A stretch of 64,000 bases of DNA, taken from assembly GCF_932294415.1 (NCBI RefSeq), contig NC_065545.1:41268327-41332326 (forward strand), in the 5' to 3' direction. The position numbers were made by a program, and so were the translations under genes. This DNA comes from Quercus robur. Taxonomy: Eukaryota > Streptophyta > Magnoliopsida > Fagales > Fagaceae. Below the pieces are notes generated by a model that searched no databases, was not told where the DNA came from, and saw nothing but the letters and a program-made list of their open reading frames with translations. This document shows positions 1-64,000 of the stretch, piece by piece. Every line of letters begins with the position of its first letter. Position 1 is the stretch's first letter.

Positions 1-1754
1 AAACTCCTTATTACATAATTTTCATATTTTTAATTAGAAAAGAAAATTAAAAGGTTGCTAAAGGTCCAAGTGGGACCACCACTGATGTAGAGAGCTACCA
101 ACAGTTCTGATTTTTTTTTTTTTGGCTACAGTGAAGGTTAAGATTGAGATTTCAGTGACTGTGGTTGGTTTGGTTTTATCCCTATGTATGGCATATATTA
201 CTGTTTTTTTTTTCTAAAACTCTTTGTGTGGCTAAGAAAAGAACAGGGATTACTTCACTAGGAAATGAAATTTGTTGGTTTTTGAATGATACTTTGGGGA
301 GTTGGAGTAAAAATAGTGATGGCTGCACTGCACACTAGTAGTTTGCTTATCAAACTGAAGGCTATATTTTACCTATACTTAATATTATAGTTTTTTAAGT
401 GGAGTTTGTGGAGTATTTTTATTTCTGTTCACCTTGTGTGTGAAAAAGAATTATTTATTATTTATTTTTATATTTGTTGTATGCAAAAATCGTCTCATTT
501 TAGAAAATATTTTATTTTTCTAAAATTGTAAATTCTATTTTGAGAAGTAAAAATAAATTCATCCAAACAAAGTAATAACTATTATAGGTATAATTATTAT
601 CCCTTTACAAAGATGTTTTTATTTGATGGGATCCCTTATATAGATTTGATTTATTTAATAGAATTAAGATTTGAATCTCCATCCACTTAAAATGTAAATG
701 AGTATATAATTTTTTTTTTTTTTTTGGTTGAGGAAAGAGGATATATAAATTTGAATACTCTGGTAAGTGGTAACATAAGATACTTTCCTATAAGTTTCTC
801 AAAAAAAAAAAAAAAAAAATTTCTTATTTTAAGTATAACCTATTATAATATTAAATTATTAATAACTTCATGCAACCAAAACTAGTAATATTTATTTCTT
901 AGTATACCTTAACCTTTCATGCCCTTACGGCCGCCCACGCTTCAGAAGCAAATAAATTTATTTACGTGAAATTTTTTTTAATAGAGCTATATGGTCATAC
1001 TGGTGTCTACTCACATTTTACAAAGTACCCACACAGTTGTTAGGATGGTACCCCATTATATAAGGTGACTAGAGTTGGAGGTTCAAGGGGGAGGAATTTA
1101 TGATACAAGGTCAACAATATATACCACCACTTCCGTTAGGCGGAATGGTGTTTCCCCATGCCTTAAATGCTTGTGGGGTTTGAGAAACCAAGTTTGAGTG
1201 GTCTTGAGTGGAGAGGGGTGGGGGTAGTATATTTGGTTCATTAGATTAGGATTTCTATCTGAGCTCAAAAAATATAAATTTATATATATATATCTATATA
1301 TATTTCTAACATTTAAAAAAAAAAAAAATTACATTTTACAAGTTTTTATAGACCACAGGCTGCTGGAGGACTAATATATTTGTAGGGCTATTACTAAAAT
1401 TTTTCGATTTTTTAAGCTAATTGTAATGGGGCCATTTTAAATTTTAATATTTAAATTATTTGCGTAGATAAATTGTTCGTTGTTTTCAAATCCTAGCCAT
1501 TATTTGCCTTTCTTTTTATTATATTAGTCAAATACATAAGCCTCCCACCAAAAAAAAAAAAAAAAAAAAAATCAAATATATGAGCTGAACTAATTAGCTA
1601 CATATTTTGAAAAAATAAATGTTGGATTTTATGTTATTATTAAAACATATGTAAAGTTTCTTGTCAATTGAATTTTATATACTATTTGATCTATAAATTT
1701 ATTTTTGATGCATAATTTTAGACTACTCATGTAAAATATAAAAATATTTATATT
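1..1754. other. AT-rich intergenic, no gene seen
   Basis: No coding signal is visible. The stretch holds poly-T and poly-A runs (about 112-123, 711-725, 801-819, 1318-1328, 1551-1571) and nothing that resembles an exon. A missing first exon for the transporter at 5.8 kb was looked for here and not found. Confidence 0.6.
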
Positions 1755-1962
1755 TAGCGTTTGTTTGGCTCCAAATTAAAAAAGTTAGCTTATTTTACTG
1801 TTCATTTTATTTTTGTTACTTTTCATGGGTTCCACTTCACTTTTTGGCACTATTTATGAGTCTCACTGTAATATTTCAGCTAACTTTTACCTTTATCTAC
1901 AGTACTTTCAGCAAAAAAATTTCAATTTCAGCAAAATAAGCAGATTCAAAACAAACCCTTAA
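1755..1962. mobile_element. MITE, copy 1 of a local family
   Basis: The segment begins AGCGTTTGTTTGG and ends CAAAACAAACCCTTAA, giving short imperfect inverted ends. Inside are the family words found again at 2014-2236 and 3014-3235: a ‘cactatt’ block, a ‘tactttcagcaa’ block and a terminal ‘ataagc’ block. It is non-coding. The size and ends fit an hAT-like MITE, but the 8-bp target duplication could not be fixed, so the superfamily is an inference. Confidence 0.55.
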
Positions 1963-2013
1963 TCATTTTTATTTGCTTCACCAAACTTTGTTCTTTATGT
2001 TATTTTCAAGTCC

Positions 2014-2236
2014 TAGCGTGCGTTTGGATTAGGCGTTTCGCCTAATCTGTGCGTTCTGCGTTTTTTAGTGGATCTCATGGGTACTATTCACTTTTTCACT
2101 AAACTCAACAAAACACATTTTTAGATAAATTTGGGTCTCACAACACTATTCACATATTTAAAAATTATTTTACTACAGTATTTTCAGCAATAAGTTTTTA
2201 ATTTTCAGTAAATAAGCGGTATCCAAATACACCTCT
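2014..2236. mobile_element. MITE, copy 2 of the same family
   Basis: This copy has the ends GTGCGTTTGGATT and ATCCAAATACACC. It shares with copies 1 and 3 the internal order of a ‘cactattcac’ word, an ‘atttaaaaat’ word, ‘ctacagtattttcagcaata’ and ‘aataagcggtatcc’. Non-coding. Confidence 0.6.
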
Positions 2237-3013
2237 AGCTAGCCAAATCATTACGAATTTATTATGTAGAATATTTTATTTGTTTTTTAATTATTAAAAA
2301 CGAATCATAAATTTTATTTTATTTTGTAGAAAATACTAAGGTGATTTATTTTGATCACATTTGGATACAGACACGTGTCTAAACTAGACATGTGTTTGCA
2401 TCCTAACATGTCTAGTACACCGAACACAATCCCAACCTAATTATTAAATACTAGATTAATGGGAGTCAATGTATGCACGAATAGCCAAAGTAGCTGACAC
2501 ACCGTCTACAAGTTCTCTTTAAGGAAAATTGCCTAAAATAATTGAGAGAAATAAGACGAGATTTTTTCACAAGATGTCTCAACTTTTCTTAATAGTTTTG
2601 GTATTAGTGTACAATTATTTAGAGAAAGATTTGTGATCTCAAATCATGGTTTTTTTTTTATTATAAAAATGTCTGTCATGCATTACAACTTTAGTCAGAT
2701 GGGGATGGAACACGACTGTTTGTCTCTTTTTCGAAGATTTAGCCCGAAAGCTCCAAATTAAGAAAACATTATAATATTTTGATCTTTACAAAAATGTTGA
2801 AAATTCAAAGAATAATGCAAACCATGCATACACCAAATTAACCAGCTAACCATGACGTGGGTACATACACATTCTTGAATTGGTAATTTTGGTGTAAGCG
2901 TACACCAAAAAAAATTTGGTGTTAGCATGTGAGGAATCTAGAAGGGTAGATCAGATGTCGAGAGATTTGACCCCTCTTGAACCTACGGTTTAGCTTGGCT
3001 TGGAAATCCAATA

Positions 3014-3235
3014 ATTTAAGTTGAGTTTGGATTACACTGAAATTATTTCTCTCTTTGTGTTTGGTGTTTTTTTGTGGATCCCGTGCACTGTTCACAGGAT
3101 CTGCAAGTAGAATTTCAATAAATCTAACTTCAAAATTGGGTTCCACGGCACTATTGACACATTTAAAAAGTATTTCGCTACAGTGTTTTTCATTTTCAGT
3201 TTTCAGCAATAAACGGTATCCAAACAAATCCTTAG
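3014..3235. mobile_element. MITE, copy 3 of the same family
   Basis: The ends are GAGTTTGGATTAC and CGGTATCCAAACAAATCC. The interior has the same ‘ctacagtgtttt’ and ‘ttttcagcaataaacgg’ blocks as copy 2. Short open frames on both strands here are shadows of the repeat. Confidence 0.6.
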
Positions 3236-4897
3236 GTTTTTTTTTTTTTTTTCATTTCTTTAATATCTTTTTCAGTCTATAATAATACTTCCAAATATAG
3301 TGAAGCAAATAAAAGAGATTAGAATTAATGAATTTGATAAAAATTAAATTGATATTACATAAAGCAAATTGAAAACACAACAAATTGAGGAATATTCTAG
3401 TGTAACATGACTTGATCATGTGCAACAAACACTAACTGCACATTGATAGAAACAGTAACACGGAGTTGCGTGAGTCAGGTTAGATAATATCATTTGTGGT
3501 GCTCTATATCAATAGTTTGAACCTCACCTCCTCCTCCTCCATTATCTACTAATCTCAGTTGGACTTTTCCTTTAAATTCCATTATTATTTACCTCTTTCT
3601 CTCATTAGCATGTCAAGTTTGGATTAGGATTAGGATTAGGACTCTATTGTTTGGATCTTACTCACTAAACAGTTGGACATATTTTTAGTAACCTCAAATA
3701 GTCCTTGACAACTTTTTTTTATTGGTAATTTATATACATATATAGTGGGTCTTGGAACCAAGACCTTATTCTCCATCCAATCATTATAGGAGAAGGAAGT
3801 GTCAATTGAGCTATAGCTCAATTGGCCCTTGAACACTTGACATTTAGAGCATTTTAGTCTCAAGAAAACTATTTTAGCACCTACCAAATGTAGTCTGGAG
3901 TGTTCATTTTGGATTAAATAGGTGATTTATATTGTTCTTGGCCTAGCCTGACCAGTTTGATTCATGTCTCCAGGTTATTATTATTATTTTTTTAGGTAAA
4001 TAAAAAATAAAAAATTATGACATGTTTTTCTGTAAAACGTTAGTAATTTAAAATTCTTCAGAATGATTCCTCTTACATGGTTTTTTTTACAAGCAATAAA
4101 CTTTTAAAGGAGAACCTTTGAAGACCTGATCATATTGTTTCACTTTTGAAACAACAATAAAACAGTAATCCTAAACTTTTAGGATCATTATGAATTTTCA
4201 AAAGAGTAATTAGGATAAGCCACGCGTATTCTTGTCCGTTATTCTATTATATTTTCAGACTTTCTGTTATCTTGTTAGTTAACATATCATTTTTTACTAC
4301 TATTAATGCTGTTTTAAGTAGTCTCAAATAAAAAATTGTTGCATACCTGCATGATATCAGATCTAATATTCATTTATATTAATTGAATCTTTCTGCTATT
4401 GCCAATGTAAAGGGAATATCCAACTGTTGGTACAGGATTGTGTCTAACCTTTGGCTTATCTTAGAAACGTTGCATGTGATGGATGTTTTTTTTTTTTTTT
4501 TACCTGGCAAGTCATGAAATAAAAATATGGATCCATGTCTAAGTGAATTAATAATCTGAAGGTACAGAGATTGCATGTGATTGTCAGCCAGGTGTTTCTT
4601 TTCGTTTTTTGAGTCCTTCCAACTCCCTTTTTGTTTCTGATTACTTTGACTTCTGTATAATTCATCAAACATGGACTAACTTTCAAACCGCACAATTTGG
4701 TATAAAAGAAGAAAGATAAAGAACAGTTTTTTCTTAGACTTTTAAACCATTTCCATTCATCATTTTCTGTCTGATATACAAAAACCATTCTTGGCATTTT
4801 GTTTGCAAGTTCACAATGAAAAGATATCATAGATAGGGATAAGAAAATTAACTTTGTCGCTGGATGGAGGGGGAGGAGATGGGGGTGTTTAATTAAC
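3236..4897. other. Intergenic, no gene seen
   Basis: AT-rich sequence with (CTC)n at about 3528-3541, a GGATTA tandem near 3622-3640 and several poly-T runs. The words at about 3770-3835 (an ‘agctcaattgg’ pair) look like remains of a tRNA-derived repeat, too weak to call. Confidence 0.5.
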
Positions 4898-5348
4898 CTT
4901 GTTTGGATTTTCTTTTAGAGGCAGGAGGGGAAAGGAGTTTGAGGGGATTTTGAAGGGTAAGATACCCCTTACAAACTCCTCATTTTTTATTCCCTTAATT
5001 GGAAGAATTAATAGAGGAAGGTTTCACATATATTAAAAAAATTTAATTATCAATTGCATCTCTATAATGTCAATTTAGATCGATTTCCTTAAATCCAACA
5101 AAAAAGTAGTATAGATGTCAATTTATATGGTTTCTTACTTTCTTATCATTTCATCATACTTCCCTTTTTTTCTTAAAAAAAAAAAAAAAAAAAAATACGA
5201 ACAAAGGAGAGATATATATTCATCATCCTTTTACTTAATTTTTAGAATATCCAAATAAGGAGAAGGTATAATTATTTTTTGTTCCCTCTCCTCTCTTTCC
5301 CGTCATAACCTTTACTCCCCTTGCCTTCCAAACTTCTAAACAAACTAC
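4898..5348. mobile_element. Possible MITE with polypurine/polypyrimidine ends
   Basis: The left end reads TGTTTGGATTTTCTTTTAGA followed by a purine-rich block of G-runs. The right end has a pyrimidine-rich block followed by TTCTAAACAAAC, roughly its inverted complement. The middle is AT-rich and non-coding. It is probably an hAT-like MITE, but the target duplication was not resolved. Confidence 0.35.
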
Positions 5349-5795
5349 TAAATATGGAATTTTTTTTTCATGGAATTGGGCCAGACACATGACATACTAT
5401 AGTCAATAAGTGTGAAGTATTTTTGTTTGTGTACAATTACTGCAATCTTATTAATTTGCATATCTTCAACATTAACAACTGTTCTAGTGTGATTATCAGT
5501 CGTTTAGATGACATCCAATAAGTGATCATAATCCATTTATAATGAGCACCATTGACCGATGTTTTTCATGGAAGCACATAAATATAATTATTAATGTTTG
5601 AATTGCATATTCCAGCTAGAGCAAGATTTTAACCCATCTAATAATTAGTGAGATAAAATTTTGCAATCATACTGTATTCCAATTATGTTGTTGCTAACTC
5701 AAATTTGATTCACAAATACACTAGCACCATAAATATGTTGTTTGTGGCCTCTGATAATGATAAATCTTTTCCATTGTGGAACTTGTTTGTTTCAG
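5349..5795. other. Upstream/intron sequence of the transporter
   Basis: AT-rich sequence ends in a pyrimidine-rich tract and TTTCAG at 5790-5795, a good splice acceptor. The open frame continues upstream to an ATG-like start at 5742, but those 18 residues have no transporter character, so this is read as the 3' end of an intron. Confidence 0.6.
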
Positions 5796-7671
5796 GTCTT
5801 TCTTCTCTGTTTGTTGGCTGGGTGTAGCATCTGCTGGTTCAACACTGTCTGTTTTGTTCTTTGCAATCAAAACTTTCCAGCTAATCGTCCCCTTGCCATC
5901 TCTCTGACAGTAAGCTACAATGGTGTAAGTGCAGCCTTATACGCTCTTGCTGCCAATGCAATTGATCCTTCATCTGATGCATTATATCTTCTTTTGAATG
6001 CCCTCATTCCTCTGCTCACTTCTGTTGTATCACTAATACCAATTCTTCGCCAACCATCTCTAGACCCTCTTCCACCTGATGCAGTTCGCCGTGACTCCCT
6101 TATATTTCTCTTTTTGAATTTCTTAGCAGTTGTTACCGGTATTTACCTTCTTATCTTTGGTTCTACCACAACTGATTTAACAACAGCTCGTATCCTCCTT
6201 AGTGTAGCCATTTTCTTACTAATCTTCCCTCTATGTATCCCTGGCGTTGTCTATGCTAAAAATTGGTTCCGTACCATTCATTCTAGCTTTCACTTTGACG
6301 GCTCTGGCTTCATTCTTGTTGAGGCAGATGATCTTGAGCTTCATAAGGAGCTCCTTTCACGTCATGCTAGTAGTATTGGCTCTATTGGAAATGGATCACT
6401 CTCTCATCTCTTAAGTGATAATGGATCTGTGATTGCAATCACCAGACAGAAAACTGGAGAGATTGAAGGATGTTTTCAGAGAATGCTTGTTAGGGATCAG
6501 TTGGCAATGCTTGGGCAAGAGCACCCAGCTGGAGTGCTTGTACGTAGGATCGATTTTTGGCTATACTATTTGGCTTATTTCTGTGGAGGCACAATTGGCC
6601 TTGTGTATAGTAACAATCTAGGACAGATAGCACAGTCATTGGGACAAAGTTCAAAAACTACCACCCTCCTTACTCTCTATTCATCATTCTCCTTCTTTGG
6701 CCGATTGCTTTCTGCAGTACCAGACTACATTCGCGCGTAAGTAATCACAACTATTACTTTTACAGTGCTTTTGGAAATAGATTGATGATGAATGACTACT
6801 AATGCACGGTGACTAGTATCAATGTCCTTATTTCAAGGGATATTTTCGAAAAATATGAAGAGAAAAGAACATTAGGAAGAGAGAACATGGAGTCTGCATA
6901 ATGCTTATGCTTGCATTTTAAAATTTTGACCATAATCTAAGAAAACAGATTCCTCTCTACTTCACGGTTAAAATTTTATTTCTTAGATTTGACAGTGTAC
7001 GGAGTTTCTTAATTTGAACAATGAAATGGATCCATTTCAAATGGAGAGGATCCTAACACAATGAGATACTAATGTAAAGGATCAATGCATGTGTTGTTGT
7101 CAAACTTAATTGAAGTTTCTAAAATGTTGTAAAAAATTTAAGAAGATGTAGCATAATAACCAATATTTTACGACACTTACAAATTCTTACTTTGTGCAGA
7201 AAGTTCTATTTTGCTAGGACTGGATGGCTGACCATTGCACTTTTGCCAACCCCAATTGCATTCTTCTTGCTAGCAAGTTCAGACAGTGCGGTCGTACTGC
7301 ATGTTGGCACTGCACTGGTTGGGTTGAGCTCTGGGTTCATATTTGCTGCTGCTGTATCAATTACATCCGAGCTGTTTGGACCTAACAGCGTAGGCGTCAA
7401 CCACAACATGCTCATCACCAATATCCCAATTGGGTCACTTGTATATGGATGTCTTGCTGCATTAGTCTATGATGCCAACATAAGCCCTGGCTTAGGAAAC
7501 ATACTAATGTCTGATTCGGCAGTGTGCATGGGGAGGCAGTGCTATTTCTTAACATTTTTGTTATGGGGTTGCATATCAGTTCTGGGACTAGTTTGTAGTA
7601 TGCTGTTATTTTTTAGAACCAGACATGCTTATGACCTTTTTGAACAGAACCGTATATCACAACTCTATTAG
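5796..7671 (+). CDS. Nodulin-like / NFD4-type MFS transporter, C-terminal two exons
   Basis: This is a membrane carrier of the plant Nodulin-like branch of the major facilitator superfamily; its substrate is unknown. Exon 5796-6736 starts after TTTCAG and opens with a hydrophobic helix containing LLAGCSICWFNTVCFVLC, then QNFPANRP, typical of the family. Donor GTAAGT is at 6737-6742, intron 6737-7199, and the acceptor is TGTGCAG. Exon 7200-7671 continues in phase (DYIRA|KFYFARTGW) and ends at TAG with the usual C-terminal block containing CMGRQCYF. The visible part is 470 residues with multiple membrane helices. Family members are about 80-90 residues longer at the N terminus, and no first exon is seen in the upstream 5.7 kb. 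Either the first intron is very long or the gene is 5'-truncated. No stop or frameshift is seen in the two exons. Confidence 0.85.
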
Positions 7672-8395
7672 TGGGTTGTGGTTAGGTTCAAATAGAGAGT
7701 TGGAGAGGCACTAACTTGTACAGATATGTCAATTGTGTACTATTGTTTAGGCCCTTCCACAAATGAAGAAGGTTTCCTTGTTTTTACTAAATTTTGGAGA
7801 GAGAGAGAGAGAGAGAGAGAGAGATGTTCTGAGCAAATATTTTGACAATGATATAGTGGTTTCTGTGGTGACAATGTTAGGATGGCTCTTGTAAACATGG
7901 AAGATATATCGCTAGTGAAATTATTCAATATTTGAATGTAATACTTTCTTCTCTTGATAGGGCCTCGTTTGAGACCCTTACTACTTAATACATGATAGTG
8001 AAGAAAAGAGATAAATTATGTAGTTGGACAATGTTATATTGAATTTGATCAATCGTAGGATTGATTTGTTTTGAAGTAATTTCCAAACTTTTACTTATTT
8101 ATTTATAATTTTAGTAATTTTTTATGTAGTCTATGGAAAACTTTTCAGAATTACCATAAAATTATTGTAAAATAGCAAAAAATAATTTACTACTTCGTAA
8201 AGTGAATATCAAGCAAATTAGTGGAAACTGGAAATTATCTTTTTAGAAGAAGCCTATGCCTTTTCCCACCTACCTGCTCTAGTCTGAGTTTGTTTAGTTT
8301 GCAATTTTGATCTGTGTACCTGTCTCATCTGTTGGGTGTTCAATTATCTTCCTTCTCTTCCTTGTGAGGGGTCTTGAGCTTGGGGTATATTTGCT
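7672..8395. other. 3' flank of transporter with (GA)n
   Basis: The stretch contains a (GA)n microsatellite at about 7797-7824 and AT-rich sequence. It probably includes the 3' UTR. No further gene is seen. Confidence 0.5.
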
Positions 8396-8727
8396 ATATA
8401 TTTATTTGATTTTCACAAATAATTTCATTAAGTAACCTCAAATGAAACTATTTTGTTATGTAACCTCATTTGGAAGTGAACTCGAGGCGCTGAGAGTTGA
8501 GTTTCAAGGGGTAACTCAAGTTTTAGAAATTCAAGTTCCATGGAGAAAAACCTAAATTTAGGTTTTTTATTTTTTATTTATTATTATTATTATTATTATA
8601 AATTTTAAAGTTCTCACTAAAACTCGAGTTTCAGAAACTCATGTTCCAAATGAGACTACTTAGCAAAACAATTTCGTTTCAAACTACTTAATGAATTGGT
8701 TGTGAAAATAAAATAAATAGCAAAAAA
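8396..8727. mobile_element. Fold-back MITE with ~100-bp inverted arms
   Basis: The left arm (from about 8396 to CTCGAG near 8483) is matched in inverted complement by the right arm (CTCGAG near 8621 to about 8727). Paired words include TTTTCACAA with TTGTGAAAA, CATTAAGTA with TACTTAATG, and CTCATTTGG with CCAAATGAG. The centre is a TTA-rich spacer. It is non-coding and would fold into a long hairpin. Confidence 0.7.
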
Positions 8728-10114
8728 AGGTGCTTAATCCTGTATCTTGTACTTCACCTAGTCCAATTATGGGCCTATTTTTGGGCTTTGCAGATGTGTC
8801 TTTGAATTGTACTACAAGAAGTCTGAACGAGATAAAGATTCAACTACAAACATGTAAATAGGATATTTATTGTTATTGGGCCTTCAAATTTAAGGCCCAA
8901 ATATTGTTTGTGTTTGGCTCTGAGAAAAAGCAATGAATTAATTGCGATTATTACTTTTATTTTATTTTTTTGAGAATTTTTTTATTTTTTATTTTTTATG
9001 TTGATTGAGAGTTTATTTGCACTATGTTTTGTTTTGTTTTGTTGTTGAGAATATAAAGTAAAGTAAGTCCATAAATTCAATCTGCCATCTAGTCATATTT
9101 GTAACTTTTTTGTTTTCTTTTTTCTCCTCATCTCATCTGAGTTCAAAGATAAACAATGAATTTTTTTTTTTTGTAATTACATTATTTTTCCTTGAGATTT
9201 GAAGAAAATAACACTCCCTTCATTTGTGTTAATATTAGGAATGGAGTATTCCAAAATTTTAATGATTTTTTTAAACCAAATTTTAACCATGGTTAGAGTG
9301 TCTTCTCTTGTACTGTTATCTTGGATCTGTGATATGTTTGGTTCTACTGTTTGGTAGGGCTGTTAATTTGTATGTAGCTTTGTTTTTGTTCAGTGAAAAT
9401 TTACTGATTTATCAAAAAGCAATCACCTATTTATTTATTTCAATTGTAAAGAATGCTATCATCTGTGCTCTAAACAATTTAAAACAGAGTTTGAAATGTT
9501 AATGAAATTGGTAGTTCTTGTATATACCAATTCTTGTAGATTAGTCATTGCATTCTTCTTTCATACCCTCTTTAAATTTTTTGTACTGCTTTCATTCTTT
9601 TCTTTGGTATGATAGCCAGCTAAAGGATCTCAATCTTATGTGTAGGTTCTATAAATAGATTTTTGGAATTATTACCGTGTATTGTTAGGGTTAACTGTAT
9701 AGCTGTTTCGAGTAGCTTGAAGTTGATTTTATTAACTTGAGTTGGGTTGTGCCTTAATTTGTTGATTTGATTTTTTAAATATGAAAAATTCTATTTATAT
9801 AACCAAACTAACTGTAGTGCTGTGTTTTTGTACTTGGGTCATAGATACAATGTTTATTTTTTGTTTTCTTGACCAAAGGTTTTGTTGTGGATTATTGATA
9901 TGTGGATTATAATAGTTTTAGGATTCATTGAGAAAGAGTTTGGTGGAATTTTTTAACTAAGAGGGGTAAAAAGAAAACTTTTGATTGGGTTCATGTTTGA
10001 GTGTTTAAATCATTGGTTTTTTTACTGTATTTTTTAAAATTTGATATTGTTCTTATGTTGGACTTTCGGTTGGTTAAGTTTTTGTTATACCATCATAAAA
10101 CCAACTATGATTAT
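8728..10114. other. Intergenic, no gene seen
   Basis: T-rich sequence without convincing exons. The short open frames lack family character. The last five bases (ATTAT, 10110-10114) are the left target duplication of the retroelement. Confidence 0.6.
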
Positions 10115-10899
10115 TGTAGGGGTAAAGTCCCAAGATCATACAATGGGCCTTGGGCCCTATATAAAATTCGACCACGTCCGAGGAGAAGGTGTGGGTACCA
10201 AAAGGGCTCCCGGCCCAATTCTTATGGGCCTAAAATTGTTTAAAAGGCGGTCCGAGGAGAAATGTCTCCTCGGACATACCAAATGTGGCTCGAACATGCA
10301 CTTTGCCAGCTATAAGGATTCACTCCAACGAGTATTAGTAACAGGGATGAGTCCCACAAGCCCGTAAGAGGGAGGAAAGTGTAGGATGCCAATGGAGAGA
10401 CTACAGTTGTCACATTAAATGCAAGGAAGCTACTTTTCCAGCCGCATTAATGTGGAGAGGACTTGTGAACAGTGTTATCTTGGCTACCACAACTCACAGA
10501 AAGATGGGCGAGATGTCCGATGGGACGGGCACTTAAGTGAAGGTCTAGATGATTAACAATTGTAAGGTCCTGATGACTTCAAGGGGGCTATATAAGAGGG
10601 GGGAGTCTCCATGAAGAAGGGGACGGAAAAAAGGGAGTAACTTAGAACAGAAGAAGAGGGTGAGAACCATAGCCTTTGAGTAGAGACAGAGATACATCCC
10701 CTACGTCTCCTCGGACCGTATATCTAATGGACATGAAGGAGATTTTCTTATTTTCGATTGTTGTATGACCCAATGTTAACTAGTATGCACTTTATTAGGG
10801 CCTAGTTCTGTAACCCACTCTTTATAAATTCATTGTTTCGGGCTCTTTGGGCCAGAACCCCATACCTGTTGGGCCTGGACCCCGAATCGTGACCCTACA
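10115..10899 (+). repeat. 5' LTR of Tat element
   Basis: 785 bp, TG..CA with the perfect inverted ends TGTAGGG/CCCTACA. A TATA-like ‘gctatataagagg’ lies near 10587, and a GGGCC-rich block near the 3' end probably belongs to R/U5. It contains a hairpin at about 10250-10274 whose second arm is missing in the 3' LTR. Confidence 0.93.
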
Positions 10900-10901
10900 A
10901 T

Positions 10902-10919
10902 TGGCGCCATCTGTGGGGA
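10902..10919 (+). promoter_or_regulatory. Primer binding site
   Basis: TGGCGCCATCTGTGGGGA starts two bases after the LTR. It would pair with the 3' end of a tRNA ending GGCGCCA. By memory of plant tRNAs, tRNA-Lys fits about 14 of 18 positions, so the assignment is tentative. Confidence 0.75.
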
Positions 10920-10952
10920 GAACTTGTGCTTCAGCAAGTGAGACCGTTAGAG

Positions 10953-12457
10953 ATGGAAGGATCAGGTCTGCGCCAAACGGGACACGCAGACTCCCAACGG
11001 CAGGACAACTTCTTGAACCTCGAACGGGAGAGAGATCAAGACAAGCGACGAGAGGGTAGTGTAAATACCTTCCACACGAGTAGAAGTCGCTCAAAAGGGA
11101 AAGGACACGCATCCCAAAAGCGAAGCGATCATAGGGCTCTACAGTAAGAAATCGATGACTTGAAGAAGAAGTTACGCTGAGTGCAGCGAAGGCGTCCTTC
11201 CCCCAACCCGGACAATAGCGATGAAGAGGACAACGAGTACAGGCAGAGATCGAGAACCTCGCCAAGTGAAACCTTCTCCTATGAGGAAGAGCAACCTCAC
11301 AAACGCGACCACAAAAGCCCATCTTACCAGGGTCTAGCAAACGACGCCATGAGTAAGGCCCTGGACCGCATCTCCCAGTCACCCTTCACGTGTAGGATAG
11401 AAGGGGTTGAGCTTCCTCGGCGGTTCCACCAACCCACTTTTGCCATATATAATGGTTGGACGGACCCAGTAGAGCACGTAAGCCAATTTAACCAGAGGAT
11501 GAACGTCCATTCTTGGGATGAGGCGTTGATGTGCAAAGTGTTTTCGTCTAATTTAGGACCCATGGCGATGAGATGGTTCAATGGCCTCAAGCCAAACTCC
11601 ATAAACTCTTTTAAGCAGCTGACACAGGCTTTCAGTTCTCGCTTCATAACTAGCAGCAGGGTCCCTCGGCCCCTAGACTCCCTCCTGTCCTTGTCCATGC
11701 GAGAAGGAGAGACCCTAAAAGCCTACTTAGACAGATATTGGGAAATGTATAAGGAAATAGGGGGAAATTACGATGACGTCGCCATTAGCACATTCAAGAG
11801 GGGACTGCCGATAGAGCATGGTTTAAGAAATTCCCTGACTGGGAAACTAGTCACCAGCGTGCGCCAACTCATGGACAGAATCAACAAGTACAAGAGAGTC
11901 GAAGACGGGAAATGGAAAAACGAAGGTTGTCCCTCAAGAGAGGAGGGACTTTAGGTCGGACCACTTTAACAACAGTAACCAGCCGAGAAGGGATTACTCG
12001 GAGTAATTTGGATCCATAGGGGCATAGGCAGTCCATGCTATGTTCCGAGAACCATTACATAAGATCCTAGAAAAAGTGAAGAACGAACAATTCTTTCAAT
12101 GGCCAAGCAGGATGGCAGGCGACCCCGCGAAACGTAACCAGAATTTGTATTGCGAGTATCACCAAGAGCCGGGCCACACCATCAATGACTGCTGGAATCT
12201 GAAAAACCACTTGGATCGGCTGGTCCGAGAGGGAAAGTTGAGACACCTCTTACATCATCCTGTTGGACGGCAGGAGCAGTCGAACGTCGAAACAAGGCAA
12301 AGCACATTGAGACCACCCATTGGCACGATAAATGTCATTCTTGCCGTACCAGGAAGAACCGACTCCCATCCTTTCAGAGTGATGTCGGTGGGTCGACTCC
12401 CCGCTGAAGCTGACGACCGGGAGTCTAAGAGGGCTAGAGGGATGGCCACGCCCTAAT
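10953..12457 (+). pseudogene. gag: gag (capsid) of Tat element, broken
   Basis: The frame opens at ATG 10953, 54 bases after the LTR. An arginine/serine-rich N-terminal part is interrupted by TAA at 11145 and TGA at 11178. The retrotransposon gag domain runs from about 11400 to 11910, with the recognisable words MRWFNGL and LDRYWEMYKEI. A TAG at 11952 and a frame change follow, after which 12040-12457 carries a zinc-knuckle-like stretch (C..YHQEPGHTINDC) and a basic tail. The product would be the capsid/nucleocapsid protein that packages element RNA. At least three stops and one frame shift make it non-functional as a single product. Confidence 0.88.
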
Positions 12458-12477
12458 CGGATTCTCGGATGAGGACA

Positions 12478-12900
12478 AACTAAGAACCCTTCAGCCCCAC
12501 GATGATGCTCTAGTCGTCACGCTTAGGATTGGGGGATATGACGTGAAGAGGGTGCTAGTCGATCAGGGCAACGCTGTGGAAGTAATGTACCCCGACTTGT
12601 ACAAGGGGCTGAAGCTGAAACCAGAGGACCTGACAGCATACGATTCCCCTTCAGTGAGTTTCGAGGGAAAAACTGTCACTTCGAAAAGCTTGATTAGGCT
12701 GCCTATACAAACAGGCTCGGACGTAGTGGAGGTGGACTTCATAGTGGTAGATGCTTACTCCCCCTACACCGCCATTGTAGCCAGACCGTGTTTCACGCCC
12801 TAGGGGCTGTGTCATCAACCTTACACCAAAAGGTGAAGTATCTGTCGGAGGGTTGAGTGAAAGAAGTAATAGGGGACCAAGCCATGGCCTGGCAATGCAT
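12478..12900 (+). pseudogene. Aspartic protease region of pol, degraded
   Basis: Residues encoded at 12543-12803 match the retroelement protease in layout: the active-site region reads LVDQGNAVEVMY, with DQG where aspartic proteases carry DTG or DSG. The frame ends at TAG 12801, and related sequence continues in another frame (about 12806-12900). In an active element this enzyme would cleave the Gag-Pol precursor. The altered triad and frame break argue it is dead. Confidence 0.75.
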
Positions 12901-13081
12901 GGTGTCCGCCATCTCGCGACGACCGAGTACTGAGCCCTCCACCTCAGTCGAGAACGGCTTATAGCAATTAACAACCCCGGCCTTGGCCTCGTGTAGTGAG
13001 GGACCTGCTGAGGGAGTGAGTTGTGAGGATTTAGAGAAATTTCTTGTGGGCTCCGACTCGGAAAGATTTTTTCAGGTTGGC

Positions 13082-14380
13082 TCAGAACTGCCGCCATAAG
13101 AGAAGGAAACGGTGATTGACTTTCTCAGATAGAATGTGGACATGTTTGCATGGGACGCCTACGAGGCTCCGGGGGTTGATCCAGATTTCATTTGTCACCA
13201 CCTTAATGTTAGCCTGGCCGTAACACCTAAGAAGCAACCTCCTCGGCGATCGTCGAAAGAGCATGCAGATGCGGTGAGAGAGGAGGTTATAAAATTGAAG
13301 AAAGTAGGGGCTATCAAGGAGGTATTTTACCCCGAGTGGCTGGCCAACATAGTCGTGGTGAAGAAGAAGAGTAGGAAATGGCGGGTCTGCGTGGACTTCA
13401 CAGACCTGAATAAGGTCTGCCCAAAGGATCCTTTCCCTATGCCTCGGATAGACCGATAGGTGGATTCGACCGTGGGACACCCTCGAATGAATTTTTTGGA
13501 CGCCTTCCAAGGCTACCATCAGATACCCCTGGCTGCTGAGGACCAAGAAAAAACGGCTTTTGTCACCCCCATTGGAAACTACCACTACAAGGTAATGCCC
13601 TTTGGCTTGAAAAATGCCGGGTCGACCTATCAGAGGATGATGACCAGGATGTTTGAACTACAGATGGGTAAGAGCATCGAAGTCTATATAGACGACATGG
13701 TGGTGAAGAGCAAGTTAGTGTCCAACCACGTCAGAGACCTCGGTGATGTCTTCGGAATTCTGAGAAAGTACAGGTTGTGCCTGAACGCGTTTAAGTGTTC
13801 ATTCGGAGTGGGGTCAGGGAAATTCTTAGGTTACATGGTGACCCATAGAGGTATTGAAGTCAGCCCCGACCAAATTAGAGCTATCCATAGCCTGCAGCCT
13901 CCTTAGAACCCCAAAGAGCTCCAAAAACTCACTGGCATGATTGCCACCTTAAACCGTTTCATCTCCAGCTCGGCGGACAGGTGCAGGCCTTTCTTCCACT
14001 TATTAAATAAGTGGAAAGGCTTTGAGTGGACTGAAGAATGTGCCTTAGCCTTCCAGCAGCTTAAGGAATACCTGTCTCGGCCACTAATCATGTCCAGTCC
14101 TGAAACCGACGAGGTACTATTCGCCTATGTTGTGGTAGCCCCTCACGCAGTGAGTCTCGTGCTAATTCGGGAAGACAACGGCCCATCTACTACGTAAGCA
14201 AATCGTTGCACGAGGCAGAGATCCGTTACCTCCCCCTCGAAAAGGCCGTTCTGGCAATCGTACAAGCCATGTGAAAGCTCCACCACTACTTCCAGGCACA
14301 TACCGTTATTGTACTAACCCAACTCCCGCTCAAATCAATACTCCGGAGTGCCGACTACACGGGCAGAATAGCAAAGTGGG
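13082..14380 (+). pseudogene. pol: Reverse transcriptase and first RNase H, broken
   Basis: The RT fingers/palm begin at about 13280 (GAIKEVFYPEW, WRVCVDFTDLNKVCPKDPFP). A TAG at 13457-13459 interrupts, and the next frame holds MPFGLKNAGSTYQRMM and the catalytic YIDDM (13685-13699). A second TAG falls at 13903-13905. The RNase H of the RT type follows (FEWTEECALAFQQLK). The reading frame shifts near 14190 and a TGA lies near 14272. The product would copy element RNA into DNA and remove the RNA strand. The catalytic residues of RT are present, but the frame is broken at least four times. Confidence 0.9.
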
Positions 14381-14790
14381 GGACGATTCTGGGCGCCTTC
14401 GACATTAGGTACATGCCTCGCACCACTGTGAAGGGTCAGGTTCTCGCGGATCTGGTAGCTGAGTTTGCTGAACCCACATCAGAAGGAGGAGGAGGGCTAC
14501 TAAACTCAGACGGAAAACTGATCGGCACAGTCTCTCAGCAAGAGCCCACTTGTTGGAAAGCGCACGTTGACGACGCGGCCAACCAAAGGGGCTCAGGGGT
14601 GGGGCTCGTCCTGGTTTCCCCCGAGGGGATTACCATCAAAAAATCGTTAAGACTGGGTTTCTCTGCCACGAATAACGAGGCAGAGTATGAGGCATTGTTG
14701 GAAGGAATGTCAATGATCTAGAAACTGGGTGAGAAATCCATAAACATGTTCTCGGACTCAAGACTTGTTGTGTGACAAGTAAATGGGGAA
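14381..14790 (+). pseudogene. Second (archaeal-type) RNase H domain, broken
   Basis: After a linker, the sequence HVDDAANQRGSG, then NNEAEYEALLEGM, FSDSRLVV and (at about 14910) HADSLATLA give the Asp-Glu-Asp-Asp pattern of an RNase H-like fold. A second RNase H between the RT-type RNase H and integrase is a known mark of Tat-lineage elements. Stops at 14719 (TAG) and 14774 (TGA) split the domain. Confidence 0.82.
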
Positions 14791-16275
14791 TTGGAGGCGA
14801 GGGATGAAAGAATGCAAGAGTACTTAGTCCAAGTCAAGCGCTTGCAGGCGCATTTCAACCATTTCAGCCTAATGCACGTATCTAGGAGCGGGAACACCCA
14901 CGCTGACTCCCTTGCAACGCTTGCCACCTCCTCAGCTCAACCACTCCCTTGGGTCATACTCGTAGAAGATCTATACAGGCCAACGATGGTGAGAACCGAC
15001 TTGGTACTAGTTCACAGCGTCAGGGTAGGGCCTAGCTGGATGGATCCTCTAGTACTATTTTTAAAAAACGACACCTTACCAGAAGATAAGAACGAGGCCG
15101 ACAAGATTAGAAGAAAGGCTTCTCGATTTTGGCTGTCCGAGGACTCCAAACTGTATAAGCGCTCATTTTCAGGACCATACTTGCTATGCGTGCACCCAGA
15201 TGCCACTGAGCTTATCCTGGAGGAATTGAACGAAGGAATTTGTGGAAGCCATACGGGGGGTAGGTCCTTGTCCCATAGGGGCATAACGCAAGGTTATTGG
15301 TGGTCGAGCATGCAGAAAGAGGCGCAGGAATATGTGAAGAAGTGCGATCAATGCCAAAGGTTCGCCCCAAATATACATCAACCAGGCGGAACCCTTAATC
15401 CGCTATCCAACCCTTGGCCATTCGCGCAGTGGGGCCTGGACATCCTAGGACCATTTCCTAAAGCAGTGGGGAACAAAAAGTTTCTTCTTGTCGGCACAGA
15501 TTATTTCACAAAATGGGTCGAAGCTGAGCCGCTGGCAAACATTAGAGATGTTGATGCCAAGAAATTTGTTTGGAAAAATATCATCACCGGGTTCGGAGTT
15601 CCTCATACCCTAATCTCGGACAACGGTCTCCAATTTGATAGTAAAGCTTTCAGAAGGTATTGTAGCGAGTTGAGAATTGCCAATAAGTACTCCACACCAG
15701 CTTACCCACAGGGGAATGGGCAGGCTGAAGCCGTCAATAAAGTCATATTAAATGGGTTGAAAAAGAGATTAGATGACGCGAAAGGGAGGTGGGTAGAAGA
15801 ACTGCCCCATGTCTTGTGGACGTACCACACCACGCCACGCAGGTCCACAGGGGAGACCCCATTTTCAATGACCTATGGAGCTGAGGCTGTTATTCCTCTA
15901 GAGACAAATTTCCCAACACTGAAGACCAGCACATTTTGCCCTAATGCTAACAACGAACTGCTGGAAGAAAGCTTAGAACTCATTGAGGAAAGAAGGGAGA
16001 GAGCGATGATCCAACTCGCCTACTACCAGCATAAGCTCAAGCAAGGTTACGATGCCAAGGTGAAGCTAAGGCCCCTGGCACCCGGGGAACTGGTATTGAG
16101 GAAGGTCCTGGGCACTGCAAGAAATCCCGCGTGGGGAAAACTCGTACCAAATTGGGAAGGCCTATATCGTATCACCTCGATGGCCGACATAGGGGCCTAC
16201 TTTTTAGAAGATTTGGACGAACATGTAGTGCCACGCCCTTGGAATGTAAATAATCTGAAAATGTACTATTATTAA
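14791..16275 (+). CDS. Integrase segment of pol (end of second RNase H plus integrase)
   Basis: This is the longest intact frame of the element, 494 residues. The first 45 residues finish the second RNase H. Then comes an HHCC zinc region (CGSHTGGRSLSHR ... CDQC) and the DDE core: Asp in QWGLDILGP, Asp in LISDNG, and Glu in GQAEAVNK, with 35 residues between the last two. The C-terminal part (ELVLRKVLGTARNP ... WEGLYRI) is the usual end domain; no chromodomain is visible. Integrase would insert the cDNA and make the 5-bp target duplication seen here. The frame is intact but lies downstream of several stops, so it is unlikely to be made from this copy. Confidence 0.88.
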   Translation: MEARDERMQEYLVQVKRLQAHFNHFSLMHVSRSGNTHADSLATLATSSAQPLPWVILVEDLYRPTMVRTDLVLVHSVRVGPSWMDPLVLFLKNDTLPEDKNEADKIRRKASRFWLSEDSKLYKRSFSGPYLLCVHPDATELILEELNEGICGSHTGGRSLSHRGITQGYWWSSMQKEAQEYVKKCDQCQRFAPNIHQPGGTLNPLSNPWPFAQWGLDILGPFPKAVGNKKFLLVGTDYFTKWVEAEPLANIRDVDAKKFVWKNIITGFGVPHTLISDNGLQFDSKAFRRYCSELRIANKYSTPAYPQGNGQAEAVNKVILNGLKKRLDDAKGRWVEELPHVLWTYHTTPRRSTGETPFSMTYGAEAVIPLETNFPTLKTSTFCPNANNELLEESLELIEERRERAMIQLAYYQHKLKQGYDAKVKLRPLAPGELVLRKVLGTARNPAWGKLVPNWEGLYRITSMADIGAYFLEDLDEHVVPRPWNVNNLKMYYY

Positions 16276-16315
16276 TGAAAGTTTGTAATTCTTGGCGCCA
16301 CACCATTGTGCAATT

Positions 16316-16740
16316 TTATCCAAGTGTTAAATAGAACCCAAGTCTTGGCTGGCTCCTTGGACCACAGGCTTGGGGGAAATTAACCACTACGCGATTCTAG
16401 CTAAGTGTTAAACAAAACCCAAGTCCTGCCTGGCTCCTCAGACCATAGGCTTGGGGGAAATTAACTACTACGCGATTCTATCTAAGTGTTAAACAGAACT
16501 CAAGTCCTGCCTGACTCCTCGGACTACAGACTAGGGGGAAATTAACTACTGTGTAGTTTTATCTATGTGTTAAACAGAACCCAGGTCCGGCATGGCTCCT
16601 CGGACCACAGGCTTGGGGGAAACTAATCATGATGTAAGTTTATCTAGATGTTAAACAGATCCCAAATCTTGTGTGGCCCCTTAGACCACAGGCTTGGGGG
16701 AAATTAATCTTGATGCAGTTTTATCTAAGTGTTAACTATC
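16316..16740 (+). repeat. ~82-bp minisatellite between pol and antisense gene
   Basis: About five head-to-tail copies of a unit near 82 bp. Each has a TAAGTGTTAAACAGAACCC-like start, a TGGCTCCTCGGACCACAGGC-like middle and a CTTGGGGGAAATTAA end. The same array in diverged form occurs at about 46985-47400 in the second element, in the same position relative to the antisense gene. Confidence 0.85.
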
Positions 16741-16989
16741 ATTTTTTCATTCTTTCATTCATGCTTAGCCGTATTGCTTAAACTTCGAGTAACGTTTGGC
16801 TCTCAGTAGTTAGTAACATAACCAAAATTCATTCATTACAAAGGCAGAAAAGGAAGCAGTAAAACAAGATTCAAAGAAGAAGTCATATCATTCATTAGGC
16901 TCTGAAATGTATTTTCTTACAAACATTGGCAAAATAAGGAAATAAAAGATAAAAGAAGACAACTACAAGAAAAGTCCTATACTAATGTC
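16741..16989. other. Spacer between minisatellite and antisense gene end
   Basis: AT-rich sequence with no frame. On the minus strand it would be the 3' flank of the antisense gene; an AATGTA-like and AATAAA-poor context gives no clear poly-A signal. Confidence 0.4.
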
Positions 16990-19472
16990 CTAAGCTTTAT
17001 CTTGGGCAGCACTCTTTGCAGGGACCTCTACCTCAGGGTGATCGCCTCCTACCTTGGGCTCAGGTACGGCCTCCTTGGATTGCGCGACAACGTCCCTTAT
17101 AGTGAAGGCGTCCTCAAGCGACTTGTCCTTTGCAAGTGGCTGCACCTCCTCGGCTTCAAGTATGAAGGAATCCGGAGTAGTGACCCTAGCAGAGAGGGGC
17201 TCCTCAGGAGGAACCGAGCCCGGAATCTCGCGAATATCTTCAGGAAAGAAGATATTCTCAATCTTCCTAAGTTCGGAGTCCACGAGAACTGCCACCCGGT
17301 CCAAGGCCACCCCCCAGGACATAGTGATGTAGTCCCTACAAACCGTAGCCACCTCCTCGGTTAGCTTGGCTTCGGTGTCCCCCACTCCGTGTTCGTAGGA
17401 GGCTGCCACCGCAACCTCAGCCGCCTCCCTAGCCAAGTGAGCTGCCTCTTTTGTCTTTGATAGCTCTGCCTTGAAGTCCAAAACCATCTGCGTCTTGGTC
17501 GCGAGGTTTATTTCGGACTGATGAAGCTGTTGGTGCATGTTCTCAGCCTGCTTGGTTGTGGTCTTAAGTCCGACCTCAGCACTGTCACGGGTCTTCAGCG
17601 CCTCCTTTATTTCCTTATTCAAGAGATCCTTTTCCAGCCTGAGGACACCGGTAGCCTTCTCCGCGGCAAGGCAGGACTGAACCTCAGTATTCAGATCTTC
17701 ATGAGATTTCTTGGCCCACTCCTCAGTTACGAAGATTTGTTGAGTGACCTGTGTGGGAGTAATGGAAGAATCATTAAAAGAAAATAACAAATAGGTAGGT
17801 GCGGAATAAAGAAATTGGACAAGGAGGAGTCTTCGTTTACCATGGCCAAATCTCTCTTCAGCGACATAAAGAGATCCGGTTGTCGAGTAGCTCGGAGCCC
17901 CTCCATGTCACGAGGCAAGAGAAGGGGCTGTTGCAAGGCCTCAGCAAGGTAAGACGCCTGTCCTCGTTGGGTCTCCCACAGAGTCGCGTCCCACGAGATA
18001 GGGGTGCCGTCCAGCTCTAGGCGTGGGGACCAGGTCCGCTGCTCCCTCCTTACAACTGCCTCGTCTCGGCTATCAACAGACCTTGTCCTTTTTTCCTTGG
18101 GCTCTTTACCTTTCTTCTGTTGCTTAGCCTTTTCAGGGCCAACCTCGCCCTCTTCCAACTCTTCCACTGGTCTCTTCCGCCTCAAATTAGGAAGAGGTTG
18201 TAGCGTTGGGTCAGTTGAAGGGGGAAGAGGAGGAGGAAGCTTGGCTGTAACCTGCTCCTTGGGGGCATCCCTGGAAGACTACCCTCTGTTTCTATTGGAT
18301 AAGAGGCCCCTGAGACCAGACCTTGGCTTCAAATCCATGTCCTCTTCTTCAATCTTTTGGTTAGTGTCAACCTGAGCAATTACTAAGCCAAGAGTGGGAG
18401 CCGCCGAGGAACGATCTATGTCCGAGTCGGAGTCTGAGAGCTCTACAGGCCTGGTTGATACCTCTCCCTCCTCGGCGAAGTGGAATTGGGCAATTTGAGC
18501 CTCAAGAGATGAGTGCGAGGAATCAACTCCTTCTCCTGGGACAACTACCTCTGGAAGAACGCGCTGAACAGGCAATTGGACGGGAGGTAGGTCTCTCCGA
18601 GCAAGAAAGTTTGGTTTAGAAACGTCGATGCGAGCTAATTGGGGACTTCTAGCCCTGATGGCTTGACCGGCATCCACGAAAGCGCGTGAAAGGGGCTCGT
18701 AGTCCAAGATAAGAGGAGCAGCACGTAGTTGCCCGTCTTCACTCACAAAGATTTCGGACCTTAAGAGGAAGTTAAGGGTCTGGACATTGACCAAACTTAT
18801 CCGCGGAGTTGTTTGTTCTTTGTCTGCAAAAACCCAAAGGAAGGGTTATGTTAGTCCGAGGAGGCAAATAATCAAAACTAAAACTGAAATAAGGAAGAGA
18901 AAAACTCGAGACTAAGATCCCCTCCAAGGGATCTGACCCTATAGTGCCCCACCTGGTATTCCCACCCTAATTGGGCAGTGAAGACCGTCGTGCCATGCTC
19001 CAGAGTCGATTAAAAGGTCATCCTTCAAGCCTTTGTTGGACTTGAGAAGGCAGGATATCAGCCTCACCTCGTCGGACCTAGATTTTAGGTAATACAACTC
19101 ATTGAGGCTATGACATTCATATAGGTGAACTACATCGTGCCATGAGAGGCCGAGGTTCATCTGTTCGTTCAGAGTGTCTACGCACCCCAGGATTCGAAAC
19201 ATGTTTGCGGCGCACTGGTGGGGGGCCAGCCTATGACCACGCAAATAATCCCTAGTTATTCTCCTCATAGGGATCGTCATTCCTCCTTCTATGAAAGCTA
19301 TCATTGGAATGACGACCTGCCCCGTCTTTCTCTTGGTTAAGATCTCGTCCAAGGAGCAATATTCTAGACCTACTCTCGGCGAGATATGGTATTTGGCCCT
19401 TAAGCCTTCCATACCGGCTGGAGAGTCTACCAGTTTCTTAAGCTTACTCATCCCACTAACCCTAGGCGACAC
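16990..19472 (-). CDS. Antisense three-exon gene of Tat element
   Basis: Three exons on the strand opposite pol are joined by consensus splice sites that I can read: exon 1 about 19472-18953 (donor CAG|GTGGGG), exon 2 18823-17841 (acceptor TTTGCAG, donor ATG|GTAAAC), exon 3 17748-16990 (acceptor CCCACACAG). Phases agree. Exon 1 carries a globular region with IPMIAFIEGG and MFRILGCVDTLNEQ, resembling the domain often labelled putative gypsy-type transposon. Exon 2 is acidic then basic, with a short SDSDSD tract and EELEEGEVGPEKAKQQKKGK. Exon 3 is a long coiled coil with alanine, lysine and glutamate. Total about 750 residues. One in-frame TAG at 18279-18281 is the only clear break. Extra ORFs in this position, including antisense ones, are known in plant Ty3/gypsy elements; the function is unknown. 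The exact start is uncertain (a GTG-led frame at 19472; the first ATG is about 21 bases further in). Confidence 0.72.
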
Positions 19473-19982
19473 GAAGAAGGTTTACTTAAGGAAGAAAGCC
19501 GGGAAAGGCAACGGAGGGGAAATGCTAAGTAATACGAGAAATGAGCACTTACAGGAGCGAAGATCCTAAACCTCTCGAGCTTGTGAAGAACTCGCCGGGA
19601 ATCTTCAAGGGAGTGTCTGTGGAGTTTTGAATGCTTTGCAAAAGGAAGTACTAGAGTGCTTTGGGATGCTTGAGTGCTTTTTCAAAAAAATGGAAATAAT
19701 TCCCCTTGGAAATCTTATATAGCGGGGAGAAAATGAATGGGCTTACTCCCGCCCAGAGAATTGGGGAAATATCAACCGTTGATCAGGCGCCCCACCGTTG
19801 GATTCGAGGGACATAAAGCCGCCTAACGCAATAATTAGCGCCTCATGGGTTACGAAACGCCAGTAGCAGTAATTGGGTATGTGAGGCTGTACCTCCACAC
19901 GCGTAAAACAAGGATTTACAATAAGTAATCCCATAAGTGTCAAAATCCCTCCTTTTCTCTTCGGATAAGAGAGAAAGAATCG
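19473..19982. other. Presumed promoter side of the antisense gene
   Basis: A short region between the antisense gene start and the polypurine tract. On the minus strand it precedes exon 1; an ATATAAGATTTCC word (about 19705-19720, reverse complement) is TATA-like. No other coding signal. Confidence 0.4.
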
Positions 19983-19999
19983 GAATTTTGAGGGGCTAT
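19983..19999 (+). promoter_or_regulatory. Polypurine tract
   Basis: The short purine-rich stretch GAATTTTGAGGGGCTAT directly abuts the 3' LTR. The counterpart in the second element (ending at 51309) reads GAGGTTTTGGACGGCTAT. Confidence 0.65.
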
Positions 20000-20768
20000 T
20001 GTAGGGGTAAAGTCCCAAGATCATACAATGGGTCTTGGGCCCCATATAAAACTCGACCACGTCCAAGGAGAAGGTGTGGGTACCAAAAGGGCTCCCGGCC
20101 CAATTCTTATGGGCCCAAAATTGTTTAAAAGGCGGTCCGAGGACGTACCAAATGTGGCTTGAACATGCACTCTGCCAGCTATAAGGATTCACTCTAACGA
20201 GTATTAGTAACAGGGATAAGTTCCACAAGCCCGTAAGAGGGAGGAAAGTGTAGGATGCCAAGGGAGAGGCTACAGCTGCCACATTAAATGCATGGAAGCT
20301 ACTTTTTCGGCCGCATTAAGGTGGAGAGGACTTGTGAACAGTGTTACCTTGGCTACCACAACTCACAGAAAGATGGGGGAGATGTCCGATGGGACGGGCA
20401 CTCAAGTGAAGGTCCAAATGATCAACAAGTGTAAGGTCCTGATGACTTCAAGGGGGCTATATAAGAGGGGGGAGTCCCCATGAAGAAGGGGACGGAAAAA
20501 AGGAAGTAACTTAGAACAGAAGAAGAGAGTGAGAACCATAGCCTTTGAGCAAAGACAGAGATACATCCCCTACGTCTCCTCGGACCGTTTATCTAATGGA
20601 CATGAAGGAGATTTTCTTATTTTCGACTGTTGTATGGCCCTATGTTAACTAGTATGCACTTCGTTAGGGCCTAGTTCTGTAACCCACTCTCTATAAATTC
20701 ATTGTTTTGGGTTCCTTGGGCTAGAACCCCATACCTGTTGGGCCTGGACCCCGAATCGTGACCCTACA
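20000..20768 (+). repeat. 3' LTR of Tat element
   Basis: 769 bp, same TG..CA ends as the 5' LTR. It lacks about 16 bases present at 10257-10273. Differences from the 5' LTR are mostly transitions. Confidence 0.93.
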
Positions 20769-20773
20769 ATTAT

Positions 20774-21351
20774 GATTGTAGGGTTCAATTCAGGTGGCAC
20801 AACGATATGATCACTTGGTAAGATAAGAGATTTATGGTGGTGACAAGTTTTGTACTGAACTTCAAGATCAAACATTCAAATCAACCCTTTTAAGAAGAAA
20901 ATATTGGATCAACTTTAGCGTGCATGGACATGTTGGAGAGAACTATAGTGCTTTGCTTTTATCATTAGGTCAGTTTGTTGGAGTATATAAATAGGTGATT
21001 ACCATGTTGGGAAATTACCATCTTTTGTTGGAGCTTCTTAATGATAGATGTAGTAAGTAGAAGTTGTTACGGTAGAGCTTTTGTCAGTGTATGGTATAAA
21101 TATGTTAATAGGGAGGTTGTTGGATGGGGTTTATGGGTTTCCGTGGGAATAAACTACAGACTATATTAATGTATTTTGAAATGATTCTTACTAAACTTAT
21201 TTTGTATCTATGCTTAGTATATTTTTTTTTATTAGCATTATTATTATTTTTTAAAGACAATAAAGGAAAGGCTAGATATCACAGTTCTTATTCAAGGGTA
21301 AACCTTGAAAGTGAATTGTCTATGTTGCTTGCATAAATCTGTTGGGAGGTG

Positions 21352-21385
<34 letters not shown>

Positions 21386-23430
21386 TTTATTTTTGTGTGC
21401 AATTGAGTCATTTCATTTCTTAGGAGTTGGTCAAGCTCTTGCAATATAATGGGTTGGGAAGGCTGTACATGACTGGCAGAAATAGAAATATATTGAATAT
21501 ATGTATCCGCAAAAGTATATTACTTTGTATTATCTTCAAAGTATGACCTAGACATTTAAACCGATTTTTTTTTTTTTTTTTTTTTTTTTTTGTGAACAAT
21601 TTATCAATATTTCTTTAAACGTTGTGTTGAATGGTTTGACTAATTTGGCATATCACAAGTTGTTAGGATATGTTTAGTAATTGTAATTAACAAAATGATT
21701 TAAGAAATTTGGAGTATAATAATTTTTAATAAAAACTTTAATAACATATGCTTTAAAAAAAAAAGATTTCATTAGAAATTAAGCTAAATGAGTATGTTGG
21801 TCAAACTTACATGTTACAAGGTAAAGGCATTATAAAAAATTCACAATTTATAACAAAATTTTCATTGTGCATGATTGTAAGCGTTTAAAGAAGAAATTTC
21901 AACCAAACCATGGTACAATGTTTTTTTTTTTTTTGTGAATTTAATTATTGTTTTCTAATTCAGAGCCAATTTATGGTTTTTGTTATAACTTTTGGAAGTT
22001 TTTAGAGAGTGATTAGATTTTACCTTTACATTGTATAGCTCTAAAAAGATAACTTAATTATATGGATATATCCATATCTTACGTAGTTATTCTAATCATG
22101 TAGAAAAGTTTATTAAGATTAAGTAAATAGTATTACCTATGCATACAATAATCTTGAAGGCAGCAAGGGTGTTGAAGACAATGACTGTCACTATGGACAG
22201 TGGGCTGAGCTCAAAGGAGAAGCGTCATGTCTATAAGGAATTAAGTAAGATAAGGAAGTTCCCACTGAGGTTTCGGACTAGTCAAATTGTATATGAAAAC
22301 TGACATAGCTAAGGATACATTTTGGAACATCCTCTCATGTGTATAAATTTACAGTCTGATGGGATTGTAGGATATGAGTATGGAATAATTAGAATAGACG
22401 TGTGGGGATAAAATTTTAAAATGTTACCAAAAAAATGTAAATATCAAAATAAAATGCTGTCATCAGACAACCAAAATTAAAGGCAACATCTACTTAACAA
22501 TTAAGATAATGAAGATACTTAATTTTTTTTTTTTTTTTTTTTTTAAGAAATGAGATAGATACTTTAATTAGGTAAGCTTATTCAACTGACACACGCATAT
22601 TTCCTCAAAAGAAAAAAACCAAAACAGTATGGGTCCGGCTCCCCATATTGTTTTTTCAAGAACGGTCTAAAATGCATTTTTTTTCTAAAATGCCGTTCAA
22701 ACCCACCTCTTCTTTTCCTGTCAAAACCACCACCCTTCACGGACGAAGACAGAGAGATCAACCTGTTTATAGTTTGGGAGTACAAAGTGCAAGTACCCCC
22801 AAAATCAAATAGGTGGTTGTTTTTTCTAGTTTCTACTGTAAAAACCCAAAATAAATATATATATATAACCTCAAGCATAGTCTAGCTCTAGCCCCCTAGT
22901 GGAACATGACCAAATTGCAAAGCTGACAAGGTTGTAAGAAAACCTGACCATGCTCAACTTTTGACGACCACCTTCGAGTGAGCAAACTGTATCTGGGACT
23001 GTGAAGTCTAAGTAAAGTGAACTATCAATACTCAGGTAATCTCTCACTCAAATCTTCATATTATCAATTCTATATAAAGTTTGAGATTTGATATGCTTGA
23101 TTAGATTGTTGGGTCATGATTTATTTAGTGTGCTATTGCAAAGAGAAATGAGAAAATGTTGGGTATGATAATATTTTTTTGTGGTGCTGAGAAACCACAG
23201 AAAGTGAATTCCTTATTTTATGTTTAAGAGTACATTATTTGTTATGTGATTTGGTTCATTTGATAGGATTCTGGGTTGTGATTTGTGATTTGTGCATTTT
23301 GTTTGTGCTGTTTGAAGAGAATAATCAAATTCGGAATCCAAACTTCGCTTAAAAACTGAAAAAGCCTGAACAGGCCTAGGCCCGCCTCTGCTTCTAAGGT
23401 AAAAAAAAAACTTCATTAAATTTTCAACTA
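20774..23430. other. Intergenic, no gene seen
   Basis: AT-rich with long poly-T runs at about 21352-21380, 21567-21591 and 22525-22544. No exon-like sequence was recognised. The minus-strand frame at 22582-22878 has no family character. Confidence 0.55.
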
Positions 23431-23531
23431 ATTGCTTTTTTGTTTGGATAAATGTGATAATTTCTATTAAGGAAATTTCTAATTGCTTTTTTGATTGGAT
23501 AAATGTGATAATTTCTATTAAGGAAATTTGA
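23431..23531. repeat. 51-bp tandem duplication upstream of RING gene
   Basis: Two adjacent near-identical copies (23431-23481, 23482-23531) of a unit starting ATTGCTTTTTTG and ending AAGGAAATTT. It lies about 110-210 bases before the RING-H2 start codon. Confidence 0.85.
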
Positions 23532-23641
23532 AGTTCAAGTGTTGGGTTCTGAGAGTTGCTAATTAATTTGAACCAGTGTTTGCTAATTAGAGCTGTTTTT
23601 TATTCATCCCTAGCTACACTAACTTTGAACTGAAGAGTACA

Positions 23642-24067
23642 ATGGCTAGCAATGCAACGGCTAACAGGTTGAATTCCCATTGGAAGCAGGCGCCTCTCTT
23701 AAGCCCCGGTGGGATTATTGGGATAGGAGTAGCGCTAGCCGTTGTTCTCATGGTTACCTTGATTCTGTCCTTTATTTGGTGGAAGATGATGAACCAGCCA
23801 GAACCGGAAGAGCACAATGCGGAGCTTCCTCATGATCATCAGCCTCCTCTGCCGGAACTACCGCAAAGAGATTTCCATGCCGGTGAAGCTGCCACGGACT
23901 GCCCTGTCTGCCTTGAGGAGTTTGTGGAGGGTGAGAGCCTCGTTGAGCTTCCTACATGTCTCCATGCATTCCATCTTGCATGTATTCAGACGTGGTTGAC
24001 TCGGAACCATGCTTCTTGTCCTGTTTGTAGACTCCACATAGGGCTACAAGTTGACAGTGTTGTCTAA
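23642..24067 (+). CDS. ATL-type RING-H2 finger E3 ubiquitin ligase
   Basis: An intronless frame of 141 residues. A short N-terminal part is followed by one hydrophobic helix at about residues 24-47 (IIGIGVALAVVLMVTLILSF), then an acidic/proline linker and a RING-H2 finger at about 86-129. The ligands read CPVC, a CxHxxxH-type core (CLHAFHLAC) and CPVC, giving the C3H2C3 pattern. A tryptophan (TWL) precedes the last CPVC as in ATL proteins. The protein probably sits in a membrane and transfers ubiquitin from an E2 to unknown targets. It is shorter than many ATLs and no classical GLD motif is visible. No stop or frame shift; ATG 23642 is the first in frame. Confidence 0.88.
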   Translation: MASNATANRLNSHWKQAPLLSPGGIIGIGVALAVVLMVTLILSFIWWKMMNQPEPEEHNAELPHDHQPPLPELPQRDFHAGEAATDCPVCLEEFVEGESLVELPTCLHAFHLACIQTWLTRNHASCPVCRLHIGLQVDSVV

Positions 24068-24099
24068 TTGGGCTTTTAGTCTAGCAAAAATAATATGGG

Positions 24100-24100
<1 letters not shown>

Positions 24101-24140
<40 letters not shown>
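24101..24140. repeat. Poly-T tract
   Basis: About 40 T residues in the 3' flank of the RING gene. On the minus strand this is poly-A and would mimic the tail of a retroposed copy, but no coding body is attached. Confidence 0.9.
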
Positions 24141-24141
<1 letters not shown>

Positions 24142-25310
24142 TGCTGAATATAAATATGGGCTTTTATGAATGTATTTATATTGCTTATAAAAAAAAAAAT
24201 GAATGTATTTATATTTATATTTATATATAATGTTGTTTAGAATGATTGGGCCTTTGTTTATATTACAATTGATCAAATCCAAAACTATTTGATGTTGTAG
24301 AATGATGAATTTTCTCTTGTTGCATTAAATGGAAATATAGATGTGACAAAGATAATGGTTTTATGTAGGCATTGATTTTTTAATTCGGGGTGCTTGGTCA
24401 TCCTCTAAGTGGACTCAGTGGACTTCCTTTCAGCATGCCCCAACGTGAACTGCCCTTAGACTAGTAGCTTATTACCCTCTAAACTTGGTAGTTTAAAATA
24501 TAAAAATAAAAAATCAAACACATGGCATATCATAATTGGTAAAACACAAAAAGTGATACAAAAAATTTATATTCCAGCATTTCTACCTCTTTTACTTTCC
24601 AAACTTCTATGCTCCTTCAGAGATTTTTTTCTCGTTCATCCTTGCCTCATTCAAGTTCTTCCTGCATCCTCGTGATCTTGTTATAAGTCCGTCTCTTTCT
24701 CTCCCTTTTCATCTTTGATCTTTGTAGAGTCATCTAAAAGTTACTTGGTTTATTTCCAAAGTTCAATGGGATGGACAAGCTAGGAAGGCTGATTAGCAAC
24801 CGAAAAAGATGGCTCAATTTAGAAAGATCTATTCCCTTTGATAGTTCTGATCAAACGGAGAGTTAGGTTCCCTCTTCTCCCCCTCCAATGATGATATGCC
24901 TTTTAAGTTTCAGTCTCCATTGATGCTCACGCATATCCAAAAAAATAAAAAAATAAAAATTAACAATGGGTTTGCTTAATTATTTGGCTAATAAAAATAT
25001 ATTAGTTGGTGTAACTCAATATTTTTATATTATTATTGGATAAATATTTTGTCAATCTTCACACGTTATCATCACATATTCACACTTATCAAATTCGAGG
25101 AATTTTAAACTAATCGAATGTCAGTTACTCTTTTTTAAAAAAACCTACCAAAGTGATACTCTTTATTTTTCTAATAAAACTTATTACTTGAAAAAAAATC
25201 TACCAAAATTGTCTACCCGCAAAATAAATTTCCAATTCTCTCAGTTGAACCTTAACTTTTGTTGAGAGAGAGAGAGAGAGAGATGTGAAAGAAAAGAAAA
25301 CTATAGGACA
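24141..25310. other. Intergenic, no gene seen
   Basis: AT-rich sequence with a (GA)n tract at about 25264-25283. No exon was recognised. Confidence 0.5.
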
Positions 25311-25420
25311 TTACACCAAGTGTTGTATAGCTCAAAGGCATAGCCTGCTCTCCTTTATTAGGAGAACCAGATTCAAATACCCCCCTCCCATTGTTGCTAT
25401 CGAATTAGAGCAAGAGATTA
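25311..25420 (+). mobile_element. Possible tRNA-derived SINE fragment
   Basis: The words GTATAGCTCAAAGGCATAGC (A-box-like) and CCAGATTCAAATACCC (B-box-like) are spaced about 35 bases apart, followed by CCCCTCCCATTGTTG. This order is usual for plant tRNA-related SINEs. The B box departs from GGTTCGANNCC. Confidence 0.4.
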
Positions 25421-25447
25421 CAAATATCACTTGCACTGCAAGATAAG

Positions 25448-25756
25448 TTAGTCCCTGGTAATTTCAAATTCAGCACCAATTGGTAGATGATCACTTGGGT
25501 GGCTGTAATTTGGTAATCCACCAACAACATCAGATGAGTCTAGTTCTGGAAGCTCCAGGAAACTGACTGGTTTTATGTTATCAGTAGGGGCAAATAATAT
25601 ATAATCAAGAGTATTGGTGAAGTCCGGAGTGCAGTTTGTAAATGGGGGTTCTCCTCTCGTAAAAGCATAGACACTGCACAAGGGAATAGGCATGTCCTCT
25701 AAACACTCCACAGCTGGTGCCAATGGAGAGTTTCCTGGAATAAGGTACTGGTAAAC
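25448..25756 (-). pseudogene. CCR4-type deadenylase/EEP nuclease, last exon only
   Basis: An exon of 102 codons on the minus strand begins after TTGTTTCAG and ends in TAA at 25448. It carries TNTLDYILFAP and YSHPSDHLPIGAEFEI, the C-terminal end of the endonuclease/exonuclease/phosphatase fold as in plant CCR4 homologues. The SDH motif contains the catalytic histidine of the family. An intact protein would shorten mRNA poly-A tails. No upstream exons of this gene are seen in the following 4 kb; instead, exons of an unrelated gene appear at 26.4-26.8 kb in the same orientation. It is either a fragment or the end of a gene with a very large intron. Confidence 0.7.
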
Positions 25757-26429
25757 CTGAAACAAGAAGAATGTTATAGCCATTTCAAGAACTTATGAGC
25801 TATAAACATTAACTCATCTCTATAAAAGCTTACAAACTAAGGTAAAACATTATCCGAATCTGGCAACCAAACAAAGCCACTTGTAAACTACTTGGGTTTC
25901 TTTGACTACCAACTACCAAGTTTATTGGACAATTTGGCTGGCTAGCAGCGAAACCAACCAAGCTTTGCTTCTATTTCTTGCTTAATTTTTGCTTCTTGAT
26001 ACACTTCAATGAAAAACAAATATATTAATTCAATTTAAACGTTACATATTTATCCAATTTACAAGCCAAACCATTCAAGACTTCTCTTTTTTTTTTTTTT
26101 TTTTTTTTGGGTGTAATTATCCCTCTAAAAAGAAAAAATATATATATTTTTGGTTAAAAAAGTGATAACTAAAATCATATACATTCATTGTGACTTTTTG
26201 TACTTGAAATTATTAAATGTGAAGATTAAAAGATTTACATATACAATTCTTGATAAATAAGATTATTTAAGGGTCTCTTGACCTTCAAAATAAGATTAAA
26301 AAAAAAAAAAAAAAACTCAATCATGCACAAAAACCACATAATACAACCAAATACAAATACATCGTCCAATGTATACAACCATATACAAAAACATCAAAAG
26401 TCCAATGTATTATAACCAATCAACCCAGA

Positions 26430-26830
26430 TCATTACAAGACAAAAATTAACATCTGAAAATAAGGATATTGTAAAGGTACTGGAAGAGCATGACCTTGGC
26501 AATGAATTCTTTCTTTGGAAAGCCAAGAACCCATTTTCAACAAGGTAGCCAAAGCAGGGGCAGCAGCTGAACCAAATTCAAGTGCAGAAGCTAATAATGG
26601 AACTAACTGTATAAACAAGAAAACAAAAACATAAGCTGGCATTCAAAGGCATTTCAGGTAGATATATAACATTAGAATTTCCATGTCACACTTTTTTCAG
26701 GACGATTGGACGAGGAAGCTGCTCTGCTAAATTTGGAAGCTTAAGGAAGAAGGTATCCTTTTCAACACTGTCTTTTAAATTTAGAGTCTCCATAAAATGT
26801 ATTGTGTCCACCAGTTGTAACACCATATGT
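26430..26830 (-). pseudogene. SCY1-like (ARM/HEAT-repeat pseudokinase) exon fragments
   Basis: Two exon-like segments on the minus strand. The first (about 26820-26694) encodes NLKDSVEKDTFFLKLPNLAE and ends at a GTGTGA donor. The second (about 26612-26435) encodes VPLLASALEFGSAAAPAL and KMGSWLSKE, after which the frame shifts by one base and FIAKV-like sequence resumes. These match the HEAT-repeat part of plant SCY1-like proteins, known for roles in trafficking and tRNA export. The kinase-like domain and the rest of the protein are absent. It is a broken fragment. Confidence 0.65.
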
Positions 26831-29576
26831 CTCTAAGGGGCAACAAATGTAACTAAAAAATAACACAACCAGCCACCAAGAGATCCATACTACATTAAAT
26901 TCAACACACAAGTATATTATATTCAAAACAGATGAATTATATCCAACCTTTCCTGCTCCAGAAATAGGGTTAGTAGAGCATACCCACTTGACAAAGATCG
27001 AATAATAGTATTTAGAAACCGAAGCTGCCTATGAAGACAACTACAGAGAAAGGGATAGTCCAAGCCATTACTGACAAGGTAAATTTATAGCACTATTTGT
27101 ACTCCAACTTGTGCACCCTATTTCCACATTGAGATTGCACATAATTTAGTAGATCGTAAGAAAAATGCTTGCATCGTGAACTGAAGCGGAGATGCGAATT
27201 AAAGAAAACACATGCCCCTCGTCAAAAAAAAGAAAAAGAAAACACAAGCTCAAAATTTTCCTGACAACTTTTTCCTCACAAAACAAGCATATTAGTTATG
27301 AGAGTCATATCAAGAACTAGACAACATAAATCACACAAAAAAAAAAAAAAAAAATCTATATGTTTTGTTCTAGTAGCTCAACTATTGTATTGACAATGTT
27401 ACTAACACACCACATTGTAAGCATTCACAACACCAAACACAACTGTAATAAATATAAAATACTCAAAACTTTTTTTTTTTTAAATCTCATTTCAAGCACT
27501 AAAGGGAGATCCGAGAGGGATGAAAAACTTCCCAAAAAAAAAAAAAAAGAAAAGAAAAGAAAAAAGACACACCTGATCAGTTGGGATACTCACCCTTTAG
27601 TGCATAAGCATAACAATCAAACTTAGCTGTGAATGGTTAGAGAGAAAAAGAATTTTTTGCAAAAAACAGTCCTAATTAACCAACCATACTGCAACAATAG
27701 TAAAAAAAAAATTAGTAAAATGGCTGGCTGTAATTATGCAGAATCAATTCAAGCATCAGAAGCTTAAACCAGTAGAGTTAGCCACCAAAAAAAAAAAAAA
27801 AAAAACCACGATCGCAATTGCACTTGCAGTGGTATAAGTACTTATGTGTAGTGCTTCAAAAAATGCAGGAAATTTGTGAAATGTTAAATTGTATAAACAA
27901 ACACAGCAAAATCTGCTAGATTTAAACAAAGTTTGGATGATCTAATTAAATAATTATTTGAATTTCGTATATAATTAACAAGGGGGGGGGGGGGGGGAAT
28001 GTGTAATTTGCATCAATTTATTATTGATTAGATCAATTATGTAACTATAATCAACGTTTCTTGGACTCCTCAAAATCAACCAGACAATGCATGGCATATT
28101 GACTTATAGCAGGTGATACCAGAGCCAAAAACTCCTGTTCAATGTAAATTTTAATAAATTTAGATATCCTCTGCCTCGAGACAGTCAAATTCTACCATTG
28201 GATTGATGTGACAGTGATCCTTCCTGCAAATTCAAAGCTCCTTATAATACAAGTTCAGACAACAAAGGAATGAGATGTGGCATATTGGGTTTTGGCATAC
28301 AAGTTTAGACAATTTTAACAAATGGTTTAAAACTTTAATCAAGAGAAACAACACAAAATACCCAAAAATTCCAGCCAATTACTACAAAAAGAGAGTCCCA
28401 AAAATTCCCCGTGAAACATACCTTAAAACACAAATCAGTACTTTGCCCCACTTTTGACATCTTTACTTGAAAAAAGGGGCCATAGAATGGATCAATTAGA
28501 AGGAAAACATAAAAGAAATAGATGAGAACGTAGCTATTTAACATATTAAAACAATTTGCAGAAATTGAGTTAGGATGGTCTTGTATCCATAACGGGAAAG
28601 AAAATTACAGATGAGTAGGAAGGACAATTTGCAGCCTCACAAGCAATTATTACAAATGACACTTTCTGCATCTAAGTACATTTTTGTACGACATTAATCC
28701 ATAGTAATTACTTTTAATTTTAAGGTAAAGGTATGCTTCATGAGAACTTGGAAGTCATCATTTAAATGTCAAATTGTCCATATCTGCAATCAAAATTTTA
28801 ACTTAGATGGAAGGTCTTATTCCCGTTACCCACATACTCAATGGTGAATTTTCTAGCACTATAGGAAGTTTTACAAGTTTATAATGCATCAATATGATGC
28901 ACTGATACCATGCCATAACTAAACCGAGTTAATACTTTTAGGTCAGACATAAACATCTTATCAAAAAGAAAAAAGAATGCAGGCTTTGTATTCATTGGAA
29001 CTGAACAATAACAAATATAAGGGAAAAATAGATTAACAATTACAAGCTACATAACTTGAAAATGAATTTATAAAATTCATAAGCTCTAGTAAATTTTATA
29101 AACAAAATGAGTGTGAAAATCTCTGCAATGTAAAGAAGTTGAATAGAGCATTGAATTGCAATGACCTAAACCAGGCAAAAATTAAATTGATACTATTGAT
29201 AAACCAATGCTCGTTTCCATAGGAAACCTAAAATTAACAAACACAGCAACACAAAAAAACCTCATAGATCCAACCCATACTTAAATTGATATTATTCAAA
29301 TACTACACCATTAACAGTTACCAACTCCTTTTTAAGCATTTCTTCAATATGATATGTTCAAACCTCATACATCCAACCTGTACTTCATATTCCAAAGGAT
29401 AGGTATGTAATTCCATTTCCAAAGTATCCAAACCCTAGCCCCAAATTATATTATTGGCGAGGAAGAGAAATATCAATGGAGAGAATGAGAGAGAGAAAAC
29501 AAGAGAGAATACCAAAATTCCTTTGCAAAGTTCTACTAGGTAATTTCCAAATTCAAAATTTTTTTTCTTGGGAAAC

Positions 29577-29580
<4 letters not shown>
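26831..29580. other. AT-rich region, no clear gene
   Basis: The stretch holds poly-A runs (27339-27354, 27535-27548, 27788-27806), a run of 16 G at 27982-27997, and an exon-like minus-strand piece at about 28040-28140 (acceptor-like AACAG, then EFLALVSPAISQYAMHC, ending in TGA) that I could not assign. No other coding signal. Confidence 0.45.

Positions 29581-29644
<64 letters not shown>
29581..29644. repeat. (GA)n microsatellite
   Basis: An uninterrupted AG dinucleotide run of about 64 bases. Open frames across it on both strands are artefacts. Confidence 0.95.
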
Positions 29645-29646
<2 letters not shown>

Positions 29647-30021
29647 ATAATCAAACAAAGGGGCGAAGGAGAGGGTTCTGACTATCAACGACTGGTCGTC
29701 ATCAGAGATTGGATCGTCGACCACCGCGCCTCAACCTATTGTCGGAGATGAGATGACACACACACACACAAGGAGAATTTTCTAAGAGTTCTTTTAACGA
29801 CCCAAGGAAAAGCGCTAGCCACATCTGCGCTAATTCTTAACGTCCTCGTTAGGGCCCATTTTGTGGGGTAGTGTCTCCGAGTTCACACGGGATTACCGAG
29901 CCGGTTCTGATAAAAGTGCTAACCATATCTGCGCTAATCCTTAACGTCCTCGTTAGGGCCCACTTTGTGGGGTAGTGTCTCCGAGTCCACACGGGATTAC
30001 TGGGCCGGCTCTGATACCATA

Positions 30022-30318
30022 TGTAACGACCCAAGGAAAAGCGTTAACCACATCTATGCTATACCTCAAAAGGACTAGTCATAATTGAGACTCCTTGTAG
30101 TTGTTAATAAAGTCTAGATCTACCTAGTAAATACCCGATGTATTGTGATGTCCCAATTTAATTGATTGTGTGATGTGTGTGGGTATGTGATCAGTCCCAC
30201 ATCGGGTATTTACTGGGTAGATCTGGGTTTTATTAACAACTACAAGGAGTCTCAATTGTGACTAGTCCTTTTGAGGTATAGCGCAAATGTGGCTAGCGCT
30301 TTTCTTTGGGTCGTTACA
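30022..30318. repeat. LTR built as a ~118-bp fold-back palindrome
   Basis: The first ~118 bases (TGTAACGACCCAAGGAAAAGC ... AAATACCCGATG) are repeated as an inverted complement in the last ~118 bases (CATCGGGTATTTAC ... GGGTCGTTACA), separated by about 60 bases. The LTR would form a long hairpin. Confidence 0.88.
30194..30236 (+). promoter_or_regulatory. USE-like plus TATA-like pair (snRNA-type promoter motif)
   Basis: GTCCCACATCG at 30194-30204 is an exact match to the plant snRNA upstream sequence element RTCCCACATCG. A TTTTATTAA word starts about 24 bases after it. In plants a spacing near 25 is the Pol III (U6-like) arrangement. Whether it is used is unknown. Confidence 0.45.
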
Positions 30319-31616
30319 GTTCTCATTTAGTTTGGAGGATGGTTGAACAAAATGAAAATGAGTTTTCAAGGAGAGTGAGCAAAGACTTTATTCGAAAATT
30401 GGTTTTCTGAATTCTAAGTTTGTGAAAGAGAGAAAGAGACTTTATTCCAAGGGTTAAAACATTTGGATATCTTTTATTAAGGGTTGTGTTAGAATTCCAT
30501 TGAAGAATGTAAAAATTTGGGATTTGGATCCAATGCAATACCTAGGGTATTGCACCGGGTGCAATTACTCTAATCCCTCTCACATAAATTTTATTATTCT
30601 TAACTTTTAACTTTAACTTTTTAACTTCTCTTAACTGTTTTTCAACTTTTTGTATTTAATGGTTGAGATTGAAAGTTACTTTTTCCAACTTTCAATTTCA
30701 ACCATCTATTACTATTGCATCAGGTGCTGATCTTAATCCAAAAATTCGGAGGCAACAATTACATGGGATTTTAGTGTTTTAGTTTATTTCAAGGGTTTTA
30801 ATGACCATTGTAACAAGATTAGTCGTATTTTAATTAGTGCGCTAGCTTTTAATGTTTGTTTCAACCATTTTCACTAAACCCTTGGAAAAAGTGGGTTGAA
30901 ACAAGTCATGTTTTTTGTAGTGAACAAGAGCTTCCTGAACCTCCAACTTCAATTCACTCTACTGAAATTTATGATTAAGCTGCTACTTCAACAACATTAA
31001 TCGATGAAGCTAACATAGAACTTCAATTTGATTTAATTATTTTATTGAACTTGGTGTGGAATCACCATTATTACACATTCATTTTTGGTTTTGCAGTTGC
31101 AACTTATCTAATTATCTTGGGCCTGTTTGTTACTATTGTTTAAACAGCATTTTTCAATGTTTAAACAATATTACACGTATTTTCACACATTTTTTCACCC
31201 ACACATATTTTCAAAAAATACAAATAACTTTACTAGAAATTTCTTACCAATTGAGCCCCTCATCTTAGGAATAAGAATTCATTTCCCTTAAAAAAATGCT
31301 TTAAAAAAAATCATGAATTTCTATTTTACCCTCCCTTAAATTGTCATCCACATCACCATCTCATAGGAAATTTGAAACTTTTTTCTTTTGAGCTTTTTAA
31401 AAACCTATTTTTTAGCCCTTCATGGTAGATTAATGCAAATAATTTGAACTTTATTTAAAAATAAATGGAAGTGAGTATAAATAATTTTATAAAAAAAAAA
31501 AACTCTAGGGAGCTCATTGCAATTTCCGATAATAATTTTTTGTTGTTGTCTTAACTAGCAAATAAATAGAAAGCTCATAGCTATGTACAATACAAACCTC
31601 AAAAGCAAAAGCAAAA
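30319..31616. other. Intergenic and 5' flank of next gene
   Basis: No coding sequence recognised. The last few hundred bases should contain the promoter and 5' UTR of the 613-residue gene, but no clear TATA box could be singled out. Confidence 0.45.
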
Positions 31617-33458
31617 ATGCAAAACCCTCCTCAAAACCTCACACTCTCACTGTCTCTCTCAAAAACCCACTTCCATTTTATCCCCTATTTTCTTCGCTTC
31701 CCCCAAATCCAATGCCCCAATTCTCTCAAAACCCATTTCTCTGTTCACTGCTCCGCTCGAGCAGGAGCAGGAGGAGGAGGAGGAGCAGGACGAGGTCGAG
31801 GAGGCAAGAAGAAGCAGCCGAAGAAGCAAGGAGGCAGCGGTTCAGGAGGCCGCATAGAGGGAGACGCCGCGTTCCGGCGAGCCATTAAGGAAGGCGCCCG
31901 CGATAAAAGCAGGAAGATGGCGGAGACCCGGTTCCTCCGCCGCAACAGCGACAAGAACAACAAGGGCCTTAACCAGGCCGACCATTTCACCGAAGACGAG
32001 CTTCAAGAGATTGGCTTAGGCTACGACCGTATGGTTCGATTCATGGACAAAGACGACCCCAATCTCCGACACCCATATGACCGGTACAAGTATGGCCAGT
32101 ACGGCCCTTACTCCTGGCGTGGTGTTGTCGTTGGTGACCCCATTCGCGGCCGCTTCTCGGATGAGCGTGTCACTTTGATCAGTGAAGTCAGGGACCAGGA
32201 AGAGTGGGAGAAGATTGAGCAGTTTGAAATGGCTACGGATTTCGGTAAGAGATTGAAGGAAATGGAAAATAATGTCAAAATTGATAATAATACTGATAGT
32301 ATTAAAGGGTTATTTAAGCATTTCTGGGTGTTTGTGAGACACCCCAAATGGAGAGTTAATGAATTGCCTTGGGAACAATGGACTTTGGTGTGTGAGGTTG
32401 TTGTGGAAGCCCCGAAAGGAAGGTTGGATAAGTGGAGTTTGATGGGTAGGTTTGGGAATAAGGCGAGGTCTCTTATAACGCAATGTGCGGCATGGATGAG
32501 GCCTGATATTCTGTATGTTAAGAGGCCGGTGTATCAGTCTCGGTTTGAGCCTCAGGAGGATTTTTTTAAGGGGTTGATGCCGTTATTGGATCCGAAAACG
32601 GAGAGGCAGTACTTGTTTGAGGTGAGGAATGAGGATGGGAGTGTTGATGCTTGTACTTATTTTGGTGGATTGTGCAAGATCCTGAGGGCCAATCCCAAAG
32701 CGTTTGTGGATGATGTGGTGAACAAGTATGAGAAGTTGAGTGATGAGAGGAAGTCTGAGTGTTTGGAGTTTCTTTTGAGTAATCATCCAACGCAGAACTT
32801 GTTGCATCCGTATACTAAGGAGTGGAAAGCAAAGTTGGAGGAGATGGAGTTGGGGTGTGATGCCCCGGATGATGATGAGGATGGGCTCAGCAGTAATGCA
32901 GGTGAGACTGAGGTTGTAGAGTGGATTGAGGATGATGGTAATGACGAGGAGGAGGAGGAGGAGGATGAATGCATTGTTGAGAATGATGATGATGGTGATG
33001 TAGTTATGGATTCAGAAGAAGGTGGAGATGATGAATCTGGTATTGAAGAAGAGGATTTAAGTGTAGAAGAGGATAAGAAGTTTTGGGAGGAGGAGTTTCG
33101 AAAGGCAGTGAGCAGCGCGGATGCAATGGAGAAGTTAGCAAAACGGAGTGTCGAAGTGTCAAACAAGTTCTATAAGGAGCAGTTGAGGGAAATGGAATCA
33201 CAGAAAAAGGGAAAAGTTAAAAACATTTCAGAAGATGGAGATGAAACTGCACTGAGGGGCAAATGGCCAAAAGTGAGTCCAGAGGAATGGAAGCGTGTTG
33301 GGTATGGTCCATGGAGAAAAAGGATTAAGAAGAGTAAAATTCCTCCGGAGTTGTTTTTGCGAGCTACAGTAAGACCATTCACTTACAGAAATCTTGTAAA
33401 GGAGATTGTTTTGGTGAGGCATGGAATTGTAGATGGTGATTTTAGTTGGAAAGAATAA
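31617..33458 (+). CDS. Plant-specific acidic protein, likely organelle-targeted, function unknown
   Basis: A single intact frame of 613 residues with no intron. ATG 31617 is the first in-frame start. The first ~50 residues are rich in Ser, Thr, Leu and Pro, low in acidic residues, and look like a chloroplast or mitochondrial transit peptide. A Gly/Arg/Lys tract follows (about 50-78). The core (about 110-425) is well structured, with YGQYGPYSWRGVVVGDPIRG, FWVFVRHPKWRVNELPWEQW and TYFGGLCKI; I recognise it as a conserved plant protein but cannot name it. Residues about 430-495 are strongly acidic (runs of Glu/Asp), and the C-terminal ~100 are helical and basic, with WPKVSPEEWKRVGYGPWRKR. The mix of acidic and basic tracts suggests nucleic-acid or ribosome association, which is inference. 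The stop codon overlaps an AATAAA word (33455-33460). Confidence 0.85.
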   Translation: MQNPPQNLTLSLSLSKTHFHFIPYFLRFPQIQCPNSLKTHFSVHCSARAGAGGGGGAGRGRGGKKKQPKKQGGSGSGGRIEGDAAFRRAIKEGARDKSRKMAETRFLRRNSDKNNKGLNQADHFTEDELQEIGLGYDRMVRFMDKDDPNLRHPYDRYKYGQYGPYSWRGVVVGDPIRGRFSDERVTLISEVRDQEEWEKIEQFEMATDFGKRLKEMENNVKIDNNTDSIKGLFKHFWVFVRHPKWRVNELPWEQWTLVCEVVVEAPKGRLDKWSLMGRFGNKARSLITQCAAWMRPDILYVKRPVYQSRFEPQEDFFKGLMPLLDPKTERQYLFEVRNEDGSVDACTYFGGLCKILRANPKAFVDDVVNKYEKLSDERKSECLEFLLSNHPTQNLLHPYTKEWKAKLEEMELGCDAPDDDEDGLSSNAGETEVVEWIEDDGNDEEEEEEDECIVENDDDGDVVMDSEEGGDDESGIEEEDLSVEEDKKFWEEEFRKAVSSADAMEKLAKRSVEVSNKFYKEQLREMESQKKGKVKNISEDGDETALRGKWPKVSPEEWKRVGYGPWRKRIKKSKIPPELFLRATVRPFTYRNLVKEIVLVRHGIVDGDFSWKE

Positions 33459-33990
33459 AGTTTTAGCCTTTTGTTGTTCATATTGTTACTGTGTAAATTC
33501 TGTTCAATCTCTGAATTTTGAAGGAAGCTAGAAGGTTGAGTGGTTTATTTACCTTTTGAGCTATGTGGTTAGTGCCAGTTAACACAGATTTGATCAGTGT
33601 TTTTGTTTCCATAATTTTGGAAATTTTTACTAGTAAATTGGTACGTTTTTCTTGAGCTCTGTACTCTCTATGTATCTAGTAAAGTTTATTTCTAGAGTAT
33701 TTTTCTATGACCCTAAAACCATACAACAAGTTGACACCTTAAGAATGGACTAAGTTGGCCGTTCTTGTTTTAGATGATTTTGGTGCCTGCGTTTTACCAG
33801 GTAATAGAGGATTTGGCATGAACCAGACAATAATCTTTGTCAATCAGTTGTAGGATTGTTATCTAGTCTCTGTGTGAGAAACCCAAAGCCTCTTAATGCT
33901 TATAATGTACATAAGCATCATTTTGCTGACATGATTTGATCCTTTTACACAGCTGTCTCCAATACAAGTACAACACCAGAACCCCTCTCC

Positions 33991-34022
<32 letters not shown>

Positions 34023-35551
34023 GGCACTTGTGGATTTTGTTAAATGATTTAAGATACTTGATGATCCCTCTCTTTGCAGCTTTCAATTCAAAACAAAGGC
34101 ATTATCTGTCAAAGATTTTATCAGCATTGATGCAAGTTTATCAGAATTAGACCACTGTTTTCTAAGGATGAAGTGCAAAATAGAGGATCTGCACATGCCA
34201 AAACCATATACTATTTAAGGTTGTTAAGATTATATTTTAGAGCTGCTTTAACATGCTGGATGATTCCATTGTTAATGAATGTTCCATGGTTCTTATTGAG
34301 TTAATGCCATGATACAAAGGAATTTTTTTTTTATCCGTTTCTTAGTTCATACTCAATTTGAAGCTAGTGATCCTGGAACAAATGGCATCTCATCACCCTA
34401 TAAGGAAGTTGAGGTCAGGGACTCAATCTGTGCGGGTGTGAGTTGCGTTGTCTATTATAGCTATCAAAATAAAGAAATTCATGGTGTATCCAGTGGTACT
34501 GTGTCAAACAAAACTAAGTTCACAATAACCTAATCTGTGCAGAAACTTCAAGATGATCCACACATGTTAGGGACGAAGAACAAAGAACATGAGGACAAAC
34601 ATAATGTTCCGATGACTCAGAAAAAAAAAAGTAGGTGGCTCCAATTCTGAACTTGCAAGGTATAACCGTTTTCTTTTTTCAATGGATTTCGCTGTCAATG
34701 TAAAACAAATCCATCTTAAACTTGTGAATGAAATCCAGTTAAAATGAGTATATGGCAAAAATTTTAGTGTTATATATAAAATTCTAATTATCAAGGATAT
34801 AGTTATAACTATCAATCTATCATGTTATATAAGATGTCTAGCTTTTGGTTAAATGTTATATACCTTAAATTATTAGATCAAGCAGATCTCACTTGAGCGT
34901 AATTGTCGGTCATCAAAGAAGATACTCAAGCAACCATCCCATCTCATTCTTATCATTGTTATATATGGTTACCTAGAAAGGGAATTTAGTCAAGAAGTTT
35001 ATGGAAATTATGAACTCAAAATTTCAGGTCAATGTAATTCAGGTGAGATAGAAATTACTTTTGAGTCTTTGTTTCCATATTTTTATTTACTTATTAGTAT
35101 TAACTCAATTACTTTAGGCTAGTATCATGCTTCTAGCATTCCAAAGATTGACCATGACAGCCATTCCCAACTTTAAACAGAAAAGCAAACAACTGAACAG
35201 ATTCTATGGCATCAACAATCTGTTTCTGGTATTTTGTGTCAAATGAGAAGTCAGCATGTTATTCAGGCTTCCCATCTGCCATTAAAGGATGTCCTAATAT
35301 TTTTGCTACACTAGGCAAAGTTAACAATGAGAATCTTCGTTTGTACTTCATTTCTTTGCATCTTTCTCAGTTTCTGATATTCTGCTAATAATGGTCTCAT
35401 CATCATTTACATTTGATCGCTTATGGTTCACTGTTGGATGGAAAATAGCCAACAATATTCATGCTAGAAGTATTGTGAATTGAAAGTTGACTTGAAAGTC
35501 ATTTTATTGATAAGAATACATGCACTCAACCAGAAGAAAACTTAGAAACCT
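33459..35551. other. 3' flank and intergenic, no gene seen
   Basis: The stretch holds a (CT)n microsatellite at about 33989-34020 and AT-rich sequence. The short frame at 34309-34533 has no recognisable family. Confidence 0.5.
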
Positions 35552-38500
35552 TTATTCCCCAATATAACCACCCACACCCCCAAACAGTACTAGGTGCTGA
35601 TCTGCACCTACTCTTCCTTCATCAATAACTTGATATTGTACGATATCTGAAAAACTTTCGGTATCAACAGCATTCAAAACATAATCAGTCTCATTAATTG
35701 TTTTAATTTGCCTGCAATATGCATCATATTTGGTGTTTTCTTTTAACCTTTCACTATACCCAGAGCCCATGGGAGGGCTAGGCACACCAGGAGGACTAAA
35801 AACCTCTCCTCCCCATTCAACGTAATTAGCACCGTCTCCTAAAGCAGTGAATACATTTTTTGGCCAAAATCCGATTACAGTTTCATCTTGACCAAATTTT
35901 AGAAACCAGTTTCCATTGCTAGAATCCTATCATTCAAGAGAAAAAACACAAACACAGGAAGTAAGAACAAATTATATGCTTTTTTTCTATCATACTTGAG
36001 GCAAAAAGAGGTTAGTATGAAAGAAACACACATGCACATGAGCACACACATCTATATAAACACATATATCTATTTATTTACCCAAAAAAGCATTAATTGC
36101 AAGTCAAATTGCTGTTCTGGCGTTGAAATTGACTCTAAAGGAATTGCTAGAGGAATATCCGTCCTCACAGGAATTATTGAATTACATAATGTATTGAAGC
36201 ATGAGGATTTAGCTGTCTGTAGATGGAAACATCAAATATTAAAAGTAGGTAAATAGCGCAGTTTATTACATAATTAATAGAACAACGTATGCATAGAAAA
36301 AAATATATTAATTACTTTTGTAAATGTGTATAATCTAGTATGAGTATCGTTGTACAAGGTTGGATTTACCTAAGACAAAAAGAAATGAGTATTAGATTTA
36401 ACAAGCTCATATACATACATAAATACATATTGTAAACTTGTTTCCTCTTTTACTTACTGTCCATCCAACTTCTATGCTTTCTGGATAATTTTGAACCTTT
36501 ATGCGGGCAGAACTGTATTGAGTTCCTTTGACTTTTGGGTTGTATATGCCGATGATTGCAGAACCTCCATGGTACACGATGTTTGTATTTGTTACGGTTT
36601 TGTTAATGTATCAGTCTATATTGGTTTTAAATCTAGCAAGACCGAGAAAATTTCCCTTCAGCTTGACCAAACCCGACCGATATCAATGCTAGAAAACCAT
36701 TGTAGTGTATTATTAATTTAAGTGAATGAGGCATTGTATCACTTTCAGCTTTTGAAATCATTGTATGATAACTCATTATTAATGCTATTAGCTACATGTT
36801 TTCAATGTATGTAACCAAATAATCATTAAACTACATTCAATTACCAACATCTTGACTAAATAAGTAACAATAAAAAAATACATCATCCTTTTTTTTCGTC
36901 CTGACAAGAACTTCATTGTAAATATGCTCTCTTTATTTCATCCTAATCATTAGCATAAAAAGATGAGACATTTTCTTATAGCCTAGGATCTGAAAGGATA
37001 TTATTCAAGTCAATATAAATTTGCCTAGAAAATGAATCTTACAATACATGTGATAGCAAATGAATAAAGGGTAAATAATAAGTTCATTCAATTTATTCAA
37101 CTTAGCATTAAACCGTTAAATTAATCATGTTCAATAAAATATTGAGGCATTATTTTAATACATATGCGTATGTACAAGATGTGTCACATAAATCCAACAA
37201 ATTCAGCTAAAGATTAAAGAAAGTACTAACTGACTAGCTATTTGAAAATATGCATTTTTTAAAAAAATTTAAAAATTTTTCTTTTGAAAACAATTTAAAA
37301 CATCACAATTAAACATTTAGCTTGGGCTTTTAGGCTAATTTTTTGGTTTGAACAATTTTTAAGAAATGCTATGTCCACAACAATTTCATAACAAATCCTA
37401 GGTGGCAATTTGTTACTGGTTATAATTTACATACCACTAAAGTTATTTTTTTGTCCACTAATAACAACTTTTTAGAATTTATTGTGAAAATATTGTAAAC
37501 ATAATATTTCTCATAATATTTTTGTTCAATCTTCAACTTACCAAAATTTTGGAGAGATCAAATTTTATTTTTAATAGACTCGAGTTTTAATTTAGAATGT
37601 TCAATTTTTTTATTTTTTATTTTTTTATGGTGGTCAAATTTTTTTTCTAGGGCGGTCATCATCCCATTTTAATTTAAAATTCTTATTTTCTAAGGTATAT
37701 AATTTTTTATTTTTTATTTTTTTAAAGTCAGGGTGGTCACAGGACCACCCTGAATTACACTTGGCACCGCCCCTAGTTGGGGTGTATTAGTTAAAACTTA
37801 TGGAGGGGAAAGAAAATAATTTACACAACTATTCCTTGACATAATTAGATACTTATTTTCCTATCAAAAGAAAATAATATACAATAAAGGAACCAACTAC
37901 AACTACAACACAAAATATATGCAAATGTATGAAATAAGTGAAAATAAATTAGATTGTAGCAATGATAACTCACATGAGTACCAGGTCTATCTATAGTGAG
38001 TGGTTTATATTTTGAGTTATGTATCTCTATAGCTAACTTTGCCCTTTTGAGATCAGCCATTTTATTTCTCTTAATGGGAACCATACCATCTGGACAACCT
38101 TTACCATTTAGCCAAAAATTAGATGGGTTAAATAGTGGTGAAGACTTTTGGTCTCTGATTCCTTTAGGGTTGGAGGTAGATCTCACCTGTACATTAATTA
38201 ATTCAATATTGAAGTAAGTGTTACTTTTCTTCATTAAAAAAAAAAAACTAAAAAATTAGAAAAATGTGACATAGTAATAGAAGTTTACTGGAAAATCATA
38301 ATTACGGTTCTTTATTTATTTAATATTTTTTTGAGGAAGATAATTATGGTTCTTGAGAGAAGGATAATTGAAGAACGGTTGTTCATAGAGATTAATGCAA
38401 TCATATGTATCGCCGTACTTTGTCTACAAATCACAAAATCACTTTCCATTATAATAGCTGCAACATTATTTCTTCAACATAAATATATATACACACACAA

Positions 38501-38685
38501 ATACACATAAATAGAAATATTTATCTTGCCTGAATAGTTTTCTTGGCCTACTTATTTAAAAGCTTAAGTTGCCTTTTCAACTCCATGTGATCTTCTCGAT
38601 ATATTCTCTTGCAACCAACCTTATTACTGCTGTTAAAAGAGAGAAACAATGTGAACAAAACCAGTAAGACAACCATTTTAGCCAT
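35552..38685 (-). pseudogene. Neprosin/DUF239-family protein, multi-exon, with in-frame stops
   Basis: Exons read on the minus strand: 38685-38530 (signal peptide MAKMVVLLVLFTLFLSF, then the activation-peptide region HMELKRQLKLLNK), 38186-37974 (GCPDGMVPIKR; donor CAT|GTGAGT), about 36670-36458 (VYHGGSAIIGIYNPKV, QYSSARIKVQN, IEVGWT; donor GTAAGT), 36216-36082 (acceptor CTACAG; CFNTLCNS, then IPLAIPLESIS) and 35926-35552 (GNWFLKFGQDETVIGFWP, VEWGGEV, TAA). The family comprises secreted glutamic endopeptidases such as neprosin and many plant proteins of unknown role. Exon 1 has an in-frame TAG (38548-38550) and a GC rather than GT donor; the 36.5-kb exon has a TGA in the frame that encodes the domain. 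I therefore call it a pseudogene, although exon edges in the middle are uncertain. Confidence 0.72.
37362..37513. mobile_element. Small MITE inside the neprosin pseudogene intron
   Basis: The left end GAAATGCTATGTCCACAACA and the right end TTGTAAACATAATATTTCTC are imperfect inverted complements. Inner words (GTTACTGG ... CCACTAATAAC) also pair. About 150 bp, non-coding. Confidence 0.5.
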
Positions 38686-38945
38686 TGGTACGTGATCTAT
38701 ACCACAAACCATGTGTGTTGTCATTTATATACCCGCACATTAAATATAGTTGTTCTGTCATTTGTATTTCCCTTCATATTCCTATAGAAAAGAAACTTAT
38801 TAATTATAAATAAATTGTTAAATTCTCATTATAATGAAATTTATTTGTAGTTAATTTTGTGGTAAATAAAAAGGTATAAACTTTAATTTTTATGGAGACT
38901 TGGATTCTTGCATTTAACTTCAATCTTTGTCCTCTTCTCTTCTCT

Positions 38946-38984
<39 letters not shown>

Positions 38985-39162
38985 CAATCTTTATTTAGAA
39001 ATTCTCACCATAACATAGTTAGATATATTATTTATGTGAATAAATGGGTTATAATTCCCATTAGTCTTGATATATCTTTGGTGTCTTTGTATCCCTTTAT
39101 AGAAAGTGGAGCCGCTTTCTATAATATTTAGAGTGATTATCTAGGCTTTCTATAAAGGAAAA
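38686..39162. other. Intergenic, 5' flank of neprosin pseudogene
   Basis: Contains a poly-A run at about 38949-38980. No coding signal. Confidence 0.5.
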
Positions 39163-39335
39163 TGCTAACGAGTGCCTTTAGAGCACTGGTTAAGAATCCA
39201 ATTAAAGAAAGTTTTGACATCACTTTTATGGGAAATGAAAAAAGCTATCAAAACATTAATTGTTTTTTTTTCTTTTTCCATAAAAACTTTCTTAAACTGG
39301 ATTCTTAACCAGTGCCCTAAGGGCACTCGTTAGCA
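39163..39335. mobile_element. MITE with ~55-bp inverted ends
   Basis: TGCTAACGAGTGCCTTTAGA at the left is matched by the inverted complement at the right (GGGCACTCGTTAGCA). The pairing continues through CACTGGTTAAGAATCCA and AAGAAAGTTTT with their complements. It is about 173 bp, with a T-rich centre and no coding. Confidence 0.8.
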
Positions 39336-39404
39336 AGACTCTTCTATAAAACCAGCCCACTAAAAATCTCATGTGAACACCTTGATTGTTGTGTATAAGC
39401 AATT

Positions 39405-39408
<4 letters not shown>

Positions 39409-39454
<46 letters not shown>
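39409..39454. repeat. (CT)n microsatellite
   Basis: An uninterrupted CT run of about 45 bases. Confidence 0.95.
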
Positions 39455-39459
<5 letters not shown>

Positions 39460-39544
39460 TAGATATTTAACTTTGACAATGTAAGGTTGAATTTATTCAA
39501 CCATCTAATTGGCTTTATTCCGTACCAAATTTGCTTGTATTTCA

Positions 39545-40560
39545 GTATTTAGTAACCCTGTATTTAGGTGGGCTTGTTGTAAAGGTAGTGAGTGAGATAG
39601 AGTGAAGTTTGCTCAAGAGTGTGCAAGAAAACAGAGACTCGCGGCTTGGCCTCGCGGGTGACTCGCGGCTGCAAGCCGCCAGACGTAGCACACGTGCCAA
39701 GCATGCCGGAAGGTGAACAGTCATGCTAGCTGGAGCACTACAGGACAAAATAGGACAACTGGCCATACGGTTATCTCGCGACTTAGTCAAGTGTCGAGGA
39801 CAAGCCGCGAGCCACCCCTGTTTTGTAAATTTTGACGTTTCACATTCCTCTCTCACTCCAGTATAAATACCCCTTTTACCCACAAATGTAAGAGAGCTTC
39901 CAGAGAGAATTTTAAGAGAGAAACCCTAAAGAAAAACAAGATTGATTCACCCACAATCTGTACATTAGAGTCTCTTCAAATTCCTCAATTCTCTTCCTCT
40001 CCATTGTCAAATCCTTGAGAGGCATTTTACCAAACCTTGTTCTCACCATATTCATCACTGTGAGAGGGCTGTTTGGATTTCTGGGAAGCAGTTAGGAAGG
40101 AACCAATCTACATTGGTTGATGCTACGGTCTAGTAGCGGAATCCGGGAAGCTAAAAAAGAAAAAGGTTCGGCGCAACCTCGTTGGAGCAAGAAGCTTGGA
40201 GGGCTTAGGTGCACTGAGTAGATTAGGCTTGGAGGGTCTATTGTTGTCCATGTATCCCAACTATATTTTCTAGTGGATTGTTTACCGCTTGGAGGGCGGC
40301 GGAGAGGTTTTACGCCGAGGGCTTCGGTTTCCTCTTCGATAACACATCGCGTGTTGTCTTTGTGTTTGCATCTTCCTTCCCTTTTATCTTTCCCTTTTAT
40401 TATCTGCTGTGGGTTGTGATTTTAATTTGGCTTAGATAGTTTTTCCAATTCCATATTATAGCTTATGTTAATTTTTCGCACACTAGTTGTTTGACATATT
40501 GCTTGAATTGGTTAAGTTGTAATTTGGGGGTCTACACGTTCAAGGATGTTTATACACATA
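39545..40560 (+). mobile_element. Probable solo LTR, copia-like
   Basis: A GC-richer island in AT-rich DNA. It has a TATA-like ‘cagtataaatacccc’ at about 39860, an interior with repeated ‘gcttggaggg’ words, and ‘ataacacatcgcg’ near its end. The style matches plant copia LTRs. Neither TG..CA edges nor a target duplication could be fixed. No gag or pol lies on either side. A minus-strand frame at 39542-39883 is a by-product of the GC-rich part. Confidence 0.45.
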
Positions 40561-42464
40561 TTTGAACTTTCAGACAATAAATGGATAGAACTGAAATCTT
40601 CAAATGAAGCGCACAACTTTTAGGTAATTTTCTTGCGTTGAAAATGCTAATGAAAAGTGAACTAATGTTATAGAGGGGGAAAAATGAATCAATTTACGTA
40701 AGGACAGAAAAAAATTGAAACCCAAACCCGGATTAACAAAAATTAAACCCAAGAAAACTCAAAAATGAAAAGAATTGAGAGAGAGAGAGATATAACAATA
40801 ACTGCAGATGTGACTCAACTGGAACATAACAATAATAAATGATACTTTTCATACTTTAGATATATATATCTGACAAATATGAGAAGGGCTAGTAAGAACA
40901 TTCTCATGGTAGCCTCACTCTTGACTTTGAAAGTATAAAACATGCTAGTCTCATCACATGCAATTTGTGCGTGCAATAAGAATTTTTTTTTTTTAGGTTT
41001 TTTATTTTTTATTTATTTATTTTTTTAGGAACTTGGGGTATTTTTTTTTAGAACATAGGGTAGTTTTTTTTTTTTTTTTTTTTAAGAGGAACATGGGTGT
41101 AGTTTTGGTTGTATACATGGGATAGTGGGAAGTTTTATAGAACATGGTTTAGTTTTATAAACATGAGTAGGTTTTTTTATAATTTTTTAAATCAATTTAC
41201 GATTTTAACCTTATTTTTATGTTTTAGGAATAAAGATAAGTTAATTAAATTAGGAGTATTTTTAAAATAGAAAAAGATAATAACTAACTTTCTAAATCCT
41301 CTTAATATATACAGATTATTTATTACTATAAGGAATTAAATTATGTAAGGATATGGTGTAAAACTAATGTTTTACTTTTCCAATCCTAACATACCACATT
41401 ATCTTATCACATATTTAAGAAGAAGTACAACCATACCCAATCAATTCTAATACTCATAGGATTCTCAAAAAAAAAAAAAAAAAAAAAAAAATTCTAATAC
41501 TCATATATAAATCCTAAAATCTAACAAAATTGAGAGTTTATTGAGATATTATTAGGTGTGGTAGAATGTATTAAATTTTAAGTAAAATACTAATGTGACA
41601 ATCTCTTATTAAATTGTGTAAAATATAAGTTTTACACTTCATCCTTATCAAATTCATACTCTTACTATAAAAATTTTCAATTCAAACAAAGATTGAGGAA
41701 TTTTGTAGCTAATCGTAATGAACCACCAGAGGTGAGCCTGGACTAGTTATTAGCGTTTGATTGGCTAGTGTGAGTGATGCGTTTACCAATGAAAAATACT
41801 GAAAAAGGAAACGAAATTTGATTGTGTTCGTACTTGGGCTTGACGTGACTATTTAGCTTATAATACATTCGGGGGAAAAAAACTTATTAAAAGATTAAAG
41901 AGGTCACATGACTCCGTTGGCATGGCAAATCTCTTTATTATTAAAACAAGACTTCAATCGGTTTTTGGTGTAGGTAGAGATTGAACCCCAGATCTCTTAT
42001 ACAACCATCAGAGGTAACATGAACTTCTAGGATGTTTGGAATGTATGTCTAAATTTGAATCCTATTAAAACTCTTTTGTCGGCTACGAATCTACGATCAA
42101 CATTGATTTATTTATTTATTTATTTATGGGAATTAAGATTGAATTGATTTATTCTTTTTTCTTTTATTTTTTTTAGAAGAGGAATTTAGTTTTTTTTTTT
42201 TAATTTTATTTTATTTTGGTAAACAAAAAGTTTAGGTGAAGGAAGGCTACTCCAAGCTGTAAACCTCAGAGAAGACTTATATTGAACTTAAAGATCGCCT
42301 ATCAAGGAGGACTGTTGACAGCAAAATTCAAACCTAGGCTTTTTGGGCAAAACGTTCAAGTCTTACTAACTAAACTAACCCCGTTGGCAAAAGAATTTAG
42401 TTTTTACCATAAAAACAAAGAACAAATTTATCTATACTTTAAAAAAGAAATATGGTTTGATAAT
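40561..42464. other. Intergenic, no gene seen
   Basis: AT-rich with poly-T (41061-41083) and poly-A (41468-41490) runs. A tRNA-derived repeat trace (‘attgaaccccagatctc’, about 41971) is too short to call. Confidence 0.5.
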
Positions 42465-43363
42465 TGTTAGAAACATATTTTATGTAATTTGATAATCTTT
42501 TGACAAAATGCACTTTACTTGTAATTAGGTAGATCTAGGATGAGTTTAAGACTTCAAGAAACATGTTGTTCAAGTCAAGTGTTAAAGTCATAAAGATCTG
42601 ACCAAGAAACAAGTGAAGAAGAGCTGTTCATTAAAGCTTGACAGCAATCTTGACAGAAAGTCTTCTATCGAGATTTAAAGTCGAAGCTTGACACAAGCTG
42701 TTTCTATCGAGACTTACGAAATCATAAATTCCAGATTTGATTTTCGGCCCATGCTTGTATATTTGTATAGGGTTTCTTTTCTCACAACCCTAGACATATA
42801 TAAGGATTATTTTAAAGGTCATTATTCTCTCTGAAGAAGCTATTGTGTCTTTACGCCAAGGGTTTTGTGACTAAGGAGCTTCCTGATTTTCATTGTTGAT
42901 GAACTGAAGAACTTTATAGCCAACTACCTCTTCAAGTTGCTGGAGTTAGTCATGTATTGGGATCCATGCATCATTAGTTAGTCACGTACTAGGATTTGTG
43001 CATTGAACTGAAAGATTGCCGCTACAATACAAGTCCAATTAGGTAGTGGGGTAAGGGTTCAACTGTAGGTTGGTATTTCGGGATAGGCCAAAGGGTTTGG
43101 TAAGATTCCTTATACTTATAACCGCTTGTGATTGATAATAGTGGATTCTTGGGAGTGGTGACCTTAAAATCACCCGTTGGGATTTTGCCTCGGTGGTTTT
43201 CTCCATTTGTAAACAAATCACCTATGTCAAATTTATTTTCTGCTGCATTTAGATAATTTGGTGATTTGTTTGTGTTGCCATGCTATTGCATGTAATTGAA
43301 CCTAATTAATTAACTTGGGTAATTATTTAATTTGCAAGGGGTCAATACATTTTTACCCTAACA
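42465..43363 (+). mobile_element. Solo LTR, 899 bp
   Basis: It starts TGTTAGAAACA and ends TTACCCTAACA, with inverted ends TGTTAG/CTAACA. The flanks are ATAAT on the left (42460-42464) and ATAAC on the right (43364-43368), a 4-of-5 target duplication. It includes a tract with repeated ‘tatcgagact’ words. No internal coding region, hence a solo LTR left by recombination. Confidence 0.75.
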
Positions 43364-43908
43364 ATAACTATAATCATAACATTTGATATTGATCATCTTA
43401 ATCAAAGAGGGTACAATATCTCATAGGTACCATAGAAGGACCCATTTCAACCTGGGTCTAAAAATTCAAAAATTTTGATGGAGGACACATTCTTTTCTGC
43501 AACTTGAGGTTTTTGTCAGCAAGGTTGAGTACAAATTTGGAGGCTTTTGAAAATGGGTTTTGATGGGTCTGGGTTTAGATGTGGAACCCAAGAGGGAGGA
43601 AGTTGGGAACTAAGTTTGTGGAAGTGCCAATGGAGGTTGAACAGTCCTTATGTTTCTCTAGCAAATCTACATGCTGCTTATGTTTATCACTATCCTTTTG
43701 CAAAATATCTTTTTCTTCTTCTACTTTTTTCTGTATCTCTGACTGTAATGTAATTTCTCTGAATTATCTTTATTCTCATTTTCTAATGCTGAAAATTTTG
43801 CAGCTATAAATCTTGTTGCAATATATCATGAAATAAGCTCAGTAAAGCAATAAAGAGTTGTAAAATGTGGCATAAATGAGGGAACAAAACTTGCAAACCA
43901 TTTTATTC
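43364..43908. other. Intergenic, no gene seen
   Basis: No coding family was recognised. Plus-strand short frames around 43547-43809 have no domain character. Confidence 0.45.
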
Positions 43909-44390
43909 TCAGATGATCTTGAACTTTTCTGACAGAGTATCAATTTTCTCCTCTAATTTGGACACCAACATTTCTGTTTCAATCTTCTTTGAAACCAAAG
44001 TTTCTGAAAGATGTGCCATAACATACTCTTGGACTTTCTGAAGTTTGATGAGCTTATTGTTTAATTCCTGATTTACTAGTTGCAATGCATCTTTTTCTGA
44101 TGTCATGCATATATAAGAAGTTATCATGAAGTTGATCATATTGTTTTTTGGCAATGCTTTGCAGCAAGGTCTTCCTCTTGCTGGACCAACTTAAAGCAAG
44201 AGTCATATAGAGAGTCAGATGATCAAACTTGTCTGAAAAAGTTAAGCTTTCTTTGTCCAATTCAATCAACTGTGCAGCAGACACATGGCCAAACCTTCGA
44301 GATTTCTAAGTTCATCAAACTCTCTGTCACCAAGCTATTGGCAGCTATAGTTGCCTCAAACTTCTCGATCATAGAAAATTCATGAAAGAA
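43909..44390 (-). pseudogene. Coiled-coil protein fragment, frame-shifted
   Basis: Three overlapping minus-strand stretches in different frames together read as one long coiled coil: MIEKFEATIAANSLVTESL, then SAAQLIELDKESLTFSDKF and KKQYDQLHDNFL, then ALQLVNQELNNKLIKLQKVQ and KKIETEMLVSKLEEKIDTLS. Heptad-like Leu spacing is clear. At least two frame shifts separate the pieces. It looks like part of a large coiled-coil (myosin-like or golgin-like) protein; I cannot name the parent gene. No introns are evident, so a retroposed copy is possible. Confidence 0.55.
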
Positions 44391-45221
44391 CGTATTTATA
44401 AAGCAATCAATTGATTACAAATAGAAGTTGAAATTTCGTCAAAATCTAATCAAAATGATCAAAGTTGGCAGGCTTAACATGAGGTTAATGATAGGATATT
44501 TAATTTTTCCACTAGAAGCAAAGATGTGAAGAACCTCTCAAGGGGATAATATGTTTCTCAACTCTATGAAGAACGAACCTACTGAGATTATGTATGAATT
44601 GTCTTATAGAAATTGTCAAAGTTCAAGCATATTAGCATTTCATTTTGCATGATTGGGAAGTTTTGGACAAAGCTAAGCATCTCAAACTATGCTCCCTGCT
44701 ATAAGTCGGGAGGATATTGATGAGAAGAGTCTTAAAGAAACTTGAACCATGGTCTTACATAGATAACAACACAGGGCTTTGATCCCTCGTTGGCCATAAG
44801 CATTGGTAAAGATTCGCATTATATTCAGTAGGCATAGGAATATCACAATTATATAAATTTGCAAACATAATCAGTTAGGGAGGGATTTGATCAGTTCCCG
44901 GTCCATTAAAATGAGAAGCTTTAGGAGGACTCTTGAAAAAAGTTATATATAGGGGGAAACAATACTGTAGAACAAAGCCTATCTTTTATCTTTTTGCTAA
45001 TGAACATATAAGAATAGCTTATTTAAGTACCAATCAGTTTGGTCAATTGTCTTTTTTTCTATTCTTCTTTTAATTAAACATGTTGTGGGGAACTACCAAT
45101 AGTAAATTAATTTTTTACGTTTTACTTGAGAACTAGCAATAATGCTTGGTACTAACTACTAACAATAAAGTTGAAAATCCAAAATGATGTATCTAGGCGG
45201 TGACATGCTAATAGTGATAAT
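44391..45221. other. Intergenic, no gene seen
   Basis: AT-rich sequence without exons. The last five bases (ATAAT, 45217-45221) are the left target duplication of the copia-type element. Confidence 0.5.
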
Positions 45222-46930
45222 TGTTAGAGATATATATTATTCATATTAGCCCAATGTAATAGGCCCAACCCTAATTCTACTTTGTGTGCAAGTCAAGTCT
45301 CCTACTTGTACTAGAAGTCTATTAGTCTAGGGTTTAGTCACCTATATATACTCATGTTAGGGTTCATTGTAACATAGGAGGTTATTGTACTACACTCTCA
45401 TACAATAAAGATGTAGCCCTTAAGGGATTCCTCCGTGGATGTAGGCCGTAAGGCTGAACCACGTAACCCTCGTGTTCTCAGTGTTCCTCCTTTATGCTTC
45501 CTCTTCCGCATCTACTCTAGCATACACAACATGATATAACACATCGCGTTGCTAATATTCAACATGGTATCAGAGCCAAACTTCGTTCTTGGCATCAAAC
45601 AAACATCTCTACACAACAAAGAAGATTCTCATGTGCACATCACCATCAGAAGTCACATATGCTTCTCTGCTGGATCTAGACTCCACGGCATCTCGCAGCC
45701 ACCGTGGCGCAGTGCTGTGTCCAAGATCCACAAACTCAAGCAAACCCGTGACATCAATCTCCGATCTATGCAACTTCAAGCTTCGCCTGATGAAACCAAC
45801 ACCACAGACGTGCTCCAAGATCTCCCGCGACCAAAACCCAGAAATCCGGTCACCCGAAGCCTTGCCACGCGCCTCCACGCGCCACCACGCGCCTCCGAAG
45901 CCTCTGGAAAATCTCCCACGCGCCGCCATAGAATCCTGCCTTCTAGATCGTATTCTGGTGCACGCGCCGCCCAGTCGGCTTCCTCGTCGACCGATCTAGA
46001 GAACCTAAAATTCTGGGCCTCAACCGAGCTGACACGCGCCTTCACGCACCTCCCTAGTTTTCGGCTTCTCCTCCACGCGCCGGTGACGCTGTCACGCGCA
46101 TCCACGCGCCGGAAAACTCCTGCTGACGTCATCTGACGTCACCGAATGACGTCATCTATCCACGTCAGCAGCCACGCAAGCACGACCACGTCAGCCCTAG
46201 TACACGTCAGCGACACGTCATCAGCCACGTCAGCAGTGTCGTCTCGTCAGTACCACGTCGTTGACTCGGACCGACCCGACCCGGACCACCCGGATCTGAC
46301 CCGTGAGCACTTTGACTGTTGACTTGACCTGGACCAGTTGACTTTGACTTTTGCGTTGACTTTTGACCAAAAGTCAAAATTTCCAAAAGGGCCTATCTTG
46401 CTCAGTTTTTCGCGTAGATTCCGATTTTGGGCTCCATTTCTGCATTTGAGGCTCCGAAATTGGACATTTGGCACATTCTTCATTGTGGTTTCTTCGAAGG
46501 CATTCTTCAAGGCATCTTCAAGTGATCTTCTCATGCTTATCCAACCTCAAGTCTTCATCGAGCTTCCACCTTGAGTTTGAGGGAGGGTGTTAGAGATATA
46601 TATTATTCATATTAGCCCAATGTAATAGGCCCAACCCTAATTCTACTTTGTGTGCAAGTCAAGTCTCCTACTTGTACTAGAAGTCTATTAGTCTAGGGTT
46701 TAGTCACCTATATATACTCATGTTAGGGTTCATTGTAACATAGGAGGTTATTGTACTACACTCTCATACAATAAAGATGTAGCCCTTAAGGGATTCCTCC
46801 GTGGATGTAGGCCGTAAGGCTGAACCACGTAACCCTCGTGTTCTCAGTGTTCCTCCTTTATGCTTCCTCTTCCGCATCTACTCTAGCATACACAACATGA
46901 TATAACACATCGCGTTGCTAATATTCAACA
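45222..46930 (+). mobile_element. Non-autonomous copia-type LTR element, very young
   Basis: The element is 1709 bp with 343-bp LTRs (45222-45564, 46588-46930; TGTTAGA...TTCAACA) that look identical by eye, flanked by a perfect duplication ATAAT (45217-45221, 46931-46935). The primer site TGGTATCAGAGCC follows the 5' LTR directly at 45565-45577, and a purine-rich tract GAGTTTGAGGGAGGG abuts the 3' LTR. The 1023-bp interior has no gag or pol. The LTR has a TATA-like ‘cctatatatactc’ (about 45342) and AATAAAG (about 45404). It must have moved using enzymes of another element. The long frames in the interior on both strands come from its GC-rich repeats and are not called genes. Confidence 0.92.
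45860..46380. repeat. Three successive short-motif arrays in the copia-type interior
   Basis: First, about 45868-46110, CACGCGCC-like words recur about nine times. Next, 46124-46232, eight ACGTCA words, three within TGACGTCA palindromes. Then 46259-46372, eight TTGACT/TTGACC words plus one inverted. They resemble binding sites of CAMTA (CGCG box), bZIP/TGA and WRKY (W box) factors respectively. Confidence 0.75.
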
Positions 46931-46984
46931 ATAATAATAATGAATATGACAATATGAAAATATGATGGCATTACACCAATTCAT

Positions 46985-47400
46985 ACCTTGGGTAAATTAA
47001 TGCTCTCCAGTATTCGTTTAAGTGTTAAATAGAACCTTAGTCATGTCTGGTTCCTCGAACCACATACCTTGGGTAAATTAATGCTCTCTAGTGTTCGTTT
47101 AAGTGTTAAATAGAACCTCGGTCATATCTGGTTCCTCGGACCACATACCTTGGGTAAATTAATGCTCTCCAGTGTTCGTTTAAGTGTTAAACAGAACCTC
47201 CGTCATGTCTGGTTCCTCAAACCACACACCTTGGGTAAATTAATGCTCTCTAGTATTCGTTTAAGTGTTAAACAGAACCTCGGTTATGTCTGATTCCTCG
47301 GACCATATACCTTGGGTAAATTAATGCTTCTTAACGCTCTAAGTGCTAAACAGAATCTCGGTTATGCCTGATTCCTTAGATCACCTACCTTGGGTAAATC
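46985..47400 (+). repeat. ~82-bp minisatellite of second Tat element
   Basis: About five tandem units, each with TTAAGTGTTAAACAGAACCT, a TGGTTCCTCGGACCACATAC-like middle and CTTGGGTAAATTAATGC. Weaker related units continue to about 47900. Confidence 0.85.
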
Positions 47401-48035
47401 AACACCTGATTTACTAGTAAAGGATGATAGAGACTCTTAATGCAATACCCTTGTTGAAGAAATCTCCATGAGCATCACTTAAAGCAATTGAAAGTATATC
47501 CATGAAATATTCTTTGCTGATAAGCATAACTTCATAATGCATTGCTTCTCGGACTACAGGCCTTGGGTATAGGAGCACAATGTAACTTTTCTATGTTAAG
47601 TAGAACCTTGGTTAGACTCAACTCCTTGAGTTGTCTACCTTGGCTTAATTGACATCAAGATCATATTGATGATAAGTAACACCTTGTTAGAATTTAACCC
47701 CATGAAAGATCTGTCTCAGGTAAGTTAGCGCTTAGGTTGCTTTGTATATTAAACAGAGCCTTTACTAAGTTAAACCCTCTTTATCACTTGCATTGTGTTT
47801 GCGACATTTGATATAACCGTGATTATGTTCTGTTTCCTAAGTAACTTACTTAGGGAAATTAACACATAACATGAATACATCTTTGCACGAGCATATGTTA
47901 AACAGGGCTTAGGATCCTAAAAAGAAAAATATATAATATTAAGTACAAAGATGAAATGACAAAAGCTAGTAAGAGTTTTTCATTAATTCAAACCACAAAA
48001 GATACATAACGCAAAGAAGGAAAGTACAAAATGCC

Positions 48036-50850
48036 TTTTGTTTCTATATAAAAAAAAAAAAAAAACACAAAAAACAACTAAGAAAAAGGAACAAAGGTCC
48101 ACTACCATGGTCTTTAGGCTTTAGAAGTCCTTTGTGCCTCAGTTTATGTTGTGGTTTGCACTTCGGGAGTTGGAGTGGGGGCAGAAGTGGCCATTGTGGT
48201 TGGTGGCGCATTTGTAGAAAGGTCATTAGCTGGGGGAGGCACCTTGGCTGCCCTTTTAGTGCCTTGGACAGCAATTGTGCTAAGTTTGGAGACAACTAGC
48301 TTGGTTTGTTTGGTCTTGGTAGGAATGAGAGTGCTTGGTTGTTGCTCACTTGGTTTGGCCTGGGCTAACACAATAGCTTGGGGCTGTTGCTCGCTGGGTT
48401 TGGTTTTGGCTGGAGCAGTAGTTTTGGGCTGCTACTTGTTAGGCTTAGCTTTGGCAGGGGTAATGGTACTAGGCTTTGGATGAATGGCCTCTGTAGAGCT
48501 CGCTGGGGTTGAAGTGGAAGTGCTGACAGAGGATTGGAGAGCTGGGCGAGTTCTACTTGCTGGGGGGTAGAAGGCTCTCTCAAGATTCCTCAATTCTGAG
48601 TTGGAGTCCACCCTAGCAGTATTCAAGGCCTCGATCCATGTCTGTAGGCAAAAGCTGCGGCATACAATAGGTAGTTGGGACTTTAAGTGAGTCTCAGTCT
48701 CCTTCTGCCCTTGGTCGTAAGCCGTTTGCTCGTCCTTCTCTATCTCCTTGTCCTTTAAGACGAGCTCCTTCCTCAGCTTTGTGATGGTTGTCTGAGCAAA
48801 GGCGAGTTGCTTCTCAGCCTCCCTCAGCTGCACCAACTACTCCCTAGCTTGCCTTTTTGTGCTTTCTATGGAAGCCTCAGCGCTTTTTCTCACCTTATCA
48901 CACTCAGCCAATTTTTGGAGGGTCTCCTTCAGCTTCTTGTCAGTGGCTGCCTAGGCCTTTTGCACAGCAAGGTGTTTGGACTTCTCCTCCTTTGTGTCAT
49001 GGAAGGCCTGGTTCACCAATTCCTCTACTACATGTGCTGCTTAGGTAGCCTGGGTGTAAACAATTCATATTAAAGTTAGTAGGGAAACTTGTGTGGAGGG
49101 CCATTAAATAGTAATACAGAGGAGAAGTGTTACCAAGCCCAAGTCCCTCTTCACAAATAGGAAGAGCTCGTGCTTCTTTAAGTTTTGAAGCTCATCCATA
49201 TCCCTAGGGAGTAGAAGGGCTTGCTCCACAGTGTTGGCTATGTAGCCAACTCTTCCACCGTCGAAATCCCGGATGGAAGCGTCCTCTAGGAGAGGTGAGT
49301 CGTCCAGAGCAAAGGAAGGGTTCCAGATTGGAGCCTTGGACCTACGCTCGGAGGCGGTGTTGGATCTCTCTACACCCTTTCTTTGCTGGGTGCGAGTCAT
49401 CTTGACCACCTTGGTGGGCTCTAAGGGAGTTTCCTCTTGAACCTCTCCCTCATCTACAACTCCTTTGCCCACTCTCCTATCCCTTTTTCGCTTTTTATCT
49501 ATTGGTTCTATCTGGATGGAGGCTGGAATGATTGGAGTTAGAGGCCTTAGAATGACTGGAACCTCAGGCATTGTAGTCCTAGCGTGGGATTCCAATAGAG
49601 AAAGTAGGCCTGGAAGCCTTCTCTCTATCACCATGTCTTCTGGTGCTTCAGTGTGTTCTTGGTCTTCACTGACAAGAATTGTGGTGGACTGGGGGCTAAG
49701 TGTTTCCTCCTCGGATGCATGGGTGTTTTAAAAAACTTCAAAATCCTTGTCTCGGACAGGATTTTCAGTATCCTCCTCCAAGATGTCCTCTGATTCTGTA
49801 TCCTCTCCTTCATTTGAGGATGTGATCTCCTCTATTACAAGTCGATGCCTCTCGGGAGCAGGAAGTTCAGTAGGCTCTAGGTTTGTGAAGGTAGATAGCT
49901 CGATTATTTGCGTTCCTTTGGGGGGAGGCTAGCTTATGAAACCTTCAATAGCCACGTCAACCAATGCGAGGTGGGAATCCCGAGCTTTAATCACATGTTT
50001 GGACTTTTGGAAGCGGTTGGATATGGGGACAAAGCCTAAGATAACATGAACTGCTCGAAATTGACCATCCTTGTGTAGGAAGATCTCGGATCTTAGGACT
50101 TGATTTAGCAACTCAAAGTTTACCAGGCTTCGTCTTTTGGCAGTAGCTCTTTTTTTTTTGAAAAAGAAAAATCAAGGGTTATCATTAGTTAACAGGTCGG
50201 GCGAACCTCAATCCAAACAAGTAAAAGATAAATGAGCATACAAAAAAGTAAATTTGATAAAATATCATGTAAAAAGTTATGCGTAATTTCCTAAGCTAAC
50301 ACTATTTTTTATTAAGTGTCCCTAAGCAATCCCACATGGAGTTCCATCCTTGGTAGGGGAATGGAGTCCGTCGTGTCACTCTCTTGACACAATGAGAAAG
50401 TCCTCGTCAATGCCTTTGTTCATTTCAGGGAGACAAGAAATTAACCTAACAGTGGGAACCTTAGTTTTTAGGTAGTAGCCCCCCCATCAGCATATTTTTG
50501 ACAACTGTACACCCAATTCACATTGTGGTGGGTAAGTTGTATGCCCAATTTTTCGTTTAGAGCATCTACACTACCTAGTATTCTAAACATATTAGGGACA
50601 TACTGGGTAGGACACAATCTAAAAAGGTTTAAAAAATCCCTAGTAACTCTACCCATAGGAATCCTCATGCCTCCCTCAATGAAGGCAATCATAGGAATTA
50701 CAACTACACCAGTAGGCCTTCTTTCATGCCATTCACCTTGATTACAGTGTTGTATGGACACATTATTGGGTATCTCATAGTACCTCTTAAATTCCTCTCA
50801 GTTTTGAGGAGTCTCAACTAAGCTAAGAAATCTACCCATTTAGGAAAAAG
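48036..50850 (-). pseudogene. Antisense gene of second Tat element, degraded
   Basis: Homologous to the three-exon antisense gene at 16990-19472. Exon 1 part (50850-50340) keeps VVIPMIAFIEGGMRIPM and NMFRILGSVDALNE. Exon 2 part (about 50150-49130) keeps VLRSEIFLHKDGQFRA, the RKR-rich basic tract and LLLPRDMDELQNLKKHELF. Exon 3 part (about 49060-48110) keeps the coiled coil and a Thr/Pro-rich tail. Several stops and frame shifts occur, including TAG/TAA breaks between the pieces, so no full product is possible. Confidence 0.72.
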
Positions 50851-51309
50851 AAGAATCAGAAAATGAGAAAGAGTAAAGGGAGAACTCTGCTTAACAGAGA
50901 TACGCACTTACGAATTTAGGGAAGGAAAACTCCTTGGGCAAGATTATCAGATGAAAAGAGTGTGCTTAAGTTCTTTTCTGCTTCTAGGGAGGTAAAATGG
51001 AGAGAAGAGTTTCACATCTCATTATAAAAAAGCTGGGAAAAGAGGGAGTGGTAAACCTCCCTCCCATTCTACTAGAGAATCCTAGGCCGTTCGATCAAGA
51101 TCTCACCGTAGAACGTGGTAGACAGTAGGCCATCAATCGCATTTATTACAGAGTTGAGGGTTCCAAAGCGTCAGGAGCGCATCACAGTCAATTGAAAAGA
51201 CATGCTCGTGGGGGGAACCTATTTACGAGTATATCCTTATTAGTGACTTTGCTAGCCAAAACCTCATCTTTCTTGGTTAGGGGTGAAAAATGAGGTTTTG
51301 GACGGCTAT

Positions 51310-51705
51310 TGTGTGGATGAGGATCCTTAATCTCATTTAAGTGGATTGCTAAGATGATTTCCAAGGATGCACCTCGGACCTCGAGGACGAGCATTGAATA
51401 ACCACGAAACGAGCACCCGTTGACCTGGGGGACGAGCAATAACCATGTGAGGCACGTAAAGTTAAAATATCACAAAGGAAAGAAAGTAGGCTTGGCACGA
51501 GTTACGAGGAGGGTGAAAGGAGAAGGGAGTGGAAGCTATCCCTTCCGCATTAAATGCAAGACAACTGCTCCTTAGGCCGCATTAATGAGGAAATGACCAT
51601 GAACAGTGGTGGCACAGCTCAGATTGCAAGGCAGAAGCTTACTAGTGTGTTCTGGAGGGGACAGAAGTGCTAAAAATGCAATCTCAACCCTCCAAGTGTA
51701 GGATG
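51310..51705 (+). repeat. Truncated 3' LTR of second Tat element
   Basis: Starts TGTGTGGATGAGG after a GGCTAT that matches the junction of the intact element. The block with CATTAAATGCAAG and GGCCGCATTAATG (about 51551-51592) matches the middle of the first element's LTR. The part with the poly-A and GGGCC block is missing. Confidence 0.7.
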
Positions 51706-54160
51706 AAGATAGTATTTGTGAAATATTATAGATACTCAATTTTGCACTCATAATTTAATCAAGGAGAATGACTTGAATGACCAATCCATGTACCCCAAAA
51801 ATTATAATTGCATTACATGCATCAATTTGTTCTTGTATTACATACATCATTTTGTCTTTGCATTACATGCATTAATTCATTCATTGCATATCATAAAAAT
51901 GATCTTGTGATTCTAACGGTTGCAACGGTGTTTCCGGTTTTTAAATCCGGCCATTAGATCGAAAGATATCGCATGATCAAGTTTGCACGGTCAACATGCA
52001 TTGTGTCTAGGTAGAATCGACCACACATGATCAATTTAAATTAATTTTGATTAGTTAAACAATTAAAATTAGTTAATTAATTTTGTGATTGGCTAATAAT
52101 TAGCATTTAAAATAGGGATGCATGCACAGGAATAAAAGGGATGATTGGATAACAATAAAACTGTGGATAATTTGAACTTTATGAAGATTTATTTTAAGGT
52201 ATTTATCTATAAGATAATTGTCCTTACATATCCTAAATTATCCAAAAAGAGATGAAAAATCATAGACGGAGGATGAAAATGCATCTAGGTACAAGGACTA
52301 GCCAAAAAACCCTAGAAAAGGAGTCCAAACGACACCCAAACATGAAAAAGTGTTCGAAGCCATAAGGGCAATTTGGCACTTTTGGAGTGTCGAACGGCAC
52401 TCTAAAAGGGCCGAATTTTCATGTGATGGGCTTTGGCCCAACGGCTTTCGAGTGACGATAAGGCACACCCTTTTCGACCTTTTTGCAAAATGATGCGTTC
52501 GGATTCAAACCTTAATCGCTCGTACCTATCTTTTAGAGTCTTCTAGCTTCTATAAATAGAGACAGAACCTCATAATTCAACACTTTTTTTCCACGCTCTA
52601 AGAGGCACACTTTTTGGGCTCTCAAATTGCCCATATTTTCTAATCCCTTCTTTGAGTGTTGCTGCTTAAATTAGGGTTTTTAGGTTTCAAAGATAACTGA
52701 ATAAGTTTCTTTGAACCCTAAAACATCCTCTCATGAACAAGGAGTGCTTATGCAAGAGGTTTTTTTCAATCACCCTTTCTCTTTTATGTTTCATGTTTAT
52801 GATGATGCATGTTTTCTTTTATCCATAGTTGTTAATTATTGTCTTGCTAAAGCATGATCTTGATTTTTATTATTTTTATTTTTTATGTTATGATCTCTTT
52901 ATTAATTCCAATTATCTGCATATAACCAATTATTTTTCTTAAAAAAAAAAAAAAAAAAAAAAACAGATCTACAACTTTCTTAGATGTAGAACTGAATTTT
53001 TCTTCATAAAATGGATCTGAATTTTTCTTAAAACAAAAACAAATCTACATCTTTCTTAGATGTAGATTTGAATTTTTCTTAATAAAAAACAGATTTGCTC
53101 TTTCTTAGATGTAGATCTGAAGTTTTCTTAAAACAAAATAGATCTACATCTTTCTTAGATGTAGATATGAATTTTTCTTACTCAAAAAACAAATCTGCAT
53201 CTTCATTAGATGCAAATCTAAATTCTTCTTAAATAAAAAATTGATTTGTATCTTTCATAGATACAAATCTGATTTTTTTAACATATGCAGATTTTTGAAA
53301 TAAAGGAAAAGATTGAACATGATTGTGTTTGTGTTTGTTTTACTTAATTCATGATTGCATAAATTTAAATTATGAGTGAAACTCTCTTCTTAAAAAAAAT
53401 CTTTTTCATTTTTTTTAAATATATAAAAACAGATCTGATTTTTTTTTTGTCATCAAAAAACAATTTTTTTTTTTAGCTCTTAAAAAACAGATTTGATCTT
53501 TTATAAATTATAAGCCATTTTTTCTAAGTTCTTAAAAGCAGATCTGATATTTTTCAAACCAAAAGACTTTATTTCATCATAAAACAGTTCTTAATTTTTA
53601 TCATCAAAAACCACTTTTTTATTTATTTTTTAATTTTTTTACATACTACAAAACAGATCTAGAATTTTGACAAACCAAAATTAATTTTTTTTAATCACCA
53701 AAACAGATCTGAATTTTTTTAAATAAAAGTAGAGACTTCATTCATAAATAAATTTGTGTGATTTAATTTTTGTTTCACATGTACAACATATCATTCATGA
53801 CATGCATAACATAGTACATTGGTCACAAGAGTCTAAAAGACTAGACTCTGTCTGGGCGGAATGGGTGCCTAACACCTTCCCATTCTGTAACCTAGCCTCC
53901 AGATTTAGGTCTTTGGTTAAGTAGATCTTGCCTTGTCTTTGTTTGTTTTGGGTAGAATGTAACTAGGACAACAAGCCATGTAAATATTTAGTAGATTGTA
54001 ACAAGGACCCAAAGCTATGTAATTTTAAAGTTTTTTAGGATATGTAATTTCCTTTATTCAATCAATGAAGAGTACAGTTCAGTCATGTATTTGTATATAT
54101 TTAGTTTTTCTTTTTTTTTTGTATAAAAAAAATAATTGACAACTCCATACCACTTACCTA
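51706..54160 (+). mobile_element. Ogre-like long LTR relic with possible decayed primer site
   Basis: A ~2.4-kb stretch without coding. It has a promoter-like ‘ttctataaatagagac’ (about 52549), a hairpin array (52960-53275) and, near the right, ‘ggcggaatgggtgcctaacaccttcccattc’-type sequence (53858-53888), typical in my experience of the R/U5 end of long plant gypsy LTRs. At about 54135-54152 a word ending ACTCCA may be a decayed tRNA-Arg type primer site. No pol is seen to the right. The left edge is not defined by TG and a target duplication. Confidence 0.38.
52960..53275. repeat. Tandem array of hairpin units
   Basis: About six units spaced near 50-60 bases. Each has two inverted arms around a five-base loop, for example AAATCTACATCT-TTCTT-AGATGTAGATTT, and an A/T-rich linker (GAATTTTTCTTAAAACAAA). 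In the last unit the arms read GATTTGTATC and GATACAAATC, so both arms have changed together. Confidence 0.8.
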
Positions 54161-54316
54161 AAAAGAGAGGTGTCCTAAAAGGTACCCGAATCTCTTTTTT
54201 GAGGGACATTCTCTTTGGTCGAGGTCTCTCACAAAGATAAAAGGAAAATGAAGACCCTTATGGAAGGGGATCGAGAGAAAAGAGAGGAAAAAGATTTGTA
54301 AAGGAGAGAAAGCAAA

Positions 54317-54382
<66 letters not shown>

Positions 54383-54940
54383 CTTCCTCGGGTTGGACCG
54401 AGGATCCCTTTTTCTTCATAATTGAGTGTTCCTAGTCATTTACTTAGCATTTCTTTTCATTGGGATTTGAAAATAAAATAAAAATAAAGCCAATAACCTA
54501 ATTTTTTATGGGTTAATACTTTAATTAAAATTTTTTGTCCTCAATCTTTACTCTTATTTTAAAATGATCATTAAACGCTTAAATATTTTATTTTAATCCT
54601 TAAGGTTGTCCTTGTAATGAAAAAATTAGAACTAGAAGATAAAATTATTAAAATAATGAAGTGATCAATGTTAAGGTGGATGCCAGATGGCATTTATAAA
54701 ATTAAAATGAATAATAGAAAGGAAAAACATGGTAAATGTGTTTTTTAATTTTAAGGAAAATACTAATCCAAACTTAACAAGAAGTGAAACTCTGTCTCTC
54801 TAACAAGTCCAACTTAAACTCAAACTCATCATTATCATTTTTTTTAAACAAAATTATTTCTGTTTAATCAAAACTTAACAATGAGTGAAACTTTATCTCT
54901 CTAATAAGTCCAGTTTAAATTCAAACTCAAACGTTGATAA
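54161..54940. other. Intergenic with (AT)n
   Basis: The stretch contains an (AT)n run of about 58 bases at 54319-54376. Two related blocks with ‘gtgaaactctgtctctctaa’ (54786) and ‘gtgaaactttatctctctaa’ (54884) form a short direct repeat. No gene. Confidence 0.5.
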
Positions 54941-56282
54941 TCTATATAAAAACAAAAATTCTGATAGGACTCAAAAAAAAAAAAAAAGACTCATGTTAGA
55001 TTAAAAAAAGAGAGAAAGAGAGAGAGACCCCTCCTCAAAGTCCTAACAATTACCACCTCAAAACCCTAAACTTAACTTCACTTTAAGATTCCAAAAAAAA
55101 AAAAAAAAGAGAGAGAGAGAGAGAGAGAAGGACTCCTATTAGGAGTCTCTTTTCCCTCCTCAAAACCTTAGCAATTACCACCTTAAAATCCTAAACTTAA
55201 CTTCATTTTAGGATTATAAAATAGAAAAAAAAAAAAAAAAAATCCCACAAGCAATCTGATTCAACTTTCTTCTTTGATTAATGAATTTTATGTTGAATTT
55301 ATTTATATTGTTATTATTAATAAAATTTCAATTCAACATATGTGGATATTTGTTTATATTGTTATTAATAAATTTTATCTTTTATGTCGAATTTTTTATT
55401 TGCTTTCATATGTGCTTGAGATTTTCTTTCTATCTTATTCTTTTGTTATATTTAGAATTAATTTTCTTCTGAGTATTTGGGTTAATCTCCATATTTATAT
55501 TGACATTGTTTTCATGAGTTTCATTTTTGGGTTGAAATTTCTACTAATTATTTTTTTATATTGTACATGGTAGATAAAGCATCTCTATTTTTTGGGGGAA
55601 AATCAAAGCTGCAACCTATGTCTTCTAGTCTAGGGAACGATAAATTTTTTTTTTGGTATGTTATATATTAATTTGTTGAATCTGGTTTGGTTTTGAAGTA
55701 GAATTTGGGAATTCTATAAATTTTGAAGTTTTAAGTCTTGGGGTTTTCGGTATTTGCATCTCAGTAGGTTGATCTTAATTCTTCACCTTAAATGCATTTT
55801 ATTTAGGTTCATGTGATTTTTTGTTTTCTTATTAAAAGCTATGATTTTTGGTTGATTAATTATTTGCTTGGATTAATTTCAATTAATTATTTGTTTGGAT
55901 TCAACATAAAAGATAATGGAATTAGGTATTATAATTTTGACATTATTCAATGTTTTGAATTGTCTATATTGTTATTACTACGAGAAAGTCATATTGCTAC
56001 TCAAATTTGAAACTTGGTGTGTCTTCCTCATATCATGGCCTTTGTTTATATATTTGCAATTTATATTAGTTTTGAGTGTTTGTGTGTATATATAACTATT
56101 GAGAGTTTTGCTTTATTAATTTAAGAATTGTAAATTACTTTGTAGGTTTTGATAACTATGCACTTACAACTCAATAATATTCAATGTTAGGCAACACTTC
56201 TAAACTATGGAAAAGTATAGAAGTTAAATATTTCTTCATTTTTTTCAGAGTCAATAGTTTTTCCGTGTATCACACGGGTTAG
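54941..56282 (+). mobile_element. Possible small Helitron-like element
   Basis: The left edge is A|TCTATATAAAAAC; the right edge has a hairpin CCGTGT-ATC-ACACGG (56263-56277) followed by GTTAG|T. Helitrons start with TC, end with a hairpin followed by CTRR, and insert between A and T; here the terminal C is T. About 1.34 kb, AT-rich, no coding. A duplicated ~100-base block with (GA)n lies inside (about 55020-55110 and 55140-55230). Weak call. Confidence 0.3.
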
Positions 56283-56756
56283 TGATTAATATTATTTAAT
56301 TGGGAAATGTTTACTAAGAGCATTGGTTTATGAATTACTTTTAGAAATATTTTATTGATAGAATGATAAAACAATAAAGGCAAATGTTAACAAGCACCGG
56401 GTTGTTAATGTTAAAATAATGTGGGTCCCACTTAATAAAAAAAATTGAATAAATGGAAGAAATTGTATAAAGCTGACCCTAAAGTTTATAAAGTTAACAA
56501 AATATTGACATAAAGCTGAGTAGCTGACAAAAATTCTGACATAAAATAGTAAATTCTTATATAAGGTGGTGTTGTTAACAAGCCATTAACACAACCCAAT
56601 AATAAATGTTATTGATAGTTTTTATATTTCCCATGAAAGTGGTAATGCCCTAAGGTAGAGAATCAAATAAGAAAGCCTCCTAGCATGGGGATCGAGGAGA
56701 GCCCTTAATCCACACGACTTTGTCTGACCATATTCATGGCAAACTTAGCTTGGGAA
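56283..56756. other. Intergenic, nested MITE traces
   Basis: CTAAGAGCATTGG (about 56315) and the inverted AATGCCCTAAGG (about 56646) may be ends of a ~340-bp MITE, with a second one (GTTAACAAGC ... GTTAACAAGCC) inside. No gene. Confidence 0.35.
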
Positions 56757-56890
56757 CACTACAAGAAAAAAATGTTTATTGCAACGAAAAAAATCATTGC
56801 AATAACATTAGAGTTATTGTGATATTTGATGCAAGATATTGCAATAAAATTTGAGGTAATAGATTTGTGCAAACTCCAAATATTTTAATG

Positions 56891-56898
<8 letters not shown>

Positions 56899-56930
<32 letters not shown>
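56899..56930. repeat. (TA)n microsatellite
   Basis: An uninterrupted TA dinucleotide run inside the CACTA-like element. Confidence 0.9.
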
Positions 56931-56933
<3 letters not shown>

Positions 56934-57294
56934 GCAATAAATAGTTTACTATTTCGAATATCTTGTAGGTATAGGCTATTACTTCGCGAAACTTATTGCA
57001 ATAAATTGTAAATAATTGACCAAAATAAGCTGGATTAAATTATTACAATAATATCTTTATTATAATAGATAATTAATTCATTTTGTCATTGCGATAGATT
57101 ATGAAATAATTGATACCAAGTTATTGCAACAATATATTTGTTGCAGTTTTGCGTTTGTCATCACAATAGATTGTAAAAGAATTAATATCAAAGGGTAAAT
57201 TACAGTAACATACCCTGAAGTTCACATCCAAAGATTTTTCAAAATGACCAATTTGGTTTTTAAACACTAACACCGTTAGTGTAATGTTGTAATC

Positions 57295-58907
57295 AAATGG
57301 AAAGACAATACTCCCCATCTTCAATAACCAACAAGAAAGAGTCATCTTATAAAACCTATGAACCTCATCCACAAACCGCAAAGTCCTCTTATTATTCGAA
57401 ATTCTTAGTTTTCTAGCATCATCAACTGCATCCCTAACATCCTTAACTCCAGAAGTAATAGCAGAAAGTGAAACAAATATATAGGAACAAAAAGAAGAGG
57501 AAGAACAGGAATTAACAATGGCTTCAGCAATGGAGGTCTTACTAGTACCAGGAGGGCCCCAGAGCACGATAGAAGGGAGATGATTGCATTGAATTGTGGA
57601 GTGGAGGAGAGAGTTTGTGCCAAGAAGGTGGTGTTGCCCAACAACGTTGTCTAGGTACGGGGTCTCATGCGCTTTAATAAGGGCTCGTGGGGCTTGTCGT
57701 TTTGTTGTTGTTGAAGTGGGATTAATTTTTAAGAGTAATAGTTTGGGATGCTTGGAGATTGGGTTTGCTAATTTCTGTGGTTGTTTTTGTTGAGGTGTGG
57801 TGGTGGGAGGTGGTAGAGAAGTGTTGTTGCTGGCGAAGGGTTTGGATTGGAAGTGGAAGAAATGGTTTGAGTTTGGGTTGGAATGGAGATGAATTGTTGT
57901 TGATAGGAGGAGGAGTAGAAGTGGTGGTGGTGGATTTTGGTTGAAAATCCATTTAGTGGCATTAAGGGTGGATTTGCTACTGGTGGCGGCCAAGGTTTGG
58001 GATACCAATTTGTTAGGTTCTAAAGATTTAGGTATTTATGTATTTAGAACTCTAATGTGTATTGTTGGCAAACCATGATCAAAACAATGTGTTTAGAAGT
58101 GTTTTAGTCTTGCTCAAAGTTGTATCTTTTATGTAAAGTTGGAATCGAGCTAATGCAGAAGTTACTGTGCATTTCGGTCTGGCTCGATCGATCAAAGCTT
58201 AGGCTCGATCGATCGAATCTCGGGCAGAATGCGTTTTTCTGTAGATTTCCAACTCAGCCCTAGTTGTTTAAAACGTTTAGGGTTTTCTAATTTGTCCTAA
58301 GTATAAAAGGCAAACCCTAGCCACGTTTTAGTGTTGCTCATATTGCTGTTTGTGTAAATCTCTTGTGAGATCTAGAGGAGCTTTCCTTTACACAAACTTA
58401 GGGTTTTCAAGGAGGAGATTTTATCTACACCTTGATGATCAACTCAGTTGTTGCCATTGGAGCTTAAAGAAACACAAGCGGGTGTGCTTGTAACTGGTGG
58501 TGAATCCAAGAAAGAAGGAGTCTGTGGATTCAGAGCTTGCACGTGGTCGTGTCAGTAAGTTCTATTGGTGGGTAGCAATAAAAAGTCGAGCGTGAGAGCT
58601 TGTAAGTCTTATTGTATGAACTTCGATTCTTTCAAGATAGTGGATTCAAGTTTACCTTGAGGATAGTTAGGTCAAATCCTCCCCAGGTTTTTACCGGTTT
58701 GGTTTCTTGGGTGATCATATCTTTGTGTTATTTATCTTTCCGCTGCTTTGCATGATATGATCTCTGTGATTGTGATAACCTAGATTTGTTAAATTGGACT
58801 AAGTAACAACTTGGCTAATTACCTAGGTTAATTCAATTGTGTTTTAAGGGGTCTAAAAACTATCAATCATCTGGAAAGCCCATTCTTAGTAGCTATTCCA
58901 TCTCCAT
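57295..58907 (-). pseudogene. WRNIP1/RarA(MgsA)-like AAA+ ATPase fragment, interrupted
   Basis: From 58907 on the minus strand a start region keeps LLRMGFPDD (a UBA-like N terminus), with a TAG three to five codons in. The solo LTR (58011-58863) splits it. From 58010 it continues with VSQTLAATSSKSTLNATKW, a low-complexity Pro/Thr/Ser stretch, then the AAA+ core: VVGQHHLLG, Walker A GPPGTSKTS (Ser where Gly is usual), SGVKDVRDAVDDARKLR, Walker B LRFVDEVHRF. After that the frame slips and ends at GSIVF, where the MULE arm begins. Intact family members are DNA-repair/replication-fork ATPases. The C-terminal two thirds are missing; no intron is visible in the captured part. Confidence 0.8.
58011..58863 (+). 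mobile_element. Solo LTR inside the captured gene
   Basis: Starts TGTTAGGTTCTAAAG. Left flank CAATT (58006-58010) and right flank CAATC (58864-58868) form a 4-of-5 target duplication, and the interrupted gene resumes on both sides. The 3' end is degraded. It contains a CTCGATCGATC pair (58184-58220), as do the other copia-like LTRs here in variant form. Confidence 0.72.
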
Positions 58908-59364
58908 TTCATTAGTGTTCAAGACCAAAATTTGGTTGGTCATCAAAACAGCGTTAGTGTTCAAGACCATATCGGTCATTTTCAAAAATCTTTGGATGTA
59001 TTTGGTATTAACCCAAACCTTAGGGTAGGTTACTGTAATTTACCCAATATCAAATTATTACCATGATAACTTTGTGTCAATAAATTATTAGTTCGGAATT
59101 TTCGTTACAATAAGGTATTAGTTCGAAATTTTTGTTGCAATAGATTGCAAAAAAAAATTGGTATCAATTTTTTGCAATGATTCTTTCATTTTAGGTTATT
59201 ACAACAATTTTTCTTAATTTTTTAAAACTTCTTTTGCAATTGAAAATTATAAGTTATTGCAATTTAGCACAACTTTGTGCCACAACTTGCTACATGGCAA
59301 GTTATGATTAGTAAAGGTGTGCAAAGTTGTGCCAAAATAGTATCCTAGCATTTCTCTTGTATAT

Positions 59365-60340
59365 ATTTCTCGGTTTAGTTTGACACTTTGACTTCAGTTC
59401 AGGCAGTTCAATGTGCTTTTTCTTTTTATTTATTTTGCCTTTGAAGTTGAATTCTAAAACAATTTTTATTTTAGCTCAACTATGGTTTCCAACTCCAACT
59501 ACTAGTATCAATTTCAAAAGCTGATGACACTGCTGCAAAAATTGGTCTTATACAAAATGTATAGAGCATTAAGCAATCAGAGTTCACATTTATTTATGCC
59601 TTTTGTATTCTTTTGGTATTGGTATTGACGTCGGTGGGAATTTCAGGCCTGTTTGTATTGTAAATTTGTGATGACTAATGACATCTTTCCATTATGTGTT
59701 GTACTCTTGCATATGCTCTCTTTGAATATGCATTTTGTTAAGTTTGCTTTGGTGAATTATATTTTATTTGTATTCATGCTTTTACATCAACATGTAGACC
59801 TTTCAAATGAATTTCTTATCCATGAATTTTTTAGCCAAAACTCTTCTAAATTAGGTTGCTATCTCTGTTCATATTAAGTTTACCCATAATATATATATGG
59901 GTAAACGTAAGTAAATTACATGTCGATTACATCTCCAAGTCAATCACATCGTAAGTCCACATTTCTACAAGGAGGACATTCATGATCCTAATGAGCTACT
60001 CTAATATTTTTGCATGCTTGGCTTTTTGAAACGCGAAATGGGATTTTAAAAATTGTCAACCTTATTTCTTATGTAATATCTATTATTACTAGAGAACGTC
60101 TCATTTTTAGTTATGATAGGATATACGGTTTTTTTGGCTAGAGTTTGATTAGTTTTAAGTTTAAATTTTGTATGATTATATTTAGTTGTTGATTATTGAT
60201 TTAATTAAATGAATATAACGATTAATTTTATTGTATTGTAATTTTTTTAATGTCCTCTGTATGACTATCTCTATTTTTTTTACTCCTCTTGACGGCCCTT
60301 TGTTTTCTAATTAACAATTACGAATTGACGTTTGATTTTT

Positions 60341-60373
<33 letters not shown>

Positions 60374-60550
60374 ATATATTCTTTATTAATTTATATCATT
60401 TTTTTTCTTTACTATAAATCTCTCTCCCTCTTTGTTTCTTCGTTGGCAGCCTATTGTTTTCCCAAATTTGATGATGATTCTAATGCAATAAATATGCATT
60501 GTAACATTTATTTTTTTCATTCAATTTTGTTGCCCTTAAGTTAGTATATC
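59365..60550. other. Intergenic, no gene seen
   Basis: T-rich sequence with a (TTTC)n run at about 60340-60372. No exon was recognised. Confidence 0.5.
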
Positions 60551-61060
60551 TGTAAGGATACAATTTGGTTCCTAAGCCCAAAAGGTAAAAGGATCTAGGC
60601 CCAAAGAGCCCAATACAATGAATTTGTAGAGAGTGGATTCGAAAACTAGGCTCTAATGAGTTAGATAACAATTGTAATGGATCCAGATCACAAAAAAGTA
60701 AAGATAGACTAGTTTTATCTAAAGAAAATCGTCGTCAGCACAATCCGAGGAGATCGGTTCTTGTATATATTTCTTGAATTTGGTTATAAGCACAGTTCTT
60801 GTTGCTATAGTGTCTTTCTCTTAATTTCCCGACCCTTTCCTTAGGGTCTTCTTTTTATTTTATACTATCTTCCTCCTTTTATCTCTACCTTCCACATGTA
60901 GATTAGATTGCTAGTGTTGATCCTTGTCCCATCAGCACCTTCCTAAAGTCTTTGGGGAGTAACTGTAAGGCTAAAAATTACTGTTCAGGTATCACTTCCT
61001 CATTAATGCGGCCAGAGAGTTAGTTACAGAACATTTAATGCATTAGTAGCAGCTTTCTCT
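60551..61060 (-). mobile_element. Reverse-oriented Tat-type LTR relic
   Basis: The inverted complement of this stretch matches the LTR at 10115-10899 in order. The start (60551) corresponds to the LTR 3' end (TGTAAGG against CCCTACA). Then come the CCCAAAGAGCCC and CAATGAATTTGTAGAGAGTGG blocks, and later CATTAATGCGGCC and ACATTTAATGCATTAG. It is strongly diverged and lacks the LTR's first ~250 bases. No internal region remains. Confidence 0.68.
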
Positions 61061-61077
61061 TAGATATTTCATAGAGA

Positions 61078-61640
61078 TGTTTTTAAGAGCTTAACATGTT
61101 GCTTGGATTTTTGGTTGAGTAGCTTACTTGATTGCATTCTTTTCTGTGTGTTTTCCTCTCTTTGAAAAAATATTTTTATCAAGCTCAACAAATCCTCGAT
61201 AGCTAGCTATCTATCGAGCCTCTTGAACTTCTTTTCTCGATAGATCTTATCGTTATTTTGATCCATCGAAGCTTTCTGGAATTTTTCTCGATAGCTTTTC
61301 GACAGATTCTCGATCCATCAAGAAAGTTTCTGTCTAGCTGATAGCTTCTCGATAGTTGTTTGATCCATTGAGATATTTTTGCTATCGACAGATTCTCGAT
61401 AACACCTTGACAGATTTTATTTGTCAAGAATTAGTGCTCAACAGATCCTCGATCCATCGAGCTGCGATTTCTTTAAATAGCTTCAGCATGAAATCAGATT
61501 TCATTTCTCTCATTCTCTCTCGATAGAAAAGATATCTTTCTCACTCCAAACACTCTTTTCTCACTCTTTTCATCTTCCCCACTTGGATTTAGGCATAGAT
61601 TATGCATCTCTTCTCTGGTATGTTTCTCTAATCCTTCATT
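61078..61640 (+). repeat. Probable 5' LTR remnant with clustered CGAT motifs
   Basis: From about 61195 to 61460 the words CTCGATAG, GATCCATCGA and GACAGATTCTCGAT recur many times, then an AAATAGCTTC promoter-like part and a CT-rich leader. By position it would be the 5' LTR of the element that contains the transposon protein at 62-63 kb. The first part of the LTR seen at 63750 is not found here, so it is truncated. Confidence 0.4.
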
Positions 61641-61966
61641 CTTCATGCATTTCACGCATTTAGATCTAGGTTTTGGGTTTTCTTGAAATTTTTAGGGTTT
61701 TTGAAAATTGATGAATTTCTTGTGAAATTTTTGGGTTCGGTGTTGTGTATTTGATGCTATATGCTCATGCATTGCATTGCATTTGTATTTTCACAATGTT
61801 TCATGCATTTAGATGTGTGTTTATATGTTGAAAATTTGTGTGCTGCTAGGCTTGGATTGGGATTGAACCCATGATGCAATTTCTTTTGCACATCACATGC
61901 TCATACACATTTCATGCATACATACCCTCTCTCTTCTTTATATTTTTGTACTTTGTTGTGATGGTG

Positions 61967-61971
<5 letters not shown>

Positions 61972-62005
<34 letters not shown>
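61972..62005. repeat. (CT)n microsatellite
   Basis: An uninterrupted CT run just before the start codon of the transposon protein. Confidence 0.95.
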
Positions 62006-62007
<2 letters not shown>

Positions 62008-62017
62008 TAGACTGCGC

Positions 62018-63209
62018 ATGGCACCTAAGCGTAAACTACTTTGGTCCGAAACCCTCTTCGTTCCAGATCATCTTCTTTTGATCCTACTCCTCTTCACATC
62101 CAATTCCGTGATGAGAAGGCCCGCAAGGACTTCTTGGAGAACTTCTCCACCATGGTATTCATTCAAAATGCCACGTGGTTCTATCAGACTTTTCTGATAC
62201 TTCTCTACCCACTGTCATTTACAGTCAGGGATGGGAATCTCTATGTGAGATACCCATGAGATGTCCCACCATGATCATACAGGAGTTCTACTCCAACATG
62301 CACAGTTTTGATACCTCTATACCTCAATTTGCTACGTAGACTCGAGGTACACATATCATAGTCACTCCAGATCTTATATCCGAGATACTACATGTTCCGA
62401 GGGTATCACATCCTGATTACCCCTCATGTCAACGTCTAAGGACCGTGTCCAAAGACAAACTTCTGTCTCTTTTCTATGAGACACCTTCTTCATGGGGTGA
62501 GCGCCAAAACACCTTATGCTCGAGCTTTGCAAAAGGTCCGAGATTCCTAAACATGGTGATGACATTCATTCTCCATCCATTGTCTCACTATAACTCCATT
62601 ACCGAGCCTCATGCTCACTTTTTGCTATCTCTCACAGAGGACCTTACTATAGACTTTCCTTTTCACTCCATTCTCTCTCTCATCGATGTCTATAGAGATA
62701 CGACAACCCATGATAAGCTCATTTTCCCGTCGGCTATCACACGAATCATCCGTCATTCTTCTATCCCTTATCTTAATTCTCCTCACTTCATCGTCATGGG
62801 TGCCATTAGCATAGTGTCTATTCGACAAAGTGAGGCCCAGCTTCGACCAAAGTAGTCACAGACCAAGACGACGACTCCTCTAGCCCCTTCCATTCCATCC
62901 ACCTCCGCTCCTTCTTCTTCAGCAGGTAGTGTGATGCTTGAGGCCATCATGGCGCAGTTTCAGCGCATGGATGCTCGCCTTGATACTCTCAATGATGAGT
63001 TGTGTCAGGTGAACACCGATGTCGGTCGTATCGCACGACGACAGGCCCACCTTGGTGGCTTCGTATCATCTCCCTCTCCTTCTCCAGAGGCTTCTAAGGA
63101 CGAGGATGCTGATGATGGTTCCAATGATGATGATGAGGATGAGGATGCTAACTCTTCCAGTGATGAGGAGATGACGACCCCTCAGTCACTTTCCCTTTGT
63201 CATTTGTGA
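62018..63209 (+). pseudogene. Putative plant transposon protein, frame-shifted
   Basis: The ATG at 62018 opens MAPKRK, then the frame shifts near 62040. The next frame gives FRDEKARKDFLENFS, then another shift. Further frames hold the core ISEILHVPRVSHPDYPSC, SFAKGPRFLNMVMTFILHPLSHYNSITEP and YRDTTTHDKLIFPSAITRI. A TAG ends this at about 62853. A C-terminal part (to 63209) has a short coiled region and an Asp/Ser-rich acidic tail. The family is known from annotations as a plant transposon protein domain found in LTR elements; its function is unclear. At least three frame breaks and one stop make this copy inactive. Confidence 0.72.
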
Positions 63210-63409
63210 CAAAAAGGGGAAGTAGTTTTGGGATGAGAGTAGTCATGTATTTAGGGGGAGAGTTAGCATAGGACATTTTTGATAGGGGGAGTGTTTGCAT
63301 TTATGAGGGATGTAGTAAGGTTATTATGTATTTTCTTTTCTTTCTTTTACTTTTACCTTATGTATATCGATCTTGTGACCATTTGACATACATTATACTT
63401 ATCTTTTGA

Positions 63410-63431
63410 TATATATATATATATATATATG
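63410..63431. repeat. (TA)n microsatellite
   Basis: A short uninterrupted TA run. Confidence 0.9.
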
Positions 63432-63486
63432 CTAATGTATGTTTATTCACCTATCTTTCCATGTGTTATTTCTTTTCTATCTTTAT

Positions 63487-64000
63487 ACACATGTTTCTTT
63501 ATGTATGCAATCTATTATATCTGTTTCACACTAAGATGCCTTAATGAGTTTTGTTTAAAGTGTTTTAGAAAGACAGGTTGTCAAAATCTATCATGCCATG
63601 AATTCTCTTCTTGCAAAGTTTTTCAAGAGTTTGTGTTAGGATTAGATTTGATTGTATTCAACAAGTGATTATGAATTTAATGGTTTATGACTTTTCTCAT
63701 ACTTCATTTGTTTGTTGTGGTTTTGTCACGGATTACCAAAAGGGGAGATTGTTAAGACATATGTAGAACTTGTTAAAACATATGTTGTACACATGTTTCT
63801 TTATGTATGCAATCTTTTATTTCTGTTTCACACTAAGATGCCTTGATGAGTTTTGTTTAAAGTGTTTCAGAAAGACAGGTTGTCAAAATCTATCATGCCA
63901 TGAACTCTCTTCTTGCAAAAATTTTCAAGAGTTTGTGTTAGGATTATATTTGATTGTATTCAACAAGTGATTATGAGTTTAGTGATTTATGACTTCTCTC
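63487..64000 (+). repeat. Direct repeat of ~302-bp period at the right edge
   Basis: 63487-63700 recurs from 63789 to the window end with few differences. Shared words include ACACATGTTTCTTTATGTAT, TTCACACTAAGATGCCTT, GAAAGACAGGTTGTCAAAAT and TGATTGTATTCAACAAGTG. The window ends within the second copy. Confidence 0.9.
63750..64000 (+). repeat. Start of 3' LTR of the transposon-protein element
   Basis: ACCAAAAGGGGAGA (a polypurine tract of the type seen before copia/gypsy LTRs) is followed by TGTTAAGACATATG at about 63750. The LTR runs off the window, so its length and 3' edge are unknown. Confidence 0.55.

Follow-up and report, generated by a model that had tools for sequence, protein, structure and literature searches.

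A minus-strand gene with introns, almost free of stop codons, lies inside a retrotransposon whose own coding sequences have decayed, and this raises the question of what the gene is and whether selection has kept it. An earlier note on the 64,000-nucleotide stretch of DNA analyzed here (the window) had described three minus-strand coding exons with agreeing phases, about 750 codons and one stop at 18279, all of which we reproduced. The gene is real, well-formed and of a known kind. That it is an antisense accessory gene carried by a Ty3/gypsy element of the Retand type, including the transcript, the protein and the regulatory role in trans proposed below, we consider very probable.

The gene lies within the limits of a full-length LTR retrotransposon on the plus strand (10115-20768), whose LTRs both start with TG and end with CA and which carries an identical 5-bp TSD, ATTAT, on both flanks. 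The parts of the element outside the antisense gene are:

10115-10899, 5′ LTR, 785 bp, from the LTR alignment
10588, TATA of the LTR, in the 5′ LTR
directly after 10899, PBS
10944-16275, plus strand, broken gag-pol with 13 nonsense codons and 4 frame changes
16310-16735, plus strand, 81-bp tandem array of 5.3 units
20000-20768, 3′ LTR, 769 bp, from the LTR alignment

Pfam matches in the sense frames follow the Ty3/gypsy order (Retrotrans_gag, RVT_1, RVT_3, Integrase_H2C2, rve), with weak matches to an aspartic protease (E 0.024) and to RT_RNaseH (E 0.17). The RVT_3 match lies immediately before the integrase domains (E 9.1e-5; 0.0027 in the preceding piece). According to the available text of PMC6317226, Ogre and Retand have an additional RNase H, of the archaeal type, located between RH and INT. 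The layout of gag-pol, array, antisense gene and 3′ LTR agrees with the descriptions in the available text of PMC11963269 and PMC6317226, and the element is therefore of the Retand type (Tat clade, Ty3/gypsy), the choice between Retand and the neighboring Ogre being set by anatomy and not by RT phylogeny. The region between pol and the 3′ LTR (16276-19999), which holds both the antisense gene and the array, measures 3.7 kb, within the 2.9-6.6 kb given for Retand elements, as are the LTRs within 315-1194 bp (PMC11963269, available text). The earlier note had placed the gene opposite pol; pol, however, ends at 16275, and the gene sits between pol and the array on one side and the 3′ LTR on the other. 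Over 769 aligned sites the two LTRs are separated by 35 transitions and 7 transversions, which corresponds to a K2P distance of 0.057. With 6.5e-9 to 1.3e-8 substitutions per site and year, the insertion would be 4.4 to 2.2 million years old. A search of 16250-20800 against Rfam gave no family matches.

The antisense gene extends beyond the three coding exons described earlier: it also has a putative TATA box (19722), a leader exon and an intron in the leader (19552-19462), none of which had been noted. Its features are as follows, with exon/intron borders marked by a slash:

19714-19722, minus strand, putative TATA box CTATATAAG, 278 bp inside the 3′ LTR border
19553-19692, minus strand, untranslated, ATG-free leader exon, its 5′ end placed about 30 nt past the TATA box
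19552, minus strand, leader donor CCT/GTAAGTGC (GTAAGT), with GTAAGTGC at the aligned place (50911) in a second copy of the gene
19462-19552, minus strand, leader intron, acceptor CGCCTAG, the AG missing at the aligned place in the second copy
18953-19461, minus strand, start-codon exon with the TRP28 (Transposase_28) region, ATG at 19451
18824-18952, minus strand, intron A, 129 nt, phase 1, donor CAG/GTGGGG, acceptor TTTTTGCAG
17841-18823, minus strand, exon with the acidic/basic middle region, internal stop at 18279-18281
17749-17840, minus strand, intron B, 92 nt, phase 0, donor ATG/GTAAAC, acceptor CACACAG
16990-17748, minus strand, last exon with the long-helix (coiled-coil-like) tail, stop at 16990

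Joined, the coding exons (19451-18953, 18823-17841, and 17748-16990) give 747 codons including the final stop. The single internal stop in the 746 antisense codons, at codon 348 (18279-18281), spares the TRP28 region and costs the protein its basic middle part and tail. The splice sites had been called good, and the three exons and their introns were indeed confirmed, except that the donor of intron A (CCAG/GTGGGG) is weak; its GTGGG is nevertheless kept in the second copy. Each of the other five frames of this copy contains 18-42 stops over the 634 codons that can be aligned to the second copy, which excludes an open frame by chance. The idea that the gene has its own promoter is borne out as far as anatomy goes, in the TATA box and the ATG-free leader, and finds a precedent in Grande gene23, which according to the available text of PMC7264820 is transcribed from its own promoter and encodes a nuclear protein. 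By our reading of the sequence, the middle part of the antisense protein would be basic and resemble a nuclear signal. The coiled-coil tail proposed earlier is supported by a single-sequence model covering the N-terminal 181 residues encoded by the last exon (17206-17748; mean pLDDT 75.8, pTM 0.39), with predicted helices at residues 9-120 (112 residues) and 124-167 (44 residues). Such a predicted helix is as for a coiled coil, although a long helix is no proof of dimerization; the model of the TRP28 exon (mean pLDDT 39) yielded no usable structure.

The TRP28 assignment rests on profile matches below the curated threshold of 26.2 bits, the second copy scoring 23.4 bits against PF04195 (Transposase_28/TRP28; E 7.2e-5, profile positions 1-63 of 69) and the first 14.2 bits (E 0.052). 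Six positions, G21, P25, L34, P46, N47, and F55, are well conserved in the TRP28 alignment of PMC11963269, as given in its available text; mapped by hand according to spacing, four of these (G, P, L, and N) are kept in the first copy and five in the second, which has P46 too, with F55 replaced by V in both. The earlier note was right that no role has been assigned to such genes, yet the family has a name, and antisense TRP28 ORFs occur in 97% of recently active Retand clusters (61 of 63) with DNA binding predicted (PMC11963269, available text). Antisense TRP28 genes are thus a published hallmark of Retand, and the present gene is not new. It shares with the Retand ORFs of that survey its position between pol and the 3′ LTR, its orientation, its below-threshold TRP28 match and the array beside pol. 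The survey delineated ORFs with ORF Finder, whereas we present a four-exon model with coding-intron positions common to two elements. Grande gene23 is likewise antisense with a promoter of its own upstream and a nuclear protein (predicted in our case), although for gene23 both expression and localization were measured where here both are predictions, and we liken the two by description and not by sequence (PMC7264820, available text). HBZ of HTLV is also an antisense regulatory gene starting near a 3′ LTR, with no homology claimed, and the HTLV antisense promoter lies inside the 3′ LTR whereas the TATA box here lies 278 bp internal to the LTR border (PMC11963269 and PMC7264820, available text).

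The word "intron" is absent from the main text of PMC11963269 and from the available text of PMC7264820, which itself calls for examination of antisense and spliced transcripts, and the available part of PMC3091746 holds nothing further on the antisense gene. Our literature search on antisense ORFs, introns and splicing listed a single paper, on human transposable elements; the primary publications on Grande gene23, on Retand and on the extra ORFs lay outside its scope, and we make no claim that introns in antisense TRP28 genes are unpublished.

Evidence on selection comes from the second copy of the gene, found by a protein search of the window in which all four antisense pieces matched 48.5-50.8 kb (best E 4e-38, for the TRP28 exon). 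The same search of the 64-kb window with a pol piece (14776-16275) gave only the self-match. The second element (46980-51700, approximate limits) apparently comprises no more than the 3′ portion of an element of the Retand type, consisting of an array, an antisense gene and an LTR-like stretch:

46982-47399, plus strand, 81-bp array of the second element, 5.2 units
48145-50839, minus strand, second, divergent copy of the antisense gene, with the same coding-intron places and a 3′ limit obtained by reading the sequence

The antisense proteins of the two copies are 37% identical over 634 aligned codons, 629 of them stop-free in both. The second copy is broken: a frame change interrupts its TRP28 exon, and the matched stretches hold six stops, five of which fall within the 634 aligned codons. 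Homology between the proteins extends to the final complete codon ahead of intron A, where either copy has a single exon base to spare, and starts again with the first complete codon beyond the intron. Around intron B, the matches in both copies stop two codons short of the donor and restart six codons past the acceptor; since these ends and resumptions are equal relative to the splice sites, intron B occupies the same codon in both. Of the six splice dinucleotides, the second copy retains those of the leader donor, donor A, donor B, and acceptor B, four in all, but not those of acceptor A and the leader acceptor, and a TATA-like stretch is aligned to the position of CTATATAAG.

Mismatches between the copies in the antisense frame number 317, 255, and 416 at the three codon positions of the 634 codons. 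A GY94 pairwise codon model gave an omega of 0.08 for this frame (629 codons, the five with a stop in either copy having been dropped), which we take as qualitative only, because synonymous sites are saturated (pS 0.78, computed without exon 3a; t about 8). The five control frames, each with 17-49 stops per copy, gave omegas of 1.07, 2.03, 1.14, 0.39, and 2.83; some of the control likelihood ratios (e.g., 508.8 in antisense frame 2) look like optimizer failures and were not used. The codon pattern points to purifying selection, of indefinite strength, on the element lineages before these insertions. Further copies of the family were sought in genome contigs, where none was confirmed among 47 and 237 pattern matches, and in viral contigs, where none was confirmed among 26, 0, and 17; neither collection is of plants, and the result says little.

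Selection on the inserted copy is a separate matter. Its sense frames contain 13 nonsense codons and 4 frame changes (the latter placed by eye) in 1774 codons, against one break in the 746 antisense codons. Among the eight sense stops listed in the earlier note, 13903 should read 13904 and 14774 should read 14773, the stop at 11952 is only the end of an already shifted frame, and six further stops had been missed. With stops weighted by opportunity, the antisense gene has 1 of 14 (P 0.07), and with all breaks apportioned by length it has 1 of 18 (P 0.015); cruder frame limits, superseded by these, which give 17 sense stops with frame ends included, return P values of 0.024-0.026, and the eight stops of the earlier note 0.24-0.25. 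The difference in preservation is suggestive, not overwhelming.

A neutral clock set by the divergence of the LTRs predicts 1.8-2.6 stops in the antisense gene, where one is observed (P 0.27-0.46), and the gene therefore needs no protection after insertion to account for its state. Selection on this inserted copy, which we considered, is accordingly not supported. For gag-pol the clock predicts 4.8-7.0 stops and 13 are observed (P 0.001-0.027), an excess that hinges on the eye-placed frame changes, on possible gene conversion between the LTRs and on the assumed mutation spectrum. This excess over the prediction from LTR age suggests that gag-pol was already damaged when the copy was made and that its proteins were supplied in trans. 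Thus the claim that the antisense gene is better preserved than pol stands by count (1 versus 17 breaks), but is most naturally read as a sign that gag-pol was damaged early, not that the antisense gene was protected, its one stop matching the neutral prediction; selection of its own is supported for the element lineage, as judged from the codon pattern and the intron positions common to two elements, but not for the inserted copy. In Table 1 of PMC11963269 we counted ten clusters without GAG or RH/INT, or 15 if losses of AP only are included, all of which keep TRP28; the table is consistent with mobilization in trans, but with TRP28 in 61 of 63 clusters it does not discriminate. If the contrast between a decayed gag-pol and a near-intact antisense gene holds across copies, this would suggest that the antisense gene or its region is needed in cis, whereas gag-pol can be borrowed.

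We propose that a TATA promoter a short way internal to the 3′ LTR border would produce a minus-strand mRNA with a spliced leader, which would encode a nuclear protein of about 746 residues with an N-terminal TRP28 domain, a basic middle and a long helical tail. The introns would persist because the template for retrotransposition is the plus-strand RNA, in which they are no introns. The protein would probably regulate its own family in trans and in a sequence-specific manner; a regulator had been suggested in the earlier note, and this is plausible given that the literature proposes nuclear, DNA-binding regulation, while nothing in these data pointed to the coat-like protein that the note had named as another option. 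The present copy would have inserted with gag-pol partly dead, probably mobilized in trans, and with the antisense gene intact or nearly so, and would have decayed neutrally since.

Other explanations of the gene account for parts of these data. The open frame might be a by-product of constraint on sense coding or composition, with splice sites arising by chance, and it is true that omega is also lowered, to 0.39, in sense frame 1, which shares third positions with the antisense frame. Over the 634 codons compared, however, that sense frame contains 18 stops in the first copy and 17 in the second, where the antisense frame contains 0 and 5. Moreover, at the protein level the homology of the second copy breaks off at the borders of intron A, and intron B falls at the same codon in both. 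The second copy thus speaks against this explanation, to which we give next to no credence. Domestication, in which the antisense gene of this copy would be under host selection, draws on the same contrast of 1 break in 746 codons with 17 in 1774 (P 0.015 by length), but is hard to reconcile with a premature stop at codon 348, with a number of stops that the neutral prediction covers and with a second copy that is broken as well, and we regard it as very improbable. A functional antisense transcript, for instance as double-stranded RNA limiting the element, has been proposed (PMC7264820, available text), and the minus-strand transcript would complement the 3′ part of the genomic RNA. Such a role would leave the amino-acid-level constraint and the shared intron phases unexplained, and as the main explanation it seems unlikely to us, although it may hold together with a coding function. 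The reading that we prefer remains that of a protein-coding accessory gene, which leads to the question of what its protein might recognize.

A possible answer lies in the array beside the gene. The unit consensuses of the two arrays have 55 of 81 bases in common, and the identity between the aligned arrays is 68.5%, compared with 55.8% for shuffled sequences (z 24.8; 60 mononucleotide shuffles per region, z rising with region length). The corresponding figures for the exons are 62.2, 57.8, and 57.6% (z 17.7, 11.0, and 2.1), and z is 6.0 and 0.8 for the introns, 1.6 for the spacer beside the array and 6.4 for the promoter region, those for exon 3 and intron B being approximate because the border of intron B in the second copy was set 8 bases off the donor. 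Raw identities in gap-heavy alignments mislead: the 0.685 of the array (shuffled 0.558) is surpassed by 0.815 in the spacer, where shuffled sequences reach 0.802, and by 0.695 in intron A, where they reach 0.601. The arrays thus share the 81-bp period and exceed their shuffles by more than any exon does, though the antisense proteins are only 37% identical.

Sequences of the array unit recur in the LTR. For the 81 cyclic 9-mers of the first unit, the total and maximum counts in the 5′ LTR were equalled in none of 1000 dinucleotide shuffles; for those of the second unit, the total was equalled in one of 1000 and the maximum in none. One 9-mer, TCCTCGGAC (or GTCCGAGGA), occurs 12 times in the window, starting at 10176, 10250, 10267, 10708, 15135, 16516, 16597, 18854, 20135, 20577, 47133, and 47295, and all 12 occurrences lie inside the two elements (0.14 expected). 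The motif was first spotted on visual inspection, the LTRs do not count as independent of each other, and four of the 12 sites are array units. The 5′ LTR has four of the sites, three of them upstream of the LTR TATA at 10588; the 3′ LTR and each of the arrays have two, and pol and intron A (18854-18862) have one each. An 11-base form with one mismatch allowed is found 15 times, again always inside the elements (0.26 expected), if a site at 51370 is counted, which lies in the apparent LTR of the second element, whose borders are approximate. Two sites in the 5′ LTR form a dyad:

10250-10275, no strand assigned, motif dyad GTCCGAGGAGA-4 nt-TCTCCTCGGAC in the 5′ LTR, a perfect 11-nt dyad

The 3′ LTR is without 16 bases of the 5′ LTR (10256-10271), so that one half of the dyad is gone there.

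These sites make TCCTCGGAC a candidate target of the antisense protein, although a host factor could equally bind it. It is feasible that the TRP28 protein is a sequence-specific trans-factor targeting TCCTCGGAC and that protein and array form a cis-trans module, acting for example in transcriptional activation or in a VANC-like anti-silencing, which if true would explain why the antisense gene and the array can survive where gag-pol is dead and supplied in trans; we put this forward tentatively, as the less probable account of the array. VANC of the Arabidopsis VANDAL elements, whose targets are often tandem repeats lying partly in the introns of the VANC gene itself, offers an analogy only, that of an element-encoded protein and short motifs in repeats and in its own introns (PMC5735166, available text). 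VANDAL is a DNA transposon and the VANC domains are DUF1985 and DUF287 (PMC5735166, available text), and VANC-like action would require the protein to bind the repeated motif and remove methylation, whereas the present case consists of the distribution of a motif. The explanation to which we lean slightly is that the shared array and motif result from recombination between the two elements, or are a host transcription-factor site, and have nothing to do with the antisense protein. An array could be carried across by template switching between co-packaged RNAs. Arrays are, moreover, highly variable and family-specific according to the available text of PMC11963269. Recent exchange agrees poorly with a spacer beside the array that is little alike (z 1.6) and with an identity of 68%, low for such an event; the host-factor form of the explanation is untouched by these points and stays fully possible.

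The array units could form an RNA hairpin of 14 pairs (16337-16375 and equivalent positions), in which 91.4% of cells are paired, a share that drops to 24-45% on sliding. This level of pairing was reached by 2 of 500 shuffles, and the score for covariation, some of which is seen between the two elements, by 1 of 500. Two-sided changes were reached by 199 and further pair types by 377 of 500 shuffles, so that neither is in excess. Folded singly, 4 of the 10 units, on both strands, stayed close to their shuffles (z from -1.9 to 0.5 and from -1.2 to 0.1), and a two-sided change is present at one pair of the minus-strand unit consensus.

The question of role, which concerns nearly all recently active Retand clusters (PMC11963269, available text), becomes testable at this locus. 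The intron-containing model names the transcript to seek and suggests why surveys of ORFs alone may see shortened proteins, and the presence of TCCTCGGAC in LTR, array and intron provides a concrete DNA target, which we consider the most useful new lead.

Elsewhere in the window, on the plus strand at 7123-7671, there is an open frame whose product we take to resemble a plant NFD4-type membrane protein.
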